Shown: positions 1-64,000 of the stretch, piece by piece
How the letters are laid out: every line of letters begins with the position of its first letter
Position numbering within the stretch: the stretch's first letter is position 1
Assembly: GCF_021245725.1 (NCBI RefSeq)
Contig: NZ_JAJGSX010000003.1
Span: 1-64,000, forward strand
Direction: 5' to 3'
DNA length: 64,000 bases
Source of the DNA: Pseudonocardia sp. TRM90224
GTDB taxonomy: Bacteria > Actinomycetota > Actinomycetes > Mycobacteriales > Pseudonocardiaceae
The notes under the pieces: generated by a model
Seen by the model: only the letters and a program-made list of their open reading frames with translations
What the model was told of the DNA's origin: nothing
The model's database searches: none
Program-made: the position numbers and the translations under genes

Positions 1-1
1 G

Positions 2-376
2 TTGGGGGTCGTGCTGGCTGATGCTGGCTACTGCAGCGTCGAGAACCTGACCGCGCCCGGTCCGGACCGGTTGATCGCGACCGGGAAAGCCCACCAGGTG
101 GCAGCGCAAGCCCGCACGGACCCGGCCAGCGGGCCACCACCCGGCGAGGCCGGCCCGATCGAGGCGATGCGTCACCGGCTACGCACCCCTGAAGGTGCCG
201 CGCTCTACCGCCAACGCGGCGCCACCGTCGAACCGGTCAACGGACACCTCAAAGACCGCATCGGTCTGCGCACCTTCAGCATGCGCGGCCTGAAGAACTG
301 CCTCGGCGAGCTGAACCTCGCCGCCGCCGTGCACAACCTCCGACGCTGGCACACCACCCAACCAAGAACCGCCTAG
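2..376 (+). CDS. Transposase, C-terminal part (IS1182-like DDE family), cut by the window edge
   Basis: This is the C-terminal part of a DDE transposase that would move an insertion sequence; its start lies before the window. The visible 124 residues carry an LADAGY block (the second catalytic Asp of the DDE fold) and, about 70 residues later, an EPVNGHLKDR block in which the Glu fits the third catalytic residue. The following region, with GLRTF and a late NLRRW, matches the end of IS1182/IS5-like enzymes. It ends with TAG at 374-376. No terminal inverted repeat could be identified downstream. Whether the element is intact cannot be judged from here. Family assignment is from motif pattern only. 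Confidence 0.75.
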   Translation: MGVVLADAGYCSVENLTAPGPDRLIATGKAHQVAAQARTDPASGPPPGEAGPIEAMRHRLRTPEGAALYRQRGATVEPVNGHLKDRIGLRTFSMRGLKNCLGELNLAAAVHNLRRWHTTQPRTA

Positions 377-480
377 AACAGCGGAGCGAGGCCTCCGGCC
401 TCTCCCCGCCGCCCCGTCCTCACAGCACTGCCACACGACCCCCAGCGATCAAAACAAAATCGCAACAGGCTCCCCAGGGC

Positions 481-502
481 CTGAAAGTGGCTTTGCTGCC
501 CT
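481..502. repeat. Family-2 palindrome, single unit
   Basis: One diverged unit of the 19-bp palindrome family: a short stem of GAAAG and CTTT around TGG, followed by the CTGCCCTC tail seen in other copies. It lies between the transposase end (376) and the convergent glycosyltransferase end (518), where a shared terminator would be expected. Confidence 0.5.
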
Positions 503-517
503 CCCCGAACCCGAGGC

Positions 518-1624
518 TCATCGCGTTGGTTCGCCGGCCAGGTGCTCGATCGTCGTCAGGTAGGTCGACCAGGTCGTCTCTGTGGCCGCGTCCGTCGGCT
601 CGATCCCGGAGCGGAGGCGTTCCAGCCGGCCGGGCTCGTAGAGGGTGCGGATCGCCCTTGCGAGGTCGGCGGGGTCGTCCGGTGCGCACAGCAGGCCGTC
701 CTCGCCGTCCCGGACGGTGTGCGGGAAGTTGCCGACCCGCGTCGCGACCACCGGCAGGCCGTGCCAGTGGGCGAGCGCGACGTGCTGCGACGCGGTTGCG
801 GTGCGGTAAGGCAGCACGAGCGCGTCGAACTGCGCGAACAGCTCCGGGATCTCCGCCGCCGCCAGGTAGCCGGGGCGGACGTCCACCCGGTTCACGAGGC
901 CGAGCCGGGCGACGAGCGCCCGCAACTCCGATTCCTGTTCGTAGAACTCGCCGACGATGCCCAGCCGCCTGTCCGGCACGTCGACGAGCGCTCTGAGCAG
1001 CACGTCCACGCCCTTGTAGCGCCGGACCTTCCCGAAGAACAGCAGCCGTCCGGTCGCCGGGCGGTCGGGGCGGTGCTCCGCGCGCTGTCCGGTGGGGAGG
1101 TGGGGCGGCAGCGGCGCAACCTCGACGGGCCTACCGGTGATCCGCCGCAACGCCGTGCGCTCGGCATCCGTGTGCACGAGCACGGCGTCGGCCGCCCGCA
1201 TCAGCAGCGACATGAGCGTGCGGTCACCGCGCCGGATCTCGTGCGGCACGGCGTTGGCGCAGATCACGACCACCCGCGAACCCCGACGGCGGGCGACCCG
1301 CGCCACCGCGGCCAGCGCGGGCGCTTGCACGGTCGTGTAGAAGATCAGGATCACGACGTCCGACGTGCCGGACCGCCGCCCGACGCGCCTCCAGTGCAGC
1401 GGGTTGCGCCACGAGAGCGGCTCGCGCACGGTCGGGAACGCCCTCGACTCCGGCGCTTGCAACGGGTGCCGCTGCGCGGGCAGCAACCGGGCCGGCCCCT
1501 GCACGCTCCAGGTCCGCACGACGACGTGGTGCTCCGCCGCCTCCAACCGGAAGGCCAGCTCGCTCGTCAACAACGGCAGCCCGCCCCGCCACGGGAAGGC
1601 CGGCCCGATCAGCGTGAAACGCAT
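518..1624 (-). CDS. GT4-type glycosyltransferase
   Basis: Probable cytosolic retaining glycosyltransferase of the GT-B fold (GT4 family), 368 residues. It begins MRFTLIGPAFPWRGG, the usual glycine-rich N-terminal domain start of GT4 enzymes; an upstream in-frame start would add nine residues not typical of the family. The C-terminal nucleotide-binding domain starts near LLFFGKVRRYKGVDVLL and continues through HGLPVVATRVGNFPH and DGEDGLL. The usual E-x7-E pair of GT4 enzymes is not obvious: that region reads TASQHVALAHWHGLP. Donor and acceptor cannot be deduced. It stands alone downstream of tRNA-Ser on the same strand. Related genes often build glycolipids or surface glycans. Confidence 0.8.
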   Translation of the reverse strand: MRFTLIGPAFPWRGGLPLLTSELAFRLEAAEHHVVVRTWSVQGPARLLPAQRHPLQAPESRAFPTVREPLSWRNPLHWRRVGRRSGTSDVVILIFYTTVQAPALAAVARVARRRGSRVVVICANAVPHEIRRGDRTLMSLLMRAADAVLVHTDAERTALRRITGRPVEVAPLPPHLPTGQRAEHRPDRPATGRLLFFGKVRRYKGVDVLLRALVDVPDRRLGIVGEFYEQESELRALVARLGLVNRVDVRPGYLAAAEIPELFAQFDALVLPYRTATASQHVALAHWHGLPVVATRVGNFPHTVRDGEDGLLCAPDDPADLARAIRTLYEPGRLERLRSGIEPTDAATETTWSTYLTTIEHLAGEPTR

Positions 1625-1661
1625 CGCCCCACACCAAAGGATCGCCGTCATCGAGCCGCTG

Positions 1662-1749
1662 TGGCGGAAGCGGAGGGATTTGAACCCCCGGACCCTTGCG
1701 GGTCTCTCGCTTTCAAGGCGAGTGCATTAGGCCGCTCTGCCACGCTTCC
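1662..1749 (-). tRNA. tRNA-Ser (anticodon UGA)
   Basis: Reading the minus strand from 1749, the 7-bp acceptor arm GGAAGCG pairs with CGCTTCC, followed by discriminator G and an encoded CCA (1664-1662). The anticodon stem CTCGC/GCGAG encloses the loop CTTGAAA, giving anticodon TGA. A long variable arm (GACCC, loop GCAA, GGGTC) marks a class II tRNA, as expected for serine, and the T loop reads TTCAAAT. All parts are visible in the sequence. Confidence 0.97.
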
Positions 1750-1767
1750 ACGTCGGAGGCTACCGGG

Positions 1768-2955
1768 TCACCGCACCGTGAGGTCCACCCATACGAGGTG
1801 GTGGTCGGAGGTGTCGTTGAGCCGTGCCAGCGGGTCGGCGGCGACCGGCCAGAACACGCCGCTGCCCCGCACCTCCATCGGTTCGGAGGGCAGCACGTGG
1901 TCGACGCGGAGGTTGCCGGGCGCGGGTTCGCCGAAGTCGGCGGTGTCGAGGCGCGGGTCACCGCGGTGGGTCGTGTTGGGGCCGCCTTGCAACTTGCTCG
2001 CCTCGACCGCACCGTCGGACCCGGGCTCGCTGTCGATCACGCGGTGCGCCGTGAGGATCTGCTGGGCCGCGCCGGGCACCGAGTCGCCGTCGAACGGGTC
2101 GGAGTTCTGGTCGCCGAGGATGACGAACCGCTCGCCGTCGGCGAGCCCGCCGCGCCGGCCTGCGTCGTCGACGAGCGCCTGCGCCTGGTCGCCGGGCTGG
2201 ACGTACAGCCGCCAGAACGCGATCTCGTCGGCGTTGCGCAGCCCGTTGCGGTTCTCCGGGCCGTCGAAGGACGGCGGGGTCGGGTGCGCGGCGAGGACGT
2301 GCACGGTCTGCGCGCCCACCCGCACCGGGATGTCCCAGTGCGACTTCGACGAGAGCGGCAGCACCGCCAGCTCCTCCGGCGAGTAGTAGCCGCCGGCGGG
2401 CAGCCGCGCACCCGGCAGGTCCTTCCACAGGAATTGCTGGAACGTCCGGACGGCGGCGGTGTCGATCGGGAACCGCGAAAGCACGAGCATGCCGTACTGG
2501 CCGGGGAACTGGCCGAAGGCCAGCGCGTCGTTCGGGCCGCCGACGGTGCCGTTGTTGTCGAGGTCGAACCCGCTGGGCACACCCGTGTTGGACGGGGCGA
2601 CGAAGGCGTGCGGGTAGTCGATCGGCTCGGCGCCCTCCTGGCTCAGCCCCAGGTAGTTGGTGCGGAAGAGGTCGACGGCCGCGGGCGCGTAGTCGAACTC
2701 GTTGATCAGCAGGATGTCGGGGCGCGCCCGCTGGACGACCTCGGCGACCTTGCGCGCCTGCGGGTCGTCCGGCGTGGAGAGATCGGCGACGAGCTCACCT
2801 TCCGCCGCGCGGTTCAGCGACGCGTTGAAGGTCGCGACCCGCACCTGCTCCGGCGCAGGTGGCGGCTGGGCCGGCGCGGAGGTGCACGACGCCGTCGTCG
2901 CCAGCACGACTGGCGCGAGCACGGCCGTCAGGACGGTGAGCAGGCGGCGGGACAT
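1768..2955 (-). CDS. Endonuclease/exonuclease/phosphatase-fold secreted lipoprotein
   Basis: Predicted exported protein of the endonuclease/exonuclease/phosphatase superfamily, 395 residues. The N-terminus MSRRLLTVLTAVLAPVVLATTASC is a signal peptide ending in a Cys with a loose lipobox, so the protein is probably lipid-anchored outside the membrane. Metal and catalytic motifs of the fold are present: ATFNASLNR (Asn), LINEFDY (Glu), LGDQNSDP (Asp/Asn), RVDHVLPS and a final SDHHLVWVD (Asp-His). Substrate is unknown; relatives hydrolyse nucleic acids or phosphoesters. The start was placed at the Met giving a clean signal peptide rather than 16 codons upstream. It is a single gene, with tRNA-Ser downstream on the same strand. 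Confidence 0.85.
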   Translation of the reverse strand: MSRRLLTVLTAVLAPVVLATTASCTSAPAQPPPAPEQVRVATFNASLNRAAEGELVADLSTPDDPQARKVAEVVQRARPDILLINEFDYAPAAVDLFRTNYLGLSQEGAEPIDYPHAFVAPSNTGVPSGFDLDNNGTVGGPNDALAFGQFPGQYGMLVLSRFPIDTAAVRTFQQFLWKDLPGARLPAGGYYSPEELAVLPLSSKSHWDIPVRVGAQTVHVLAAHPTPPSFDGPENRNGLRNADEIAFWRLYVQPGDQAQALVDDAGRRGGLADGERFVILGDQNSDPFDGDSVPGAAQQILTAHRVIDSEPGSDGAVEASKLQGGPNTTHRGDPRLDTADFGEPAPGNLRVDHVLPSEPMEVRGSGVFWPVAADPLARLNDTSDHHLVWVDLTVR

Positions 2956-3071
2956 GCGATCACCCTCCCAGGTGATGGTGAACGCGCCGTGACACGAGCA
3001 CATGCCGTCCCGATCGACCGGGTACGTGGTGGTGTGGTCTGATCACGCCGACACCGGATCCGGAGGCAACG

Positions 3072-4007
3072 ATGCGGTTCGACGAGAACGCCGATCTCGA
3101 CACTTCGAACATCGACGACCTCCGTGGCGGAGGCGGCGGCGGGAGCCCGATGGGCGGCCGCGTCGCGATCGGCGGCGGTGGCCTCGGCATCGTCGGCCTG
3201 ATCATCTACTTCCTGATCTCGCAGCTCGGCGGGTCCGGCGGGATCTCCCTGCCCAGCGGCCTCGACCAGCCGTCGGGCGGCGGCGGGGGCGTCAGCGACA
3301 CGTCCGAGCTCGCGTCGAGCTGCCGCAGCGGGCGCGAGGCGAACTCCAAGCTCGACTGCGAGGTCGTTGCCGTCGTCAACTCGCTCGACGGCTACTGGAG
3401 CGACACGTTCGCCCGCTCCGGCAAGACCTACCAACCGCCGCGCACCAACTTCTTCAGCGGCGGCGTCAGCACCGGGTGCGGCACGGCCAGCTCGTCGACC
3501 GGGCCGTTCTACTGCCCCGGCGACAACGAGGTCTACATCGACCTTTCGTTCTTCAACGAGCTGGAGAGCCGCTTCGGCGCCCAGGGCGGCCCGTTCTCCA
3601 GGGCCTACGTCATCGCGCACGAGTACGGGCACCACATCCAGGCGCTGCTCGGCACGACCGACCGGGTGCGGGCCGGCGACACCGGCCCGACGTCCGGCTC
3701 CGTGCGGCTCGAGCTGCAGGCCGACTGCTACGCGGGGGTGTGGGCCAACCACGCGAAGACCGTGCCGACCTCGTCCGGCCGCCCGCTGATCACCGAGGTC
3801 ACGAAGGAGGACGTCGCCGCCGCGCTCGACACCGCGGAGAAGATCGGCGACGACTACATCCAGTCGGAGCTCGGCGGCGGCCGCGTCGACGAGAGCCAGT
3901 TCAGCCATGGCAGCTCCGCGCAGCGCGAGAAGTGGTACAGCACCGGCTACCGGACGGGCGACCCCTCGCAGTGCGACACGTTCTCCCGCGGCGTCAACCT
4001 GGGCTGA
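3072..4007 (+). CDS. YpfJ-family neutral zinc metallopeptidase
   Basis: Membrane-anchored predicted zinc metalloprotease of the YpfJ family (PF04228), 311 residues. After an N-terminal acidic stretch and Gly-rich linker, one transmembrane helix (about residues 34-52) precedes an extracytoplasmic domain. The zinc motif HEYGHH starts at His183, with Glu184 as catalytic residue and a downstream ELQADCYAGVW segment providing the third ligand region. Paired cysteines (SSCRSG, LDCE, GCGT, FYCPGD) suggest disulfides outside the cell. A GGAGG ribosome-binding site lies 5 bases before the ATG. The substrate of this family is not established. Divergent from the lipoprotein gene, so the short gap at 2956-3071 must hold both promoters. 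Confidence 0.92.
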   Translation: MRFDENADLDTSNIDDLRGGGGGGSPMGGRVAIGGGGLGIVGLIIYFLISQLGGSGGISLPSGLDQPSGGGGGVSDTSELASSCRSGREANSKLDCEVVAVVNSLDGYWSDTFARSGKTYQPPRTNFFSGGVSTGCGTASSSTGPFYCPGDNEVYIDLSFFNELESRFGAQGGPFSRAYVIAHEYGHHIQALLGTTDRVRAGDTGPTSGSVRLELQADCYAGVWANHAKTVPTSSGRPLITEVTKEDVAAALDTAEKIGDDYIQSELGGGRVDESQFSHGSSAQREKWYSTGYRTGDPSQCDTFSRGVNLG

Positions 4008-4010
4008 TCC

Positions 4011-4658
4011 CTAGCAGGGCGCTCCTAGCAGCTCGCGGCAGGCGTCGAGGCCCTCGACCTCGGCCGTCCAGCCGGGACGGACGAACCCGGGCTCGTCGAG
4101 CACCAGCCGGACGTTCACCGTCGGCTTGCCGCGCCGGACGACGCACTCGGTGCCGTCCTCGCGGTAGCCGAGCTTCTGCGAGACCCGCCGGGACGCGGTG
4201 TTGACCGCCGCAGCTGCCGACCTGGCCCGAGTGGCGCCGAGGTGGTCGAACGCGAACTGCAGGACGGCCGCCCGCATCTCCGTGCCGAAGCCGCGGCGCT
4301 GGTGGCGCATGCCGATCCACGAGCCTGTGGCGACCTCGCGCGAGATGCCGAACTCGGTGGCGAGCAGGCCCTGCATGCCGATCACCCGACCCTCGTGCCG
4401 CACGAGCAGGTTGAGGTCCCACCGCGCCGGGGTGAACTGCGCGCGGACCGCCCAGTAGTGCTGCATCGACAGCCGGCCGATGACGGCCGGGTCGGCGTCG
4501 GTCCACGCGACGGCGAACGGCATCTCCGCGGGCGGGTGGATGCCGAGATGGGTCTCCTCGACCAGCTCCAGCAGCCCGGCGTCGTCGTCGGGCCGCAGTT
4601 CCAGACGCGGGGTGCGGATGACGAGGTGGCGCAACGGCCACGGGTCGGGGTGCTCCAT
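4011..4658 (-). CDS. GNAT-family N-acetyltransferase (RimJ/RimL-like)
   Basis: Predicted acetyl-CoA-dependent N-acetyltransferase of the RimJ/RimL branch, 215 residues. The N-terminus HLVIRTPRLELRP is the classic start of this subgroup, and the acetyl-CoA binding region is seen as GMRHQRRGFGTEMRAAVL (Q/R-x-x-G-x-G/A pattern), followed by ATRARSAAAAVNTASRRVSQKLGY, where the Asn and the late Tyr are typical. The acceptor (protein N-terminus, amino sugar or drug) cannot be told from sequence. Convergent with the zinc peptidase gene, the two stops being 3 bases apart. Confidence 0.88.
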   Translation of the reverse strand: MEHPDPWPLRHLVIRTPRLELRPDDDAGLLELVEETHLGIHPPAEMPFAVAWTDADPAVIGRLSMQHYWAVRAQFTPARWDLNLLVRHEGRVIGMQGLLATEFGISREVATGSWIGMRHQRRGFGTEMRAAVLQFAFDHLGATRARSAAAAVNTASRRVSQKLGYREDGTECVVRRGKPTVNVRLVLDEPGFVRPGWTAEVEGLDACRELLGAPC

Positions 4659-4748
4659 GCCGGCAGATCATCCCAGCCCGGCAGGGCCCTCTCGACGGGT
4701 TAACGCCGGACGTCACGGCACCCCTCGCCGCCGTGGCGTCCGGTCGGC

Positions 4749-4919
4749 TCATCGCGTAGCCGGTACCAGCGTCATCCTGGGCTGCATCGCGGCGATGGCG
4801 ACGCGGAGCACCGAGCGGCGCCGGCGGGCCACGGTGCGCGCGGCGCGGTGAGCGGCGGCCTGGGCCTGCAGGTCGCGGCGGTGCTCGGCGGCGATGGCGG
4901 TGGTGATCGAGTCGTACAT
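4749..4919 (-). CDS. Small basic hypothetical protein
   Basis: Predicted 56-residue protein starting MYDSITTAIAAEH with an Arg/Ala-rich middle (RRDLQAQAAAHRAARTVARRRR). A GGGAG ribosome-binding site lies about 6 bases before the ATG, which decides this start over longer upstream extensions. The sequence suggests a charged amphipathic helix; no family was recognised and no function is proposed. It stands alone, followed on the same strand by the GNAT gene about 90 bases downstream and preceded by a family-1 hairpin. Confidence 0.55.
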   Translation of the reverse strand: MYDSITTAIAAEHRRDLQAQAAAHRAARTVARRRRSVLRVAIAAMQPRMTLVPATR

Positions 4920-5043
4920 CGTGGCTCCCGAGGTGTTGTGGTGCTGTTTCTGTGTTGACCCAACGATCTCGGGAAACTCATCGCCGGACATCCGTGCCGA
5001 CCACGGAGCCACCACGGAAACCCGCCACGGAGCCGTGCAGAAG

Positions 5044-5106
5044 TTCCCCACCGTTTTGGGCACTTGCGCGCCTGTGGGGCGCGCATCCACCCAAAACGGT
5101 GGGGAA
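5044..5106. terminator. Family-1 hairpin, copy A
   Basis: A 17-bp outer stem (TTCCCCACCGTTTTGGG with its exact complement), then a bulge, then an inner GCGCGCC/GGCGCGC stem. It begins 9 bases after the LuxR-family stop codon on the minus strand, the position of an intrinsic terminator, although no U-run follows. One of eight related copies in the window. Confidence 0.75.
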
Positions 5107-5114
5107 GTTGGGGG

Positions 5115-7868
5115 TCAGGTGGTGGCGCCGAGCGCGGCCATGGCCGCCGGGCCTTCCTCGTCGCCGGCCAGCACCAGGCTGCGCGCCCACTGGTAGCGGC
5201 AGCCGGCGGCGAGCATCGCCTTGCCGGCGGTGCGGATGCCGTCGGTGTCGCCGGTCGCGTAGGCCGCCGCCCTGTCGACGATCAGCGCGGCCACCGCGCT
5301 GCCGTCGGTGGCGCGCCGCGCTGATGCCACCCGCTCCGCGATGTCGGCGGCCCCGGCCAGCGCGGCAGCCTCGACCGACAGCGCCGCGAGCCACGGCCGC
5401 CAGACGCCGTCGAGCAGGCCGATGACGTGGTGCGGGTGCTGCGAGAGCACTGCCGTGGCGCTCGCGTGGTCGTTGCGGTGCAGGTGCAGGAGGGCCGTGA
5501 AGAGCTCCTCGCCGCACTCGTTCTCGATCCGGTGCCGCGTCGAGCGCAGTTGCTCCAGCACCTCCGTCCAGCGGGCCTGACCGGCCTCGTCGGCCTTCAT
5601 CCCGCAGACGGTGGTCACCGCCCGGACGGCTCGGCGGAAGCCGCCGATCCGCGGCCGTCCCGCCGCCTCCCAGCCGTCGATGAACAGCTCCGCGTTGACG
5701 AACATCGTGTCCCAGTCGCCGACCAGCGCGGCCACGACGATCGAACGCTGCGCGGCGACGTGCCCGACCTCGCGGTGCAGCGGCAGCTCCACCAGCTGCC
5801 GGGCGGTGTTCTTCGCGGTCTCGAAGTCCCCGGTCGCGATCGCCGTCTCGGTCGTCATCCCGAGCGCGTCGGCCAGCTCGAAGCCGATCTCGGCGTCGAG
5901 CGGGAGCGGCGCGAGGATCTCCAGCCGCCTCCTGGCGCTGGCCAGCGCGCCCGCGACGTCGCCGTCGGTGAGCTGCAACGTGGTCGCGCAGTCGAGCGCC
6001 GAGCTCTCGACCAGCGGGTCGCCGGAGCGCCGGGCCAGCTCCAGCGCGCGCTCGACGTTGGCGAACCTGCCCGGTTCCGCCATCGCGTAGCGGAACGCGA
6101 TCGCCGTGGCGATCCACGCCTGCGCGACTGGGTCGTCACCGGCGTGGCGGCTCGCCTCGGCGAGCGTCCGCTCCAGCTCGTCCGGTTCCGGCAGGGTGAC
6201 GATGATCCCCGGCGATCGGTGGCTCAGCTCGACGACGCGGGCGAGGTGCACCGAGGCGACGGTGGGCAGGCCGGCCCGCAATGCCGCCTCCGCGGCACTC
6301 CGGTGCAGGCGCAACGCGTCGTTCCCGGCGAGGCGGGCCTGCGCCGAGCCGGCCGCGCGACCTAGCGCGACGCTCACCAGCAGCTCACTGCCGGCCAGCT
6401 CGGCCGCCTGCTCGGACCGCCGCTGCGCCTCGGCCGGCATACCGCGCCGGTGCGCCAGCGCGGCGAGCACTACGGCGGCGTCGTGCGCGTCGCCCCGCCG
6501 GTCGACGACCGACTTCGCCCAGCTCAACGCCCTGCGCAGCTCGTCGGCGAGCTGGTCGAACGCCGCGCGCCACTGTGCGTCGACGGGCGAGCGGGCCAGC
6601 AGCGCGGCGCCCGCCTCGCGACACCACCGCAGGTGGCGATCACGGAGCAACACCTGCTCGTCGGCCTCCGCGAGCAGCTCCAGGCCGTACTGGCGGACGG
6701 TCTCGAGCATGCGGTAGCGCATGACGTCCCCGGCCGGGACGGCGACGAGCAGGCTCTGCTCGACCAGCTGCCCCAGCCGCACGGCGACCATCTCCGGCGC
6801 GACCGGCGGCCCGCCGACCACCGCGGCCGCCGACTCGGCACGGAACGCGCCGGCGAAGACCGCAACGCGACGCAGCACAGTGCGCGACTCGTCGTCGAGC
6901 AGCGCGGCACTCCAGTCGAGCGTCGAGCGCAGCGACCGGTGCCGCTCGTCGACGCGGCGCGACCCGACGAGCAGGTCGAGCCGCTCGGCCAGCCCCGCTT
7001 CCAGCCCGTCGATCCCGACGGCCGGCAGCCGGGCGGCGGCCAGCTCGATGGCCAGCGGGACGCCGTCGAGTGCACGGCAGATGCGGGCGACGCGGTCGCG
7101 GTCGGGCGGGACGGCACCGGCGATCGCCGCCCGCTCGACGAACAACGTGACGGCGTCGCCGTCGGAGGGCAGGGAGAGACCGTCGACCGGGAAGACCCGC
7201 TCGAACGGGAGCATCAGCCGGGCCCGGCTCGTGGCGAGCACGGTGAGGCCGGCGCTGCGCACGAGCAAGCGCTCCACCAGCATCGCGACCCCGTCCGCGA
7301 GGTGCTCGGTGTTGTCCAGCACGAGCAGCAGCCAGCGCGGGGCGACCCAGCCCGCGATCGTCTCCTCGACCGAGCGGCCCTGCTGCTCGCCCAGCCCCAG
7401 CGCGCCCGCGACGGCCGCGGCGACCGAGGCGTCGTCGGTGACCGGGAGCAGGTCGACGTACCGAGCGCCGTCGGCGTAGTCGGCCGCGACGTCGGCCGCG
7501 ACCGTCAGCGCGAGCCGCGTCTTGCCGACCCCACCCGGCCCGACGGCCGTGACCAGCCTGCTCGACCGCAGCGCTGCGGCCAGCTCCGCGCGTTCGGCGG
7601 CCCGCCCGACGAACGACGAGAGCGGCGCCGGCAGCTGCGGCACCGGGAGCTGCGTGGTGCCCTCCGACTGCTGGCCCTGGACGGCGAGCGCGGCAAGCGC
7701 CCGCCGGTCGCTCGCCCCGAGCTTGCGCAGCAACGACGAGACGTGGCTCTCCACCGTGCGGATCGAGATGTAGAGCTTCGTCGCGATCTCGGCGTTCGTC
7801 AGGTGCTCGCCGAGCGCGGCCAACACCTCGGCCTCGCGTGGCGACAGCGCATTCACCGGATCGGACAC
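5115..7868 (-). CDS. LuxR-family regulator with NB-ARC-like ATPase and TPR-like region
   Basis: Large transcriptional regulator, 917 residues. Unlike typical LAL proteins, the GerE/LuxR helix-turn-helix is at the N-terminus (about 6-68: LSPREAEVLAALGE, NAEIATKLYIS, RTVESHVSSLLRKLG). A P-loop GPGGVGKT follows at 110-117, then a Walker B-like LLLVLDNTEH, and the rest is Ala/Leu/Arg-rich helical repeats resembling TPRs. This matches the AfsR/SARP-related or STAND ATPase regulators that switch on ATP and ligand binding. The start is GTG; a CAGAAT -10-like box 7 bases upstream suggests a leaderless message. It is divergent from the quinone oxidoreductase gene, a candidate target. The signal sensed is unknown. 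Confidence 0.87.
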   Translation of the reverse strand: MSDPVNALSPREAEVLAALGEHLTNAEIATKLYISIRTVESHVSSLLRKLGASDRRALAALAVQGQQSEGTTQLPVPQLPAPLSSFVGRAAERAELAAALRSSRLVTAVGPGGVGKTRLALTVAADVAADYADGARYVDLLPVTDDASVAAAVAGALGLGEQQGRSVEETIAGWVAPRWLLLVLDNTEHLADGVAMLVERLLVRSAGLTVLATSRARLMLPFERVFPVDGLSLPSDGDAVTLFVERAAIAGAVPPDRDRVARICRALDGVPLAIELAAARLPAVGIDGLEAGLAERLDLLVGSRRVDERHRSLRSTLDWSAALLDDESRTVLRRVAVFAGAFRAESAAAVVGGPPVAPEMVAVRLGQLVEQSLLVAVPAGDVMRYRMLETVRQYGLELLAEADEQVLLRDRHLRWCREAGAALLARSPVDAQWRAAFDQLADELRRALSWAKSVVDRRGDAHDAAVVLAALAHRRGMPAEAQRRSEQAAELAGSELLVSVALGRAAGSAQARLAGNDALRLHRSAAEAALRAGLPTVASVHLARVVELSHRSPGIIVTLPEPDELERTLAEASRHAGDDPVAQAWIATAIAFRYAMAEPGRFANVERALELARRSGDPLVESSALDCATTLQLTDGDVAGALASARRRLEILAPLPLDAEIGFELADALGMTTETAIATGDFETAKNTARQLVELPLHREVGHVAAQRSIVVAALVGDWDTMFVNAELFIDGWEAAGRPRIGGFRRAVRAVTTVCGMKADEAGQARWTEVLEQLRSTRHRIENECGEELFTALLHLHRNDHASATAVLSQHPHHVIGLLDGVWRPWLAALSVEAAALAGAADIAERVASARRATDGSAVAALIVDRAAAYATGDTDGIRTAGKAMLAAGCRYQWARSLVLAGDEEGPAAMAALGATT

Positions 7869-7912
7869 GTCGACGATTCTGCCTTGCGGGCGGACGGGAT
7901 AGCGTCGCGTCC

Positions 7913-8908
7913 ATGCATGCGATCACCGTGCGCGAACCCGGCGGCCCCGACGTGATGGAGTGGACCGAGGTCCCCGACCCGGTCGCCGGCCCCGGCGAGG
8001 TGCTCCTCGACGTCGTCGCGAGTGCGGTCAACCGCGCCGACCTGCTGCAACGCCAAGGGATGTACCCGCCGCCGCCAGGTGCGTCCGACATCATCGGGAT
8101 GGAGTGCTCCGGGCGGGTCGCCGCGCTCGGCGAAGGCGTCACCGGCTGGAACGTGGGCGACGAGGTCTGCGCACTGCTCGCCAGCGGCGGATACGCCGAG
8201 AAGGTCGCCGTGCCGGCCGCGCAGCTCCTCCCGCTCCCCGAGGGCGTCGACATCGTCACCGCGGCCGGCCTACCCGAAGTGGCGTGCACCGTCTGGTCGA
8301 ACGTCGTGCACACGGGTCGGCTCGCGGCCGGTGAGACGTTCCTCATCCAGGGCGGCAGCAGCGGCATCGGCACGCACGCCATCCAGGTGGCGAAGGCGCT
8401 CGGCGCGCGGGTCGCCGCCACCGCAGGCGCCCCCGACCGGCTGGAACGCTGCCGCGAGCTGGGCGCCGACATCGTCATCGACTACCACGACGACATCCCC
8501 GACGCCCTGCTCGCGGCCACCGACGGGCACGGCGCCGACGTCATCCTCGACAACATGGGCGCCAAGGGCCTCGCGGCGAACATCAAGGCGCTGGCGAAGG
8601 ACGGACGCCTGCTCATCATCGGTATGCAGGGCGGGGTGAAGGCCGAGCTGAACATCGGCGCGCTGCTGGCCAAGCGGGCCAGCATCACTGCGATGGGGCT
8701 GCGCGGGCGGCCGGTCGAGGGCCCCAACGGCAAGGGCGCGGTTGTCGCCGGGGTGCGCGAGCAGGTGTGGCCGCTGATCGCCGAGGGCAAGGTGCAGCCG
8801 GTCGTGCACGACCGGCTCCCGATGGAGGAGGCCGGCTCGGCGCACGCGCTGCTGGACAAGGGCGGCGTCGTCGGAAAGCTCGTGCTCGTCGCACCGGCGG
8901 GGCGGTGA
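7913..8908 (+). CDS. NAD(P)H:quinone oxidoreductase, PIG3/QOR type
   Basis: Zinc-independent medium-chain dehydrogenase/reductase of the quinone oxidoreductase group, 331 residues, expected to reduce quinones or enones with NADPH in the cytosol. Visible marks: the N-terminal GroES-like domain with PPGASDIIGMECSG, the coenzyme-binding GGSSGIGTHAIQ (about 150), and the C-terminal VGKLVLV end seen throughout the PIG3 subgroup. ATG 7913 is used because MHAITV is the standard family start and a TAGCGT box lies 7 bases upstream (leaderless pattern). Divergent from the LuxR regulator. Confidence 0.9.
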   Translation: MHAITVREPGGPDVMEWTEVPDPVAGPGEVLLDVVASAVNRADLLQRQGMYPPPPGASDIIGMECSGRVAALGEGVTGWNVGDEVCALLASGGYAEKVAVPAAQLLPLPEGVDIVTAAGLPEVACTVWSNVVHTGRLAAGETFLIQGGSSGIGTHAIQVAKALGARVAATAGAPDRLERCRELGADIVIDYHDDIPDALLAATDGHGADVILDNMGAKGLAANIKALAKDGRLLIIGMQGGVKAELNIGALLAKRASITAMGLRGRPVEGPNGKGAVVAGVREQVWPLIAEGKVQPVVHDRLPMEEAGSAHALLDKGGVVGKLVLVAPAGR

Positions 8909-8960
8909 CCGACCCGATCCCTATACGGTGGGACGAGTCGCACGTCAACGAGCACGGAAC

Positions 8961-9515
8961 ATGGAGATCATGAGCCAGCCATCGGAGCAGGAGAACGGCG
9001 AGCACCAGGTCATGGTCGTCGGGCCGGACGGCAGGCCGGTCGGCATGGCGCGCGTGCCGCAGGGCGAGGACGGCGAGGAGCAGGAAGGTCTCGGGTCGAT
9101 GGTCGAGCAGCCGGCCAAGGTGATGCGGATCGGCACGATGATCAAGCAGCTCCTCGAGGAGGTGCGGGCCGCTCCGCTCGACGATGCGTCGAGGGCGCGG
9201 CTCAAGGAGATCCACGAGAACTCCATCAAGGAGCTCGAGGACGGCCTCTCGCCCGAGCTGCGTGAGGAGCTGCACCGCCTCAGCCTGCCCTTCACCGACG
9301 ACAACATCCCGTCGGACGCCGAGCTGCGCATCGCGCAGGCCCAGCTCGTCGGCTGGCTCGAAGGCGTGTTCCACGGCATCCAGACGGCGCTGTTCGCCCA
9401 GCAGATGGCCGCTCGGGCGCAGCTGGAGCAGATGCGCAGGGGCCTGCCGCCGGGTGCGGTGCCGCCCGGTCAGGAAGGCGGCGGCCTCGGCCGTGGAACG
9501 GGCCAGTACCTGTAG
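8961..9515 (+). CDS. bpa: Bacterial proteasome activator Bpa (PafE)
   Basis: ATP-independent activator ring of the actinobacterial 20S proteasome, 184 residues, clearly orthologous to Rv3780. The conserved core VEQPAKVMRIGTMIKQLLEE runs into the four-helix region with PSDAELRIAQAQLVGWLEG and FHGIQTALFAQQMAARAQLEQM, and the protein ends GTGQYL. The GQYL tail is the known gate-opening motif that docks in the alpha-ring pockets. An internal ATG at 8970, with GGAG just before it, is an alternative start. As in mycobacteria it sits beside the galactan exporter genes, although no functional link is known. A family-2 hairpin follows 25 bases after the stop. Confidence 0.95.
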   Translation: MEIMSQPSEQENGEHQVMVVGPDGRPVGMARVPQGEDGEEQEGLGSMVEQPAKVMRIGTMIKQLLEEVRAAPLDDASRARLKEIHENSIKELEDGLSPELREELHRLSLPFTDDNIPSDAELRIAQAQLVGWLEGVFHGIQTALFAQQMAARAQLEQMRRGLPPGAVPPGQEGGGLGRGTGQYL

Positions 9516-9540
9516 GCGCTCCGCGGGTCGAGAGAGTGCC

Positions 9541-9593
9541 ATGAAAGCCACTTTCCTGGCGTCAGGTGCCAGGAAAGTGGCTTTCCTGGCGTC
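9541..9593. terminator. Family-2 double palindrome after bpa
   Basis: Two palindromic units, GAAAG-CCA-CTTTC and CAGGAAAG-TGG-CTTTCCTG, which are also inverted copies of each other, so either small hairpins or one long hairpin (GCCACTTTCCTGGC with its complement) can form. Located just after bpa and 49 bases before wzm, where it probably separates the two transcripts. Confidence 0.65.
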
Positions 9594-9641
9594 CGGGACG
9601 GTCGCGGCGCCCAGCGCCGTGCGCGCCGGTACCCTCGCCGG

Positions 9642-10529
9642 GTGGCAGCGACGATGACCACCGGTGACGACCGGGCCGATGGCGGGACGTCCGCGCGTCC
9701 CGTGATTGCCGATGCCGCAGGCCCACGCAGCTGGCGACGCGCGTTCAACGACCTGGGGCAGGGTTGGACGCAACGGCCGCTGTGGGGCTACCTCGGCTGG
9801 CAGGACATCAAGCAGCGCTACCGCCGCTCGGTGCTCGGGCCGCTGTGGATCAGCATCAGCATGGCCGTCATCGCCACGGCGATGGGCGTCCTCTACGGGG
9901 CGCTGTTCGACGAGAAGATCTCCACCTTCCTGCCGTACGTCGCCACCGGGATGTTGATCTGGAAGTTCGTCGAGGGCTGCATCCTCGAGGGCAGCGAGGT
10001 CTTCATCGCGAACGAGGGGCTGATCAAGTTCCTGCCGGCGCCGCTGAGCCTGCACGTCTACCGGCTGGTGTGGCGGCAGACGCTGTTCTTCGTGCACAAC
10101 CTGGTCGTCTGGGTCGCCGTGGTGATCATCTTCCAGACGCCGCTCAACTGGTCGGTGCTGCTCGCGATCCCCGCGTTCATGCTGCTGGTGATCAACGGCG
10201 CGTGGATCACGGTGCTGGCCGGGATCATCGCCACCCGCTTCCGCGACATCCCGCCGATCATCGCGAGCGTCACCCAGCTGCTGTTCTTCATGACACCGAT
10301 CGTCTGGCAGTACGAGACGCTCCTACGAAACGCCGCCTTCGCCGAACGCGCGCGCATCGTCGAGCTGAACCCGGTGATGCACTTCGTCGAGATCATCCGG
10401 CAGCCGCTGATCGGCCACGAGATCGTCTGGCGGCACTGGGTGGTCGTCGGGGCGATCACGATCGTCGGAGTCGCCGCCGCGCTGGTGTGCCTCCGCAACT
10501 ACCGCGCGCGCGTCGCGTACTGGGTCTGA
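9642..10529 (+). CDS. wzm: Galactan ABC exporter, permease subunit (Wzm; Rv3783/RfbD type)
   Basis: ABC-2 type permease, 295 residues with about six membrane helices. The N-terminal cytoplasmic part has the family signature YLGWQDIKQRYRRSVLGPLW, and the C-terminus is LRNYRARVAYWV, both standard for polysaccharide exporters of the Wzm/TagG class. Together with Wzt it would flip the decaprenyl-diphosphate-linked galactan across the membrane, as Rv3783/Rv3781 do in mycobacteria. GTG 9642 is chosen; a TACCCT box lies 6 bases upstream, suggesting a leaderless transcript (ATG 9654 is the alternative). It is followed after 9 bases by wzt. Confidence 0.93.
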   Translation: MAATMTTGDDRADGGTSARPVIADAAGPRSWRRAFNDLGQGWTQRPLWGYLGWQDIKQRYRRSVLGPLWISISMAVIATAMGVLYGALFDEKISTFLPYVATGMLIWKFVEGCILEGSEVFIANEGLIKFLPAPLSLHVYRLVWRQTLFFVHNLVVWVAVVIIFQTPLNWSVLLAIPAFMLLVINGAWITVLAGIIATRFRDIPPIIASVTQLLFFMTPIVWQYETLLRNAAFAERARIVELNPVMHFVEIIRQPLIGHEIVWRHWVVVGAITIVGVAAALVCLRNYRARVAYWV

Positions 10530-10538
10530 GGTACCGCA

Positions 10539-11299
<761 letters not shown>

Positions 11300-11303
<4 letters not shown>

Positions 11304-12226
11304 CCTCGGCGCCGCTGCCGCCCGGCTCGGTCGTCGCCGTCGTCGTCACCCGCCACCGCACCGAGCTGCTGGTCGACGCGCTCGCCGCGCTGGCCAAGCA
11401 GACCCACCCGATCGCGCACCTCGTCGTCGTCGACAACGGGCCCGACCAGCCGGCACGCGATGTAGTGGAGGCGTGCGGGCTGCCTGCGACCTGGATCCCG
11501 TCGTGGCACAACCTCGGCGGCGCGGGCGGGTTCGCGCTCGGCATCCTGCACGCGCTGGCGATGGGCGCCGAGTGGATCTGGCTCGGCGACGACGACGGCC
11601 ACGCCGCCGACGACACCGTGCTCGCGACGCTCGTCGAGCTCGCGGAACGGCGTGGGCTCGCGGCCGTCTCCCCCACGGTCGCCGACATGGACGAGCCCGA
11701 CCGGCTCGCGTTCGCCGTCCGGCGCGGGCTGACGTGGCACCGCTCCCGCGCGGCGCTCGCCGCCGACACCGGGCACGGCGCCGACGACGAGCTGCTGCCC
11801 GGGATCGCCGCGCTGTTCAACGGGGCGCTCTTCCGGGCGTCGACGATCGACGCCGTCGGGGTGCCCGACCTGCGGCTCTTCGTCCGCGGGGACGAGGTGG
11901 AGATCCACCGTCGGCTCGTGCGCACCGGCCTCCCGTTCGGCACTGCGCTGCGCGCGGCGTACCTGCACCCGACCGGCGAGAGCGACGACAAGCCGATGCT
12001 GCGGGGCCGATTGCACGCCCGCGACCCCGACGACGCCGTCAAGCGCTTCTACACCTACCGCAACCGCGGGTACCTGATCTCGCAGCCGGGGATGCGGAAG
12101 GTCGGGCTGCTGGAGCTGCCCCGGTTCGCCTTCTACTTCCTGGTCACGAAACGCAGCCCGCGCGAGTTCATGCAGTGGCTGCGACTCGTCAGGGAAGGCC
12201 GCCGGGAGCGGTTCCGCCGGCACTGA
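11300..12226 (+). CDS. glfT1: Galactofuranosyltransferase GlfT1 (Rv3782 type)
   Basis: GT2-family inverting transferase, 308 residues, predicted to add the first galactofuranose residues from UDP-Galf to the rhamnosyl-GlcNAc decaprenyl linker on the cytosolic face. The GT-A domain shows VVVVTRHR, VVVDNGPDQPARDVV, the NLGGAGGFALG block shared by galactofuranosyltransferases, and the metal-binding LGDDDGHAADD. A second acidic motif is RLFVRGDEVEIHRR. It starts with GTG inside the wzt stop (4-base overlap). Family and neighbourhood agree with Rv3782, so the role is well supported by synteny, though acceptor specificity is inference. Confidence 0.9.
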
Positions 12227-12308
12227 CCGAAATAGGAAGCAGAACGGAAATCAGGCCGCCCTCAACTGCCGAGAAGATTTCTTCTTTCCTGTCTGAACAC
12301 CCGCCACG

Positions 12309-12338
12309 TTGACGAAAGGAAGGGCGCGCTAGTAGCGT
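12309..12338 (+). promoter_or_regulatory. Predicted sigma-70-type promoter for the Cys-rich peptide gene
   Basis: A TTGACG box (12309-12314) and a TAGCGT box (12333-12338) are separated by 18 bases, close to the actinobacterial housekeeping consensus. Transcription would start near 12345, leaving a roughly 32-base leader with GAGGAG before ATG 12377. The surrounding 12227-12376 stretch is clearly less G+C-rich than its neighbours and contains no gene. Confidence 0.5.
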
Positions 12339-12376
12339 CCGGATCGTTGGAATTGAACGCAAGCGAGGAGATCTGA

Positions 12377-12586
12377 ATGGATCACGTGGCCCGACTCGCC
12401 GATCTCCTGTTGGAACGCGTGGCGCCGCGTGCCACCGCCACGGCGCAGTTCTGCGAGTACAAGCGCTGCGATTGCGTGTGGGACGAGGAGACGCATACCC
12501 GCTGGGCGTACGAATATCTGTACGATTATCGGTGGCGCACCTCATGCGGCCCCTGCAGCCCCGCATTCCCTCGCAAGCACTGCTGA
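12377..12586 (+). CDS. Cys/Tyr/Trp-rich 69-residue peptide, unknown function
   Basis: Small protein not recognised as any family. It has a Leu/Arg-rich first third (MDHVARLADLLLERVAPR), an Ala/Thr linker, and then an aromatic and cysteine-rich part with Cys at 26, 31, 33, 57, 60 and 69 and about ten Tyr/Trp residues. A GAGGAG ribosome-binding site 5 bases before the ATG and a good upstream promoter argue for real expression. The two-part design (helical leader, Cys/aromatic core) recalls a modified-peptide precursor, while C-x4-C-x-C and C-x2-C would also suit metal binding. No modifying enzyme is adjacent: glfT1 lies upstream and a SnoaL-like protein downstream. Confidence 0.6.
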   Translation: MDHVARLADLLLERVAPRATATAQFCEYKRCDCVWDEETHTRWAYEYLYDYRWRTSCGPCSPAFPRKHC

Positions 12587-12686
12587 CCCGGCCAGGCGCA
12601 GAAGACGCTGAGCAGCTGCTCTGTTCGGCGGTGCACCCCAGTTGGAGGCAGGTCTACTCTGGCCGCCCAACTTCGAAGGGGGTGCC

Positions 12687-13109
12687 ATGTCCAGCACCGA
12701 TCAGCACCGTCGAGCACATGAAGCCTTCAACGAACGCGACTGGGCCCGAACCGTCGAGGACCTCGCGGCCGACGCCGAATACACCGACGTCCCGCGCGGC
12801 GTGACCGTCAAGGGCCCCGCCGAGTTCATCGACTACCTCCAGGGCGGCTGGACGACCGCCTTCTCCGATGCCGCCGTCACCAACGCCCGGTACATCGACG
12901 GCGGCGACACGAGCGTCGCGCTGTTCCTCGCGACCGGGACGAACGACGGGTCGCTCGGCCCGATGCCCGCGACCGGCCGGGCGTTGAGCGCGCAGTTCTG
13001 CGAGGTGATGACGTTCGACGCGGCCGGCAAGATCGTCCGCGGCGAGCTCTTCTACGACCAGGTGACCTTGCTCGTCCAGCTGGGGCGCATGCCGCCGCCC
13101 GCCGGGTGA
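12687..13109 (+). CDS. SnoaL-like / NTF2-fold protein
   Basis: Predicted 140-residue protein of the SnoaL-like polyketide-cyclase/NTF2 superfamily. The start MSSTDQHRRAHEAFNERDWARTVE, then ADAEYTDVPRG, GPAEFIDYLQGGWTTAFSDA and the closing CEVMTFDAAGKIVRGELFYDQ, follow the cone-shaped fold's usual order. Members are small-molecule isomerases, cyclases or ligand-binding proteins; catalytic specificity is not evident. A GAAGGGGG ribosome-binding site precedes ATG 12687, favouring it over an upstream in-frame start. Convergent with the GtrA-like gene, the stops being 2 bases apart. Confidence 0.8.
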   Translation: MSSTDQHRRAHEAFNERDWARTVEDLAADAEYTDVPRGVTVKGPAEFIDYLQGGWTTAFSDAAVTNARYIDGGDTSVALFLATGTNDGSLGPMPATGRALSAQFCEVMTFDAAGKIVRGELFYDQVTLLVQLGRMPPPAG

Positions 13110-13111
13110 CG

Positions 13112-13519
13112 TCAGTTGCGGAAGACGACCGTGCGCAGCATCACGAAGTTGATCACTGTGGCGGTGCCTTGCGCGATCACCCACGCCGCCGTCACGCGGA
13201 ACGGCATCTCAGGGAGCACGAACAGCATCAGCGCGTTCACGCCGACGTTGATCGTGAACGTGGTGCCGTAGAGGAGCACGAACCCGGCGAACCTGGTGCG
13301 ACCGCCGGCTGAAGCGGCGAACGTGAAGCGCCGGTTGAGCAGGTACGCGGTGGTGGTGCCGAGGATGAAGCTGATCGCCTTCGCGGCGTGCACCCACAGC
13401 CCCAGCGCGAGCAGGGCGTGGTAGCTGCCGAGGTCGACGGCGGCCGAGAGCGCGCCGATCAGCACGAACCGGCTCAGCTGCGCGGTGAGGCTGATGTCGG
13501 CCTCCGCGGTGCTCGTCAC
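13112..13519 (-). CDS. GtrA-family membrane protein (Rv3789 type)
   Basis: Small integral membrane protein of the GtrA family (PF04138), 135 residues with four predicted helices: LSRFVLIGALSAAVDLGSYHAL, a second with FILGTTTAYLLNRRFTF, a third FAGFVLLYGTTFTINVGVNALM, and the last AQGTATVINFVMLRTVVF. The RRFTF motif between helices 2 and 3 is a family mark. Rv3789 in M. tuberculosis has the same neighbourhood, next to dprE1, and has been linked to decaprenyl-phosphoryl-arabinose handling or to anchoring of cell-wall enzymes. GTG 13519 is preferred because a TACTCT box sits 6 bases upstream (leaderless pattern); the longer frame runs into a repeat. Confidence 0.87.
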   Translation of the reverse strand: MTSTAEADISLTAQLSRFVLIGALSAAVDLGSYHALLALGLWVHAAKAISFILGTTTAYLLNRRFTFAASAGGRTRFAGFVLLYGTTFTINVGVNALMLFVLPEMPFRVTAAWVIAQGTATVINFVMLRTVVFRN

Positions 13520-13610
13520 GCTTTCAGAGTATCGCCGCGAGCGCCGGCGGCTCGCGGCAGGGCGACGGGCCCCGGCCGCGATGCGTCGTGCTGCCTTCCG
13601 CACGCGAGGG

Positions 13611-13664
13611 CAGCAAAGCCACTTTCCGGCCCTCACAGGGCAGGAAAGTGGCTTTCCTGCCCTC
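13611..13664. repeat. Family-2 double palindrome
   Basis: Two units (AAAG-CCA-CTTT and CAGGAAAG-TGG-CTTTCCTG) in inverted arrangement between the start of the GtrA gene (13519) and the end of the DUF1707 gene (13680), both on the minus strand. It lies 16 bases after the DUF1707 stop, fitting a terminator. Confidence 0.65.
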
Positions 13665-13679
13665 CTCCGGGACCAGCCC

Positions 13680-14297
13680 TCAGAACTTGCGGCCGCCCAG
13701 CCGGTAGCGGCGGCGGACCGTCACCGAGCCCATCCCGGCGTGACCGTGCACGACGAAGTGCGGCACGCCGACCCGCTGCACGGACGGGACGTTGCTCTTG
13801 ACCGTGCCCATCCCCGCCGCGACGCCGTCGACGTTGGCGGTCGACTCGTCGGGCACCAGCAGCTTCGCGGAACCGGCGCCGAGGTCGACCTCGATGTCGA
13901 CGACGGCGTGCGGGATCGGGGTGTCGCAGAAGTCGAGGATCACCGAGCCCATCGTGCTCTGCACGCGGATGCGCGGCGGGACGTCCCACTCGCCGCTGCG
14001 CTTGATCGTCGACATGCCGGCGCGCAACACGACGGGCGGCACCGAGGTGTCGGGCTGGGCGAGCGCCCCACCCGGCGCCGCGACGGCGGCAGCGGACGGG
14101 ATCGCGACCTCCCCGCCGGGGAGGTCGGCCAGCGGAGGGCGCAGGTCGGCCTCGTACTTCGCCGCGTAGACGACGTCGAGGCGCTCCTCCAGCTCGGTCA
14201 GGGTGATGCGCCCCTCCCCCATCGCCTTGTGCAGGAGCGCCGCCGCCCGCTCGCGGTCGGCGTCGGAGATCCGGATGCCGGACGGCTGCTCGCTCAC
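13680..14297 (-). CDS. DUF1707 domain protein with LiaF-like C-terminal part
   Basis: Cytosolic protein of 205 residues. The N-terminal DUF1707 domain is clear: [45 protein letters not shown]. The rest, after an Ala/Pro linker, resembles the beta-rich cell-wall-active-antibiotic response (LiaF) C-terminal region, for example [31 protein letters not shown] and GMGTVKSNV. Such proteins are widespread in actinobacteria and of unknown function; DUF1707 is thought to be DNA- or protein-binding. GTG 14297 is chosen so that the protein begins just before the domain; longer frames cross the family-1 hairpin. Confidence 0.8.
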
Positions 14298-14348
14298 GTC
14301 CCGCAGGATACCGAGGGCGGGACGTCCGAGCCGGGGCCGCGACGCGAC

Positions 14349-14411
14349 TTCCCCACCGTTTTGGGCACTTGCGCGCCGATTTGGCGCGCATCCGCCCAAA
14401 ACGGTGGGGAA
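14349..14411. terminator. Family-1 hairpin, copy B
   Basis: Outer stem TTCCCCACCGTTTTGGG paired with its complement, inner GCGCGCC/GGCGCGC stem. It lies 17 bases after the stop of the L11-like gene on the minus strand and upstream of the DUF1707 gene. Confidence 0.75.
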
Positions 14412-14428
14412 GTTGGCGGCCGGCGGCG

Positions 14429-14851
14429 TCACCCCGCGACCATCACCCCCATCGACCGCGCCGTCCCCGCCACCGTGCGCATCGCGGCGTCGATGTCGGT
14501 GGTGTTGAGGTCGGGCAGCTTGCGCAGCGCGATGGCGCGGAGGGTCTCGGTGCTCAGCGTGCCGGCGGTCTCGTGGCCGGGCCGCGACGAGCCCTTGCCG
14601 TCCAACGCGCGCCGGATGAGGAACGCGGTCGGCGGCGTCTTGAGCCGCAGCGCGAACGAGCGGTCGTCGAACACCGTCACCTCGACGGGCACGATGTCGC
14701 CGCGCTGCGACGAGCTCATCTCGTCGTAGCGCCGCTTGATCTCGACGAGGTTCACGCCGGTCTGGCCGAGCATCTTGCCGAGGTCGACGACGGCGGCGGA
14801 ACCACCCGTGAGCTGCAGCGTCACCTTGTGGGTCGGTCTCTTCGGAGGCAT
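14429..14851 (-). CDS. Ribosomal protein L11 paralogue (divergent N-terminal domain)
   Basis: A 140-residue protein unmistakably of the L11 (uL11) family: [10 protein letters not shown] at the start, [54 protein letters not shown], and the C-terminal RNA-binding block [23 protein letters not shown]. It is not in the usual nusG-rplK-rplA context, so it is most likely a second copy. The normal N-terminal GQANPAPPVGPALGQ stretch is replaced by [16 protein letters not shown]: the conserved prolines (Pro22/Pro26 region), where thiopeptide antibiotics contact L11, are gone. The C-terminal rRNA-binding domain is retained, so incorporation into ribosomes is plausible. It may be a resistance or stress variant; that role is inference. 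Confidence 0.88.
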
Positions 14852-14923
14852 GCCGACCACCGTGGGCCTTCCAGCAGGTGGAGGCTCAAACCGGATTTCC
14901 CGACCGCGGTAGCCTGGCTTGCG

Positions 14924-16291
14924 ATGTCCAGTACCGGGTCGAGCGCCAGCTTGCGGGGGTGGGGCCGCACCGCCCCCACCATGGCGAGGGTGCTCACCCC
15001 TCGTTCGATCGAGGACGTGGTGGCAGCCGTCACCACGGCAGGCCGGCGCGGCGTCATCGCCCGCGGACTCGGCCGCTCCTACGGCGACCCGGCGCAGAAC
15101 GCCGGCGGCACCGTGCTCGACATGACCGGCCTGGCGACGATCCACTCGATCGACGCCGACACCGGCATCGTCATCCTCGACGGCGGGGTCAGCCTCGACA
15201 CGCTGATGCGCCGGGCGCTGCCGTTCGGTCTGTGGGTCCCGGTGCTCCCCGGCACCCGGCAGGTGACGATCGGCGGCGCGATCGGCACGGACGTCCATGG
15301 CAAGAACCACCACACCAAGGGCAGCTTCGGCAACCACGTCCTCTCGATGGACGTGGTGATGGCCGACGGCACCGTCCGCACCCTCACCCCGGACGGCGCC
15401 GAGTCGGAGCTGTTCTGGGCGACCGTCGGCGGCATGGGCCTGACCGGTGTGATCGTGCGCGCCACCGTGCAGCTGCACCGCACCGAGTCGGCGTACTTCG
15501 TCGTCGACACCGACCGGACCGCCGACCTCGACGAGCTGCTCGCACTGCTCACCGACGGCTCGGACGACTCGTACGGCTACTCGGCCGCGTGGTTCGACAC
15601 CACGACCACGGGCGCGCAGCTCGGCCGCTCCGTCCTCACCCGCGGCTCGCTCGCGACGGTCGACCAGCTGCCGGCGAAGCTGCGCAGCGACCCGTTGAAG
15701 TTCGAGGCGCCGCAGCTGCTCTCGTTCCCCGACGTGTTCCCGAACGGGCTGGCCAACCGCGTCACGCTGCGGGCGTTCAGCGAGCTCTGGTACCGCAAGG
15801 CGCCGAAGCGCAAGCATGGTTCCGTCCAGAACATCACGGCCTTCTACCAGGTGCTCGACCTGTTCGGCGACTGGAACCGGATCTTCGGGTCGCGCGGGTT
15901 CCTGCAGTACCAGTTCGTGGTGCCGCTCGGTGAGGAGCCGACGATCCGCCGGATCGTCGAGAAGATCGCGCAGTCGCCGTACGTCTCCGGGCTCAACGTG
16001 TTCAAGCGGTTCGGCGAGGGCAACGCAGCGCCGCTCTCGTTCCCCCGGCCGGGCTGGACGATCACCGTCGACTTCCCGATCACCCGCGGCCTGCACCGCT
16101 TCTGCGACGAGCTCGACGAGCTGGTGCTCGGCGCCGGCGGACGGCTCTACCTGGCCAAGGAGTCGCGCGCGAGCGCCGAGACGATCCGCCGCGGCTACCC
16201 GCGCATCGACGAGTGGCGCAAGATCCGCGAGACCGCCGACCCGGAGGGCGTGTTCGCGTCCGACATGTCCCGACGCTTGGAGCTCACGTGA
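14924..16291 (+). CDS. dprE1: Decaprenylphosphoryl-beta-D-ribose 2'-oxidase DprE1
   Basis: FAD-dependent oxidase of the VAO family, 455 residues. With DprE2 it epimerises decaprenylphosphoryl ribose to decaprenylphosphoryl arabinose, the only arabinose donor for arabinogalactan. The FAD-binding region shows [23 protein letters not shown] and [19 protein letters not shown], and the substrate domain contains [22 protein letters not shown]. At the position of the benzothiazinone-reactive Cys387 of M. tuberculosis (WNVCVDFP) this protein has Thr381 (WTITVDFP). ATG 14924 is used, with a TAGCCT box 8 bases upstream suggesting a leaderless start. The stop overlaps dprE2 by 4 bases. Confidence 0.95.
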
Positions 16292-17043
16292 TCGACGCAG
16301 TTGGCAACCCGCAGAGCATTCTCCTGCTCGGCGGCACGTCCGACATCGGGCTCGCGGTCGTCGAGGCCTTCGCATCCGACCGGCCGCTGCGCGTCGTGCT
16401 GGCCGGTCGACCGTCCGAGCGGCTCGACGCGGCCAAGGCGCGGCTGGAGAAGCTGCGCTGCGGCGTCGAGGTGCTGCCGTTCGACGCAAAAGACTTCGAG
16501 TCGCACGCCGACGTCATCAGCAAGGCGTTCGCCGGTGGCGACATCGACGTCTCGATCGTCGCGTTCGGGCTGCTCGGCGACAACGAGAAGGCGTGGACCG
16601 ACGCCGCAACGGCCGTCGAGATGGCGCAGGTCAACTACACCGCCGCGGTGTCGGTCGGGGTCGCGCTCGCCGAGCGGCTGCGCCAGCAGGGGCACGGCTC
16701 GGTCGTCGCGTTCTCGTCGGTCGCCGCGGAGCGGGCCCGGCGCTCGAACTTCGTCTACGGCTCGACGAAGGCCGGGCTCGACGCCTTCTACTACGGGCTG
16801 ACCGAGGCGCTGCGGCCGCACGGCGTGCACGTCACGATCGTGCGCCCGGGCTTCGTCCACTCGAAGATGACCGAGGGGATGTCGCCGGCACCGCTGTCCA
16901 CCACCCCGGAGGCCGTCGCCGCCGTGGTGGTGGACGCGGTGCGCAAGCGCCGTGAGCTGGTGTGGGCCCCGGCGCCGGTGCGCGTGTTGATGAGCGTGCT
17001 GCGGCACCTGCCGCGTGCGGTTTTCCGTCGCATACCCGGCTGA
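16288..17043 (+). CDS. dprE2: Decaprenylphosphoryl-2-keto-beta-D-ribose reductase DprE2
   Basis: Short-chain dehydrogenase, 251 residues, that reduces the keto intermediate made by DprE1 using NADH, giving decaprenylphosphoryl-arabinose. The nucleotide motif is [13 protein letters not shown], the Asn/Ser region [12 protein letters not shown] and [13 protein letters not shown] is intact, and the catalytic Y-x-x-x-K is VYGSTKAG. The C-terminal tail [18 protein letters not shown] is basic and hydrophobic as in Rv3791, probably contacting the membrane near the polyprenyl substrate. It begins with GTG overlapping the dprE1 stop by 4 bases, so the pair is translationally coupled. Confidence 0.95.
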
Positions 17044-17059
17044 GCTTTCACGGCGCTGT

Positions 17060-18478
17060 TCACGGCGTGTGCAGGTAGCCGTTGCGCAGGATGCCGGCAC
17101 GTTCGAGGTCGGCCAGCAGGTCGCTGCCGTGCACCGGCCGGCGCCGCTGCGCTTGCACGAGCGCCGCGGCGAGCTTCGGCTGCCTGCCGGGAACGGACGC
17201 GTGGCGCGGGCCGAGCTCGCGGGCGGCCCGGAACGACGCGACCAGGTCGACGCGCTGTGCCGACACGACCGGAACAACCGGCTCCCGCTTCTGCGCCATC
17301 CGGCGCATGCCGAGCCGCGACGGCTCCTCGACCAGCCGGAACGCGATCGCCGCAACGAGCAGCGTCGAGAGCAGCACACCCAGCGCGACGACGTGCGTGA
17401 GCACCGAGTCCGGCCGCAGCCACTCGAAGCGGCGCAGCGCGAGCCAGAACACCTCGAAGACCGGGATGTGCACGAGGTAGAGGCTGTAGGAGAGGCGTCC
17501 GCCGTAGTTGGCGGCGCGGCTCGACAGCAGCATCACCGGGCCGCGGTCCGCCACCGCGATCGTCGCGACGAGCAGCGGGAACAGCACGATGACGGCGCCG
17601 CCGCGGCCGGGCCCCAACAGCTCACCGAGCAGCAGGCCCACCGCGATCAGCCCGGGGATCACGACCGCGAGCACGGAGGCGCCGCGTCGCACGCGTGAGG
17701 TCCAGCGCATCCGCCGCACCGCCATGAGCATGAAGACGCCCGCGGCGAACCCGCAGAGGATCCGCACCAGCCAGCTCCACGGGTAGTACGGGTGGCCCGC
17801 CGTCAGGTAGGCGGCCGCCATCGGTGCCATCAGCACGAGCGCGGCCAGCACCAGCACCGCAGCGGGCAGCCTGCGCATCCGGTAGAACGCGAGCGCCGCG
17901 ACCGGGAACAGCAGGTAGGCCAGCCATTCCGCGCTGATCGACCAGGTGGCACCGACCCACGACGCGCCATCGAAGAACGGCTGGTCCCACAGCTGGATCA
18001 TGAAGAGCTGCTGGAGCCACTCACCGACGCTGAGCACGGGTTGCACGGCCTGGAACGCGATTTCGCCGTCGGCTCCGAGCATCGTCCTGGCCAGCAACCA
18101 CACCCCGAAGAGGTGGAACACCACGACGTAGACCGGCCAGATCCGGCCCGCCCGCGCCCAGCCGAACCGCGCGGTCGCCCCGACCCGCAGCGCCGGGCCG
18201 AGCTTGTCGAGGTAGGTGTGGGCGATGACGAACCCGCTCAGCACGAAGAACAGGTCGACTCCAAGGGCCCCGGAGGTGATCAGCGGCCCCACGACGCCGA
18301 CCACCTCCGCCACCCCGGGCAGTGGCGTGAAGTGGAAGTGGAAGACCACCACCCACGCCGCGGCGACGATGCGCAGCCCGGTCAGCCCTCTGATCTCACC
18401 GGCGAAGGTCGCACGTTCGCCGGATGGGGTGGTTCGTGGGCTCGCCTTCGTCACGGACTGGTCAACGAGGCATTTCAC
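17060..18478 (-). CDS. Acyltransferase 3 family membrane protein (OafA/YrhL-like)
   Basis: Integral membrane O-acyltransferase of the acyltransferase-3 family (PF01757), 472 residues with about ten helices. The entry motif EIRGLTGLRIVAAAWVVVFHFHF contains the conserved R-x10-H catalytic pattern, followed by GALGVDLFFVLSGFVIAHTYL. Family members acetylate surface sugars using acyl groups carried across the membrane. The C-terminal 90 residues are a hydrophilic basic tail rather than an SGNH domain. The target could be arabinogalactan or another surface glycan, judging by the neighbours. The start is uncertain: GTG 18478 or GTG 18454 (VTKASPR). Confidence 0.85.
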   Translation of the reverse strand: MKCLVDQSVTKASPRTTPSGERATFAGEIRGLTGLRIVAAAWVVVFHFHFTPLPGVAEVVGVVGPLITSGALGVDLFFVLSGFVIAHTYLDKLGPALRVGATARFGWARAGRIWPVYVVVFHLFGVWLLARTMLGADGEIAFQAVQPVLSVGEWLQQLFMIQLWDQPFFDGASWVGATWSISAEWLAYLLFPVAALAFYRMRRLPAAVLVLAALVLMAPMAAAYLTAGHPYYPWSWLVRILCGFAAGVFMLMAVRRMRWTSRVRRGASVLAVVIPGLIAVGLLLGELLGPGRGGAVIVLFPLLVATIAVADRGPVMLLSSRAANYGGRLSYSLYLVHIPVFEVFWLALRRFEWLRPDSVLTHVVALGVLLSTLLVAAIAFRLVEEPSRLGMRRMAQKREPVVPVVSAQRVDLVASFRAARELGPRHASVPGRQPKLAAALVQAQRRRPVHGSDLLADLERAGILRNGYLHTP

Positions 18479-18652
18479 GACCGCGGTACGAGTGTCGCCC
18501 GGAACGTACCGGGATGCGCGAACGCGTCACTCAGCGTTGACGGATCTTCGCCCGATCGTGCAGCGTCACGCCAATGTGGACGCCCTGCTCCAGATCGGGC
18601 CCGACACGCTGAGCGACACGCTTGACACGGGTGTCCAGTGCGGTGGCCACGA

Positions 18653-18801
18653 ACGTTGCCGGGTTGATCGCGTGATCCAGGCGGCGCGTCGCAAGGCGCC
18701 GCCCGCAGCTCAGACCGGGCGTCTTTGCAAGGGCGGCAACGCCGCGAGGCGTCGTCTGGGCGCGCGAGCGACCCGGTAGACGTTCGTGGCCGCCGCACTA
18801 G
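18653..18801. repeat. About 150-bp structured repeat, copy 1 (inverted copy at 37865-38014)
   Basis: Nearly identical, in inverted orientation, to 37865-38014, with only a few differences near the ends. It contains a perfect hairpin GGCGGCGC/GCGCCGCC, a GCGA-capped stem ACGCC/GGCGT, and an enclosing CAGAC/GTCTG pair. It ends one base before the stop of the nitroreductase gene and fills the second half of the gene-free stretch 18479-18801; the first half of that stretch shows nothing recognisable. Confidence 0.85.
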
Positions 18802-19446
18802 CTACCAGCGGTCGACGTGCAGGACGTTGTCGAGCGGTTCCCGATGGGCCGGCTTGAAGGTCTCGCCGGTGAAGTAGGCGGTGGGCAGCAGCACACCCTG
18901 ACGCACGTTCGGCGGGATGCCGAGCAGCTCCGAGATCTCCTGCTCGTACTTCAGGTGCAGCGTCGTCCACGCGGTGCCGAGCCCGCGGGCCCGCGCGGCG
19001 AGCTGGAAGCTCCACGCAGCGGGCAGCAACGATCCCCACAAGCCGGCCTGGTTGCCGTTCGGCAGCTCCGCGCTCGCCGTGATGCAGGCGAGGACGAGCA
19101 CCGGGACCTGACCCATGACCTCTGACAGGTAGACCGACGACGCACCGACCCGCACCGTCGCGGCCTGGCGCTCCTCGCTGCCCATCGCGGCGCGGGTGGC
19201 GTACCCGGACGAGTTGCGATAGGAGTCGAACGACTCCTTGTAGTAGGCGCCGATCTGCGCCTTCAGCTCGGCGTCGGTGACCACGATCCAGTGCCAACCC
19301 TGCAGGTTGCTGCCGGTCGGAGCCTGCAGCGCGACCTCGAGGGTCTCCCTGATCAGCTCCATCGGCACCGGCCGGTCGAGGTCGAGGCGCTTGCGCACGG
19401 AGCGGGTCGTCGTCAGCAGCTCGTCGGGGGTTAAGGGAAGCGTCAT
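18802..19446 (-). CDS. Nitroreductase-family FMN oxidoreductase
   Basis: Predicted flavin-dependent NAD(P)H oxidoreductase of the nitroreductase superfamily, 214 residues. TTTRSVRKRLDLDRPV is the FMN-phosphate binding start, ALQAPTGSNLQGWHWIVV the classic Ser/Asn-containing block, and ARARGLGTAWTTLHL the C-terminal flavin contact. Substrates of such enzymes include nitroaromatics, quinones and flavins; which applies here is not determinable. ATG 19446 (MTLPLTPDELL) is preferred to an upstream in-frame start. It is divergent from a MarR regulator with only 54 bases between, so it is a likely regulated target. Confidence 0.88.
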   Translation of the reverse strand: MTLPLTPDELLTTTRSVRKRLDLDRPVPMELIRETLEVALQAPTGSNLQGWHWIVVTDAELKAQIGAYYKESFDSYRNSSGYATRAAMGSEERQAATVRVGASSVYLSEVMGQVPVLVLACITASAELPNGNQAGLWGSLLPAAWSFQLAARARGLGTAWTTLHLKYEQEISELLGIPPNVRQGVLLPTAYFTGETFKPAHREPLDNVLHVDRW

Positions 19447-19500
19447 CGTTCGATCATGCCTCCCCACGGACGGCCCGTCACGGCACTAGTCTTCTGCCCC

Positions 19501-19950
19501 ATGACCACTGACGGTGACGCCGGCCCGGCACTCTTCCGCCTGGTCCGCTTCTGGTCGCGGCGATGGATGAACCAGACGTCCACGGGACTCACCGGCGACA
19601 TGCGCAACGTGCAGCACGTCCAGACGATCGAGGCCGTCGCGGCCGCCGGGCCGGACGCGACCGTCGCCGACGTCGCGCACCAGCTCGGCCTCGACCACTC
19701 CGGTGCGAGCCGGATGGTCCGCGACGCCACGCTCGCCGGCCACCTCGCCCGCGCCACCGCCGAGCACGACCGGCGCAGGGCGGCGCTGCAGCTCACCGAC
19801 GCCGGACAGAAACTGCTCACCGCGTCGCACGAGTGGCAGCGCGACACGTTCGAGCAGCTGACGGCGAGCTGGGCCGCCGAGGACCGCGAGCGGTTCGGCG
19901 GCTACCTCCGCCGGCTGGCGGACGAGGTGGCGCCACCAGCGGCCGGCTGA
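19501..19950 (+). CDS. MarR-family transcriptional regulator
   Basis: Winged-helix regulator of 149 residues, expected to act as a dimer. The DNA-binding part reads ATVADVAHQLGLDHSGASRMVRDATLAGHLARATAEHDRRRAALQLTDAG, with the wing Asp-Arg-Arg typical of MarR. ATG 19501 is preceded by TAGTCT 8 bases upstream, pointing to a leaderless transcript. It probably controls the divergent nitroreductase gene and itself through the 54-bp shared intergenic region; no clear operator palindrome was found there. A family-1 hairpin begins immediately after its stop codon. Confidence 0.88.
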   Translation: MTTDGDAGPALFRLVRFWSRRWMNQTSTGLTGDMRNVQHVQTIEAVAAAGPDATVADVAHQLGLDHSGASRMVRDATLAGHLARATAEHDRRRAALQLTDAGQKLLTASHEWQRDTFEQLTASWAAEDRERFGGYLRRLADEVAPPAAG

Positions 19951-19951
19951 C

Positions 19952-20012
19952 TTCCCCACCGTTTTGGGTGGATGCGCGCCGTTTCAGCGCGCATCCACCC
20001 AAAACGGTGGGG
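19952..20012. terminator. Family-1 hairpin, copy C (uninterrupted 26-bp stem)
   Basis: The arms pair without interruption from CCCC through the inner GCGCGC (26 bp), with the loop CGTTTCA. It starts 1 base after the MarR stop codon. In this copy the sequence between outer and inner stem (TGGAT/ATCCA) is also paired, unlike copies A and B. Confidence 0.8.
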
Positions 20013-20190
20013 AGATTTGGGCGGGTGAGGGGAAGGACGGTCCGTCCACCTGTAGACGCCCACCGTGCGGGCACTCGATTCCGACATTCAGGTGAGCTGT
20101 CACCCTGCACACTGCGAGAAGGGCATAGTTGCTCCCCATGGAGCGCCCCGGTGGTGAATGCATTTCGCCTTCAAAAGAGGCCAAGCCTCG

Positions 20191-20352
20191 ATGAAGGGAT
20201 CCCGAACTACTGGCATCGCGCTGTGCGTCTGCGGCTTCTTGACGCTGCTCGCGAACTTGCTGAGCCCGAACTGGCCGGACAGCTCGTGGCGACCAGCCTT
20301 CATCGTTCTCGCGATCCTCCTCGTACTGGGAGGCGTGTTCACACTCTCCTGA
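20191..20352 (+). CDS. Small two-helix membrane protein, hypothetical
   Basis: Predicted 53-residue protein with two hydrophobic segments (TGIALCVCGFLTLLANLL and AFIVLAILLVLGGVFTL) separated by a short polar loop. No ribosome-binding site is convincing and an in-frame ATG at 20158 could add 11 residues. The hydrophobic pattern and codon third-position G+C are consistent with a gene, but chance is possible. No family was recognised. The DNA before it (20013-20190) shows nothing else. Confidence 0.35.
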   Translation: MKGSRTTGIALCVCGFLTLLANLLSPNWPDSSWRPAFIVLAILLVLGGVFTLS

Positions 20353-20475
20353 CCGTTTCCTACTCATCGCGCCCGAGTCCCACGTGTCAGCGCGCGAGTC
20401 TCTCGTTCGAGACGCCTGGTTGCGCCCATCCCCACCACCGGAATACGGGGAGACGCCCACCGAAAAGGGCGCCCG

Positions 20476-20600
20476 CCGGAACGTGGGACTCGCCAACCGG
20501 AACGGGGAACTCGCCTGCCGGAACGTGGGACTCGCGCGCGGAAACGGGGGACACGCCCGCTGGAGTGGGGGCTCGCCTGCGGGGACGGGGGACTCGCGGG
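20476..20600 (+). repeat. Six degenerate 21-bp direct repeats upstream of emb
   Basis: Six imperfect head-to-tail units of about 21 bases follow the pattern CCGGAACGTGGGACTCGCCNN, the last ending 17 bases before the emb start codon. Period and phase are nearly constant (one unit is 20 bases). About 90 bases further upstream the inverted motif CGAGTCCCACG occurs once. The rest of 20353-20616 has no gene. Confidence 0.8.
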
Positions 20601-20616
20601 TCACTAGGCTGCGCCC

Positions 20617-23391
20617 GTGCGCGTGCTGGTGTTCGGGCTGGTGGCGCTGGTCGCAGCGGTGGCGTTCCCGCTTGCCCCGGTGGAGCAGCCCGTCGCCACG
20701 TACTCGTGGTCCGCTACCGACGGGCCGGCTGCGATCCCGCTCATGCCTTACCAGCCCGCGCGGCTGGAGGTGCGGTTCGAGTGCGCGACGCTGCGGGGTG
20801 TGCAGGGCACCGTCTTCGCCACCGTGCCGCGGGTCGTCGACCCGGCCGCGGAGCCGCTGGCCGGGCTCACGATCACCGCTCGCGACGGGTCCGTGCAGGT
20901 CACGAGCGCCGGCGTCGACCTGGGCGCTGCCCCACTGCCTGCCGGCGACTGCGCGGCGACGTTCACGTCCGATCCCGCACGAACCGCGCTGGTCGTCGAC
21001 GGGATGCCGGTCGTCGACAGGGCGGGCGACCTCCGCCCGGACGTCGCCGGCGCGTTCAGCGACCTGAGCGGCGCCGCCGTCGCCGCGACGATCACCACCG
21101 ACACCCGCTTCCAGACGACGATCTCGCCGCTCAAGCTCGCGATCGGCGTGATCGCGCTGGCCGCGCTCGCCGGCATGCTGATCTCGCTCGGCCGCGGCGA
21201 GCGGCGGGTGCGGCTGCTCCCCCGCGGCTGGTGGCGCCCCCGCCCGGTCGACGCCGCGGTCGCCGGCGTGCTCGCCGTCTGGTGGGTCGTCGGCTCCGCG
21301 ACGGTCGACGACGGCTACATCGCCGGGATCGTCCGCAGCCGCGGCACCAACGGGCTGATCGGCAACCTCTACCGCTGGCTCAACGCCCCCGAAGCGCCCT
21401 TCAGCTGGGTGTACGAGCTGTACCACCTGTGGTCGCTCGCCTCGCCGACCGCGGCGTGGATGCGCCTGCCCTCGACGCTGCTGGGCCTGACCTGTTGGTG
21501 GCTGCTCTCCCGCGCGGTGCTGCCCCGCATCACCCGTCACCGGTGGGCGTCCTGGCTGGCGGCGCTGGCGTTCGCGGCGTGGTGGGTGCCGTTCAACCTG
21601 GGGCTGCGCCCGGAGCCGTGGGTGGCCGTCGGGGCCCTCGCGGTGTACGCGATCGTCGAGCGGGCCGTCGCCACCCGCCGGCTCCGCCCCCTCGCGTCCG
21701 CGCTGGTCGTAGCAACGGCGACGGCCGCGGTGACGCCCGGCGGCCTCGTCGCGTTCGCCCCCTTCCTGGCGTCCGCGGTCCCGTTGCTCCGCCTGCTCCG
21801 TCTGCAACGCGGCCTTCCACTCATGGCCGTCCTGCTCGCAGCTCCGGCATCGGCGCTCCTGCTCATGGCGCACGACCAGAGCGCCGCGGCGATCGTCGAG
21901 GCGATCCGGGTCCGCGCTGTGATCGGTGGCGGGCTGCAGTGGTACGAGGAGTTCGAGCGCTACGCGGCGCTGCTCGCGCCGCTCGACTTCCAAGGCGCGC
22001 TCGGCCGTCGGGCCGCCGTCCTGTTCACGCTGCTCGCTGCGGCCGGCGCGCTCCTGCACAGGACGCCCGGCATCCCGCACGGCCCCGCCAGGAGGCTCGT
22101 GCTCACCTTCCTGATCAGCCTCGCCGCGCTGGCCTTCACCCCGACGAAGTGGACGCAGCACTTCGGGGTGCTCGCGGGTATCGGCGCCGCGGTGCTCGTG
22201 CTCGGGCTGGTCACGTTCGCCCGTGCGCACCTCGGCGCCCTCGCCGCGGTGACCGCGACGGCCGCGGTGGTGCTGAGCGGCGCGAACGTGTGGCCGTACG
22301 CGGCGAACTGGTTCGAGCCGACGTTCAGCACGACCCCGCCGCGCGTGCTCGGCGTCCCGGTCTCGACGATCGTCATCGTCGGCGGCGGCGCCGCGGTGCT
22401 CTGGCTGGCCGGCCGAGAAGCGTGGCGGCGCGCCGGCGGGCGAGGTCGCAGCGACCGCATGCCTTCCGCGGCCTCCGTGACCGCCCTCGTGATCGCGCTC
22501 GCGCTGACGTTGCAGGTCGGCGGGTTCGTGAAGGTCGCGGTCGACCACCCCGACGGCTACACACCCGCGGCCGATACCTTGGCGGCGCTCGGCGGCGAGC
22601 CGTGCGGTGCCCAGCCGCTGCTCTCGGTCGAGACCGATCCCATGGCGGGCCTGCTGCAGCAACGTCCCGGCCCGCGGACACCCGGCGTCGTCCCGGTCGA
22701 CATCGGCGGCACGACACTGCCCGGCATCGCCGCGACCGGCCCGTTCGAGACCGCGTGGTTCGAGCTCGCGCCGGGCCCGCTGCCCGTGGTGGTCACCGCG
22801 GTCGGGCGCAGCGACGCCGTCTCCGTCGAGTTCGCCAAGGGTGGCCAGCCAGCCGGACGTCGCACGCTGCGGATCGACAGCACCGCGCCGCTCGACCTCC
22901 GGGTCATGATCCCGTCCGGCGCGGACGCCGTCCGGCTCGTCGGGGCCGGCCCGGCAGCCCGACCCGCGTTGGTCTCGTTGCCCCGGGTGCCCCGGCTCAC
23001 CCCGATGCTCGACGTCCTCCCGCCGGGCAGCACCGCGATGCTCGACTGGCCGGTCGCCTTCCTCTTCCCCTGCCTCACGCCCGCCGCCCTCGGCCCGGGC
23101 ACGGCGACGCTCCCGCGGTGGCGAGTGGCACCCCCGCAGAGCGACGATTCCGCCGGGATCACCTATTCGCCAGGTTTCGGGGGTCCATTTGCCGCATCGC
23201 GGCTGCTGGTCACCGAACGCCGGATGGCGACGTTCCTGCGCGGCGACCCGATGCGCGACGCCGTGCAGCTGCGCGCCTGGCTCCCGATCGTGCCGCTGGT
23301 CGAGCCGACGCCGGATGTGGCTGGTCGCAGCGTCGCCGGCACCGCGTTCGACGGACAGCCACGGGTTCCCGGACACGACACGCCTGGGTGA
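20617..23391 (+). CDS. emb: Arabinosyltransferase of the Emb family (GT53)
   Basis: Large membrane GT-C transferase, 924 residues, that would polymerise arabinan from decaprenylphosphoryl-arabinose outside the membrane. The N-terminal helix and jelly-roll-like soluble part precede the catalytic loop TVDDGYIAGIV (Asp231-Asp232, the metal/donor site of Emb proteins), then NLYRWLNAPEAPFSWVYELY, which is diagnostic of the family. Some dozen membrane helices follow, and the C-terminal carbohydrate-binding domain includes LVTERRMATFLRGDPMRDAVQLRAW. At 924 residues it is shorter than the roughly 1,100 of mycobacterial EmbA/B/C, and only one copy is present, without adjacent aftA. GTG start. Confidence 0.92.
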   Translation: MRVLVFGLVALVAAVAFPLAPVEQPVATYSWSATDGPAAIPLMPYQPARLEVRFECATLRGVQGTVFATVPRVVDPAAEPLAGLTITARDGSVQVTSAGVDLGAAPLPAGDCAATFTSDPARTALVVDGMPVVDRAGDLRPDVAGAFSDLSGAAVAATITTDTRFQTTISPLKLAIGVIALAALAGMLISLGRGERRVRLLPRGWWRPRPVDAAVAGVLAVWWVVGSATVDDGYIAGIVRSRGTNGLIGNLYRWLNAPEAPFSWVYELYHLWSLASPTAAWMRLPSTLLGLTCWWLLSRAVLPRITRHRWASWLAALAFAAWWVPFNLGLRPEPWVAVGALAVYAIVERAVATRRLRPLASALVVATATAAVTPGGLVAFAPFLASAVPLLRLLRLQRGLPLMAVLLAAPASALLLMAHDQSAAAIVEAIRVRAVIGGGLQWYEEFERYAALLAPLDFQGALGRRAAVLFTLLAAAGALLHRTPGIPHGPARRLVLTFLISLAALAFTPTKWTQHFGVLAGIGAAVLVLGLVTFARAHLGALAAVTATAAVVLSGANVWPYAANWFEPTFSTTPPRVLGVPVSTIVIVGGGAAVLWLAGREAWRRAGGRGRSDRMPSAASVTALVIALALTLQVGGFVKVAVDHPDGYTPAADTLAALGGEPCGAQPLLSVETDPMAGLLQQRPGPRTPGVVPVDIGGTTLPGIAATGPFETAWFELAPGPLPVVVTAVGRSDAVSVEFAKGGQPAGRRTLRIDSTAPLDLRVMIPSGADAVRLVGAGPAARPALVSLPRVPRLTPMLDVLPPGSTAMLDWPVAFLFPCLTPAALGPGTATLPRWRVAPPQSDDSAGITYSPGFGGPFAASRLLVTERRMATFLRGDPMRDAVQLRAWLPIVPLVEPTPDVAGRSVAGTAFDGQPRVPGHDTPG

Positions 23392-23478
23392 CCCCCCGCA
23401 ACGGGTTCGTCGAATGCCGCCATCACAATGGAGCAGTACGGGCCCAGCCATGCATCCGACCGGAGGACGGCCGCTTCC

Positions 23479-25410
23479 ATGCTTCGCACACCGGACAGCA
23501 CGGACACGTCGGTGAACCCACCGGCTCCAGCGGAGCGGCACGAGCCGGATGAGAGCGAAGGGCCTGCGCGTCTGCTCGCGCAACGCGGGCTGTTCTACGG
23601 CCCCTCGTCGCTCGTCCCCGAGGACCTGTACTCACGCGTCGAGCGCGGTGCCGCCGAGCGCGACCGCACGGGCGTCCGGATCGAGCCCAACAGCCTGGTC
23701 AGCACCAACACGTACTTCGGGCGCTTCCACGCCACCTACTGGCAGCGCTGGACGGCCGCCACCGAGGTCGAGGTCGACGCCGTCGTGTCCGGCACCGGTC
23801 GCGTGCGACTGATGGCGTCCGACACCAACAAGGTCTGGCGCATCGTCGCGGCGGCCGAGCTCACCGACGCCAAGGAGCGCCACGTCCGGCTGGTCGGGCG
23901 CATCGACCGCTTCGTCGACGGCGGCGGGATGTGGCTGGAGCTCGCCACCGAGACCGGCGAGCTCTCGGTCACCGACGTCCGGTGGAGCGTCGCCACCGAG
24001 CGTCCGCTCGCCCGCACCGACGTCGTGATCTGCACGTTCAACCGTGTGGACGACTGCCTAAACACCATGCAGGCGCTCGCCGACGACCCGCTCGCGCTCT
24101 CGCGCGTCGGCACGATCCACGTCGTCGACCAGGGCAACGACACGCTCGAGTCGCGGCCGCGGTTCGCCGGTGTCGCCGCCGCGCTCGGCGAGCAGCTGAA
24201 CTACGTCCGCCAGCCCAACCTCGGCGGCGCGGCCGGTTTCACGCGCGGCATCTTCAACGCGATGGCCGGCGAGCCGCACGAGCAGGCCGACATCATCATC
24301 ATGGACGACGACGTCCTGCTCGAGCCGGAGATCCTGATCCGCCTCACCGGGTTCGCCGCCAGCACGACGCACCCGACGATCGTCGGCGGGCAGATGCTGA
24401 ACCTCCTGCACCCCGCTCAGCTGCACATTTCGGCGGAGTACGCCGACATCGAGCTGCTGCGGGTCGGCATCCCGATGCCGGGCGCGCTGCACGAGGCCAA
24501 CCTGCTCGGCGTCGACAAGGAGGGCTTGCCCGTCAACCAGGAGCGGCGGGTCGACACCGAGTACAACGGCTGGTGGTCGTGCCTGATCCCGGCCGCGATC
24601 GTGCGGGCGATCGGCTACCCGCTCCCCCTGTTCTTCCAGTGGGACGACGTCGAGTTCGGCTACCGCGCACGAGCGGCCGGGTTCCCGACCGTCTCGCTGC
24701 CGGGGGCCGGCGTGTGGCACGCCGACTTCGGGTGGAAGGACTGGGACGAGTGGCACCGGTACTTCAACATGCGCAACGGCCTCATCACCGCCGCGCTGCA
24801 CACCGGCTTCTCGACCAGGCGGATCGTCGGCAGGCTCAGCCAGACGCTCTCGCACTACCTCGTCTCGATGCACTACGGCCTCTCGGCCACGATGCTCACC
24901 GCGATCGAGGACTTCCTGAAGGGTCCGGAGATCCTGCATGACGGCTCGGCGGCCGCCGCCGCGGAGATCCGTCGCATCCGGGCCGCGTACCCGGAGACCG
25001 TCATGCACCCGATGCGCGAGGTCGGCGGCGACAAGAAGGACTTCCGCGAGGTGCAGGTCGTCCGCGCGGCCAACCCGCCCGGCCGGCCGAACCTGACCTG
25101 GCTCAAGCGGCTCGCGTTCCTGCTGCTGGAGCGGGCGCCGCACCGCACGGGCTTCGTCCCGGCCGGCGACGCGCACTGGTGGCACGTCTCGACGTTCGAG
25201 AAGGCGCTGGTCGCAGACATGTCCGAGCAGGGCTTCCGGGTGCGCACCCGCGACCGCAAGCTTGCGCTGCAGCTGGCCCGGCGCGGCGCGCGCGTCATGC
25301 GCAGGCTTGCCGTCGAGGGGCCGGGCGTGGCCGCGCGCTACCGGGCGGAGATGGGCAACCTGACCAGCCGCGCCAACTGGGCCCGCCTCTACGGCGTCGA
25401 CGACCAGTAG
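23479..25410 (+). CDS. GlfT2-like galactofuranosyltransferase paralogue
   Basis: GT2-family protein of 643 residues with the full GlfT2 architecture. It has an N-terminal beta domain (TYFGRFHATYWQRWTAATEVEV), a GT-A domain (VVICTFNRVDDCLNTM, RQPNLGGAAGFTRG), metal site MDDDVLLEP at 276-278, catalytic WDDVEFG at 388, metal-binding His414 in VWHADF, and a helical C-terminus. It is clearly related to, but diverged from, the true glfT2 that faces it at 25485-27491. It may add galactofuranose in another linkage or to another acceptor; that is inference. ATG 23479 is chosen because GGAGGA lies upstream; ATG 23428 is possible. Confidence 0.85.
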   Translation: MLRTPDSTDTSVNPPAPAERHEPDESEGPARLLAQRGLFYGPSSLVPEDLYSRVERGAAERDRTGVRIEPNSLVSTNTYFGRFHATYWQRWTAATEVEVDAVVSGTGRVRLMASDTNKVWRIVAAAELTDAKERHVRLVGRIDRFVDGGGMWLELATETGELSVTDVRWSVATERPLARTDVVICTFNRVDDCLNTMQALADDPLALSRVGTIHVVDQGNDTLESRPRFAGVAAALGEQLNYVRQPNLGGAAGFTRGIFNAMAGEPHEQADIIIMDDDVLLEPEILIRLTGFAASTTHPTIVGGQMLNLLHPAQLHISAEYADIELLRVGIPMPGALHEANLLGVDKEGLPVNQERRVDTEYNGWWSCLIPAAIVRAIGYPLPLFFQWDDVEFGYRARAAGFPTVSLPGAGVWHADFGWKDWDEWHRYFNMRNGLITAALHTGFSTRRIVGRLSQTLSHYLVSMHYGLSATMLTAIEDFLKGPEILHDGSAAAAAEIRRIRAAYPETVMHPMREVGGDKKDFREVQVVRAANPPGRPNLTWLKRLAFLLLERAPHRTGFVPAGDAHWWHVSTFEKALVADMSEQGFRVRTRDRKLALQLARRGARVMRRLAVEGPGVAARYRAEMGNLTSRANWARLYGVDDQ

Positions 25411-25414
25411 AAGG

Positions 25415-25476
25415 TCCCCACCGTTTTGCCAACTTGCACACCCGCAAGGGCGTGCAGGTTGGCAAAACGGTGGGGA
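25415..25476. terminator. Family-1 hairpin, copy D (between convergent GlfT2 genes)
   Basis: Outer stem CCCCACCGTTTTGCCAACTTGCAC paired with GTGCAGGTTGGCAAAACGGTGGGG, so bases that differ from other copies differ on both arms. It fills the 74 bases between two convergent stop codons and can serve both transcripts. Confidence 0.8.
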
Positions 25477-25484
25477 AGTTCGGG

Positions 25485-27491
25485 CTACTCCTGCTCGGCG
25501 GCCGGCTGGAAGATGCGCTTGTTCCACTCTTCGCGGCTGGTGAGGGTGGCGTCGGCGGCGCGGTAGGTGCCGCGCAGCTCCGGCCACCGCCTTCCAACCT
25601 CACGCAGCTGCTCGAACGAACGCTTGAGCATCACGCGGAACAGCTGCGGATCGCGCCGCCGGAACGTCACACCGCGCCCATCGGGTGTCGTGACGGTCGC
25701 CGAGTCGAGCAGCGACAGGATGAACCACTGCGCCTGCCGCGACGGCACGTTGCGCTGCGGCACGACGTGATGCGCCGGGTCGGGCTTCTTCAGGTTGTGC
25801 ACGACGCTGCGGGCGAGGCCCTTCAGGATCGCGACCTTGCCCTTCGGCGGGTCGGGGAACGCCTGCGCCGCGAGCGCGTCGAGCTCGGAGAGCGGCACCT
25901 GCGTCGCCGAGTCGAGCGGGCGCCCGTCGTCGTACTCGGCCCGCTTGGCGCGGATCTGCCCGAGGATGGTCGGCAGGTTGCGGAACAGCTCGTCGGGGCC
26001 CGCGAGGAAGTCGCGCAGCGCCATCTCCTGCAGCGCGACGGCCGAGTACTCCATCAGCATCAGGTGCCGCAGCGTCCGCTTGAACGTGTCGACGACCAGC
26101 GCGCGCGGGTTGTCCGGCCCGCGCAGCGCGGCGGCGACGTACCGGTTGCGGTAGTGGAAGTACGCCTGCCAGTCGCTGGTGTCGTCCTTCTCCATGAACG
26201 ACATGTGCCAAATCGCGATGCCGGGCACGGTCGCCGTGCGGTAGCCCTTCGCGCGGGCGCGCAGGCCGTACTCGGCGTCGTCCCACTTGATGAAGAGCGG
26301 CAGCGGCATGCCGACGTCCTCGGCCACCTCGCGCGGGATCAAGCACATCCACCACGCGTTGTAGTCGACGTCGGTGCGCCGGTGCAGCCACGGCGTCTGG
26401 CGCAGCGTGCGGTCGGCGAGGTCGTGGTGCGGCTCGGTGCCGGGTGCGTTGCGCCAGAGGAACGCGTTGCGGTCGACGACCTCGCCCATCGTGGAGAGCT
26501 GCGAGCGCACCTGCAGCGAGAGCATCTGCCCGCCGACGAGCATCGGCTCGCGCGCGTGGCGGGAGAACGCGACGGCCCGCAGGATCGAGTCGGGCTCCAG
26601 CAGGATGTCGTCGTCCATGTACAGGATCTGGGCGCAGTCGGTGTTCTCCAGCGCCTCGTACATGATCCGCGCGTAGCCGCCGGAACCGCCGAGGTTGGGC
26701 TGGTCGACGATCCGCAGCCTTTCGCCGAGCACAGCCGCCGCGGCCTCGAACCCCGGCTCGTCGCGCACCTTCTTCGTGCCCTGGTCGGGCACGATCACTG
26801 CGATGACGGACGCGAGCACGTCGGGGTCGGAGCCGATCGCGGTGAGCGTCGCGACGGCGTCGGCCGGCCGGTTGAACGTCGGCATGCCGATGGCGACGGC
26901 CGCGCGGCCCGGCGCCGGCACACCCGCGTACCAGCCGCCCGCGTGCAGGGTGAGCGAGCCGGTGTCGGTGGTGAGGTCGAACCAGTACCAGCCGCCGTCC
27001 TCGAACGGCCGCAGGTCGAGCGTCATCTCGACGTGCTGCCGGCCGGTGCCGCGCACCAGCTCGCCGCGCTCGAAGATGTGCGAGCCGTCGGCCTTGGTGC
27101 GGTAGACGTCGACCCGGCCGTGGCCCTCCAGCTCGAGCCGCAGGTGCACCTCGGTCAGCGCGCTCCAACGCCGCCAGTAGCTCGCCGGGAACGCGTTGAA
27201 GTACGCCCCGAACGACACCTCGCTCGCCTCACGCACCTCAGCGGACGTCCGCGAGGTGGCGTGCAAACGGCGGGCGCCGATCGACGAGCCGGAGAGGTTG
27301 ACGACCTTCTCGACCGGCACGCCGGGGGCCGACGGCATCACCGTCAGCCGGATGCCCGTCCGCTCGTCCATGTAGAGGGAGCGCACGCTCATCGGGTCGC
27401 CGGTGCGCGGCAGGATCACGCGCTGCAGGAGGCTGCTGGCGGCGGGTTCTTCGACCGGGGTCGGCACGGGCTGCTCGATGGTCTGCGTCAT
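25485..27491 (-). CDS. glfT2: Galactofuranosyltransferase GlfT2 (Rv3808c type)
   Basis: Bifunctional processive transferase that elongates the galactan with alternating beta-1,5 and beta-1,6 galactofuranose residues, 668 residues (637 in M. tuberculosis). Conserved landmarks in order: LLQRVILPRTGDPMSVRSLYM, SEVSFGAYFNAFPASYWRRW, GRVDVYRTKADG, FEDGGWYWFDLTTDT, GMPTFNRPADAV, DQPNLGGSGGYARIMYEALENTDC, MDDDILLEPDS (Asp293-295, Mn/UDP), WDDAEYG (403-409, catalytic Asp405), AIWHM (metal His) and WQAYFHYRNR. It begins 11 bases after glf, forming the same glf-glfT2 operon as Rv3809c-Rv3808c. Confidence 0.96.
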   Translation of the reverse strand: MTQTIEQPVPTPVEEPAASSLLQRVILPRTGDPMSVRSLYMDERTGIRLTVMPSAPGVPVEKVVNLSGSSIGARRLHATSRTSAEVREASEVSFGAYFNAFPASYWRRWSALTEVHLRLELEGHGRVDVYRTKADGSHIFERGELVRGTGRQHVEMTLDLRPFEDGGWYWFDLTTDTGSLTLHAGGWYAGVPAPGRAAVAIGMPTFNRPADAVATLTAIGSDPDVLASVIAVIVPDQGTKKVRDEPGFEAAAAVLGERLRIVDQPNLGGSGGYARIMYEALENTDCAQILYMDDDILLEPDSILRAVAFSRHAREPMLVGGQMLSLQVRSQLSTMGEVVDRNAFLWRNAPGTEPHHDLADRTLRQTPWLHRRTDVDYNAWWMCLIPREVAEDVGMPLPLFIKWDDAEYGLRARAKGYRTATVPGIAIWHMSFMEKDDTSDWQAYFHYRNRYVAAALRGPDNPRALVVDTFKRTLRHLMLMEYSAVALQEMALRDFLAGPDELFRNLPTILGQIRAKRAEYDDGRPLDSATQVPLSELDALAAQAFPDPPKGKVAILKGLARSVVHNLKKPDPAHHVVPQRNVPSRQAQWFILSLLDSATVTTPDGRGVTFRRRDPQLFRVMLKRSFEQLREVGRRWPELRGTYRAADATLTSREEWNKRIFQPAAEQE

Positions 27492-27502
27492 GTGGTGCTG
27501 TC

Positions 27503-28765
<1,263 letters not shown>

Positions 28766-28816
28766 TCATGCGTGTCGCCACCGTCATCGTCGCTGGTCTG
28801 TCTAGTGTCCATGGCC

Positions 28817-30088
28817 ATGACGGAGCGACGGAGCTGGCTCCTCGCCGTGTCGAGGGGCCAGTGGCGGGCCGCCGTGCTCGTCGTCGCGCTCGTCACAACC
28901 GCGTTGAAGCTCTGGATCGCGGCGAACACGTTCGGCACCGACGACGTGCACTACTGGACGGAGTTCGCGCAGGGCGTCCGCGAGTTCGGGCCCTTCGGGA
29001 TCTACGGGAAGCCGTTCGCCGCCCAGTACAACCACCCGCCGCTGACGAGCATGCTGCTCGCGTACGTCGCCTGGCTCACCGACCACGGCTTCGGGACGCT
29101 GCCGTACCTGATCCGGGTGCCGGCCTCGGTCGCGGACGTCGCGACGGCGTGGCTCGTGTTCGGGCTCGTCCGCGCCTACCGGGCGGTGCACCTGGCAGGG
29201 CTCGCCGGACTGGCCGTGGCGGTCAGCCCGGTGCTCGTCGTCATCTCGGGGTTCCACGGCAACACCGACCCGGTCTTCGTGATGTTCGCGCTGCTGGCCG
29301 TGTACCTGGTGGCCGTGCGGGGTTCGGCCGTCGGCGGCGGGTTCGCGTTCGCAGCGGCGGTGAGCATCAAGCTCGTGCCGGTCGTGCTCGCGCCGCTGCT
29401 GCTGGTGCTGCTGATCAGGGCGGGGTGGCGCGCGCTGGTCGCCTTCGTCATCGGCGCGGCGGCGCTCGCGGTTCCGCTGTGGGGGCCGTTGCTCGTGGCG
29501 GCGTGGCCGGAGTTCAGCGCCAACGTGCTCGGCTACCAGGGCATCGCGCTGCGCGAGTGGGGGCTGCCGCAGTTCCTCACCTGGGTGCGTGCGCCCGGGC
29601 GGCTGATCGAGCTGGTGGTGGGGCCGGGCCGGTTCGTCGTGCTGCTGCTCAGCGCGATCGTCCCGGCGTACCTCGTCTGGCGACGTCCGGCGGCGGTCGG
29701 GCCGGCCGTCGGCGTCGCGCTCGGCACGTTCCTGCTGCTCAGCCCGGCGTTCGGGATGCAGTACGTCGTCTGGCCGCTCGCCGCGGCCTACCTGGTCGGG
29801 AACGTCGTCGCGACCGTCTACAACGCCACGGCCAGCATGTTCGTGCTCGCCGTCTACTCAGACTGGAACGGTGTGGACGCTCCGTGGGGCTGGTTCGAGG
29901 CGGAGGCGATGCCGTTCCACTTCCAGGAGAAGGTGCTGATGATCCTGACGTGGTGCGCATTGGCCGCGGTTGTCACTCTCGGTATCGACCGGGCGTGGCG
30001 CCGCCCGAAGGAATTACCTACCGCGCGCGTCTCCATGGGGCATCCTGAAGAAAGGGGGATGATGCCCCGGTTGCCCGCAGAGATCTGA
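28817..30088 (+). CDS. Polyprenol-dependent mannosyltransferase-like membrane protein (GT87/GT-C)
   Basis: Integral membrane protein of 423 residues with about ten helices, of the GT-C type similar to DUF2029/GT87 mannosyltransferases. The first periplasmic loop has FGTDDVHYWTEFAQGVREFGPFGIYG, with the acidic pair expected for a polyprenyl-phosphate sugar donor, followed by YNHPPLTSMLL and, later, SGFHGNTDPVFVMFALLAVYL. The donor is unknown. ATG 28817 is chosen since TAGTGT ends 8 bases upstream (leaderless pattern). It is followed after 26 bases by a GT2-methyltransferase fusion with a strong ribosome-binding site, so the two probably form a glycan-assembly unit. Confidence 0.8.
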   Translation: MTERRSWLLAVSRGQWRAAVLVVALVTTALKLWIAANTFGTDDVHYWTEFAQGVREFGPFGIYGKPFAAQYNHPPLTSMLLAYVAWLTDHGFGTLPYLIRVPASVADVATAWLVFGLVRAYRAVHLAGLAGLAVAVSPVLVVISGFHGNTDPVFVMFALLAVYLVAVRGSAVGGGFAFAAAVSIKLVPVVLAPLLLVLLIRAGWRALVAFVIGAAALAVPLWGPLLVAAWPEFSANVLGYQGIALREWGLPQFLTWVRAPGRLIELVVGPGRFVVLLLSAIVPAYLVWRRPAAVGPAVGVALGTFLLLSPAFGMQYVVWPLAAAYLVGNVVATVYNATASMFVLAVYSDWNGVDAPWGWFEAEAMPFHFQEKVLMILTWCALAAVVTLGIDRAWRRPKELPTARVSMGHPEERGMMPRLPAEI

Positions 30089-30114
30089 CGGGCTCGGCTT
30101 GAGGAGAGCGCAGC

Positions 30115-31575
30115 GTGGCTGATTCGGCGCAACCGCGGATCGGGATCGTCGTCGTCGCGTACAACGCGGCGACGACATTGGTGAAGACGCTCGACCGGAT
30201 CCCGCCGGAGTTCCGCGACCGGATCGCCGAGGTGCTGATCTTCGACGACGCGAGCGCCGACATGACCTACCGCCACGGCGAGGAGTGGGCGGCGCGCGCC
30301 GACACACCCAGGACGATCGTCGTGCGACACACCAAGAACCTCGGGTACGGCGGCAACCAGAAGGCCGCATATGCGCTGGCCAGGGAGCGAGGCCTGGACA
30401 TCGTCGTGCTGCTGCACGGCGACGGCCAGTACCCGCCGGAGCTGCTGCCGGAGATGGTCGGGCCGCTGGTGCGCGGCGAGTGCGACGCCGTGTTCGGCTC
30501 GCGCATGATGGTGCCGGGCGCGGCGAAGCAGGGCGGGATGCCGCTGTACAAGCGGATCGGCAACCGCGTGCTGACGACCGTCGAGAACGCGATGCTGGGC
30601 ACCGAGCTCACCGAGTTCCATTCGGGTTACCGGGCCTACTCGATGCGGGCACTCGACTCCGTTCCGTTCGAGAACAACACGGATGATTTCGACTTCGACA
30701 CTCAGATCATCATCCAGATGGTGGATGCCGGTAAACGGATCGTGGAGATTCCGGCGCCGGTCTTCTACGGCGACGAGATCTGCTACGTCAACGGCATGAA
30801 GTACGCGAAGGACGTCGTCCTCGACGTCCTGGAGTACCGGCTCGCCACCAAGGGCTTCGGCACGGCCGACTGGATCCCGACGCCCGCGGAGTACGCGTTC
30901 AAGGAGGGCGACGGCAGCTCGCACTCCGCGATGCTGGCGATGCTGCAGGGCCTCCCGCCGTCGCGCGTGCTCGACATCGGCTGCTCGGGCGGGCACCTCG
31001 CCGAGTGCGTGCGCGACCGCGGGCACCACGTCACCGGCGTCGACGTCATCGAGGTCGAGGGCGTCCGCTCGCGGATGAACGAGTTCGTCAAGGCCGACCT
31101 GAGCCAGGGCATCCCCGACGAGGTCGGCTCGGGGTACGACGTGATCATCGCGGGCGACATCATCGAGCACCTGCCGCGGCCGGCCGAGACGCTGCGCCAG
31201 ATGCGCGCACTGCTGCGCCCCGGCGGCCAGGTGCTGCTCTCGGTGCCCAACTTCGGCCACTGGTACCCGCGCGTCCGCGTCGCGACCGGGCTGTTCGGCT
31301 ACGACCGCCGCGGCATCCTCGACGACACCCACCTGCGGTTCTTCACCCGACGCATCCTGCGTCGGCTGGTGAAGCGCTGCGGCTTCGACATCCTCGACGA
31401 GCGCTCGACCGGCCTGCCGCTGGGCGCCGTCTCCGGGGCGGACGGGCGGAAGCTCGGCGTCATCAAGATGGTCGACCAGCAACTCGTCGCGCTCCGCCCG
31501 ACGCTCTTCGGCTACCAGTGGATCATGAGATTGACCCCGCACGCCGAGGAGGCGCTCGTTGTTGAGGGAGGCTGA
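30115..31575 (+). CDS. Fused GT2 glycosyltransferase - SAM-dependent methyltransferase
   Basis: Two-domain protein of 486 residues. Residues 1-250 are a polyprenyl-phosphate-sugar synthase-like GT2 domain (IGIVVVAYNAATTLVKTLDRIP, IFDDASADMTY, NLGYGGNQKAAYALA, LLHGDGQYPPELLPEM). Residues about 280-440 are a class I methyltransferase (RVLDIGCSGGHLAECVRDRGHHVTGVDVIE, ADLSQGIPDEV, GDIIEHLPRPAETLRQMRALLRPGGQVLLSVPN). It could make a polyprenyl-linked sugar and either methylate it or act on two steps of one pathway; this is inference. GTG 30115 has GAGGAG upstream. The next gene (SMR-like flippase subunit) lies 52 bases after the stop. Confidence 0.87.
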   Translation: MADSAQPRIGIVVVAYNAATTLVKTLDRIPPEFRDRIAEVLIFDDASADMTYRHGEEWAARADTPRTIVVRHTKNLGYGGNQKAAYALARERGLDIVVLLHGDGQYPPELLPEMVGPLVRGECDAVFGSRMMVPGAAKQGGMPLYKRIGNRVLTTVENAMLGTELTEFHSGYRAYSMRALDSVPFENNTDDFDFDTQIIIQMVDAGKRIVEIPAPVFYGDEICYVNGMKYAKDVVLDVLEYRLATKGFGTADWIPTPAEYAFKEGDGSSHSAMLAMLQGLPPSRVLDIGCSGGHLAECVRDRGHHVTGVDVIEVEGVRSRMNEFVKADLSQGIPDEVGSGYDVIIAGDIIEHLPRPAETLRQMRALLRPGGQVLLSVPNFGHWYPRVRVATGLFGYDRRGILDDTHLRFFTRRILRRLVKRCGFDILDERSTGLPLGAVSGADGRKLGVIKMVDQQLVALRPTLFGYQWIMRLTPHAEEALVVEGG

Positions 31576-31627
31576 GCAGCCGCGATCCGTCCGACCGTCC
31601 GCGCAGAAACCATCCTGGAGCGCATTC

Positions 31628-32002
31628 ATGACCCCGGTGAACATCGCGGTGCTGCTGTTCGCGGTGGCGTCCGCGGCCGGCGGGCAGGTGCTGCTGAAGT
31701 ACGGCATGCAGCAGGCCGCCACCGGTGCGACCCGCACGGCGAGCTCGCTGGCGCTCAAGGCGGCGACGTCGCCGTGGGTGATCATCGGGCTGACGGTGTT
31801 CGCGATCTCCGCCGTGGCCTGGATGATCACGCTCAGCCGGATGCCGTTGAACATCGCCTACCCGTTCAACGCCCTCGGCTACCTCGTCATCCTGACCTCC
31901 AGCGTCCTGCTGCTGGGTGAGCGCGCGAACCTCTGGACGTGGATCGGTACCTCCACCGTCGTGGTCGGGCTCATCATCGTGGTGACCAACCGCCCCGCCT
32001 GA
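31628..32002 (+). CDS. Four-helix SMR/EamA-like membrane protein (ArnE/F-like flippase subunit)
   Basis: Predicted 124-residue protein with four membrane helices, in the small multidrug resistance / EamA-half superfamily. Helix 1 (MTPVNIAVLLFAVASAAGGQVLLKYGM) includes the G-Q-x-x-L-K pattern common to ArnE/ArnF-like subunits, helix 3 ends with MPLNIAYPFNALGYL and helix 4 is preceded by LGERANLWTWIGT, a family hallmark. Given the neighbouring polyprenyl-phosphate sugar synthase, moving a polyprenyl-linked monosaccharide across the membrane is the likely role, probably as a dimer. A GGAG site before ATG 31628 decides the start over an upstream frame overlapping the previous gene. Confidence 0.78.
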   Translation: MTPVNIAVLLFAVASAAGGQVLLKYGMQQAATGATRTASSLALKAATSPWVIIGLTVFAISAVAWMITLSRMPLNIAYPFNALGYLVILTSSVLLLGERANLWTWIGTSTVVVGLIIVVTNRPA

Positions 32003-32058
32003 CGCCCGTCCACTCCGCCTGCCGTATACACAGGGCGACCCGGGCACGGGAGGCTGCG

Positions 32059-32276
32059 GTGACGAAACGCCTGGTGACATAGACGACGAGCTGATCGCCG
32101 CCGCTCAAGCCGCCTCCGGTGAAGAGACGATCAAGGGCACGGTGCATCGCGCGCTCGAACTGATGGTGGAGCAGCGCAACCGTCGTGACACCGAACTTCG
32201 GCACAAGTGGTCCGCGCTCGGGCACGGCCTGGACGACCTGCACGCCGACGACGTCATGCGCCGGGCCTGGACCTGA
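32059..32276 (+). pseudogene. Frameshifted VapB-type antitoxin remnant
   Basis: GTG 32059, preceded by GGGAGG, opens a frame reading VTKRLV that hits TAG at 32080. Shifting by one base, the next frame continues as DIDDELIAAAQAASGEETIKGTVHRALELMVEQ and runs to TGA 32274-32276, ending DDVMRRAWT. Joined, these give a roughly 72-residue protein typical of VapB/MazE-like antitoxins (start with basic residues, V-D-I-D-D-E-L, then K-x-T-V-x-x-A-L). A single missing base near 32077 explains the break. No toxin gene adjoins it. It sits in the 415-base gap between the SMR-like gene and DUF6541, which otherwise contains only a family-1 hairpin. Confidence 0.7.
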
Positions 32277-32281
32277 CCCCG

Positions 32282-32350
32282 AACTTCCCCACCGTTTTGG
32301 GTACTTGCGCGCTCGGACGGCGCGCATCCACCCAAAACGGTGGGGAAGTT
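32282..32350. terminator. Family-1 hairpin, copy E
   Basis: Arms AACTTCCCCACCGTTTTGGG and its complement, inner GCGCGC stem with a CGGA-like loop region. It begins 5 bases after the stop of the broken antitoxin and precedes the DUF6541 gene, so it probably ended the antitoxin transcript. Confidence 0.75.
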
Positions 32351-32417
32351 GCTGGTCAGTAGGCTCACGGCGCGCTACCGGCACCGGCTGCGTCGACGAG
32401 GAGGGACCGCGGGGTCT

Positions 32418-34379
32418 ATGAGCTGGCTCTCTACGGCCCCTGTCGTGCTGGTCGCGGTCGGATGGGTGCTCGTCCCCGGTCTCGCGACGACGTATGCGCT
32501 GGGGTTGCGCTCGATCACCGCGTGGGGTTCGGCGCCGCTCATCGGCATCGGGACGCTCGCGGTGACGGCCGTCGTGGCCCCGCGGCTCGGGCTGAGCTGG
32601 TCGCCGGTCGTCGCACTCGGTGCCGCGGCGATCCTCGCGCTGGTGATCCTGCTGGTCAGGCTGGGTGTGCGGCGGGTGCGCAAGACCGACGCGCCGGAAC
32701 GCGGCGCGGGCGCGGAACACCGCCCGGCCATCGCAGCCGGCATCGGGATGGCCGTCGCCGTCGCCGTCGGCATCCTGACCGGCGTCCGGGGCATGATCAC
32801 CCCGAGCACGCTCTCGCAGACCTACGACGCGGTGTTCCACTACAACGCGGTCGCCGAGATCCTCGCCTCCGGCAACGGCTCGTCGCTGACCATCGGGACG
32901 CTGACCAGCCCCGGCGCCACCTCCGCCTTCTACCCGGCGGCGTGGCACGACCTGGTCTCGCTGGTCGCGATGCTGAGCGGCGCAACCGTCCCGGTGGCCA
33001 CGAACATCACCGCGATCGTCGTCGCCGCGGTCGTCTGGCCGCTCTCGTGCCTGGTGCTCGTGCGGCAGCTGCTCGGCCGATCCGTCGTCGCGGCGCTGCT
33101 GACCCCGCCGGTCGCCGTCGCGTTCGTCGCGTTCCCGTGGTCGTTGATGACCTACGGCGTGCTGTGGCCGAACTTCATCGGGCTCGCGCTCGTCCCGGCC
33201 GCGCTCGCCGTCGTCGTGACGTTCACCGGGCACGTCGTGGACAGCACCATCCGGACGGGGCAGGCGGTTGTCGTCGCCGGGTTCGCCGTCGTCGGGCTCG
33301 GGCTGGCGCACCCCAACACGCTGTTCAGCCTCGCGGTGATCGGCGTCGTGCCGATCCTCTTCTGGTTCGTCGGCCTGCTGCGCAGGTTGATCCTGGCGCG
33401 CCGGTGGATCCTCGCGGTGGCGCTGGCGGTTGTGGTCAGTGCGATCGGCGTCGCCGGGCTGGGCTTCATGCTCACCTCGCCGCTGCTCGCCGACGTCCGC
33501 GCGTTCGACTGGCCCGCCTACCAAACCCCGCCGCAGGCCATCGGCGAAGTACTGCTGAACGCCACCAACCACCGCGAGGCGGCGTGGACGATCTCGCTCG
33601 TCGTGATCATCGGGATGGTGGCCGCGGCGCAGCAGATGTCCACCCGGTGGCTGCTCCCGGCGCACCTGCTCTCCGGCGCGCTGTTCATGCTGGCATCGTC
33701 GCTGGAGTCCGTGCTGGCCGCGACGCTCACCGGGATCTGGTACAACGACTCGTTCCGGCTGGCCGCCATGCTGCCGATCACCGGTGTGCCGCTGGCCGTC
33801 GCGGGCCTGATCGGCGCGGGCACGTGGGCCGCCGCCGCGCTGCCCGACGTCCGTGCGCTGCAGCCGGCGGTGCTCGCCGTCGTGGCCACGGTGCTGCTGG
33901 CGGTGTTCTCCAGCGGGCTCTACATCCGCGACCACGCCGACCTCTTCCGCGAGTCGTACGCCCCACCCGCCAAGGACGGGCTCGTCACGCCGCAGCGCCG
34001 TGCGTTCCTGGAGGAGGTCGGCGGGATCGTGCCGCCCGGGGTGGTGGTCGCGCAGAACCCGTGGTCGGGCAGCGCGCTGCTGCCACCGCTGACCGGCACG
34101 AAGGTGCTGTTCCCCGCCCTGGTCGGCGCCTGGACCGAGGATCAGCGCTACCTCGCCGAACACCTGCGGGAGGCGTCGAGCGACCCGCAGGTATGTGTGG
34201 TCGCCCGCCGGCTGAACGTCGAGTACATGCTGGTCGCCGAGGTGCGGTTCTGGCGGGACGACCGCCGCGCCAAGCAGTTCCCCGGCATCGCCGCGCCACA
34301 GGCGGGGTTCGAGCGGGTCGCGCAGAGCGGCGGCGACGAGCTCTACCGCCTCACGGCCTGCGGCACGACCACCTCGTAA
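32418..34379 (+). CDS. DUF6541-family polytopic membrane protein
   Basis: Integral membrane protein of 653 residues with at least twelve hydrophobic helices, matching the actinobacterial DUF6541 family in layout. It opens with MSWLSTAPVVLVAVGWVLVPGLATTYALGL; a long extracytoplasmic loop follows TYDAVFHYNAVAEILASGNGS and includes FYPAAWHDLVSL. The C-terminal hydrophilic part, about 130 residues, faces outside. The DUF6541 group resembles GT-C glycosyltransferases in helix layout, and its position in a glycan cluster supports a role in surface-sugar transfer, but no activity has been shown. ATG 32418 is used; frames further upstream run into the hairpin. Confidence 0.8.
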   Translation: MSWLSTAPVVLVAVGWVLVPGLATTYALGLRSITAWGSAPLIGIGTLAVTAVVAPRLGLSWSPVVALGAAAILALVILLVRLGVRRVRKTDAPERGAGAEHRPAIAAGIGMAVAVAVGILTGVRGMITPSTLSQTYDAVFHYNAVAEILASGNGSSLTIGTLTSPGATSAFYPAAWHDLVSLVAMLSGATVPVATNITAIVVAAVVWPLSCLVLVRQLLGRSVVAALLTPPVAVAFVAFPWSLMTYGVLWPNFIGLALVPAALAVVVTFTGHVVDSTIRTGQAVVVAGFAVVGLGLAHPNTLFSLAVIGVVPILFWFVGLLRRLILARRWILAVALAVVVSAIGVAGLGFMLTSPLLADVRAFDWPAYQTPPQAIGEVLLNATNHREAAWTISLVVIIGMVAAAQQMSTRWLLPAHLLSGALFMLASSLESVLAATLTGIWYNDSFRLAAMLPITGVPLAVAGLIGAGTWAAAALPDVRALQPAVLAVVATVLLAVFSSGLYIRDHADLFRESYAPPAKDGLVTPQRRAFLEEVGGIVPPGVVVAQNPWSGSALLPPLTGTKVLFPALVGAWTEDQRYLAEHLREASSDPQVCVVARRLNVEYMLVAEVRFWRDDRRAKQFPGIAAPQAGFERVAQSGGDELYRLTACGTTTS

Positions 34380-34380
34380 G

Positions 34381-34444
34381 TTCCCCACCGTTTTGCCTAC
34401 TTGCACACCGTTTCGGGTGTGCAGGTTGGCAAAACGGTGGGGAA
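34381..34444. terminator. Family-1 hairpin, copy F
   Basis: Outer stem TTCCCCACCGTTTTGCC with its complement, inner GCACACC/GGTGTGC stem. It completely fills the space between two convergent stop codons (34379 and 34446), so it can terminate both. Confidence 0.82.
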
Positions 34445-34445
34445 G

Positions 34446-35342
34446 TCAGCGGGACAGACCGAACGCGTGGCCGAGCAGGGTGCCGGCGCCGTGCTTCTGC
34501 TTGAGCGCCGCGGGGAGCTGGGTCAGCGCGTTGAGGCGCGACGAGACGTGCCGGCGGGCGGCTCGGGCGGCCCGCGGCCAGCCGCGCACCGCCATCCGGT
34601 CGGCCGTCTCGACGAAGAACGCCCGCTCCTCGGCGAACCGCCGCCCGTCGACGGCCTGTGCCGACGATACGGACGCGCTGTGGCGCCGGTAGCGGAAGCA
34701 CGTGGCCGGCTCGACGAGCAGCGATTCGCCCTCGATCACGAGGTCGATCACCAGCGCGAGGTCCTGCACCACGGAGAGCCCTTCGCGGAACCCGGTGCGC
34801 CGCAGCGGCTCGGCCTTCCAACAGATCGACGGGAAGTAGAGCCAGTTGCCGCGCAGCAGGCTCGTCGCCAGTTGCTCACCGGCCAGCACCGTCGGCTCCG
34901 TGACCTTCGGCGCGTAGAGCTTGCTCTTGGCGACGTCGGCGATCGTGCTGGTCGGCGCGCCGTGCTCGTCGACGACCTCGACCCCGGGCTGGATGATCGC
35001 CACCTCGGGGTGTGCCTTGTGCGCGGCGCGGACGGTGCCGATGTAGCCGGGCAGCATGAGGTCGTCCGAACCGATGATCACCGCGAGCTCGTGCTCGACG
35101 AGCGAGACGCACTTCTGGAAGTTCCGGTTGATCCCCAGGTTCACGGGATTGCGCTGGTAGCGCACGCGCGGCTCGTCGAGACCCGCGCACCACGCCTCCA
35201 GCTCGGCGCCGGCCGCCTCGCCGGAGTCGTCGACGATCGTGAGCCGCCACGCGGAATCGTCCTGCGCGAGGACGCTGCGCACGGTGTCCTGGACGAGGTC
35301 GAGCCTGCCGTAGTGCGGCAGCATGACGTCGACGGTCGTCAC
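34446..35342 (-). CDS. GT2-family glycosyltransferase
   Basis: Cytosolic GT-A enzyme, 298 residues, of the GT2 family, predicted to transfer a sugar from a nucleotide donor to a lipid or glycan acceptor. It starts TTVDVMLPHYGRLDLVQDTVRSVLAQ, has LTIVDDSGEAAG, RNPVNLGINRNFQKC, the metal-binding IIGSDDLMLPGY and a later WKAEPLRRTGFREGLSVVQDLALVID region. The C-terminal basic segment may touch the membrane. The 4-base overlap with the DUF2304 gene upstream and the chain of minus-strand genes (flippase, GT2, DUF2304, GT2) indicate one operon for surface-glycan assembly. Confidence 0.87.
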   Translation of the reverse strand: MTTVDVMLPHYGRLDLVQDTVRSVLAQDDSAWRLTIVDDSGEAAGAELEAWCAGLDEPRVRYQRNPVNLGINRNFQKCVSLVEHELAVIIGSDDLMLPGYIGTVRAAHKAHPEVAIIQPGVEVVDEHGAPTSTIADVAKSKLYAPKVTEPTVLAGEQLATSLLRGNWLYFPSICWKAEPLRRTGFREGLSVVQDLALVIDLVIEGESLLVEPATCFRYRRHSASVSSAQAVDGRRFAEERAFFVETADRMAVRGWPRAARAARRHVSSRLNALTQLPAALKQKHGAGTLLGHAFGLSR

Positions 35343-35791
35343 TGCTTCGCGTCCGCTGTTTCGATGGTCGGCCGCTTCGCGTCCTCCGTCACCACCGGCG
35401 TGCGGTCACCATCCCCCGTCGCCACCGAGAGCACCTCGGCCGAGCGGAGGCCGCGCTCGCTGTTGACCATCTCGGCCTCGCGGATCGCGACGGTCCGCGC
35501 GAGCTCGGTGTAGCGCCGGTCGACCACCCGGAACCGCTGGTACATGCTGAACATGCCGGCCATGAAGGCGACGACGAGCGCGTAGAGCACGAGGTCGGTG
35601 CCTCGCCCGACGCCGAGCATCTTCGCGATGGCGGTGAGGTCGTCGGGCCGCATCACGGCGTAGACGTTGGCCAGCGCGAAGAGCACCAGCCCGACCCGCT
35701 TGCTGGCCTGCACGTACGTCGCGTTGCTGCTGCGGACGAACACGAACAGGACCAGCAGGACGGCGATGACGAGCACGAACTGGATCAGCAT
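35339..35791 (-). CDS. DUF2304-domain membrane protein
   Basis: Small membrane protein of 150 residues belonging to the DUF2304 family. Three hydrophobic helices are seen (LIQFVLVIAVLLVLFVFV, VGLVLFALANVYAVM, DLVLYALVVAFMAGMFSMY), followed by a cytosolic helix RFRVVDRRYTELARTVAIREAEM and a disordered tail. DUF2304 proteins are regularly encoded next to polyprenyl-phosphate GT2 enzymes, as here, and are thought to assist membrane attachment or flipping of the lipid-sugar. It overlaps the downstream GT2 by 4 bases and lies 3 bases after the upstream GT2. Confidence 0.87.
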   Translation of the reverse strand: MLIQFVLVIAVLLVLFVFVRSSNATYVQASKRVGLVLFALANVYAVMRPDDLTAIAKMLGVGRGTDLVLYALVVAFMAGMFSMYQRFRVVDRRYTELARTVAIREAEMVNSERGLRSAEVLSVATGDGDRTPVVTEDAKRPTIETADAKQ

Positions 35792-35794
35792 GGG

Positions 35795-36556
35795 TCAGCC
35801 TCCCCGGTGACGCACGGACAGGTCGAAGAGGATGTTGACGCCGTTCAGCAGCGACTGCCCCTTGCTGCGGGAGTACTCCGTGTACCGGATCGAAACCGGT
35901 ATCTCGCGGACCCGCCACGAGGATCGGCCCAGGTAGGAGACGATCTCGGAGGCGTGCGCCATGCCGTTCATGGTGATCTGCAGATCGTCGGCGACCGGCC
36001 GCGTGATCACCCGCAACCCGTTGTGGGCGTCGGTGAGCTTGAGCTTGCGCCCCGCCGGGCTGAGCAGCACCGCGGTGCGCAGCACGATCCGCTTGAGCAG
36101 CGGCACCGAGGCGGCGTCCTCCGCGAAGCGGGTGCCGAGCACGAGGTCGGCCTCGCCGGAGCGGGCGACGTCCAGCATCTTCGACGCGTCCTCGAGCCGG
36201 TGCTGCCCGTCGGCGTCGAAGGTGATGAAGTACCGCGCGCCGGGCCGGGCCTTGGCGTAGGAGAGGCCGGTCTGCAGCGCCGCGCCCTGGCCGAGGTTCA
36301 CCGGGTGCCGGACGAGGTGCGCGCCGGTGCGCAGCACCGTCTCGACGGAGCCGTCGTGGCTGCCGTCGTCGATGCAGACGACGTTCGGGAAGACCTCCAG
36401 GACCTGCTGGATGACCGACTCCAGCACCTGCGCCTCGTTGTAGACGGGGATGATGACCCAGACGTCGTCGTTCACCTTGCCGTTGCGGGAGCCGGCCACG
36501 GCAGCCGTGTCCGACGGTGGTGCGTCCAACGGAGACCTCTCAGGCTTCTCGGGCAT
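35795..36556 (-). CDS. Polyprenyl-phosphate glycosyltransferase, DPM1-like GT2
   Basis: GT2 enzyme of 253 residues resembling dolichol/polyprenyl-phosphate mannose or glucose synthases. Residues from VWVIIPVYNEAQVLESVIQQVLEVFPNVVCIDDGSHDGS through HPVNLGQGAALQTGL, FITFDADGQHRLEDASKML and LGTRFAE follow the family order; the DADGQH motif is the metal site. A C-terminal RYTEYSRSKGQS is also typical. With the adjacent DUF2304 protein it likely makes a polyprenyl-phosphate sugar used by outer-face GT-C transferases. It follows the flippase gene after 15 bases in the same operon. Confidence 0.9.
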   Translation of the reverse strand: MPEKPERSPLDAPPSDTAAVAGSRNGKVNDDVWVIIPVYNEAQVLESVIQQVLEVFPNVVCIDDGSHDGSVETVLRTGAHLVRHPVNLGQGAALQTGLSYAKARPGARYFITFDADGQHRLEDASKMLDVARSGEADLVLGTRFAEDAASVPLLKRIVLRTAVLLSPAGRKLKLTDAHNGLRVITRPVADDLQITMNGMAHASEIVSYLGRSSWRVREIPVSIRYTEYSRSKGQSLLNGVNILFDLSVRHRGG

Positions 36557-36571
36557 TTGTGCGGCGCCAAC

Positions 36572-37843
36572 CTACCTGCGCGCGGTTGTCGGGCTCGGGG
36601 CGGCCAGTGCGCGGACCGCCCCGCCGCCCAGCACTGCCAGCACGACGGCGGGCCCGGCGAGCTGGGCGGCCAGCGCCATCGTGATGGGGTCGCCGGGCAG
36701 CACGACGACAACGAGGAAGACGATCGAACCCGCGATCCAGCCGATCGTGACCAGCCGCTGGCGGCCGATCGCCACCAGGGTGGGCTGCACGACCAGCGCC
36801 AGCATCATGATCAGGGTGGCCACCCCGAGCAGCGCGATCATGCCGGCAGACGGAGCGAAAGCGGTGTTGAACAGCACCTCGGCCGCCCACGGGCCGAGCA
36901 GCGCGCAACCCAGGACGCCGGCGCCGCCCACCCCGAGCACCACGAGCAGCACCTGGCGCAGGCGCTGCACCAGCTCGTCGTGCTCACCGCGGGCGGCGGC
37001 CGCGCTCAGCTTCGGCAGCAGCACCGCCTGCACCGGGGCGAAGAGGAACAACGGGATCCGGGCCAGCACGAACGTCGAGCCGAAGACGCCCGCCGTCACC
37101 AGGTCGCCGGGCGACCGGTACGTCACGACGACGGGTGCGAGGTTCGCGAGCATCTGGCTCAGCGCGATGGCGCCCATCAGGTAGGCGAGCGACCGGCCCA
37201 TCCCGGACGTGTCGCCCTGCACGTCCCCGGCGGGCGGCAGCCGCAGCGCCGGCGCGACGGCCAGCGCGGCCACCGCGGAACCGAGCGCGAACGCCAGCCC
37301 GTACGCGGCCGGCTGCTGCACCGCGACGATCAGCAGCACCACGCAGGGCAGCAACCGCACGCCACCCTCGACGTACAGGGTGCGGGCGTAGGCGGGGAAC
37401 CGCTGCTGCCCGCCGAGCACACCGCGCGCCCAGTAGACGAGCGCGCAGCCCGCGATCGCGACGAGCAGCGCCACCAGCAGCCCGACCTGCCCGTCGAGCA
37501 CGCGGCTGAGCACGAGCGGCCACGACGCCAGCACCAGCACGACGAGCCCGCCGAACGCCGCGAGCGCGAGCAGCGCGGCCCGCCGGACGATCGGACGCAG
37601 CGACTCACCGCGAGCGGCCGCGGAGCTGACGGCCCGGCTGGTCTCCTGCTCGACGGCGGCGAACACGCCGGCGCCGACGATGTTGACGATCAGGTAGAGC
37701 GAGATGAGCGCGCCCAGCGCGCCGGCCTCCGCGGGCGTCTCGAAGACGTGCCCGACGATCGCGACGAACGCGTACCCCGCCGCCCCGAGCACCCCCAGTC
37801 CGAGACCGAGGTGCACGGCCGTGTGCATACGGCTGGCAGGCAC
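36572..37843 (-). CDS. MATE/Wzx-like lipopolysaccharide or glycan flippase
   Basis: Membrane protein of 423 residues with about twelve helices, in the polysaccharide flippase (MOP) superfamily. Residues such as GAALISLYLIVNIVGAGVFAAVEQETSRA in the first third, WARGVLGGQQRFPAY in the middle and RIPLFLFAPVQAVLLPKLSAAAARGEHDEL are typical of Wzx/MATE-like proteins. It would move a lipid-linked oligosaccharide to the outer face. First gene of the minus-strand operon ending at 34446. The start at 37843 lies only 22 bases from the 150-bp repeat, so the promoter must lie in or beside that repeat. Confidence 0.82.
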   Translation of the reverse strand: MPASRMHTAVHLGLGLGVLGAAGYAFVAIVGHVFETPAEAGALGALISLYLIVNIVGAGVFAAVEQETSRAVSSAAARGESLRPIVRRAALLALAAFGGLVVLVLASWPLVLSRVLDGQVGLLVALLVAIAGCALVYWARGVLGGQQRFPAYARTLYVEGGVRLLPCVVLLIVAVQQPAAYGLAFALGSAVAALAVAPALRLPPAGDVQGDTSGMGRSLAYLMGAIALSQMLANLAPVVVTYRSPGDLVTAGVFGSTFVLARIPLFLFAPVQAVLLPKLSAAAARGEHDELVQRLRQVLLVVLGVGGAGVLGCALLGPWAAEVLFNTAFAPSAGMIALLGVATLIMMLALVVQPTLVAIGRQRLVTIGWIAGSIVFLVVVVLPGDPITMALAAQLAGPAVVLAVLGGGAVRALAAPSPTTARR

Positions 37844-37864
37844 GTCCCGAACGGTACTCAGACC

Positions 37865-38014
37865 CTGGTGCGGCGGCCACGGACGTCAATCCGGGTCGCT
37901 CGCGCGCCCAGACGACGCCTCGCGGCGTTGCCGCCCTTGCAAAGACGCCCGGTCTGAGCTGCGGGCGGCGCCTTGCGACGCGCCGCCTGGATCACGCGAT
38001 CAACCCGGTAACGT
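37865..38014. repeat. About 150-bp structured repeat, copy 2 (inverted copy at 18653-18801)
   Basis: Inverted near-identical counterpart of 18653-18801. It overlaps the last seven codons of the methyltransferase gene (stop at 37992-37994) and ends close to the flippase start, so it lies exactly in the space where the methyltransferase transcript should end and the flippase promoter should sit. The same GGCGGCGC hairpin and GCGA-capped stem are present. Confidence 0.85.
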
Positions 38015-38630
38015 CCGCGGCCCCCGCACGAGCCAGCGTCACGAACTCGTTGTACGGGAAGACCTTCCCCGCCGCCCGCGGGAAGGGGAAGGAGTACTGC
38101 CGCACGACGTGCAAGCCCACCGCCTCGCACAACGAGGCGACCTCGGGGAACCCGCAGAACCGCACGTGCGTGGCGTCGGTCGTGTAGCCCTTCTCCTGCG
38201 GCGTGATGATCACGACCTTGCCGCCCGGCCGGACGTAGGGCAGGTAGGACTTCAGCACGCCGATCGCGTCGGACTCCGACATGTGCTCGACGAGGTGCGC
38301 CGCGAGCATGCTGTCGAACGAGCCGTGCTCGGCGGCCGAGCGCTTCATGAACTCCTCGGTCGTGTACGCCTCGAGCCCGCGCTCGCGCGCGATCGCGATC
38401 GAGGCGGCGTTGTGGTCGACCCCGACACCGTCGCCGCCGAGGTGGGCGAGGTTGCGGCCGAGTCCGCAGCCGACGTCGAGCGTGCGGCCGAGCTCCAGCC
38501 GCCGGATGTTCCAGCGGTAGGGCGCCTGCACGTCCAGCAGCTGCTTCCAGCGCGCCTGCTCCAGCGTCTGCAGCCGCTCCGCGTAGTCGGGAGCGTCGGT
38601 GCCTGGGCGGCTCTCGGAGGGCTCGGTCAC
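37992..38630 (-). CDS. Class I SAM-dependent methyltransferase
   Basis: Predicted small-molecule or sugar methyltransferase, 212 residues. The SAM-binding motif I is RTLDVGCGLGRNLAHLGGDGVGVDHNAASIAIA, then FDSMLAAHLVEHMSESDAIGVLKSYLPYVRPGGKVVIITPQEKGY, all standard for class I enzymes of the UbiE/Methyltransf_11 type. The neighbours are glycan genes, so methylation of a surface sugar is plausible but unproven. Its final codons lie inside the 150-bp repeat, so the present C-terminus may have been set by that repeat. It is divergent from rmlC with 66 bases between. Confidence 0.85.
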   Translation of the reverse strand: MTEPSESRPGTDAPDYAERLQTLEQARWKQLLDVQAPYRWNIRRLELGRTLDVGCGLGRNLAHLGGDGVGVDHNAASIAIARERGLEAYTTEEFMKRSAAEHGSFDSMLAAHLVEHMSESDAIGVLKSYLPYVRPGGKVVIITPQEKGYTTDATHVRFCGFPEVASLCEAVGLHVVRQYSFPFPRAAGKVFPYNEFVTLARAGAADVTGLIA

Positions 38631-38696
38631 CCCGACAGTGTGGCGAGCCCGGTGCCGTCGGTGAACACCGGGTCACCTGCTGGGACACTCTCGCTC

Positions 38697-39239
38697 GTGG
38701 TCAGCGTGGAGGAAACGGCGATCCCCGGTCTGCTGAAGATCGGGTTGGACGTGCACGAGGACGGGCGCGGGTGGTTCAAGGAGGGCTTCCAGCGCGCCAA
38801 GCTGGAGGCGCAGGGGTTCCCGGCGTTCGAGATCGTGCAGAACAACGTGTCCTACAACGCCGAGGTGGGGGTCACCCGCGGCATCCACGCCGAGCCGTGG
38901 GACAAGTACATCTCGCTCGCGCACGGGCGGGCGTTCGCGGCGATCGTCGACCTGCGCTCGGGCCCGACGTTCGGCGTCGTCGAGACGCTGGAGCTGACCC
39001 CGGCGAACGCCATCTACGTGCCGCGCGGCTGCGGCAACTCGTACCAGACGCTCACGCCGGACGTCGTCTACTCCTACCTGGTGAACGAGCACTGGTCGCC
39101 CGACGCGCAGTACACGCTGCTGCAGGCGTTCGACCCGGCGCTCGGCATCGAGTGGCCGATCGGGCCGGACGCGGCGATCCGCTCCGACAAGGACCGCGGG
39201 CACCCGCGGCTCGCCGACGTCGTCCCTGCGGGTGTCTGA
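38697..39239 (+). CDS. rmlC: dTDP-4-dehydrorhamnose 3,5-epimerase family protein
   Basis: Cupin-fold epimerase of 180 residues for the third step of dTDP-L-rhamnose synthesis. The sequence tracks the RmlC half of the corynebacterial RmlCD fusion: GRGWFKEGFQRAKLEAQGFP, VQNNVSYNAEVGVTRGIHAEPWDKY (with the catalytic-base His of RGxH), DLRSGPTFG, IYVPRGCGNSYQTL and IEWPIG. The second conserved His of classical RmlC (HGF) is replaced by Asn-Ser-Tyr, as in that fusion. Rhamnose is needed for the arabinogalactan linker. GTG 38697 is the likely start; the next gene rmlD begins 1 base after its stop. Confidence 0.85.
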   Translation: MVSVEETAIPGLLKIGLDVHEDGRGWFKEGFQRAKLEAQGFPAFEIVQNNVSYNAEVGVTRGIHAEPWDKYISLAHGRAFAAIVDLRSGPTFGVVETLELTPANAIYVPRGCGNSYQTLTPDVVYSYLVNEHWSPDAQYTLLQAFDPALGIEWPIGPDAAIRSDKDRGHPRLADVVPAGV

Positions 39240-39240
39240 C

Positions 39241-40098
39241 ATGCGCGTTCTGGTGCTGGGGGCCGGCGGTCAGGTCGGGAAGGCACTGGTCGCGGCGCTG
39301 CCGTGGGCGACGGCGCTGGGCCGGGCCGAACTGGACATCACCGCTCTGGACATCACCGATCCGGGCAGCGCGGGCGTCGAGTGGGCCGCGCACGACGTCG
39401 TGGTCAACGCCGCCGCGTACACCGACGTCGACGGCGCGGAGACCGCTGAAGGCAGGGTCGCCGCGTGGCAGGCCAACGCCTGCGGGCCCGCGGCGCTCGC
39501 CCGCGTCGCCGGCGAGCACGGCCTCACGCTGGTGCACATCTCCAGCGAGTACGTCTTCGACGGCCGCTCGCCCGAGCCGTACCCGGAGGACGCCCCGTTC
39601 GCGCCGCTCAGCGCGTACGGCGCGGCCAAGGCGGCCGGCGACATCGCCGTCGGCGCACTGGCCAGGCACTACATCGTGCGGCCAACGTGGCTGGTCGGCG
39701 ACGGGCGCAACTTCGTCCGGACGATGATCGGCCTCGCCGCGAAGGGCGTCGAACCCGCGGTGGTCGCCGACCAGGTCGGGCGGCTGACGTTCGCGCGCGA
39801 CGTCGCGGCCGCCGTCGTGCACCTGCTCATGAGCGACGCGCCGTTCGGCACCTACAACGTGACGGCGAGCGGCGAGCCCGCGTCGTGGGCGGACGTCGCC
39901 CGCGCGACCTACCAGCTGGCCGGCCGCGCCGACCTCACGGTGACCGACACGACGACGGAGGCCTACTTCGCCGGCAAGCCCGACGCTGCGCCGCGCCCGC
40001 GCAACAGCGTGCTCGACCTGACGAAGGCCGAGAAGGTCGGCATCGAGCTGCCGTCGTGGCGCTCACGGCTCGCCGAGTACGTCAACTCCGCGAACTGA
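39241..40098 (+). CDS. rmlD: dTDP-4-dehydrorhamnose reductase
   Basis: NADPH-dependent reductase of 285 residues making dTDP-L-rhamnose. MRVLVLGAGGQVGKALVAAL is the nucleotide-binding start, then VVNAAAYTDVDGAE, the catalytic Y-x-x-x-K in FAPLSAYGAAKAAGD, HYIVRPTWLVGDGRNFVRTM, TFARDVAAAVVHLL and RPRNSVLDLTKAEKVGIELP, a set diagnostic of RmlD. Start at ATG 39241; a GTG at 39232 overlapping rmlC is possible. Convergent with rmlB, 6 bases apart, so rmlCD and rmlAB form two facing operons. Confidence 0.93.
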   Translation: MRVLVLGAGGQVGKALVAALPWATALGRAELDITALDITDPGSAGVEWAAHDVVVNAAAYTDVDGAETAEGRVAAWQANACGPAALARVAGEHGLTLVHISSEYVFDGRSPEPYPEDAPFAPLSAYGAAKAAGDIAVGALARHYIVRPTWLVGDGRNFVRTMIGLAAKGVEPAVVADQVGRLTFARDVAAAVVHLLMSDAPFGTYNVTASGEPASWADVARATYQLAGRADLTVTDTTTEAYFAGKPDAAPRPRNSVLDLTKAEKVGIELPSWRSRLAEYVNSAN

Positions 40099-40104
40099 GG
40101 CGAC

Positions 40105-41079
40105 TCAAGGCGACTTGAGCGGCTCCCACCACGCGCGGTTCTCGGTGTACCAGCGCACCGTCTCGGCCAGCCCCTGCTCGAACGGCACCTGCGGCGAATA
40201 GCCGAGCTCGCCGGCGATCTTCGACCAGTCGACGCTGTAGCGGCGGTCGTGCGCCTTGCGGTCGGCCACCGGCTGGATCATCGACTCGTCGGCGCCGACC
40301 GCCGCCAGCAGCCGGTACGTCAGGTCGCGGTTGGTCAGCTCGGTGCCGCCGCCGATGTTGTAGATCTCCCCGTCGCGCCCCTTCTCCGCGACGAGCTGGA
40401 TGCCGCGGCAGTGGTCGGCGACGTGCAGCCAGTCGCGCACGTTGAGGCCGTCGCCGTAGAGCGGCACCTTCCTGCCGTCGAGCAGGTTCGAGACGAAGAG
40501 CGGAATGACCTTCTCCGGGAACTGGTGCGGCCCGTAGTTGTTGGAGCAGCGTGTGACGCAGACGGGCAGGCCGTGGGTGCGGAAGTACGAGCGCGCCAGC
40601 AGGTCGGACGACGCCTTCGACGCCGAGTAGGGCGAGTTCGGCTCCAGCGGGTGCGTCTCGGGCCACGAACCGTGCTCGATCGAGCCGTACACCTCGTCGG
40701 TCGAGACGTGCACGAACCGCGACACCCCGGCGTCGAGCGCGGCCTGCAGCAGCACCTGCGTCCCGACGACGTTGGTGGAGACGAAGTCGGCCGCGCCCGC
40801 GATCGAGCGGTCGACGTGCGACTCGGCGGCGAAGTGCACGACGACGTCGGTGCCGGCCATCACCGCGGCGACCGCGGCAGGGTCGCGGATGTCGCCCTGC
40901 ACGAACCGCATCCGCGGCGAGCCCTCGCACTCGGCGAGGTTGGTGAGCGTGCCCGCGTAGGTGAGCAGGTCGAACACGACGACCTCGGCATCCGCGAACG
41001 CCGGGTACGCGCCGCCGACGAGCGAGCGCACGTAGTGCGAGCCGATGAACCCGGCGCCGCCGGTGACCAGAACCTGCAC
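40105..41079 (-). CDS. rmlB: dTDP-glucose 4,6-dehydratase
   Basis: Extended SDR enzyme, 324 residues, second step of dTDP-rhamnose synthesis. VLVTGGAGFIGSHYVRSL binds NAD; HFAAESHVDRSI, STDEVYGSIEHG (the RmlB-specific T-D-E catalytic motif), SPYSASKASSDLLARSYFRTHGLPV (Y-x-x-x-K) and SNNYGPHQFPEKVIPLF are all hallmarks. GTG 41079 is chosen since GGAGG lies upstream and the protein then begins directly with the nucleotide fold. It starts 2 bases after the rmlA stop on the minus strand, one operon. Confidence 0.96.
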   Translation of the reverse strand: MQVLVTGGAGFIGSHYVRSLVGGAYPAFADAEVVVFDLLTYAGTLTNLAECEGSPRMRFVQGDIRDPAAVAAVMAGTDVVVHFAAESHVDRSIAGAADFVSTNVVGTQVLLQAALDAGVSRFVHVSTDEVYGSIEHGSWPETHPLEPNSPYSASKASSDLLARSYFRTHGLPVCVTRCSNNYGPHQFPEKVIPLFVSNLLDGRKVPLYGDGLNVRDWLHVADHCRGIQLVAEKGRDGEIYNIGGGTELTNRDLTYRLLAAVGADESMIQPVADRKAHDRRYSVDWSKIAGELGYSPQVPFEQGLAETVRWYTENRAWWEPLKSP

Positions 41080-41081
41080 GG

Positions 41082-41972
41082 TCAGCCCTCCTCGAATGTC
41101 TTGGCGACGTCCATGACGTACTCGCCGTAGCCCGACTTCGCCTGGCTCTCGCCGAGCGCGTAGCAGGCCGCGGCGTCGATGAAGCCCATCCGCATCGCGA
41201 TCTCCTCGATGCACGCGATCCGGATGCCCTGCCGGTTCTCCAGCACCCTGACGTACTCGCCGGCTTCGAGGAGCGACTCGTGCGTCCCGGTGTCGAGCCA
41301 CGCGAACCCGCGGCCCAGATCGACCAGCCGGGCCGTCCCGCGGTTCATGTACTCGCGGTTGACGTCGGTGATCTCCAGTTCGCCGCGCGCCGACGGGCGC
41401 AGGCCCTTCGCGATCTCGACGACGTCGTTGTCGTAGAAGTACAGCCCGGTCACGGCGCGGTTCGAGCGCGGCCGGGCCGGCTTCTCCTCGATCGAGAGCA
41501 GCCGGCCCTGCGCGTCGGCCTCGGCCACGCCGTACCGCTGCGGGTCGCGCACCTCGTAGCCGAAGAGCACACAGGACCAGTCGCCGCGCTCGACGTCCGT
41601 GATCGACGACTGCAGCAGCCCGGAGAAGCCCGGGCCGTGGAAGATGTTGTCGCCCAGCACGAGCGCGGCGGGAGCGTCGCCGATGTGGTCGGCGCCGATC
41701 ACGAACGCCTCCGCGAGGCCGTTCGGCGCGGCCTGCTCGGCGTAGTCGATCGTCAGCCCCAGCTCCTCGCCGGTGCCGAGCAATCTGCGGAAGACCGGCA
41801 GGTCGTGCGGGGTGGAGATGAGCAGGATCTCCCTGATCCCGGCCAGCATCAGCGCCGAGAGCGGGTAGTAGATCATCGGCTTGTCGTAGACCGGCAGCAG
41901 CTGCTTCGAGACCGCGCGGGTGATCGGATGCAGCCGTGTGCCGGAACCACCGGCCAGAACGATGCCCTTCAT
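41082..41972 (-). CDS. rmlA: Glucose-1-phosphate thymidylyltransferase
   Basis: Nucleotidyltransferase of 296 residues, first step of dTDP-rhamnose synthesis (dTTP + glucose-1-phosphate). MKGIVLAGGSGTRLHPIT is the signature, with VYDKPMIYYPLSALMLAGIREILLIS, IDYAEQAAPNGLAEAF, LGDNIFHG, EEKPARPRS, GLYFYDNDVVEIA and AWLDTGTHESLLEAGEYV, all matching RmlA. ATG 41972 is preferred; an in-frame GTG at 41990 is the alternative. The C-terminus YGEYVMDVAKTFEEG is also typical. First gene of the rmlA-rmlB operon. Confidence 0.96.
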   Translation of the reverse strand: MKGIVLAGGSGTRLHPITRAVSKQLLPVYDKPMIYYPLSALMLAGIREILLISTPHDLPVFRRLLGTGEELGLTIDYAEQAAPNGLAEAFVIGADHIGDAPAALVLGDNIFHGPGFSGLLQSSITDVERGDWSCVLFGYEVRDPQRYGVAEADAQGRLLSIEEKPARPRSNRAVTGLYFYDNDVVEIAKGLRPSARGELEITDVNREYMNRGTARLVDLGRGFAWLDTGTHESLLEAGEYVRVLENRQGIRIACIEEIAMRMGFIDAAACYALGESQAKSGYGEYVMDVAKTFEEG

Positions 41973-42012
41973 CGGGGCAGATGGTGTCACGTCGGCGGGC
42001 GACCCGTTCGGG

Positions 42013-42933
42013 TCAGGAGTAGACCGCGAGCGTGAGCGTTCCCACCCAGAGCACCGCGAGCACCTGCAGCACGCGGTCGCCCAGCGCGATCTCCTCCGGC
42101 TCGCCGCCGTTGCCGGAGTCGACGTCGACGGCGTAGCGCAGTACCGCGACCACGAACGGGACGATCGAGACCGCCGACCAGATCGGGTTGTGCTGCTCCT
42201 CGCGGATCTGGAACGCCCACAGCGAGTAGTTGACGATCAGCACCGTGGCCGAGAGCGCCCACACGAACCGCAGGTACGACGCCGAGTAGCTCTCCAGCGA
42301 CTTGCGGATCTTCGCGCCGGTGCGCTCGGCGAGCATCATCTCGGCGTAGCGCTTGCCGGCCACCATGAACAGCGAACCGAACCCGGCGACGAGCAGGAAC
42401 CACTGCGAGAGCGGGATGTCCGTCGCCGCGCCGCCCGCGATGGCCCGCAGCAGGAAGCCGGAGGCGACGATGCAGATGTCGAGCACCGGCTGGTGCTTCA
42501 ACCAGAAGCAGTACGAGAGCTGGACCGCGATGTAGACCGCGACCACGACCACGAGGCCCCAGCTCGCGATGAAGCTGATCGCGAGCGCGCCCGCGAGCAG
42601 CAGCACGGCGACCGCGACGGCCAGCTTCGGCGGGACGATCCCCGCGGCGATCGGCCGGTTGCGCTTGGTCGGGTGCGCCCGGTCGGCCTCGACGTCGTTG
42701 GCGTCGTTGACCAGGTAGATGCCGGAGGCGGCCAGCGAGAACGCCACGAAGGCGATCGCGAGGTTCGTCACGATGCCGGGCATCAGCAGATCGCCGCTGG
42801 CGAACGGAGCTGCCAGCACGAGCACGTTCTTCACCCACTGGCGAGGGCGCATCGTCTTGAGCACACCCAGCGCCATGCCGACGGGTGAGCGGTGCGGCAC
42901 CTCGTGCTGCGCTGGGACGTCCGTGCTGGTCAT
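42013..42933 (-). CDS. ubiA: Decaprenyl-phosphate phosphoribosyltransferase (UbiA family)
   Basis: Integral membrane prenyltransferase-family protein, 306 residues and about nine helices, orthologous to Rv3806c. It attaches 5-phosphoribose from PRPP to decaprenyl phosphate, the committed step toward the arabinose donor. The Asp-rich motif is IYLVNDANDVEADRAHPTKRNRPIA; PRQWVKNVLVLAAPFASGD at the N-terminus and YCFWLKHQPVLDICIVASGFLLRAIAGG are typical of this subgroup. The second, Mg-binding region has SLFMVAGKRYAEM. Its start overlaps the PAP2 gene's stop by 4 bases, matching Rv3807c-Rv3806c. Confidence 0.95.
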   Translation of the reverse strand: MTSTDVPAQHEVPHRSPVGMALGVLKTMRPRQWVKNVLVLAAPFASGDLLMPGIVTNLAIAFVAFSLAASGIYLVNDANDVEADRAHPTKRNRPIAAGIVPPKLAVAVAVLLLAGALAISFIASWGLVVVVAVYIAVQLSYCFWLKHQPVLDICIVASGFLLRAIAGGAATDIPLSQWFLLVAGFGSLFMVAGKRYAEMMLAERTGAKIRKSLESYSASYLRFVWALSATVLIVNYSLWAFQIREEQHNPIWSAVSIVPFVVAVLRYAVDVDSGNGGEPEEIALGDRVLQVLAVLWVGTLTLAVYS

Positions 42934-43613
42934 CGCGATCCCTTTCGGAAAGCCCTCCTGGTCACCGCGGCGACGGCGGCGCCGAGCACCGAGCCGGCCA
43001 GCACGTCGGTGGGGTAGTGCACGCCGAGCACGAGCCTGGACACGGCCATCGGCGGGACGATCAGCGGAACGAGCGGGACCCCGACGAGGCCTCCGTAGAG
43101 GACGGCGGCCGCGGTGGTCGACGTGGCGTGCGCCGAGGGGAAGCTGAGCTTGCTCGGTGTGCCGACGAGCACCTCGACGCTCGGGTCGTCCGGACGAGCC
43201 CTGCGCACCACCCGCTTCACCCCGACGGACGCGCCGTGCGCCAGCGCCACACCGGCGGTGGCGACGAGCCACTCGCGGCGACGGCGGCGGTCCACGAGCG
43301 CGCCCAGCGCGCCGAGCGCGAGCCAGCCGCCCGCGTGCTCACCGAAGAGCGACATGCCGCGGGCCGTGCGCACGATCTGCGGGTGGCCGGCCGTGCGCTG
43401 CACGGCGGCCAATGCGCGGATCTCCGCTGGTGGTGGCGCGGCTGCGACCAGCGTGGCCGTCCCCGGCGGACGGGTGGTGGGGCCGGGACGGTCGAGTAGC
43501 TCGGCCACGAGGGCGGGCCTCCAGTGCGGCGCGGCCCGGGTGGGCTGCGTCCGATCGGGTGCGTGACGACCCCTGATGCTACGCGCGGCAGTCTCATCGG
43601 CAGCCGTCACCAT
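42930..43613 (-). CDS. PAP2-family phosphatase (Rv3807c type, decaprenylphosphoryl-5-phosphoribose phosphatase)
   Basis: Membrane phosphatase of the PAP2 family, 227 residues, expected to remove the 5-phosphate of decaprenylphosphoryl phosphoribose after UbiA. The three phosphatase motifs are present: KRVVRRARP (K-x6-RP), LSFPSAHATSTT (P-S-A-H where most have PSGH) and SRLVLGVHYPTDVLAGS (SR-x5-H-x3-D). An N-terminal 90-residue extension precedes the membrane domain. ATG 43613 starts the frame; a GTG 3 bases upstream is possible. Coupled to ubiA by a 4-base overlap. Confidence 0.88.
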   Translation of the reverse strand: MVTAADETAARSIRGRHAPDRTQPTRAAPHWRPALVAELLDRPGPTTRPPGTATLVAAAPPPAEIRALAAVQRTAGHPQIVRTARGMSLFGEHAGGWLALGALGALVDRRRRREWLVATAGVALAHGASVGVKRVVRRARPDDPSVEVLVGTPSKLSFPSAHATSTTAAAVLYGGLVGVPLVPLIVPPMAVSRLVLGVHYPTDVLAGSVLGAAVAAVTRRAFRKGSR

Positions 43614-43646
43614 GCCTTCAAGCAACTCTCTGGCACTCTGCCGCGC

Positions 43647-44762
43647 GTGACGGAGACGCCTTCGACGGTGGGGGACGGCGCGGTCGGTGCGCTGGGGATG
43701 ACGGTTCCGGTGGTGCAAGCGCCGATCGGCGGAGCGGCGACGCCGCAGCTCGCCGCGGCGGTCAGCGGAGCGGGCGGGCTCGGGATGCTCGCGCTCTCGT
43801 GGTCGGACCCGGCGCAGATCCGCAGTGCGATCGAGCGGACGGGCGCGCTGACGTCCCGGACGTTCGGTGCGAACCTCGTGCTCGACCGTCCGCAGTTCGA
43901 GCGGCTGGAGCTCTGCCTCGCGGCCGGGGTGCGGGTGATCTCGACGTTCTGGGGCGACCCGGCGCCGTACTCCGCACCGATCCACGCCGCCGGTGCGCTG
44001 CACCTGCACACGGTCGCGTCGGCCGCCGAGGCGCGCCGGGCGGTCGCCGCAGGCGTCGATGTCGTCGTCGCGCAGGGCTGGGAGGCGGGCGGGCACGTCT
44101 GGGGTGAGGTCGGCACGTTGGCGCTGGTCCCCGCGGTGGTCGACGCCGTCCACCCGGTGCCGGTGATCGCGGCAGGCGGGATCGCGGATCGCCGCGGGCT
44201 CGCCGCCGTGCTCGCGCTCGGCGCGGTCGCGGGCTGGATCGGCACCCGCTTCCTGCTCGCGGAGGAGTCGGGCGCCCATCCCGGCTACCGCGCCGCCGTG
44301 GCGGCGGCTGCCGAGACGGACACCCTGCTCAGCGAGCTGTTCGACGGCGGGTGGCCGGACGCGCCGCACCGCACGCTGCGCAACAGCACCGTCCGCGAAT
44401 GGCTCGCGGCCGGGTCCCCGCCTCCCGGATCGCGGCCGGGCGAGGGCGAGCAGGTCGCCGTGCGCAGGGGCGAGCCGCAGCTGCGCTACAGCAGCGACAT
44501 CCCGACCACGGGCGTCGAGGGCGACGTCGAGGCGATGGTGCACTACGCCGGCCAGGGAGTGGGGCTGGTCCGCGACGTGAAGCCGGCCGCCGAGATCGTC
44601 CGCGAGCTGGTGGGGGGGCGCCGGCTCCGGTCGGTGACGCTCCCGCGCCACGAGGGCAGGAAAGCCACTTTCAGGCCCTGTGGGGGCAGGAAGGTGGCTT
44701 TCCTGCCCTCCCCGCGGCCGCGCCCGGTCCTGCCGTCCTCGCTTCTAGGTGAGTCTGGCTAG
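43647..44762 (+). CDS. Nitronate monooxygenase / NPD-like flavoprotein
   Basis: FMN-dependent TIM-barrel enzyme of the 2-nitropropane dioxygenase family, 371 residues. The N-terminus MTVPVVQAPIGGAATPQLAAAVSGAGGLGML, the middle GVDVVVAQGWEAGGHVWG and PVPVIAAGGIADRRGLAAVLALGAVAGWIGTRFL are family landmarks for FMN binding. It may detoxify nitronates or act as a related oxidoreductase. GTG 43647 with CACTCT 7 bases upstream suggests a leaderless start. The last 38 codons run through a family-2 repeat (44652-44710), so the native C-terminus seems to have been replaced by repeat-encoded residues such as GRKVAFLPS; its end overlaps the facing GT1 gene by 18 bases. Confidence 0.88.
   Translation: MTETPSTVGDGAVGALGMTVPVVQAPIGGAATPQLAAAVSGAGGLGMLALSWSDPAQIRSAIERTGALTSRTFGANLVLDRPQFERLELCLAAGVRVISTFWGDPAPYSAPIHAAGALHLHTVASAAEARRAVAAGVDVVVAQGWEAGGHVWGEVGTLALVPAVVDAVHPVPVIAAGGIADRRGLAAVLALGAVAGWIGTRFLLAEESGAHPGYRAAVAAAAETDTLLSELFDGGWPDAPHRTLRNSTVREWLAAGSPPPGSRPGEGEQVAVRRGEPQLRYSSDIPTTGVEGDVEAMVHYAGQGVGLVRDVKPAAEIVRELVGGRRLRSVTLPRHEGRKATFRPCGGRKVAFLPSPRPRPVLPSSLLGESG
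44652..44710. repeat. Family-2 double palindrome inside the 3' end of a coding region
   Basis: GCAGGAAAG-CCA-CTTTC and GGCAGGAAGGTGGCTTTCCTGCC units, arranged as at the other sites. Unlike the other copies it is read through by the nitronate monooxygenase frame. It lies 34 bases from the facing glycosyltransferase stop, so the terminator position between convergent genes is kept. Confidence 0.7.
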
Positions 44763-45824
44763 CTCCGGGACTACTTCGGCGGGGCCCGGTAGTGCCGCGA
44801 TCTCCTGCTGGACCTCGCGGGCGGCCGCAGCGAGCTCGTCGTCGGCGATGAGCCGGCGCAGCACCTCGGCGGTGATGCTCCGCGACGGCGCGGCGAGCCC
44901 GGCGCCGCGGCGGGCGATCAGGTCGGCGTTGATCCGACGGTCGCCGATGCCCGGCACGACGAGCTGCGGGATGCCGGCGACGAGCGCGCCGAGCACGGTG
45001 CCGGCGCCGCCGTGGTGCACGACCGCGGTGCAGTGCGGGAGCACCTGGTCGAGCGGCACCCAGCCGACCGTGCGGACGTTGCCCGGCAACTTCGCCTCGG
45101 ACGCCGGCCTGACCAGCACGATCTCGGCGTCGACGGCCGCGGCGGCGCGCACGACGGCCGGGATCGGGTCGGCGCCGGGACCACCGTTGATCGTGCTCCG
45201 GCTCACCACGATCCGCGGGCGGTCGGCCGGGCGCGCCAGCCACTCCGGCACGGCGCCCTGACCGCTCCACGGGACCGTGCGCAGCGACAACCCCGGTCGG
45301 GGCCCGACGACGCTGGGCGGCGCGATGTCGAGCGCGAGCGCGGCGGGTGGCAGCGCACCCAGCCCGTGCCGCTCGATGACGGCGGAACGCAGCTCCTCGA
45401 CGTCCATCAGCGCGTTGCCGTGCAGGACCGCCGGCACGCCGAGCTCCGCCGCGACGATCGGCGCCGCGATCGCCATCGGGTCGTGCACGACCAGGTCCGG
45501 CCGCCACTGTGCGGCGAGCGCGCGCACGGGCGCGACGATCCCGGCGTTGATCGATTGCAGCACCAGCGCCGCCCCGGCCGCACCACCGCGACCAGTAGCC
45601 ACTTTCGCCGAGAGCACCGGGTTGCCGAGCACCAGCCGCCACGCGGACGTGGGCGGCAGGTCGGCGCCGACGTCGTGCACCGTGAGCGGCCCGGTATCGG
45701 CCACGAGCGCGTCGCCGCCGGTCGCCAGCTGGACGTCGTGCCCGGCGGCACGCAGCGCGACGGCCAGCGGGAGCATCGGCAGTGTGTGCCCGACCAGCGG
45801 CAGGGCGACGATGAGTACGCGCAC
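44745..45824 (-). CDS. GT1-family (MGT/EryCIII-like) glycosyltransferase
   Basis: GT-B fold transferase of 359 residues, similar to UDP- or dTDP-sugar-dependent macrolide and glycolipid glycosyltransferases. The N-terminal VRVLIVALPLVGHTLPMLPLAVALRAAGHDVQLATG opens the acceptor domain. The donor domain contains VGWVPLDQVLPHCTAVVHHGGAGTVLGALVAGIPQLVVPGIGDRRINADLI, i.e. the HHGGAGT motif that binds the nucleotide-sugar phosphates. The acceptor is unknown. GTG 45824 is preceded by TAGTCT 7 bases upstream (leaderless), and its promoter overlaps that of the divergent HAD gene. Confidence 0.9.
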   Translation of the reverse strand: MRVLIVALPLVGHTLPMLPLAVALRAAGHDVQLATGGDALVADTGPLTVHDVGADLPPTSAWRLVLGNPVLSAKVATGRGGAAGAALVLQSINAGIVAPVRALAAQWRPDLVVHDPMAIAAPIVAAELGVPAVLHGNALMDVEELRSAVIERHGLGALPPAALALDIAPPSVVGPRPGLSLRTVPWSGQGAVPEWLARPADRPRIVVSRSTINGGPGADPIPAVVRAAAAVDAEIVLVRPASEAKLPGNVRTVGWVPLDQVLPHCTAVVHHGGAGTVLGALVAGIPQLVVPGIGDRRINADLIARRGAGLAAPSRSITAEVLRRLIADDELAAAAREVQQEIAALPGPAEVVPELARLT

Positions 45825-45867
45825 AAAGCCCAGACTAGGAGCGGTGACGGTCCGTACATTGGTGCGG

Positions 45868-46680
45868 GTGCAGGCCCCCCGATTGGTAGCGACCGACGTC
45901 GACGGCACCCTGCTCGACCCGTCCGAGAAGGTCACGCCGCGCGCGGCCGCAGTGATCGGCAGGCTGGTTGCGGCGGGCACCGGCTTCGTGCTGGTCACCG
46001 GGCGGCCGCCGCGCTGGATCCCGTCCGTCGCCGCGCAGCTCGGGGTGGCCAGGCTCGCGGTGTGCGCCAACGGCGGCGTGCTCTACGACGTCGTGGCCGA
46101 CGAGATCGTCTGGGCGCGGACCCTGGACGTCGCGCTGCTTGGCGAGCTGGCCGCGGCGGTGACCGGGACGTTCCCGGAGTGCGGGCTCGCCGTGGAACGC
46201 GTCGGCGAACGCGCGCTGGAGGGCAACGTGGCGAACTTCGTCGCCGAGCCTGCTTACAAGCATGCCTGGCCCGACGCCGACCATGGCGTCACCGAGCGTG
46301 CCGAGCTGCTCGGGCTGCCCGCCGTGAAGATGCTGGTCCGCTGCGCCGAGCTGAGCAGCGACGCGATGGTGGCGGCGCTCTCGCCCGTGCTCGGCGGCGC
46401 CGCCGACATCACGTTCTCCAGCCCGCGCGGGCTGGTCGAGATCTCCCCGCCGCGGGTCACGAAGGCAACCGGGCTGGCCGAGGTCGCCTCGACGTTCGGG
46501 GTGGAGCAGGCCGACGTCATCGCGTTCGGCGACATGCCGAACGACCTGGAGATGCTGCGGTGGGCCGGGCACGGCGTCGCGATGGGCAACGCGCACCCGG
46601 CGCTGCTCGACGTCGCGGACGAGGTGACGTCGAGCAACGCCGAGGACGGGCTGGCGCTGGTGCTGGAGCGCTGGTTCTGA
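45868..46680 (+). CDS. HAD-family (Cof-type) phosphatase
   Basis: Cytosolic haloacid-dehalogenase superfamily hydrolase, 270 residues, Cof/IIB subfamily. Motif I is ATDVDGTLLDP (nucleophile Asp and acid Asp), motif II LVTGRPPRW, the cap region runs to about residue 185, and motifs III/IV are VTKATGLAEVA and IAFGDMPNDLEML. Substrates of this group are sugar phosphates, flavin or cofactor phosphates. GTG 45868 lies 7 bases after a TACATT -10-like box, the best candidate start; GTG 45844 would add 8 residues. Divergent from the GT1 gene, convergent with the MerR-clamp gene. Confidence 0.88.
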   Translation: MQAPRLVATDVDGTLLDPSEKVTPRAAAVIGRLVAAGTGFVLVTGRPPRWIPSVAAQLGVARLAVCANGGVLYDVVADEIVWARTLDVALLGELAAAVTGTFPECGLAVERVGERALEGNVANFVAEPAYKHAWPDADHGVTERAELLGLPAVKMLVRCAELSSDAMVAALSPVLGGAADITFSSPRGLVEISPPRVTKATGLAEVASTFGVEQADVIAFGDMPNDLEMLRWAGHGVAMGNAHPALLDVADEVTSSNAEDGLALVLERWF

Positions 46681-46683
46681 CGC

Positions 46684-47697
46684 TTACGCGTCCAGCCGGA
46701 TCGGCATCAGCAGCGAGACCGAGCGCGGCGAGCGGATGACCAGCGGGGCGAGCGGCCCGTCGAGCTCCAGCTGCAGCTGACCGGGCCCGCCCGCGTCGAA
46801 AGCTTCGAGGAGGAACTCGCGGTTCACCCCGACGCCGGCCGCGGCGGGCCGGCCCTGCTCGTCGAGCGCGAGCACCTCGATGCGGGAGCCGTCGGGCTCG
46901 TCGCGAACCTGGTGGGCGGGCGCCGTCCGCAATGCCGTCACATCGACGAGAATCCCGTCGCGGGCCGCGGGCAGCAGCGGCCGGTAGTCGGGGAACGCGT
47001 CGGGCAGCAGCGGCCCGGCGACGTCCCCGCTGGTCAGCGACTCGCCGTCGACGGTGATGGGCACGTCGCCGCTCGCCGTGGCGATCTCGTCGAGCAGGGG
47101 CGCCGGGACGACCACCCGCACCGGATCGGCCGGCTCAGCGAGCGTGACCTCGGCGAGCGCGAGCCGGTACCGGTCGGTCGCAACGAGCGTGAGCATCGAA
47201 CCGTCGACCTCGAGCAGCACCCCCGAGAGCACCGGCAGGTCGGGATCGGCGCCGACGGCGAACCGGACCGCGCGCAAGGCGTCGGAGAGCGCGGCGGCGG
47301 GCACGGTGAAGGTGGTTGCGGACATGGCGGGCTCCTCGGGGCTCAGCAGTGACGTGACCGAGGAGAGCGCGCGGCGGGCGTCGGCGAGCCGCTGTTCGAG
47401 GCTGCGCACGTGCGCGTCGAGCAGGACGTCGACGTGCGCGGGGTCGGCGCGGTGCGCCAGCACCTCCCGGATGCCGGCGACCGGCATCCCGACCCTGCGC
47501 AGCACCGCGACCAGCTTCGCGACCGCGAGCTGCTCGGGCGCGTACGACCGGTACCCGGTGTCCGGGTCGACGCGGGCCGGGCGCAGCACGCCCGCGCCGT
47601 CGTAGAACCGCAGCGCGCTGACCGTCAGCCCCGACTCCCGCGACATCGCCCCGATGCCCCGCAAGCTCTCCACCCCACGACCCTCGGGCCTCGACAT
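46684..47697 (-). CDS. MerR-type regulator fused to a DNA polymerase III beta-clamp fragment
   Basis: Chimeric protein of 337 residues. Residues about 15-80 form a MerR winged helix (GAMSRESGLTVSALRFYDGAGVLRPARVDPDTGYRSYAPEQL), followed by a coiled-coil helix to about 120. From MSATTFTVPAAALSDALRAV onward the protein resembles clamp domain 2 (DLPVLSGVLLEVDGSMLTLVATDRYRLALAEV, then AFPDYRPLLP) and a shortened domain 3 (NREFLLEAFDAG through SLLMPIRL, the usual DnaN end). Clamp domain 1 is absent and its place is taken by the HTH. MerR proteins normally sense a ligand with their C-terminal half, so the clamp part may be a sensor. It ends 4 bases from the HAD stop. Confidence 0.85.
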   Translation of the reverse strand: MSRPEGRGVESLRGIGAMSRESGLTVSALRFYDGAGVLRPARVDPDTGYRSYAPEQLAVAKLVAVLRRVGMPVAGIREVLAHRADPAHVDVLLDAHVRSLEQRLADARRALSSVTSLLSPEEPAMSATTFTVPAAALSDALRAVRFAVGADPDLPVLSGVLLEVDGSMLTLVATDRYRLALAEVTLAEPADPVRVVVPAPLLDEIATASGDVPITVDGESLTSGDVAGPLLPDAFPDYRPLLPAARDGILVDVTALRTAPAHQVRDEPDGSRIEVLALDEQGRPAAAGVGVNREFLLEAFDAGGPGQLQLELDGPLAPLVIRSPRSVSLLMPIRLDA

Positions 47698-47740
47698 GGT
47701 CGAGAGTCAACCGAGCCGGTTGCGGGTGGGTGGCTGGGAG

Positions 47741-47795
47741 TGCCAGGAAAGTGGCTTTCCTGTCCTGTGGTGCCAGGAAAGTGGCTTTCCTGGCA
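47741..47795. repeat. Family-2 palindromes in direct tandem
   Basis: Two copies of GCCAGGAAAGTGGCTTTCCTG in the same orientation, 29 bases apart, each a perfect CAGGAAAG/CTTTCCTG hairpin. At the other complete sites the first unit reads CCA instead of TGG. Located between the MerR-clamp start and the DUF350 stop. Confidence 0.7.
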
Positions 47796-47841
47796 ACGTG
47801 TGCGGTGCGTCCCCGGCCGTCACTCGTGCGGCACGACCCAC

Positions 47842-48279
47842 CTACAGGATCGCAACCGCGACCACGAGACCGAGCGCCAGGTGCGCGGCCGACACCACGA
47901 AGGCCTGCGGGCGGACGGTGTCGGCGGTGAGGACGGTGCCGATGTCGATCCCGGTGACCCACTCCAGCAGCCGCACGCCGCCGACCTGCGCGATGATCCC
48001 GACCAGCCCGAAGATCAGCGAGGCCAGCACGCCCTCCAGCAGCGCGCCGGACGACGAGTAGATCGCCGTCACGACGATGAACGCCATGCTGATCATCCCG
48101 GCGGCGGTGACGATCACCGCGTTCGGCAGGCCTTCCTTGACCATGCGGTTGAGCTTGCCCGGCGTCGTCAGGTCGACGGCGAAGAAGCCGAGCAGCATGA
48201 GCAGCACGCCGAGCACGGCGTAGAGCAGGATCGCGCCGATACCGCGGCCGATCACGGCGAAGAAGCTCGGGTCGATCAC
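47842..48279 (-). CDS. DUF350-family membrane protein
   Basis: Small integral membrane protein of the DUF350 family, 145 residues, with four helices: IGAILLYAVLGVLLMLLGFFAVDLTTPG, AVIVTAAGMISMAFIVVTAIY, GVLASLIFGLVGIIAQVGGVRLLEWV and FVVSAAHLALGLVVAVAI. The first helix's D-L-T-T-P-G-K-L and the GG between helices are family features. In enterobacteria the DUF350 protein YjfL is encoded with an ATP-grasp YjfC and a DUF1190 protein YjfM, the same trio found here. The role is unknown. Last gene of the minus-strand trio. Confidence 0.88.
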   Translation of the reverse strand: MIDPSFFAVIGRGIGAILLYAVLGVLLMLLGFFAVDLTTPGKLNRMVKEGLPNAVIVTAAGMISMAFIVVTAIYSSSGALLEGVLASLIFGLVGIIAQVGGVRLLEWVTGIDIGTVLTADTVRPQAFVVSAAHLALGLVVAVAIL

Positions 48280-48315
48280 GTAGTCCTCCAGTGCGCGGGG
48301 AGCTGTACTGCTTGT

Positions 48316-49482
48316 TCAGGTCTGTGGGATGCGGTGCGGTACGAAGGCTGCGCCGTCGTCGGTCACGAGCCCGACGGTCTCGCGGATGCCGAGGCCGGCG
48401 GAGGTGTCGCCGACGATCCACGCGCCCAGCGCGGGACGGTATCCGTCGAAGACGGGCAGCGGGTCGAAGAGCTGGTAGACGTACCCTTCCTCGCCGTAGA
48501 CGCCACCCGTCTGGTGTTCCATGCCGGGCGCGACGATCGCGATGTTGGCGCCCTCCCGGCCCAGCCGCGGCTTGCGGACGTACTCGGTGAGCATCCCGGG
48601 CTGGTCCAGGTAGGCCGGCAGCAGGTTGGGGTGGCCGGGGTACATCTCCCACAGCACGGCGAGCAGCGCCTTGTTGGAGAGCAGCGTCTTCCACAGCGGC
48701 TCGATCCACAGCGTCTCGGGGAGGCTGCGCAGCACGTGCTTGCCGAAGTCGTCGCTGAGCACCCACTCCCACGGGTAGAGCTTGAAGATCGCCGCCATCT
48801 GCGATTCCTCGAGGTCGACGAAGCGGTCGAGCGCCGCGTCCCACCCGATGTCCTCGATCGCGAGCCCAACGGTGTCGAGCCCGGCCTCCGCCGCGGTCTC
48901 CTGCAGGTAGCCGACGGTGACGTGGTCCTCGCCCGTCGAGTCGCCGCTCGACCAGGTGAAGTAGACCTCGCTGCTCGGCAACCGGTCCTTGATCAGGCCC
49001 CACCGCTCGACGAGCTGCTCGTGCAGCGAGTTCCACTGGTCGTCGTCGGGGTGGGTGTCCTTCAGCCAGTTCCACTGCAGGATCGACGCTTCCAGCAGCG
49101 TCGTCGGCGTGTCGGCGTTGTACTCCAGCAGCTTCGCCGGCCCGCCGCCGTCGTAGCGGATGTCGAACCGGCCGTACACGTGCGGGTCGTTGCGCTTCCA
49201 CGACGCCGCGACGGCCTCCCACGAGTGCTCGGGCAGCGCGAAGTCGCGGAACCGCTCGGCCGTGACCACGTGGTCGACGGCTTCGAGGCACATCGAGTGG
49301 ATGACCTCGACGTCCGCTTCGAGCGAGAGCACCTCGTCCATCGAGAAGACGTAGTGCACCGACTCGTCCCAGTACGGCCGGGGCGAGCCGCCCTCGCCGC
49401 GCCCGGGTGTCCCGTACACCATGCCCTGCTCGCGGACCTTGGTCTCCCAGTCGGGGCGGGGTGCGCCCGTGTGGCGTTCCAT
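48316..49482 (-). CDS. Glutathionylspermidine-synthase-family ATP-grasp ligase (YgiC/YjfC-like)
   Basis: ATP-dependent C-N ligase family protein, 388 residues (PF03738). Typical stretches are PYWDESVHYVFSMDEVLSLE, GRFDIRYDGGGPAKLLEYNADTPTTLLEASILQWNW, DRFVDLEESQMAAIFKLYPWEW, IEPLWKTLLSNKALLAVLWEMYPGHPNLLPAYL, RKPRLGREGANI and QTGGVYGEEGYVYQLFDPLP. It lacks the amidase domain of E. coli GspS, like YgiC and YjfC. The acceptor is unknown; without glutathione in actinobacteria, another peptide or amine is likely. It overlaps nothing and is 36 bases upstream of DUF350 and 12 downstream of the membrane-anchored partner. Confidence 0.92.
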   Translation of the reverse strand: MERHTGAPRPDWETKVREQGMVYGTPGRGEGGSPRPYWDESVHYVFSMDEVLSLEADVEVIHSMCLEAVDHVVTAERFRDFALPEHSWEAVAASWKRNDPHVYGRFDIRYDGGGPAKLLEYNADTPTTLLEASILQWNWLKDTHPDDDQWNSLHEQLVERWGLIKDRLPSSEVYFTWSSGDSTGEDHVTVGYLQETAAEAGLDTVGLAIEDIGWDAALDRFVDLEESQMAAIFKLYPWEWVLSDDFGKHVLRSLPETLWIEPLWKTLLSNKALLAVLWEMYPGHPNLLPAYLDQPGMLTEYVRKPRLGREGANIAIVAPGMEHQTGGVYGEEGYVYQLFDPLPVFDGYRPALGAWIVGDTSAGLGIRETVGLVTDDGAAFVPHRIPQT

Positions 49483-49494
49483 CCGGTCGCGCGC

Positions 49495-50136
49495 CTACGA
49501 GCCGCTGGAGCCGGAGTTGGAAACCCCGAGACCGCCGCGGCTGACGTTGCTGTTGTCCGTGGTGCCGGCCGAGGTGCCGCCCGGCGACGGCGACGGCGAG
49601 TTGAAGGTCGAGCTGCCCGACCCGAGCACAGTCGTCTTGCCGGAGAGCGTCTTGACCTTCGTCCCGTAGCGCGGCACCACGGTCGTCCCGCCGCTCACGC
49701 GCGTGCCGACGGTGCTGTTCGAGCCGTAGTGGTAGTGGTACTGCCGGCCGTTGGCGCCGATGAAGATCGGGTAGGCGCCGCCGTGGCTGTAGACACCGCT
49801 CGCGGCGGGGGTCACGCAGTTCGCGTCGTCGACGACCACCTCGCTGTCCTCCTCGACGCACCGGGCGTCGACGTCGTCGTCGTCCTGCACCACGGCGTAG
49901 CCGACGGCGATCACGGCGACCAGCCCGACGGTGACCCCGGCACCGATCAGGATGCGCTTGCGCTTCTTGCGGGACTTCTCATCGGCCGCCGCCTGCGCCC
50001 GCGCCGCCTCTTCCTGCCGGCGAAGTGCCTGTTCACGGGCCTTCTGCTCGGCGAGAGTCGGTTCCCGCGGCGTTGTCGACCCGTCCTGGAACCGCATCCG
50101 CCCAGCGGACGACAGCTCCTCGTCGTCGTCTGGCAT
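49495..50136 (-). CDS. Membrane-anchored protein, YgiB/DUF1190-like by position
   Basis: Protein of 213 residues: an acidic start (MPDDDEELSS), a charged helix (AEQKAREQALRRQEEAARAQAAADEKSRKKRKR), one membrane helix (ILIGAGVTVGLVAVIAVGYAVV) and an outside domain with two Cys (DARCVEED, DANCVTP), a YPIFIGANGRQYHYHYGSN block and a low-complexity Ser/Gly/Thr tail. No family is recognised with certainty. It heads the operon with the ATP-grasp ligase and DUF350 protein, the slot where proteobacteria have the surface protein YgiB/YjfM. GGGGG upstream supports ATG 50136. It could be the target of the ligase; this is inference. Confidence 0.7.
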   Translation of the reverse strand: MPDDDEELSSAGRMRFQDGSTTPREPTLAEQKAREQALRRQEEAARAQAAADEKSRKKRKRILIGAGVTVGLVAVIAVGYAVVQDDDDVDARCVEEDSEVVVDDANCVTPAASGVYSHGGAYPIFIGANGRQYHYHYGSNSTVGTRVSGGTTVVPRYGTKVKTLSGKTTVLGSGSSTFNSPSPSPGGTSAGTTDNSNVSRGGLGVSNSGSSGS

Positions 50137-50318
50137 CGAGTTCCCCCTCGTGACGCTCAGCGGTCCACCCCGCGCGCCGGAACCGTACCGGGAAGCGGAC
50201 TGGCGTGTGTAGCTCACACGGGCGCGTCGAGCGGACGATTGAGTGACGATGCTGCACGCTTGCAGCACGACGACGACCGATCGTCGCCTCGCCGCGTGCC
50301 CCATTGACAGGTAACGGC

Positions 50319-51626
50319 ATGATGACGGTTGACATGGACGTACTCCCCACCGCTCCCGTGAGGGTCGTCCGGGAGGCCGGTGCTCCCCAGCGCACCGGCC
50401 GGCACGGGTCCCCCAGCCCTGCAGCCCGGAACGCACCCGCGGGCGGCCCAGCCCCCGCAGGCCGCCCAGCCGGTTCCCCGACCGGCCGTACGGCGTTCGA
50501 GCCGAAGCTCGTCCGCCGGTTCGTCACGGCGATCCTGATCGGCGCCGCGACGATGCTCGGTGTCGCAACTCTCGACACGTTCGCCGGCGCCACCGTCCCC
50601 GTGCTCGGCACGTTCGCGTCGCTGCCGGCGCCGGAGGGCTCGCGCGGGTTCATGTCGGAACCGCCCCCGTCGGCGCCCGGCACGTGCCTGAACTGGACGC
50701 GGCCCGACGCGGCCGACGCCGAGGTCGTCGAGTGCAGCGCCCCGCACCTGTTCGAGCAGGCCGGCTCGGTGGCGCTCACCGACCAGAGCAACCTGCCGGA
50801 CGACCGGCAGTGGCGCCAGCTCGTGAACGAGCGCTGCGGCGAGGTAGTGACCGGCTACCTGGGCGGCAAGTACGACCCGGCCGGCAAGTTCCGGATCGGC
50901 GCGCTCAAGCCCTCCCCCACGAAGTGGGCCGACGGCGACCGCGAGCTGCGCTGCGGCCTGCAGAGCGCATCGAAGACCGGCGCCCTGTTCGCGATGGCGG
51001 GGCGAGCTGCGGACAGCGATCAGTCCGGCGTCCACGAGCCCGGCACCTGCCTCGCCATCGACGGCCGCGAGATCGGCGACCCGGCCGACTGCGCCGGGCC
51101 GCACGCGGTCGAGACGGTCGGCGTCGTCGACCTCAGCAGCAAGTTCGCTGAAGGCTTCCCGCAGATCGGCGACCAGGACGGGTACCTGCAGCAGGAATGC
51201 AGCAAGATCGCCGGCGAGTACGCGGGCGGGCCCGACGTCGTCGCGTCGAAGAAGCTCACGGTCTACTGGGACAACCTGAACGAGCCTTCATGGGCCGCCG
51301 GCACCCGCAAGGTCAACTGCAACCTCGGCGCGCTGCTGCCCGACCGCAGCGGGTTCGCCCCGGTCACCGGCTCGGTCAAGGGCCCGGTGCAGGTCGGCGA
51401 GAACCCCGCGCCGCCCGCGCAGAGCACACCCGGTGTGCCCGCCCCGACCAACCCGCCCGGCGAGGATCCCCCGGGCGAGGAGCCGGAGCAGCCGCCGGTG
51501 ACGCTGCCGCCGGTCGTCGAACCGACCAAGCCTGCGGAGCCGACCCCGCCGCCGAACACCGGTGAGCCGCCGACGAGCGCTCCGCAGACCACCACCGCAG
51601 CACCGGCGCCGACCAGCGGGGCCTGA
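50319..51626 (+). CDS. Septum-formation family membrane protein (Rv3835 type)
   Basis: Single-pass membrane protein of 435 residues, related to the mycobacterial Rv3835 / Septum_form (PF13845) group. A proline/alanine-rich cytosolic part is followed by one membrane helix (LVRRFVTAILIGAATMLGVATL) and two extracytoplasmic modules with matching cysteines (GTCLNWTRPDAADAEVVECSAPHLFE and GTCLAIDGREIGDPADCAGPHAVE). A Pro/Thr/Glu-rich tail follows, suited to crossing the wall. Function is unproven; the family name comes from an association with division genes. The start is approximate: ATG 50319, 50322 or 50334. The next gene follows after 21 bases, as in Rv3835-Rv3836. Confidence 0.8.
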   Translation: MMTVDMDVLPTAPVRVVREAGAPQRTGRHGSPSPAARNAPAGGPAPAGRPAGSPTGRTAFEPKLVRRFVTAILIGAATMLGVATLDTFAGATVPVLGTFASLPAPEGSRGFMSEPPPSAPGTCLNWTRPDAADAEVVECSAPHLFEQAGSVALTDQSNLPDDRQWRQLVNERCGEVVTGYLGGKYDPAGKFRIGALKPSPTKWADGDRELRCGLQSASKTGALFAMAGRAADSDQSGVHEPGTCLAIDGREIGDPADCAGPHAVETVGVVDLSSKFAEGFPQIGDQDGYLQQECSKIAGEYAGGPDVVASKKLTVYWDNLNEPSWAAGTRKVNCNLGALLPDRSGFAPVTGSVKGPVQVGENPAPPAQSTPGVPAPTNPPGEDPPGEEPEQPPVTLPPVVEPTKPAEPTPPPNTGEPPTSAPQTTTAAPAPTSGA

Positions 51627-51647
51627 CAGGCAGGCCGACGAGTGGAC

Positions 51648-51986
51648 ATGACCCGGCGCCGGTTCGAGGAGCTGGTCGCCGACGCGCTCGACTCGATCCC
51701 GCCGGAGCTCACCGCGGCGATGGACAACGTCGTGGTGCTCGTCGGCGACCGCAACCCGGAGGAGCCGAGCCTGCTCGGCCTCTACGAGGGCATCGCGCTG
51801 ACCGAGCGCACGTCGACGTACGGCTGGGTGCTGCCCGACCGGATCACGATCTACCAGGACGCGATCCTCGACATCTGCGACGACGAGGACGACGTCGTGC
51901 ACGAGGTGGCCGTCACCGTGGTGCACGAGGTGGCGCACCACTTCGGCATCGACGAGGAGACGCTGCACGAACTGGGCTGGGGGTAG
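51648..51986 (+). CDS. Small zincin-type metallopeptidase (Rv3836 type)
   Basis: Cytosolic protein of 112 residues with the metal motif VVHEVAHHFGIDEETL, matching H-E-x-x-H-x-x-G-x-x-D of the minimal zincin (possible acidic metallopeptidase, PF06262) family. RRRFEELVADALDSIPPEL at the N-terminus and LGLYEGIALTERT in the middle are also conserved in this family. Proteolytic activity has not been demonstrated to my knowledge. Start ATG 51648; GTG 51642 is possible. It follows the septum-formation gene and is convergent with the phosphatase, in the same order as Rv3835-Rv3836-Rv3837c. Confidence 0.88.
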   Translation: MTRRRFEELVADALDSIPPELTAAMDNVVVLVGDRNPEEPSLLGLYEGIALTERTSTYGWVLPDRITIYQDAILDICDDEDDVVHEVAVTVVHEVAHHFGIDEETLHELGWG

Positions 51987-52019
51987 CCCGGCAGCGGATT
52001 CCTGGCTAGGAGGGTCCTC

Positions 52020-52664
52020 CTAGTCCGGCGCCCCGCCCGTGACGTCGCCGGGCACCGGGGGCCGGTCGCCGGTGTCCCACAGCTCCAGCACCCAGCCGCA
52101 CTCGACGGTGGGCTCGGCGCGCAGGATCACGAGGCCGGTGTTGGGCAGCCACAACGTCTCGGCCGTGTCGCCGAGCAGCGCCGCGGCGGCCAGGCGGATC
52201 GCCGCGCCGTGGCTGACGAGCACCACGGTGCCCGGTTCCGTGTTCACGATGCCCTGCACGGCGGGGACGAACCGGTCGCGCAGCTCGTGCGCCGATTCGC
52301 CGCCGGGCAGGTGCGCGTCGAGGTCGCCCTGCCACCAGGCGTTGTAGACCTTCTCGAACTGCTGGAGCGCCTCGACGTCGTTGCGGCCTTCGAGCTCGCC
52401 GACGAACACCTCGTGCACGCCCTCGACGACCTGGACGGGCAGCTCGTGCGCCGCGGCGACCGGGGCGGCGGTCTGCTGCGCCCTGGTGGCCACCGAGGCG
52501 TGCACGGCCGTCACCGGCTCGTGCGCGAGCCGCTTGCCGAGTGCGGCGGCCTGGTCGAGGCCTTCCGCGTTGAGCGGCGCTCCCGGCGGGCGCGAGTCGA
52601 GGATCCGGTTGACGTTGGAGTCGGTCTGCCCGTGCCTGGCGAGCACCAACCGCGAAACGCTCAT
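52020..52664 (-). CDS. Histidine phosphatase family protein (Rv3837c type)
   Basis: Histidine phosphatase of 214 residues. The catalytic LARHGQTDSN (phosphoryl-accepting His), the second Arg region SVATRAQQTAAPVA, the acidic FVGELEGRN and the closing VLVSHGAAIRLAAAALL (second His) give a complete active site of phosphoglycerate-mutase-like enzymes. Specific substrate unknown; many act on sugar or cofactor phosphates. It overlaps pheA by 4 bases and is translated from the same minus-strand message, as in mycobacteria. Confidence 0.93.
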   Translation of the reverse strand: MSVSRLVLARHGQTDSNVNRILDSRPPGAPLNAEGLDQAAALGKRLAHEPVTAVHASVATRAQQTAAPVAAAHELPVQVVEGVHEVFVGELEGRNDVEALQQFEKVYNAWWQGDLDAHLPGGESAHELRDRFVPAVQGIVNTEPGTVVLVSHGAAIRLAAAALLGDTAETLWLPNTGLVILRAEPTVECGWVLELWDTGDRPPVPGDVTGGAPD

Positions 52665-53608
52665 GACTGCACTCCCGTCCGCACCCGCGCAAGCCAGTCC
52701 TGCGCTTCGGCGAATTCCTCCGCCGCCGAGCCGCCGAGCGGCACCACGGCCCCTACGGGCGCCGCTGACCCCCCGTTGCCGGTGAGGGCACGCGGATAGG
52801 ACCCGAGGAAGCGGACGCGGTCGCAGCGCCTGTACAGGGCGGCGAGGGCCTCTCCCATCGCAGGCTCCGCGACGTGTCCCGTGCAGTCGAGGTGGAACCA
52901 GTACTCGGCGTGCAGGTCCTTGATCGGGCGCGACTCGATGCGGGTCAGGTCGATCCCACGCACCGCGAGCTCCGTCAGCAACCCGAGCAGCGCTCCCGGC
53001 CGGTTCTGCGTGGTCGCGGCGAGCGTCGTGCGGTCGTTGCCCGTCGGCGCCGGCGGCGGCCGCAACGGCGCGACCAGCGCGAACCGGGTGACCGCATCGG
53101 GGTTGTCCGCGACGTCGTCCGCGAAGATCGTCAGGCCGTGCTGCTCGGCGGCCACAGGAGCCGCGACGGCGGCGTCGAACTCGCCGCGGGCCACCTGCGC
53201 CGCCGCTTCGGCCGTCGACGACGAGAGCAGCACCTCGGCGTCCGGGAGGTGGGTGGCCAGCCAGCCGCGGGTCTGCGCGATGCCGTGCGTGTGCGATGCG
53301 ACCGTGCGGATGTCGGCCGCGGCCGTACCCGGGCGCACCATCACGGCGAACCGGACGGCGAGCAGCGTCTCCTTGACGATCACCAGCGGCGGGTCGGCGA
53401 TGAGGCCGTCGAGCACGGCCGGGACCGCTCCCTCGACCGTGTTCTCGATCGGGACGCACCCGAGGTCGACCGATCCGGAACGGACCGCGGCGAGCACGGC
53501 CGGGCTACCGGGACACGGCACCAGTTCGGCGCCGGCCGCCTCCGGGAGCGACCGCAACGCCTGCTCGGTGAACGTGGCGTGCGGTCCGAGGAACGCGATT
53601 CGGGGCAC
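52661..53608 (-). CDS. pheA: Prephenate dehydratase
   Basis: Monofunctional prephenate dehydratase of 315 residues, converting prephenate to phenylpyruvate for phenylalanine. PRIAFLGPHATFTEQALRSLP opens the catalytic domain, with LGCVPIENTVEGAVPAVLDGL and the catalytic T-R-F in DAVTRFALVAP. A C-terminal ACT domain (GALLGLLTELAVRGIDLTRIESRP, ending with QDWLARVR) should give feedback control by phenylalanine; the ESRP motif is intact. GTG start at 53608. First gene of the pair with the histidine phosphatase. Confidence 0.96.
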   Translation of the reverse strand: MPRIAFLGPHATFTEQALRSLPEAAGAELVPCPGSPAVLAAVRSGSVDLGCVPIENTVEGAVPAVLDGLIADPPLVIVKETLLAVRFAVMVRPGTAAADIRTVASHTHGIAQTRGWLATHLPDAEVLLSSSTAEAAAQVARGEFDAAVAAPVAAEQHGLTIFADDVADNPDAVTRFALVAPLRPPPAPTGNDRTTLAATTQNRPGALLGLLTELAVRGIDLTRIESRPIKDLHAEYWFHLDCTGHVAEPAMGEALAALYRRCDRVRFLGSYPRALTGNGGSAAPVGAVVPLGGSAAEEFAEAQDWLARVRTGVQS

Positions 53609-53641
53609 CCGGCCGACTGTAGCGGGCGGCGCTCCTAAGGC

Positions 53642-54508
53642 TCAGGCCAGCAGGCCCAGCTTCGTGAGCTGCTCGGCGGGTTCGGCGTCGAGCTCGGCGC
53701 CGCAGCGGGCGAGCATCTTGCGCACGCCGGTCACCTGCTGCTCGGAGAGCGCCTCGAGCTCGGCGGCCAGCGCCGGGCCGTCGGTGCTCTCGAGCGCAGC
53801 GGGCACGTCGCCGTCGTTGAGCACCCGCGACACGGCGACGATCAGGTTGATGAAGCCGTGCCCGCTCTCCGAACGGATCGCCTCGCGCATGCCGAGCGTG
53901 GTGAACCCGCGCTCGGCGTTGACGGCGACCGCGACGAAGCTCGCGACGTCCGAGACGGGCGGCACGTCGGAGACCCGCGAGCCGCCGCAGCGCAGCTTCG
54001 GTGCGCACCCGTGGTCGGCGACCCGGCGCACGGCGTCGAGCCACACGGCGGTGCCGTCGGTCTCGTTCGCGTGCGGGCGGCGCGGCTCGACGACGGCGAC
54101 GACGTCCTCCGGCACGAACTCCGAGACCCGTTCCAGCCACATCGCGTCGACGTCGGGCGGCGCGGCCGTCTCGACGGTGCGCGCGGTGAGCAGCGTCTGG
54201 CGCGAGAACACCGTGGAGAGCGCCTTCGGGACCGCGCCGAGGCCGGTGTCGACCACGAGCGAGAGGTCGACGGGACGATCGGGCGAGGCCTTGGCGAGCG
54301 CCGCGACCACGGCCGCGAGCCGCGACACCGGGCACACGAGCTGCCCGACGATCCCGCCGTGTCGTCCGTCACGCGCTTCGAGGTATCGCGTCACCACCAC
54401 GTCGGCCGCGGGGGCCGTCGCACGGGGTTGGAGGAGGCTCGTGTCGTCCACGAGCTGGGCAAAAACCGGAGGTATGGCCAATGCGTCTTCTCCGGCCGCC
54501 GTCGTCAC
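53642..54508 (-). CDS. Conserved hypothetical protein
   Basis: Protein of 288 residues with no recognised family. It appears soluble and alternates beta and helical stretches (GQLVCPVSRLAAVVAALAKASP, VDLSLVVDTGLG, VVAVVEPRRPHANETDGTAVWLDAVRRVADHG, APKLRCGG, FVAVAVNAERGFTTLGMREAI), which is reminiscent of a TIM-barrel layout, but no catalytic signature stands out. Codon use is like the neighbours. GTG 54508 has TAGCGT 8 bases upstream, again leaderless-like. It lies 33 bases upstream of pheA on the same strand and is divergent from the iron-box gene. Confidence 0.75.
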   Translation of the reverse strand: MTTAAGEDALAIPPVFAQLVDDTSLLQPRATAPAADVVVTRYLEARDGRHGGIVGQLVCPVSRLAAVVAALAKASPDRPVDLSLVVDTGLGAVPKALSTVFSRQTLLTARTVETAAPPDVDAMWLERVSEFVPEDVVAVVEPRRPHANETDGTAVWLDAVRRVADHGCAPKLRCGGSRVSDVPPVSDVASFVAVAVNAERGFTTLGMREAIRSESGHGFINLIVAVSRVLNDGDVPAALESTDGPALAAELEALSEQQVTGVRKMLARCGAELDAEPAEQLTKLGLLA

Positions 54509-54591
54509 GGTCCCAGACGCTAACGGGTGCCCCTCTTCGTCTCCAAAACGGCTGATCGGAAGCGGGTGTGGACACCGAATCCGCCGGCGCT

Positions 54592-54610
54592 ATAGCTTAG
54601 GCTCACCTAA
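54592..54610. promoter_or_regulatory. Predicted IdeR/DtxR iron box
   Basis: The 19 bases ATAGCTTAGGCTCACCTAA match the mycobacterial IdeR consensus TTAGGTTAGGCTAACCTAA at 16 of 19 positions, with the right half nearly perfect. It overlaps a TATAGC -10-like box and lies 15 bases before the DUF2470 start codon, an ideal repressor position. Rv3839, the positional counterpart, is known to be IdeR-controlled in M. tuberculosis. Confidence 0.78.
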
Positions 54611-54625
54611 CTCGGAGGTGACCCG

Positions 54626-55405
54626 TTGGGCTCGACCCGCCTGCGCCGCCCGCCCGCGCCCGCTGCGGCCGAACGCGCTCGTAGCATCGCCGCGCGCGGC
54701 GGCAGCGCCTCGCTCGTCGGCACCGGTGCGCCTCCCGCGAGCCCGATCGTGCACCACGTGCGCGCCGACGGCTCGACGGTCCTGCTGCTCTCCGACGACG
54801 AGCCCGTGCTGGAACGCGTCCGCGGCGCCGGCGCCGACGGCTGCGCGGTGATGCTGGAGCTGACCGACCGCGCGCCCGTCGAGCTCCGGGAGCCCGTCCG
54901 CGCGCTGCTGTGGATCACCGGGACGCTCCGGGCGCCGAACCTCATCTGCGCCCGGCGCATCGCGGTCGGCGTCGCGGAGGCCCAGCCGCACCCACGGCTG
55001 CTCGACCTCGGCCACGGCGCGACGCTCGTGCGGCTCGACCCGGGATCGGCCGTCCTCTCCGACGCGGAGGGCAGCGCTGCGCTCTCCCCCGTCGAGCTCG
55101 CCCGCGCGAAGCCCGACCCGTTCTGCCGCTACGAGCAGCAGTGGCTCGCGCACCTCGAAGAGGCGCACCCGGAGCTCTTCCTCGCGCTCTCGCGGCACCT
55201 GCCGACCACGCTGCGCGACACCCGCGGGGCGCGGATCCGCCCGCTCGGCGTCGACCGCTGCGGGCTGCGGCTGCGCGTCGAGGCGCCGGAGCGCGACCAC
55301 GACGTCCGGTTGGCGTGGGACGAGGAGGCGACCACCGTGGAGCAGCTGCGCAAGGAGCTCGGCAAGCTCGTCGGATGCCCGTTCCAGGGCGCCGCGAGCA
55401 CCTGA
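54626..55405 (+). CDS. DUF2470-domain protein (Rv3839 type), iron-box controlled
   Basis: Protein of 259 residues. The N-terminal half resembles a pyridoxamine-oxidase/HugZ-like split barrel (ASPIVHHVRADGSTVLLLSDDEPVL, RALLWITGTLRAPN). The C-terminal part is the DUF2470 domain (KPDPFCRYEQQWLAHLEEAHPELFLALSRHLP, then VDRCGLRLRVEAPERDHDVRLAW). This layout is found in haem-utilisation and iron-regulated proteins. TTG 54626 is the start because GGAGGTG lies 5 bases before it. The iron box upstream implies expression when iron is low, fitting a role in haem or iron handling. Confidence 0.86.
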   Translation: MGSTRLRRPPAPAAAERARSIAARGGSASLVGTGAPPASPIVHHVRADGSTVLLLSDDEPVLERVRGAGADGCAVMLELTDRAPVELREPVRALLWITGTLRAPNLICARRIAVGVAEAQPHPRLLDLGHGATLVRLDPGSAVLSDAEGSAALSPVELARAKPDPFCRYEQQWLAHLEEAHPELFLALSRHLPTTLRDTRGARIRPLGVDRCGLRLRVEAPERDHDVRLAWDEEATTVEQLRKELGKLVGCPFQGAAST

Positions 55406-55416
55406 GACCCCGAACT

Positions 55417-55477
55417 TCCCCACCGTTTTGTGCACCTGCGCGCCTTTTTGGCGCGCAGGTGCACAAAACGGTGGGGA
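55417..55477. terminator. Family-1 hairpin, copy G (uninterrupted 27-bp stem)
   Basis: CCCCACCGTTTTGTGCACCTGCGCGCC pairs without interruption with its complement around a TTTTT loop. GTGCACCT replaces the GGGCACTT of copies A and B and is matched on the opposite arm. It sits between two convergent genes (stops at 55405 and 55492). Confidence 0.83.
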
Positions 55478-55491
55478 TTTTGGACGGGTGG

Positions 55492-55851
55492 TCAGGCCTT
55501 GTCGAGCGAGACGTCCGCCTTCGCGAACGGCGAGCGGCCGGCGCGCACGCTCGTCGTGACCTTGCGCTCGGCGAGGAACGACGCGATCGGGATGGTCCCG
55601 GCCAGCAGGATGACCAGCGCGTCCAGCGGCCGCCAGCGGCAACGCTCGGCGAGCACCAGCGTGCAGACGATGTAGGCCATGTACAGGAAGCCGTGCGCGA
55701 CGCCGACGATCGCGACCAGCCACGGCTGGCCGAAGAAGTACTTGAGCGGCATCGCCACGAACACGAGCAGGAGCAGACCGACGCCGGTGACGTACGCGGC
55801 GATGCGGTAGGCGAGCAGAAGTCCGTTCGGGGGCGTCACGGGCTCGTTCAC
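55492..55851 (-). CDS. DUF3817 membrane protein
   Basis: Integral membrane protein of 119 residues of the DUF3817 family. Three helices are visible (LAYRIAAYVTGVGLLLLVFVAMPLKYFFG, LVAIVGVAHGFLYMAYIVCTLVLAE, LDALVILLAGTIPIASFLAERKV), with the conserved G-x-x-H-G-x-x-Y in helix 2 and the F-L-A-E-R end of helix 3. Function unknown. Its ATG overlaps the stop of the preceding membrane-protein gene by 4 bases, so both are one operon. Confidence 0.88.
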   Translation of the reverse strand: MNEPVTPPNGLLLAYRIAAYVTGVGLLLLVFVAMPLKYFFGQPWLVAIVGVAHGFLYMAYIVCTLVLAERCRWRPLDALVILLAGTIPIASFLAERKVTTSVRAGRSPFAKADVSLDKA

Positions 55852-56282
55852 GATCCTTCTGGACGCCGGGCGAGCTCGGCCAGCATCCGGTTGTAGGCAG
55901 CGAGCTCCGGGTCGTCCTCATCGGTGACGACCGGCAGGGCACTGCTGGCGGGGCGCGGTCCGAACGGCGACGGCCCGGTGGGCGGCTGCGCTGCGGCAGG
56001 CCGGGGCGCCGCGGCGGCCTGGGGAGCCGCGGTCGGCTCGACGGGCGCCGCGTCCGGCTCGCCGAGCTTCGCGGCCTCCATCCGGAGGAGGCGGAACCAC
56101 ATGACGGCGAAGAACACCGCGAAGACCGGCCACTGCAGCCCGTAACCGACGTTGAGAGCGCTGCCCATCGCGGAGCCGGCCCGCTGCCATTGCCAGACCG
56201 CGAGCCAGCCACATGTGGCCATCGCACCGAGCGTGAGCAGGTGCCACATGATCCAGCGCGGAGAGAGGACCAGCTGTCGCAC
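55848..56282 (-). CDS. Actinobacterial two-helix membrane protein, hypothetical
   Basis: Protein of 144 residues with two membrane helices (MWHLLTLGAMATCGWLAVWQWQRA and WPVFAVFFAVMWFRLLR) and a cytosolic Ala/Pro-rich linker ending in the helical DPELAAYNRMLAELAR. The W-L-x-x-W-Q-W-x-R piece in helix 1 resembles the N-terminal motif of SURF1-like proteins, but the rest of SURF1 is missing. It is regularly coupled to DUF3817 genes in actinobacteria as far as I know; that is memory, not seen here beyond the 4-base overlap. Function unknown. Confidence 0.75.
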   Translation of the reverse strand: MRQLVLSPRWIMWHLLTLGAMATCGWLAVWQWQRAGSAMGSALNVGYGLQWPVFAVFFAVMWFRLLRMEAAKLGEPDAAPVEPTAAPQAAAAPRPAAAQPPTGPSPFGPRPASSALPVVTDEDDPELAAYNRMLAELARRPEGS

Positions 56283-56358
56283 GCGACCAGACTACGCCGG
56301 GCCCTCCCACCGGCCATCTACCGGCTGTAGAAATTCGGTGTTGCTACCGTCCGCAACC

Positions 56359-57156
56359 GTGACCCAGTGGTTGTCGCCCGTGCACACGGGCACCCCTGTC
56401 GTTCAGGACGCGCGGGCGCGCCGGCTCATCGGTCTCGAGGTGCTGGTCGTCTTCACGGTCACGCTCGGGCTCTCGGCGCTGCGCAGCGCACTCAACCTGA
56501 TCGGCGCGCTGCTGCAGCCGGTGCCGCTGAACGAGCAGCAGGTGGCGCTCAACGCACCTGCCGCGCAGCAGGACCTCCTCGACCTCGCCTTCCAGCTCAC
56601 CTGGGTGCTCCAGCTCGTCGGCTACGGAGCGCTCGGCGCGTACCTGCTGGTCAGAGCAGGGTTCGCGCTGCGGTCCGTCGGGCTCGACGCGAGCCGACCG
56701 CTGCGTGACGGGCTCGGCTCGGCCGGGCTCGCCGCGCTGATCGGGATCCCGGGGCTCGGCCTGTACCTGATCGCGCGCGCGATCGGCGTGAGCGTGACGA
56801 TCCAGCCCTCGACGCTCGACGACACCTGGTGGCGGATCCCGGTCCTGCTGCTCTCCGCGGGGGCGAACAGCTGGGCCGAGGAGATCGTGATGGTCGGCTA
56901 CCTGCTGACGCGCCTGCGCCAGCTGGGGTGGTCGGAGAACCGGTCGTTGCTGGTGCAGGCGCTGATCCGCGGCAGCTACCACCTCTACCAAGGCCTTGGC
57001 GGCTTCGTCGGCAACATCGTCATGGGGCTGGTGTTCGGGCGCGTGTGGCAGCGCACCAACCGGCTGTGGGTGCTGGTCGGCGCGCACGCCCTCATCGACA
57101 TCGTCGCCTTCGCCGGCTACGCGCTCATCGGCGGCAAGGTGAGCTGGCTGCCGTAA
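56359..57156 (+). CDS. CPBP-family intramembrane protease-like protein
   Basis: Polytopic membrane protein of 265 residues in the CPBP (CAAX protease/Abi, PF02517) family. The key region is SWAEEIVMVGYLLTRLRQLG (E-E pair), then LIRGSYHLYQGLGGFVGNIVMGLVFG with the second-motif His, and the last helix has GAHALIDIVAFAGY with a third His. The usual Arg of E-E-x-x-x-R is Val here, so activity is uncertain. GTG 56359 with TACCGT 8 bases upstream suggests a leaderless start. Its TAA stop lies at the very edge of family-1 hairpin H. Confidence 0.83.
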   Translation: MTQWLSPVHTGTPVVQDARARRLIGLEVLVVFTVTLGLSALRSALNLIGALLQPVPLNEQQVALNAPAAQQDLLDLAFQLTWVLQLVGYGALGAYLLVRAGFALRSVGLDASRPLRDGLGSAGLAALIGIPGLGLYLIARAIGVSVTIQPSTLDDTWWRIPVLLLSAGANSWAEEIVMVGYLLTRLRQLGWSENRSLLVQALIRGSYHLYQGLGGFVGNIVMGLVFGRVWQRTNRLWVLVGAHALIDIVAFAGYALIGGKVSWLP

Positions 57157-57157
57157 C

Positions 57158-57220
57158 TTCCCCATCGTTTTGGGCACTTGCGCGCCGGTGGAGCGCGCAT
57201 CCACCCAAAACGGTGGGGAA
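57158..57220. terminator. Family-1 hairpin, copy H
   Basis: TTCCCCATCGTTTTGGG pairs with CCCAAAACGGTGGGGAA, with one T-G wobble where the others have a C-G pair. It fills the 71 bases between convergent CPBP and SDR genes; the arm begins 2 bases after the CPBP stop. Confidence 0.78.
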
Positions 57221-57227
57221 GTTCGGG

Positions 57228-58145
57228 TCAGCGCTCTTCGAGGATCTGGTGGCGCATCCTGAGCATCATGTTCTCCGCGCCGGGCTGGACGCCGGAGTCG
57301 CCGAACAGCTCGTCGATGCGGCCGGGGATGTCCTCCGGGTCCCAGCGCTTCCCGTCGTTCGTCACCTCGGCGACGCTGGTGAACGGCTGGTAGATCTCGA
57401 TGCTGTCGCCCTGCACGCCGAACACCTTGCCGCTGATGTAGTCGGAGGCGTCCGAGCACAGGAACGCGACGAGCGGCGCGACGTTCTCCGGCGCGAAGAA
57501 GTCGAACTCGCCCCGCTTGATCGACTCGTCGCGCTTGTCGCGGAACTCCTGGGGCATGAGGTCGAGCGTCATGCGGGTCAGCGCCGTGGGCGCGATCGCG
57601 TTGCTCGTGATCCCGTTCCGCGCGCCTTCCATCGCCATGATCGTCGAGAACGCGGCGATGCCGGCCTTCGCGGCGCCGTAGTTCGCCTGCCCGAAGTTGC
57701 CCAGCAGCCCCGAGGTCGACGCCGTGTGCACGAGGTGGCCGCCGCGCTTGGCCTCCTTCCAGTGCCGGACGGCGGCGCGGGTCGGGAGGAAGTGCCCGCG
57801 CAGGTGCACCCAGACCACGGCGTCCCAGTCGTCGTCGGTCATCTTCGCGAGCGTGCGGTCGCGCAGGATGCCGGCGTTGTTCACGAGCGCGTCGAGCTGC
57901 CCGAACGTCGAGACGGCGGTGCTCACCAGCGCATCGGCCGTCGCCGCCTCGGCGACGTCGCCGCTCACCGCGACGGCTCGCCCGCCGGCCGCGGTGATCT
58001 CCTTGGCGACGGACTCGCCGGCGTCGGCGTCGAACTCGCCGACCACGACGGCCGCGCCCTGCGCCGCGCATTCGAGTGCCTCACCGCGCCCGATGCCGCG
58101 ACCGGCACCGGTGACGATCACGACCTTACCGTCCAGTAGACCCAT
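57228..58145 (-). CDS. Short-chain dehydrogenase/reductase
   Basis: SDR of 305 residues, similar to 3-oxoacyl-ACP reductase or hydroxyacyl-CoA dehydrogenase-like enzymes. KVVIVTGAGRGIGRGEALECA binds NAD(P); ALVNNAGILRDRTLAKM, HTASTSGLLGNFGQANYGAAKAGIAAF (catalytic Ser and Y-x-x-x-K) and NAIAPTALTRMTLDLMP follow in the usual order. The C-terminal extension past 250 residues (DGKRWDPEDIPGRIDELFGD) is like the SDR part of multifunctional beta-oxidation proteins. ATG 58145 has TATGCT 7 bases upstream (leaderless pattern). Confidence 0.9.
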   Translation of the reverse strand: MGLLDGKVVIVTGAGRGIGRGEALECAAQGAAVVVGEFDADAGESVAKEITAAGGRAVAVSGDVAEAATADALVSTAVSTFGQLDALVNNAGILRDRTLAKMTDDDWDAVVWVHLRGHFLPTRAAVRHWKEAKRGGHLVHTASTSGLLGNFGQANYGAAKAGIAAFSTIMAMEGARNGITSNAIAPTALTRMTLDLMPQEFRDKRDESIKRGEFDFFAPENVAPLVAFLCSDASDYISGKVFGVQGDSIEIYQPFTSVAEVTNDGKRWDPEDIPGRIDELFGDSGVQPGAENMMLRMRHQILEER

Positions 58146-58169
58146 GGGTCGGAGCATAAGCTCCGCAGG

Positions 58170-59114
58170 TCAGCGGAGGGTGACCTGCTTGCCCGCCAGC
58201 GCGTCGCGGGCTCTGCGCTCGGCATCGGTCAGCGGCTCGTCGATCGCCAGCGCCGCGTCGAGGCGCGACGCGAAGGCGGCGACGGGCTCCGACCACTCCT
58301 TGGCGTGCAGCTCGCGGTCGAGGTCCCACACCGGGACGAGCAGCCCGTGCGCCCGGAACGCGCCCGCGTACTTGGTGCCCTCGCCGAGGCCGAGCTCGCC
58401 GCGGGCCTGCAGCCTGGCCAGCGCGGCCATCAGCTGCTCCTCCGGCTCCGGCCGGACCCAGCGCAGGTGCGCCTTCGAGCCGGTGTCGACCCAGTACGCG
58501 GCGCGGACGCCGGCCGCGGCGATCGGCTCGGTCGGCATGATGATCGCGTTCGCGCGCTCCAGCGTGGCCGCGACGTCCGGCGCCGGTTCGGAGCCGTCGG
58601 CGGCCGGTGGGATCCACCAGCCGAAGTCGGCGTGCATGGTGAGGTCGAGCGGCGCGTCGACGTCGATCACGTCCTGCAGCCTGACCAGCTCGGATCCGCC
58701 GATGCCGGGGCCGACGACCTGCAGCGAATCGCCCGGCTCGGCGTCCTGCGCCCAGCGCAGAGCCCGGGCGAGGTCGGCGGAGAGGTCGCCGGAACGGGTC
58801 TGCACCTGCATCCCGATCAGGATCTCGCCGTCGACCCTGACCAGCGCCGCCGCCGCGCCGGGCAGCACCGTCGCGATCGTGACCGGACGGTCCCCTGCCG
58901 CACGCAGCGGGAGCGGTGCCGTGGCCGACGGCAGGAACTCCCGCATCGCCACCAGGTCGCACTCCGCCGCGAGACCCTCGAACGGCCTGATGACGATCAC
59001 GTCGTCGCCGGCGCCGTGGCAGGCCTTGAACCGCTTGCCTGATCCGCACGGGCACGGGCGGCGCGGGTTCTCCCCCGCTGCCGCCTCCGCGCGTGCGCGT
59101 GTCTTCTTCGCCAT
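58170..59114 (-). CDS. DUF5926 protein with SEC-C zinc motif
   Basis: Cytosolic protein of 314 residues. The N-terminal NPRRPCPCGSGKRFKACHG is a complete SEC-C zinc-binding motif as found at the SecA C-terminus, and the remaining 280 residues match the actinobacterial DUF5926 family (PFEGLAAECDLVAMREFLPSA, FGWWIPP, GTKYAGAFRAHGLLVPVWDLD). The motif suggests binding to ribosomes or SecB-like partners; no function is established. Single gene between the SDR and symporter on the same strand, 13 bases after the symporter stop. Confidence 0.9.
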   Translation of the reverse strand: MAKKTRARAEAAAGENPRRPCPCGSGKRFKACHGAGDDVIVIRPFEGLAAECDLVAMREFLPSATAPLPLRAAGDRPVTIATVLPGAAAALVRVDGEILIGMQVQTRSGDLSADLARALRWAQDAEPGDSLQVVGPGIGGSELVRLQDVIDVDAPLDLTMHADFGWWIPPAADGSEPAPDVAATLERANAIIMPTEPIAAAGVRAAYWVDTGSKAHLRWVRPEPEEQLMAALARLQARGELGLGEGTKYAGAFRAHGLLVPVWDLDRELHAKEWSEPVAAFASRLDAALAIDEPLTDAERRARDALAGKQVTLR

Positions 59115-59127
59115 GGTCCGTCAGACG

Positions 59128-60741
59128 TTATCGGTCGGGTTCGGGCTCGTCGTCATCAGGCGGCTCGGCGCCGGTGACGGCCCGCACTTCCATCTCCGCG
59201 AACCGGCGCTTCGCCATGTCGTCGCGCTGCCCGACCCACGTGCCGACAGCGGCGAGCAGGAACGCCGCCGGGATCGCCACCAGCCCCGGGTTGGCCAGCG
59301 GGAACACCGCGATGTCGAGGCCGGGCAGCATCGACGACGGCGTGCCCGTGGCGGCCGGCGAGAACACCACCAGCAGCAGCGAGAGCGCCGTCCCGCCGTA
59401 GATGCCGCACAACGCGCCGGTGGTGTTGAACTCGCGCCAGAACAGCGCGTAGACCAGCGACGGGAGGTTCGCCGAGGCCGCGACGGCCAGCGCGAGCGCA
59501 AGCAGCACGGCGACGTTCTGCCCGTTCACGAGCACCGCGCCGGCGGTGGCCACAACGCCGACCACAACCACCGCAACCCGCGCGACCCCGAGCTCCGCGT
59601 GGTTGCGCCGGGTCCCGTACAGATCGCGGGAGAACGACGTGGCCGCGGCGATCAGCATCCCCGTCGCCACCCCGAGCACGGTCGTGAACACCGCGGCGGC
59701 GACCAGCCCGAGCAGCGGCGCGCCGCCGAGGCGGTGCGCGAGCAGCGGCACCGCGGAGTTGGACGCTCCGGGCGCGGCCAGCACGGTCTGCGCGCCCACG
59801 AGCGCCGCGGCCCCGAAGCCGATCACGATCACGAGCAGCAGGAACGTCCCGACCAGCCAGATCGCCCATGCGACGGAACGGCGCGCGGTCGGCCCGTCCG
59901 CCACGGTGTAGAAGCGCATCACGACGTGCGGCATGCTTGCGGGCCCGAGCACGGCCGCGATCGCGAGCGAGAGGAAGTCGAGCTTCGCGAGCGCCCCGCT
60001 GCCGAACTGCAGGCCCGGTGCGAGCAGCTGTTCCCCCGCGTGCGGGCTGTTGGCCACCGCGGCGCCGAGGAGCGCGGAGCCGTCGAACCCGTACCGGCCC
60101 AGCACCCACGCCGCCAGCACCGCCCCGGTGACGACCAGCAGGTTCGCCTTGAGGATCTGCACCCACGTGATGCCCCGCATCCCGCCCGCGAGCACACAGC
60201 CGATCACAACCGCGCCGACGCACGCGATGACGACGCTCTGCAGGAACCGGTTGTCGCTGCCGATCCCGAGCAGCAGGCTCGCCATCCCGCCGACCGCCGC
60301 GATCTGCACGACCAGCAGCAGGATCGTGATCAGCAGCGTCGCCGCGGCGACCGCCTTGCGCACCGCGCGGTCGCGCAACCGGAACGCGATGACGTCGCCC
60401 AGCGTGGTCCGGCCCGTGTTCCGCGTCCACTCGCCCACCAGCAGCAGCGCGACCAGCCACGCGACGAGCGCCGCGACGGCGAGCAGCAGGCCGTCGTAGC
60501 CGTAGACGGCGATCGCGCCGGCAACGCCCAGGAACGTGGCGGCGGACAGGTAGCCGCCGGTCAGCGCCATGCCGTTCTGCGTGGCGGTGAACCCGCGGCC
60601 GGCCGTGAAGAACTCCGCCGCGCCGCGTTCCGGTCGGCGCGAGCGCAGGACGACCACGAGGATCACCACGGCGGACGCCCCGATGGCGGCAACGTTCGCG
60701 AGAACGTCGGCAGGTGCCTGCTGGGTGAGCGCGACCATCAT
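59128..60741 (-). CDS. Sodium/solute symporter, ActP-like (acetate/monocarboxylate permease)
   Basis: Sodium:solute symporter (SSS) family protein, 537 residues with 13-14 helices, most like cation/acetate symporter ActP. FTAGRGFTATQNGMALTGGYLSAATFLGVAGAIAVYGYDG is the characteristic N-terminal core, with GEWTRNTGRTTLGDVIAFRL, MPHVVMRFYTVADGPTARRSVAW, and the tail MAKRRFAEMEVRAVTGAEPPDDDE. Acetate or a related short acid is the expected cargo. AGGAGG before ATG 60741 fixes the start. A second, closely similar symporter lies at 63376 onward. Confidence 0.9.
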   Translation of the reverse strand: MMVALTQQAPADVLANVAAIGASAVVILVVVLRSRRPERGAAEFFTAGRGFTATQNGMALTGGYLSAATFLGVAGAIAVYGYDGLLLAVAALVAWLVALLLVGEWTRNTGRTTLGDVIAFRLRDRAVRKAVAAATLLITILLLVVQIAAVGGMASLLLGIGSDNRFLQSVVIACVGAVVIGCVLAGGMRGITWVQILKANLLVVTGAVLAAWVLGRYGFDGSALLGAAVANSPHAGEQLLAPGLQFGSGALAKLDFLSLAIAAVLGPASMPHVVMRFYTVADGPTARRSVAWAIWLVGTFLLLVIVIGFGAAALVGAQTVLAAPGASNSAVPLLAHRLGGAPLLGLVAAAVFTTVLGVATGMLIAAATSFSRDLYGTRRNHAELGVARVAVVVVGVVATAGAVLVNGQNVAVLLALALAVAASANLPSLVYALFWREFNTTGALCGIYGGTALSLLLVVFSPAATGTPSSMLPGLDIAVFPLANPGLVAIPAAFLLAAVGTWVGQRDDMAKRRFAEMEVRAVTGAEPPDDDEPEPDR

Positions 60742-60776
60742 CGTCGACCTCCTGCAGGATGGGGGCCACCTGCTGG

Positions 60777-60818
60777 AACAACGAGCTTGTTGACAGATAG
60801 TAACGAAATGATCACTAA
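60777..60818. promoter_or_regulatory. Possible operator/promoter between symporter and P450 genes
   Basis: In the 88-bp divergent region, AACAA-CGAGC-TTGTT (60777-60791) is a perfect short inverted repeat that overlaps a TTGACA -35 box (60790-60795). CACTAA lies 17 bases further on as a weak -10 for the P450. No regulator is encoded next to it. Confidence 0.35.
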
Positions 60819-60829
60819 AGGTACTGGCC

Positions 60830-61999
60830 ATGCCCTTCGATCCGAGCGACCCGACGTTCCTCGCCGACCCGTACCCGACGTTCGCGCGGCTGCGTGAGCG
60901 GGCGCCGGTGCACGCCCACCCGCTGATCGGGCTGCCCGTCGCGGTGTCGCACGCGGCGTGCTCCGAGCTGCTGCGCGGTCGTGACCTGGGCCGGATCTGG
61001 GTCGACGCCGAGCCTGCCGTCGCCTTCCCGGCGTTCAACCTGCTGCACCGCAACTCACTGCTGGAGCGGGAGGGGCCGTCGCACGCCCGGCTGCGCACAC
61101 TCGTCGCCGGCGCGTTCAACCGCGGGCACACCGCACGGCTCGAACCCTCGATCAGGAAGCTCGCCGACCGGCTGGTCGGCGAGCTCGCCGCGCGCATCGC
61201 CGACGACGGCAGCGCCGACCTCATGTCGACGGTCGCGGCGGCGCTGCCCGTCGAGGTGATCGCGGAGCTGCTGGCCGTGCCGGAGCCCGCGCGCTCGGCG
61301 ATGCGCGGCTGGTCGAACGCGATCGTGACGATGTACGAGCCCGACCCCGGCGAGCACCGGCGCCGGGCCGCCGAGCAGGCCGCCGCGGAGTTCGTCGAGG
61401 CGTTGCGCGGCCTCGCCGCGGTGCGCCGGCGCTCGCCCGGCGACGACCTCATCAGCGACCTCGTCGCGGCCGACCTCGACGTCGACGAGCTCGTCGGGAC
61501 GGCAGCGCTGCTGCTGATGGCAGGGCACGAGGCGACGGTCAACGTGATCGGCAACGGTGTGCTCGCGCTGCTGCGCCATCCGGAGCAGTGGCAGCGCCTG
61601 CTCGCCGACCCCGACCTCGACGCGCGGTGCGTCGAGGAGCTGATCCGCTACGACCCGCCGCTGCAGCTCTTCGAGCGCACGGCGGTCGTCGACACCGCGG
61701 TCGCCGGGTACCCGGTGCCGGCCGGCACGAAGATCGCGGCGCTCCTCGGCGCGGCCGCGCGCGACCCCGCGGCGTTCGAGCGCCCCGACGAGCTCGACGT
61801 CGGACGGCAGCGCAACCCGCACCTCGGCTTCGGCGCGGGCGTGCACTACTGCCTCGGCGCTCCGCTCGCCCGCGTCGAGGTGGCCGCCACCCTCGACGCG
61901 CTGCGCCGCACGCTCCCGACGATGCGGCTGGCCGGCGAGCCGGTGCGCCGCCCCGACTTCGTGATGCGCGGCCTGACGGAGCTCCGCCTCACGGCCTAG
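60830..61999 (+). CDS. Cytochrome P450
   Basis: Soluble bacterial P450, 389 residues, needing ferredoxin partners not seen in this window. The oxygen-binding I helix has LLLMAGHEATVNVIGNGVLAL, the K-helix E-x-x-R is CVEELIRYDPP, and the haem-binding loop HLGFGAGVHYCLGAPLARVE carries the axial Cys. It is similar to the macrolide/fatty-acid hydroxylase class (CYP105/107-like), but the substrate is unknown. ATG 60830 follows a divergent promoter region shared with the symporter gene. It ends 11 bases inside the facing DUF4328 gene. Confidence 0.94.
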   Translation: MPFDPSDPTFLADPYPTFARLRERAPVHAHPLIGLPVAVSHAACSELLRGRDLGRIWVDAEPAVAFPAFNLLHRNSLLEREGPSHARLRTLVAGAFNRGHTARLEPSIRKLADRLVGELAARIADDGSADLMSTVAAALPVEVIAELLAVPEPARSAMRGWSNAIVTMYEPDPGEHRRRAAEQAAAEFVEALRGLAAVRRRSPGDDLISDLVAADLDVDELVGTAALLLMAGHEATVNVIGNGVLALLRHPEQWQRLLADPDLDARCVEELIRYDPPLQLFERTAVVDTAVAGYPVPAGTKIAALLGAAARDPAAFERPDELDVGRQRNPHLGFGAGVHYCLGAPLARVEVAATLDALRRTLPTMRLAGEPVRRPDFVMRGLTELRLTA

Positions 62000-62915
62000 T
62001 GCTCACCAGCACTTCGCGCTGCGGAGCCCGCACCGGGCCGAGCAGGCGGGTGAGGTGGACGACCACCAGCACGGTGACGGCCGCGGTCGCGGCGCCGATC
62101 ATGTCGAGCAGGGCGTGCAGCACGACGCCGTCGGCCATGGCCTGCACGCCGGTGCGGAACGACCACGCGTAGACCACCGCGGCGAGCACCACGTCGAATG
62201 CGAAGAGGCCCCACCACACCAGCAGCAGACGGGACGGCTGCGGGCGCAGGTCGGGCGGGCGCGCCAGCGCGGTGTGCTCGATCTCGGCGAACACGGCGCC
62301 GGGAACAACGAGGTTGAGCCCTGGCACCACCCAGCCGATCACGATCGCCCGCATCGACCGCGAGGGCAGGACACCCGCCTGCTCGGCGGCGGCCGCCGAC
62401 GCCTGCACCGACCAGTAGACGACGAGCACGCCGGACAGCACGGCGAGGACCGGCGCGACCCGCCCCGCGGCCGCCACCAGCGCGTCGGAAGCCGCAACGG
62501 CCGTCGCGGAGAGCGCGCCCTCGCGGCTCTGCACCAGCAGGACGTACCGCCAGATCTCGGCGCCCGCCGCGATCAGCGCCACGGCCGCCGTCGCCCACAG
62601 CAGCGGCACGGCCGTCGCGACTACCGAGCGGGCCTTGTGCAGGCTGCCCGGCACGGCGGCAGCACCGGCCTCCGGCTCAGGTCGCCACGGCAGCGGCGGG
62701 AAGCCCCACCGCGGGATGAACCGGTAGCGGGGCGCGCCCGTGTACGGCACGCGACGCTTCGGGATCTCGGGCGGCGGCAGCGCCGACGCGGGCGGCTCGG
62801 CGACCCAGCGCAGCGGCGCGAGGTAGTTGCCGCAGTGCGGGCAGAACGGCCCGCTGGAGAGCACGGACCGATGGCCGCACCGGAGGCACAGCACGGGAGC
62901 CATGGGCGCAGCCAC
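61989..62915 (-). CDS. Zinc-ribbon plus DUF4328 membrane protein
   Basis: Membrane protein of 308 residues. The N-terminal ribbon LCLRCGHRSVLSSGPFCPHCGN has two C-x-x-C pairs. After a proline-rich linker (YRFIPRWGFPPLPWRPEPEAG), six helices follow, of which the later part (RSMRAIVIGWVVPGLNLVVPGAVFAEI, SRLLLVWWGLFAFDVVLAAVVYAW) is the DUF4328 domain. Function unknown. The start is either GTG 62915 or ATG 62903. It is convergent with the P450, the coding regions overlapping by 11 bases, and 6 bases downstream of the rhodanese stop. Confidence 0.83.
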   Translation of the reverse strand: MAAPMAPVLCLRCGHRSVLSSGPFCPHCGNYLAPLRWVAEPPASALPPPEIPKRRVPYTGAPRYRFIPRWGFPPLPWRPEPEAGAAAVPGSLHKARSVVATAVPLLWATAAVALIAAGAEIWRYVLLVQSREGALSATAVAASDALVAAAGRVAPVLAVLSGVLVVYWSVQASAAAAEQAGVLPSRSMRAIVIGWVVPGLNLVVPGAVFAEIEHTALARPPDLRPQPSRLLLVWWGLFAFDVVLAAVVYAWSFRTGVQAMADGVVLHALLDMIGAATAAVTVLVVVHLTRLLGPVRAPQREVLVSTRP

Positions 62916-62921
62916 CGGCGG

Positions 62922-63260
62922 CTAGATGACGACGGGCGGCACGCCGTCGCGCTCGCCGACGAGCGGCTTGCCCATCGCCTCCCACGCCTGCATGCCGCCG
63001 TCGACGTTGACGACGGGGTGGCCCTGCTGGGAGAGGAACGCGACGACCCGACCGGAGCGCCCACCGGATCGGCAGACGATGTAGAGCGGGTCGGCGTCCT
63101 CGGGGAGCTCGTGCAGGCGTCCGGTCAGCTCGCTCATCGGGATGTGCTGCGCGTCGGGCGCGTGCCCGGCTGCCCACTCGTCGCCCTCGCGGACGTCGAG
63201 CAGCACGGCGTCGGCCGGGAGCTCCGCGACGGAGACGCTGGGGACGGCTGGACCAGTCAT
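62922..63260 (-). CDS. Single-domain rhodanese
   Basis: Cytosolic sulfurtransferase of 112 residues. VSVAELPADAVLLDVREGDEWAAGHAPDAQHIPMSEL opens the domain, and the active loop IVCRSGGRSGRVV has the catalytic Cys followed by the six-residue loop typical of sulfur-transferring rhodaneses. NVDGGMQAWEAMGKPLV closes the fold. It would carry sulfane sulfur for thiol or cofactor chemistry; the partner is unknown. ATG 63260. Probably transcribed with the DUF4328 gene. Confidence 0.92.
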   Translation of the reverse strand: MTGPAVPSVSVAELPADAVLLDVREGDEWAAGHAPDAQHIPMSELTGRLHELPEDADPLYIVCRSGGRSGRVVAFLSQQGHPVVNVDGGMQAWEAMGKPLVGERDGVPPVVI

Positions 63261-63310
63261 GGCCCCAATCCTGCCACGCACGGCCGTGACACCCCGGTGA
63301 GCAGAACGAC

Positions 63311-63365
63311 GACAACGACGTTGTGGCTGCGCGGAGGCCCGCGGAACAGCCACAACGTCGTTGTC
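63311..63365. terminator. Perfect 19-bp hairpin after the second symporter gene
   Basis: GACAACGACGTTGTGGCTG (63311-63329) pairs exactly with 63347-63365 around a 17-base loop. It begins 10 bases after the minus-strand symporter stop and lies upstream of the rhodanese gene. The sequence is unrelated to families 1 and 2; no U-run follows. Confidence 0.75.
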
Positions 63366-63375
63366 GACGGTCTAC

Positions 63376-64000
63376 CTAGTGCGCGACGGCCTTCTCGGCG
63401 CCCGCGCCGGTGAGGGCGCGGACCTCCATCTCGGCGAACTTGCCCGGCTCGACCGAGCGCTTGCCGCCGATGTAGGTGCCGATGATCCCGAGCAGGAACG
63501 ACGCCGGGATCGAGATGAGCCCGGGGTTGTCCAGCGGGAACCAGTGGAAGTCGACGCCCTGGATCATCGACCCGCTGCGCCCGGTCGCCTCGTTGACCGG
63601 CTTGCCCGACACCGCGGGCGAGAACACGATCAGCACGATGCTGATCACGAGCCCGCCGTAGATGCTGAACAGCGCGCCCATGGTGTTGAACCGCTTCCAG
63701 AACAGCGAGTACAGGATCGTCGGCAGGTTGGCCGAGGCCGCCACCGCGAACGCGAGCGCGACGAGGAACGCGATGTTCTGCCCGTTCGCGATGATCCCGC
63801 CCGCGATCGCGACCAGCCCCACGATGAGCGCCGTCAGCCGGGCGACCCGCACCTCGGCGTCCGGGGTCGCGGTGCCGCGCTTGATCACGTTGGCGTAGAC
63901 GTCGTGCGCGAACGACGCCGACGCCGTGATCGTCAGACCGGCCACGACCGCCAGGATCGTCGCGAACGCGATCGCGGAGATCAGCCCGAGCAGCAGCTCG
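63376..64000 (-). CDS. Sodium/solute symporter, ActP-like, C-terminal part (runs off the window)
   Basis: C-terminal 207 residues of a second SSS-family symporter; the start lies beyond 64000. The visible part contains ASASFAHDVYANVIKRGTATPDAEVRVARLTALIVGLVAIAGGIIANGQNIAFLVALAFAVAASANLPTILYSLFWKRFNT and the tail KFAEMEVRALTGAGAEKAVAH, closely parallel to the symporter at 59128-60741 (same NGQN, AASANLP and FAEMEVRA blocks), so the two are paralogues about 2.6 kb apart. The A-G-L-T-I-T-A-S-A-S-F-A-H-D-V-Y block is typical of ActP. Acetate-type acids are the probable cargo. Confidence 0.9.
   Translation of the reverse strand, partial: ELLLGLISAIAFATILAVVAGLTITASASFAHDVYANVIKRGTATPDAEVRVARLTALIVGLVAIAGGIIANGQNIAFLVALAFAVAASANLPTILYSLFWKRFNTMGALFSIYGGLVISIVLIVFSPAVSGKPVNEATGRSGSMIQGVDFHWFPLDNPGLISIPASFLLGIIGTYIGGKRSVEPGKFAEMEVRALTGAGAEKAVAH

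Follow-up and report, generated by a model that had tools for sequence, protein, structure and literature searches.

A MerR regulator joined to a sliding-clamp fragment: a possible TipA-like switch in actinobacteria

Introduction

Why would a transcription regulator carry a piece of the replication sliding clamp? The question is raised by a gene in a 64,000-nucleotide stretch of DNA from Pseudonocardia sp. TRM90224 (the window), the product of which joins a MerR DNA-binding domain to part of DnaN. MerR dimers occupy a dyad in an over-long promoter spacer and twist the DNA once the C-terminal domain binds its ligand. The clamp pocket, in turn, is the target of griselimycin-type antibiotics. An earlier note on this DNA proposed that a drug-target fragment is used here as a sensor. 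The proposal is partly supported, as follows. The clamp fold, the kept pocket, the missing domain 1, and the altered ring interface are all consistent with it. The simplest reading that accounts at once for the conserved pocket, the missing domain 1, the lone operator at the gene itself, the internal start, and the patchy distribution is a sensor of the TipA type, coupled with a decoy, for compounds that bind the clamp. The TipA-like organization, i.e., own operator and internal start, did not figure in the earlier note.

The Fusion Gene and Its Product

The minus-strand open reading frame at 46684-47697 is genuine and encodes a MerR helix-turn-helix (HTH), then a helix, then DnaN sequence. 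Opened mechanically at the ATG at 47697, it would specify 337 residues. The GTG at 47673 is the probable start (Table 1), since a conserved promoter-like site stops immediately upstream of it, homologues mostly begin with VES, VEN, or MES, and the database copy, P0001, has 329 residues. For the homologues, the final parse took the in-frame start closest to 38 nt from the −35-like box, so that the tight start spacing is partly the result of choice; an earlier parse, in which the first start was taken, gave distances of 29-39 nt.

The domain layout given in the earlier note, a MerR HTH and coiled coil fused to DnaN domain 2 and a shortened domain 3, without domain 1, is confirmed by matches to PF13411, PF09278, PF02767, and TIGR00663. 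The HTH match to PF13411 scores 52.6 bits against a cut-off of 21.6. PF02767 matches residues 132-208. TIGR00663 gives 64.9 bits, below the cut-off of 137.65. The clamp part comprises domains 2-3 only, without domain 1. Comparison of the predicted structure with DnaN, a check that the note had suggested, returned a clamp rather than an unrelated fold, and the clamp fit starts at residue 124. Foldseek's TM of about 0.5 for the whole model is low because the MerR part is counted in; the clamp domain was fitted separately. The MerR head also resembles that of BmrR/EcmrR/BrlR-type regulators, as judged by PDB sequence matches. In those regulators, the C-terminal effector domain has a fold differing from the clamp. 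The TipAS domain, PF07739, has no match in the fusion protein at E up to 1 and none anywhere in the host's genome. By PF02767, that genome has one full dnaN in addition to the fusion gene, and this ordinary dnaN is on the same contig.

Table 1. Features of the MerR-clamp fusion gene (window coordinates)
Feature	Position	Strand	Remarks
−35-like box TTGACT	47705..47710	-	TTGAC[CT] in 78/79 type I genes, TGGACC in 1
Operator dyad CTCGACCATGTCGAG	47690..47704	-	Within 19-bp spacer; one exact site in own genome
−10-like box GAGGGT	47680..47685	-	19 bp from −35 box, 6 nt before GTG start
MerR-clamp fusion gene, probable CDS	46684..47673	-	GTG start; 329 aa + stop
MerR HTH domain, residues 15-81	47455..47655	-	PF13411, E 5e-14
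Long dimerization helix/coiled coil, about residues 82-118	47344..47454	-	Helix 86-118; PF09278 61-112
Internal Shine-Dalgarno-like GAGGAG	47332..47337	-	With in-frame start at junction in 69/79 type I genes
Internal start ATG (Met125)	47323..47325	-	6 nt after Shine-Dalgarno-like run
DnaN domain 2, residues 125-246	46960..47325	-	TIGR00663 126-246; structural fit
Pocket block TDRYRL (E. coli 172-177)	47161..47178	-	T172, R at 174, and R176 each in 79/79
Shortened DnaN domain 3, residues 247-337	46687..46959	-	C-terminus LLMPIRL; lacks E. coli positions 302-311
Pocket block MPIRL, C-terminus (E. coli 362-366)	46693..46707	-	M362 78/79, P363 79/79, R365 69/79

Homologues and Distribution

Among 7997 candidates scored, 2056 proteins match the fusion at E <= 1e-3. 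Every one of the 120 matches listed contains MerR_1 plus DNA_pol3_beta_2, and where the sources name these listed proteins, the name is either MerR regulator or DNA polymerase III subunit beta. Thus, the joining of the two domains is already known to annotation pipelines. No description of a MerR-DnaN fusion was found in the open-licence PMC literature; the whole word MerR is absent from PMC10421592.

The main set comprises 79 type I members that were parsed, plus the 5 members of type II (L007, L008, L009, L010, and L012), a second, divergent MerR-clamp subfamily. The parser dropped 4 of 80 loci (L038, L042, L045, and L109), and L006 was excluded from the counts, its HTH being in another frame. 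In L006 (genome G023), the HTH frame differs from that of the rest of the gene, and the operator is exact; in L042, the open frame starts downstream of the HTH. These broken heads are either decaying copies or sequencing errors.

The occurrence of type I is patchy. It is found in 4 of 296 genomes of a phylum sample (E <= 1e-40), in 5 of 249 genomes of the host's family (E <= 1e-80), and in 3 of 16 genomes of the host's genus. The family has 16 matches in all, and the remaining 11, with E from 6e-31 to 2e-32, resemble type II. In a genus that we take to be Streptomyces, 62 of 246 genomes are carriers (E <= 1e-40, including the partial matches G617 and G634), and three weaker matches lie beyond the 62. 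Carriers named among the best 80 of 561 matches include Pseudonocardia, Blastococcus, Micromonospora, Actinoplanes, Kitasatospora, Nocardioides, and Kineosporia. The fusion is also carried by Streptomyces and Embleya records in a plasmid collection.

The Clamp Part: Pocket and Ring Interface

The 79 type I and 5 type II members were aligned with 30 actinobacterial DnaNs and E. coli DnaN, and pocket residues were taken from a review (PMC11139829). The earlier note had proposed inspecting the pocket. Its residues are kept across the 79 type I homologues, and the loss of all of them was not seen. Besides the two blocks in Table 1, P242 is present in 77/79 and N320 in 70/79, and position 323 is F or Y in 78/79. 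The window's copy has the pocket residues for peptide and griselimycin, save at position 246, where it has P and 67/79 have R. Mean column entropy in type I is 0.69 at 18 pocket positions versus 1.73 at 211 others (one-sided P 1.3e-6). The difference recurs in true DnaNs (0.31 versus 1.19), which indicates that pocket conservation is partly inherited and that the pocket is somewhat looser in the fusions. Eight columns are invariant, and only four pocket residues are among them. In type II, subsite I is kept, and N320, Y323, and R365 are lost.

The chief rivals to a sensor of clamp-binding antibiotics are sensing of the cell's own clamp partners and sensing of some unrelated small molecule. Under the latter, the clamp fold would have been co-opted for a molecule unrelated to clamp biology, with the pocket motif kept mostly for structure or by inheritance. 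The diversity of MerR effector domains is in keeping with this, as are the greater variability of the clamp part relative to the HTH (mean pairwise identity between members of 0.49 versus 0.71), the pocket contrast shared with true DnaNs, and the loss of subsite II residues in type II. We nevertheless reckon co-option to be somewhat unlikely, given that in type I, subsites I and II are both more conserved than the remaining fold and their residues are mostly those of actinobacterial DnaN.

The ring interface is altered. Positions 272 and 273 are L and V in 30/30 DnaNs, V/T/A and R/P in the fusions, and A and H in the window's copy, although position 272 is still hydrophobic (V) in 35/79. Positions 302-311 are gapped in more than 30% of members. 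The fusion resembles DnaN in the fold of domains 2-3 and in its peptide pocket but differs in the absence of domain 1, the changed dimer interface, and the sub-cut-off TIGR00663 score.

GriR and MypR are the products of DnaN genes in the griselimycin and mycoplanecin clusters (PMC10817943). The fusion is likewise an additional clamp-derived protein. In contrast to GriR and MypR, it is a fragment without domain 1 joined to a regulator, not a second full-length DnaN. Separately, a second full-length DnaN above the TIGR00663 cut-off is present in 6 of 40 class-level genomes (G023, G107, G551, G557, G574, and G575).

The Promoter-like Site and Operator

Type I genes share an upstream layout, as follows: TTGAC[CT], a CTCGACCNNGTCGAG-like dyad in a 19-bp spacer, NAN3T, and a GTG or ATG start. 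The parser required only the −35-like part, T[TG]GAC[CT][CT]T[CTG]. The dyad, the spacing, and the −10-like box follow that part in 79/79 parsed type I genes. In the −10-like box, A at position 2 and T at position 6 are found in 79/79, neither being imposed by the parser. The dyad arms have a mean of 5.96 of 7 pairs complementary (79 members). All four loci dropped by the parser have the promoter-like site. The five type II genes have a TTGACCTTC-type site, the spacer likewise being 19 bp. We regard the site as a putative promoter; judged by its position, the GTG start of the window's gene looks leaderless.

Operators were sought with a strict pattern and with a looser one fitted to Streptomyces variants. 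The host's genome has one exact operator and two 2-mismatch matches; the reversed control gives 2 matches. With at most one mismatch allowed, the strict pattern finds a single site per genome, adjoining the gene, in 8/8 carrier genomes and is absent from 28/28 non-carrier genomes. In 30 further carriers (of the 62), the looser pattern finds the site at the gene in 30/30, 26 of them exact, and 10 stray one-mismatch sites, compared with 13 in the reversed control. Applied to the 28 non-carriers, it finds 8 stray one-mismatch sites and no exact one (control, 4). A regulon beyond the gene itself was therefore rejected. Since no operator other than its own rises above chance, the gene appears to have itself as its sole target and may be autoregulated.

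The single operator bears on the other main rival, a sensor of the cell's own clamp-binding proteins or peptides (polymerases, ImuB, clamp loader delta). The clamp part would then be a reporter of replication or repair stress, and the free fragment would slow replication by tying up the clamp loader or clamp partners. In PMC11139829, the pocket is where clamp-binding motifs in general dock, and one tabled study has delta binding monomeric clamp more tightly than dimeric clamp; both points suit this rival, as does the location of the fusion gene and dnaN on one contig, ~101 kb apart. Still, we consider it unlikely. With the gene's own promoter as the only above-chance operator, no repair or replication gene appears to be controlled, and the patchiness within the genus (3/16) is unlike that of a core stress circuit.

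An Internal Start at the Junction

TipA of Streptomyces lividans is autoregulated and has two isoforms, TipAL and TipAS, a second start codon giving the free ligand domain (PMC7762955). In the fusions, a Shine-Dalgarno-like run plus an in-frame ATG or GTG is found at the MerR-clamp junction in 69/79 type I genes versus 31/2148 of the other 12-codon zones of those genes. The pair is missing in 10/79 type I genes and found in 0/5 type II genes. The zone for the 69/79 count was 12 codons around the junction; with 45 codons, the count is 68/78. The runs are AGGGAG (31), GAGGAG (17), AAGGAG (6), CAGGAG (4), and others (11), and the gap to the start is 6 nt in 39/69. By genus, the motif is present in Streptomyces 41/41, Pseudonocardia 6/6, and Micromonospora 7/11, and among members with <60% identity in 16/21; these counts overstate independence, since the members share ancestry and come mostly from Streptomyces. 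In the window, a free clamp fragment of 213 residues (46684-47325) is predicted.

As a positive control, MerR-TipAS genes (L181-L210; 30 loci) were scanned with 36-codon zones. The junction motif is present in 14 of 17 parsed, in agreement with the two isoforms of TipA, and 1/48 of the later zones has one. A negative control of other MerR proteins (L014-L031; 18 loci) gave 5/8 parsed, and MerR-GyrI genes gave 1 of 2, a weak control because only 2 of 27 loci were parsed. Thus, an internal start peculiar to clamp fusions is rejected: MerR-TipAS and other MerR genes have one too. This sharing backs a TipA-like mode and says nothing about the ligand. Two products per gene may be common among MerR regulators of actinobacteria.

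Synonymous-codon shuffles within genes keep the motif in a mean of 36.5/79 and a maximum of 49 (200 shuffles), so that residue and codon composition by themselves would account for about half of the signal. AGG is used by 36/47 arginines at the run versus 67/3033 elsewhere, and different residue pairs yield similar purine runs at the junction. That the gene is simply an autoregulated MerR gene with an internal start of no biological meaning, a by-product of the Glu-rich helix end or a fusion relic, is quite improbable: Glu-Glu codons by themselves do yield GAGGAG, the shuffle mean is considerable, and other MerR proteins have the motif as well, but the 69 genes observed exceed the shuffle maximum, and the AGG preference, the like runs from unlike residues, and the same signature in MerR-TipAS genes all speak against it.

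A Tentative Model

With the rivals so weighed, we return to sensing by the clamp pocket. By extension from MerR biology, a MerR-clamp dimer would sit on the dyad between the −35- and −10-like boxes, and a ligand in the clamp pocket would cause the dimer to realign the over-long promoter, which would then fire. By extension from TipA, the single mRNA would yield the long regulator from the leaderless GTG and the short free clamp fragment from the internal start. The free fragment would then soak up ligand as a decoy. We give slightly less than an even chance to a one-gene switch that senses clamp ligands, likeliest antibiotics, activates its own gene only, and makes a free clamp fragment soaking up the ligand. 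A TipA-type resistance switch, in which a ringless clamp decoy is both sensor and sponge and clamp antibiotics fire the sole promoter, one message giving regulator and excess decoy, is put forward as a tentative possibility. Such a decoy would have to compete with the host clamp, the pocket of which is nearly alike.

At the sequence level, the likeness to TipA extends to the MerR HTH and coiled coil, a putative C-terminal ligand domain, an own operator, and a candidate internal start. The differences are that the fusion's presumed ligand domain is a DnaN fragment, itself an antibiotic target, rather than TipAS (PF07739), that its start looks leaderless, and that no target is visible besides its own promoter.

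If the model is true, bacteria have made a drug sensor from a drug target, with a built-in decoy. It would be a route of resistance to griselimycins and mycoplanecins other than a second DnaN, carried by roughly one in four of the genomes sampled in the presumed Streptomyces genus, and the gene would provide a ready-made reporter for discovering clamp-binding natural products. Internal starts might be a general trick among effector-bearing MerR proteins.

Gene Neighbourhood

A survey of co-occurring genes, also suggested in the earlier note, turned up no widely shared neighbour. Rough clustering of open reading frames at 80 loci, with flanks of at most 10 kb, caught the fusion gene itself in 72/80. 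The biggest non-self cluster covers 16/80 loci in 4 genera, and a conserved operon partner is rejected for these flanks. Neighbours vary by genus; in 10 Micromonospora loci, the gene after the fusion is one that we take to be serS. Among the near neighbours, no clamp-antibiotic cluster was noticed beside the fusion gene.

In the window, the region upstream of the fusion gene (47842-49482) encodes a protein of the DUF350 family and one resembling glutathionylspermidine synthase. Several Pseudonocardia loci have short open reading frames between those two genes and the fusion gene, which resemble a toxin-antitoxin pair. A palindromic repeat, CCAGGAAAGTGGCTTTCCTG, occurs in the window at 9540-9589, 13611-13659, 44657-44705, and 47743-47793. 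Allowing at most 3 mismatches, there are 10 matches at 8 places, two being counted on both strands, where 0 are expected. Copies are often paired ~30 bp apart, and two exact copies are located right upstream of the fusion gene.
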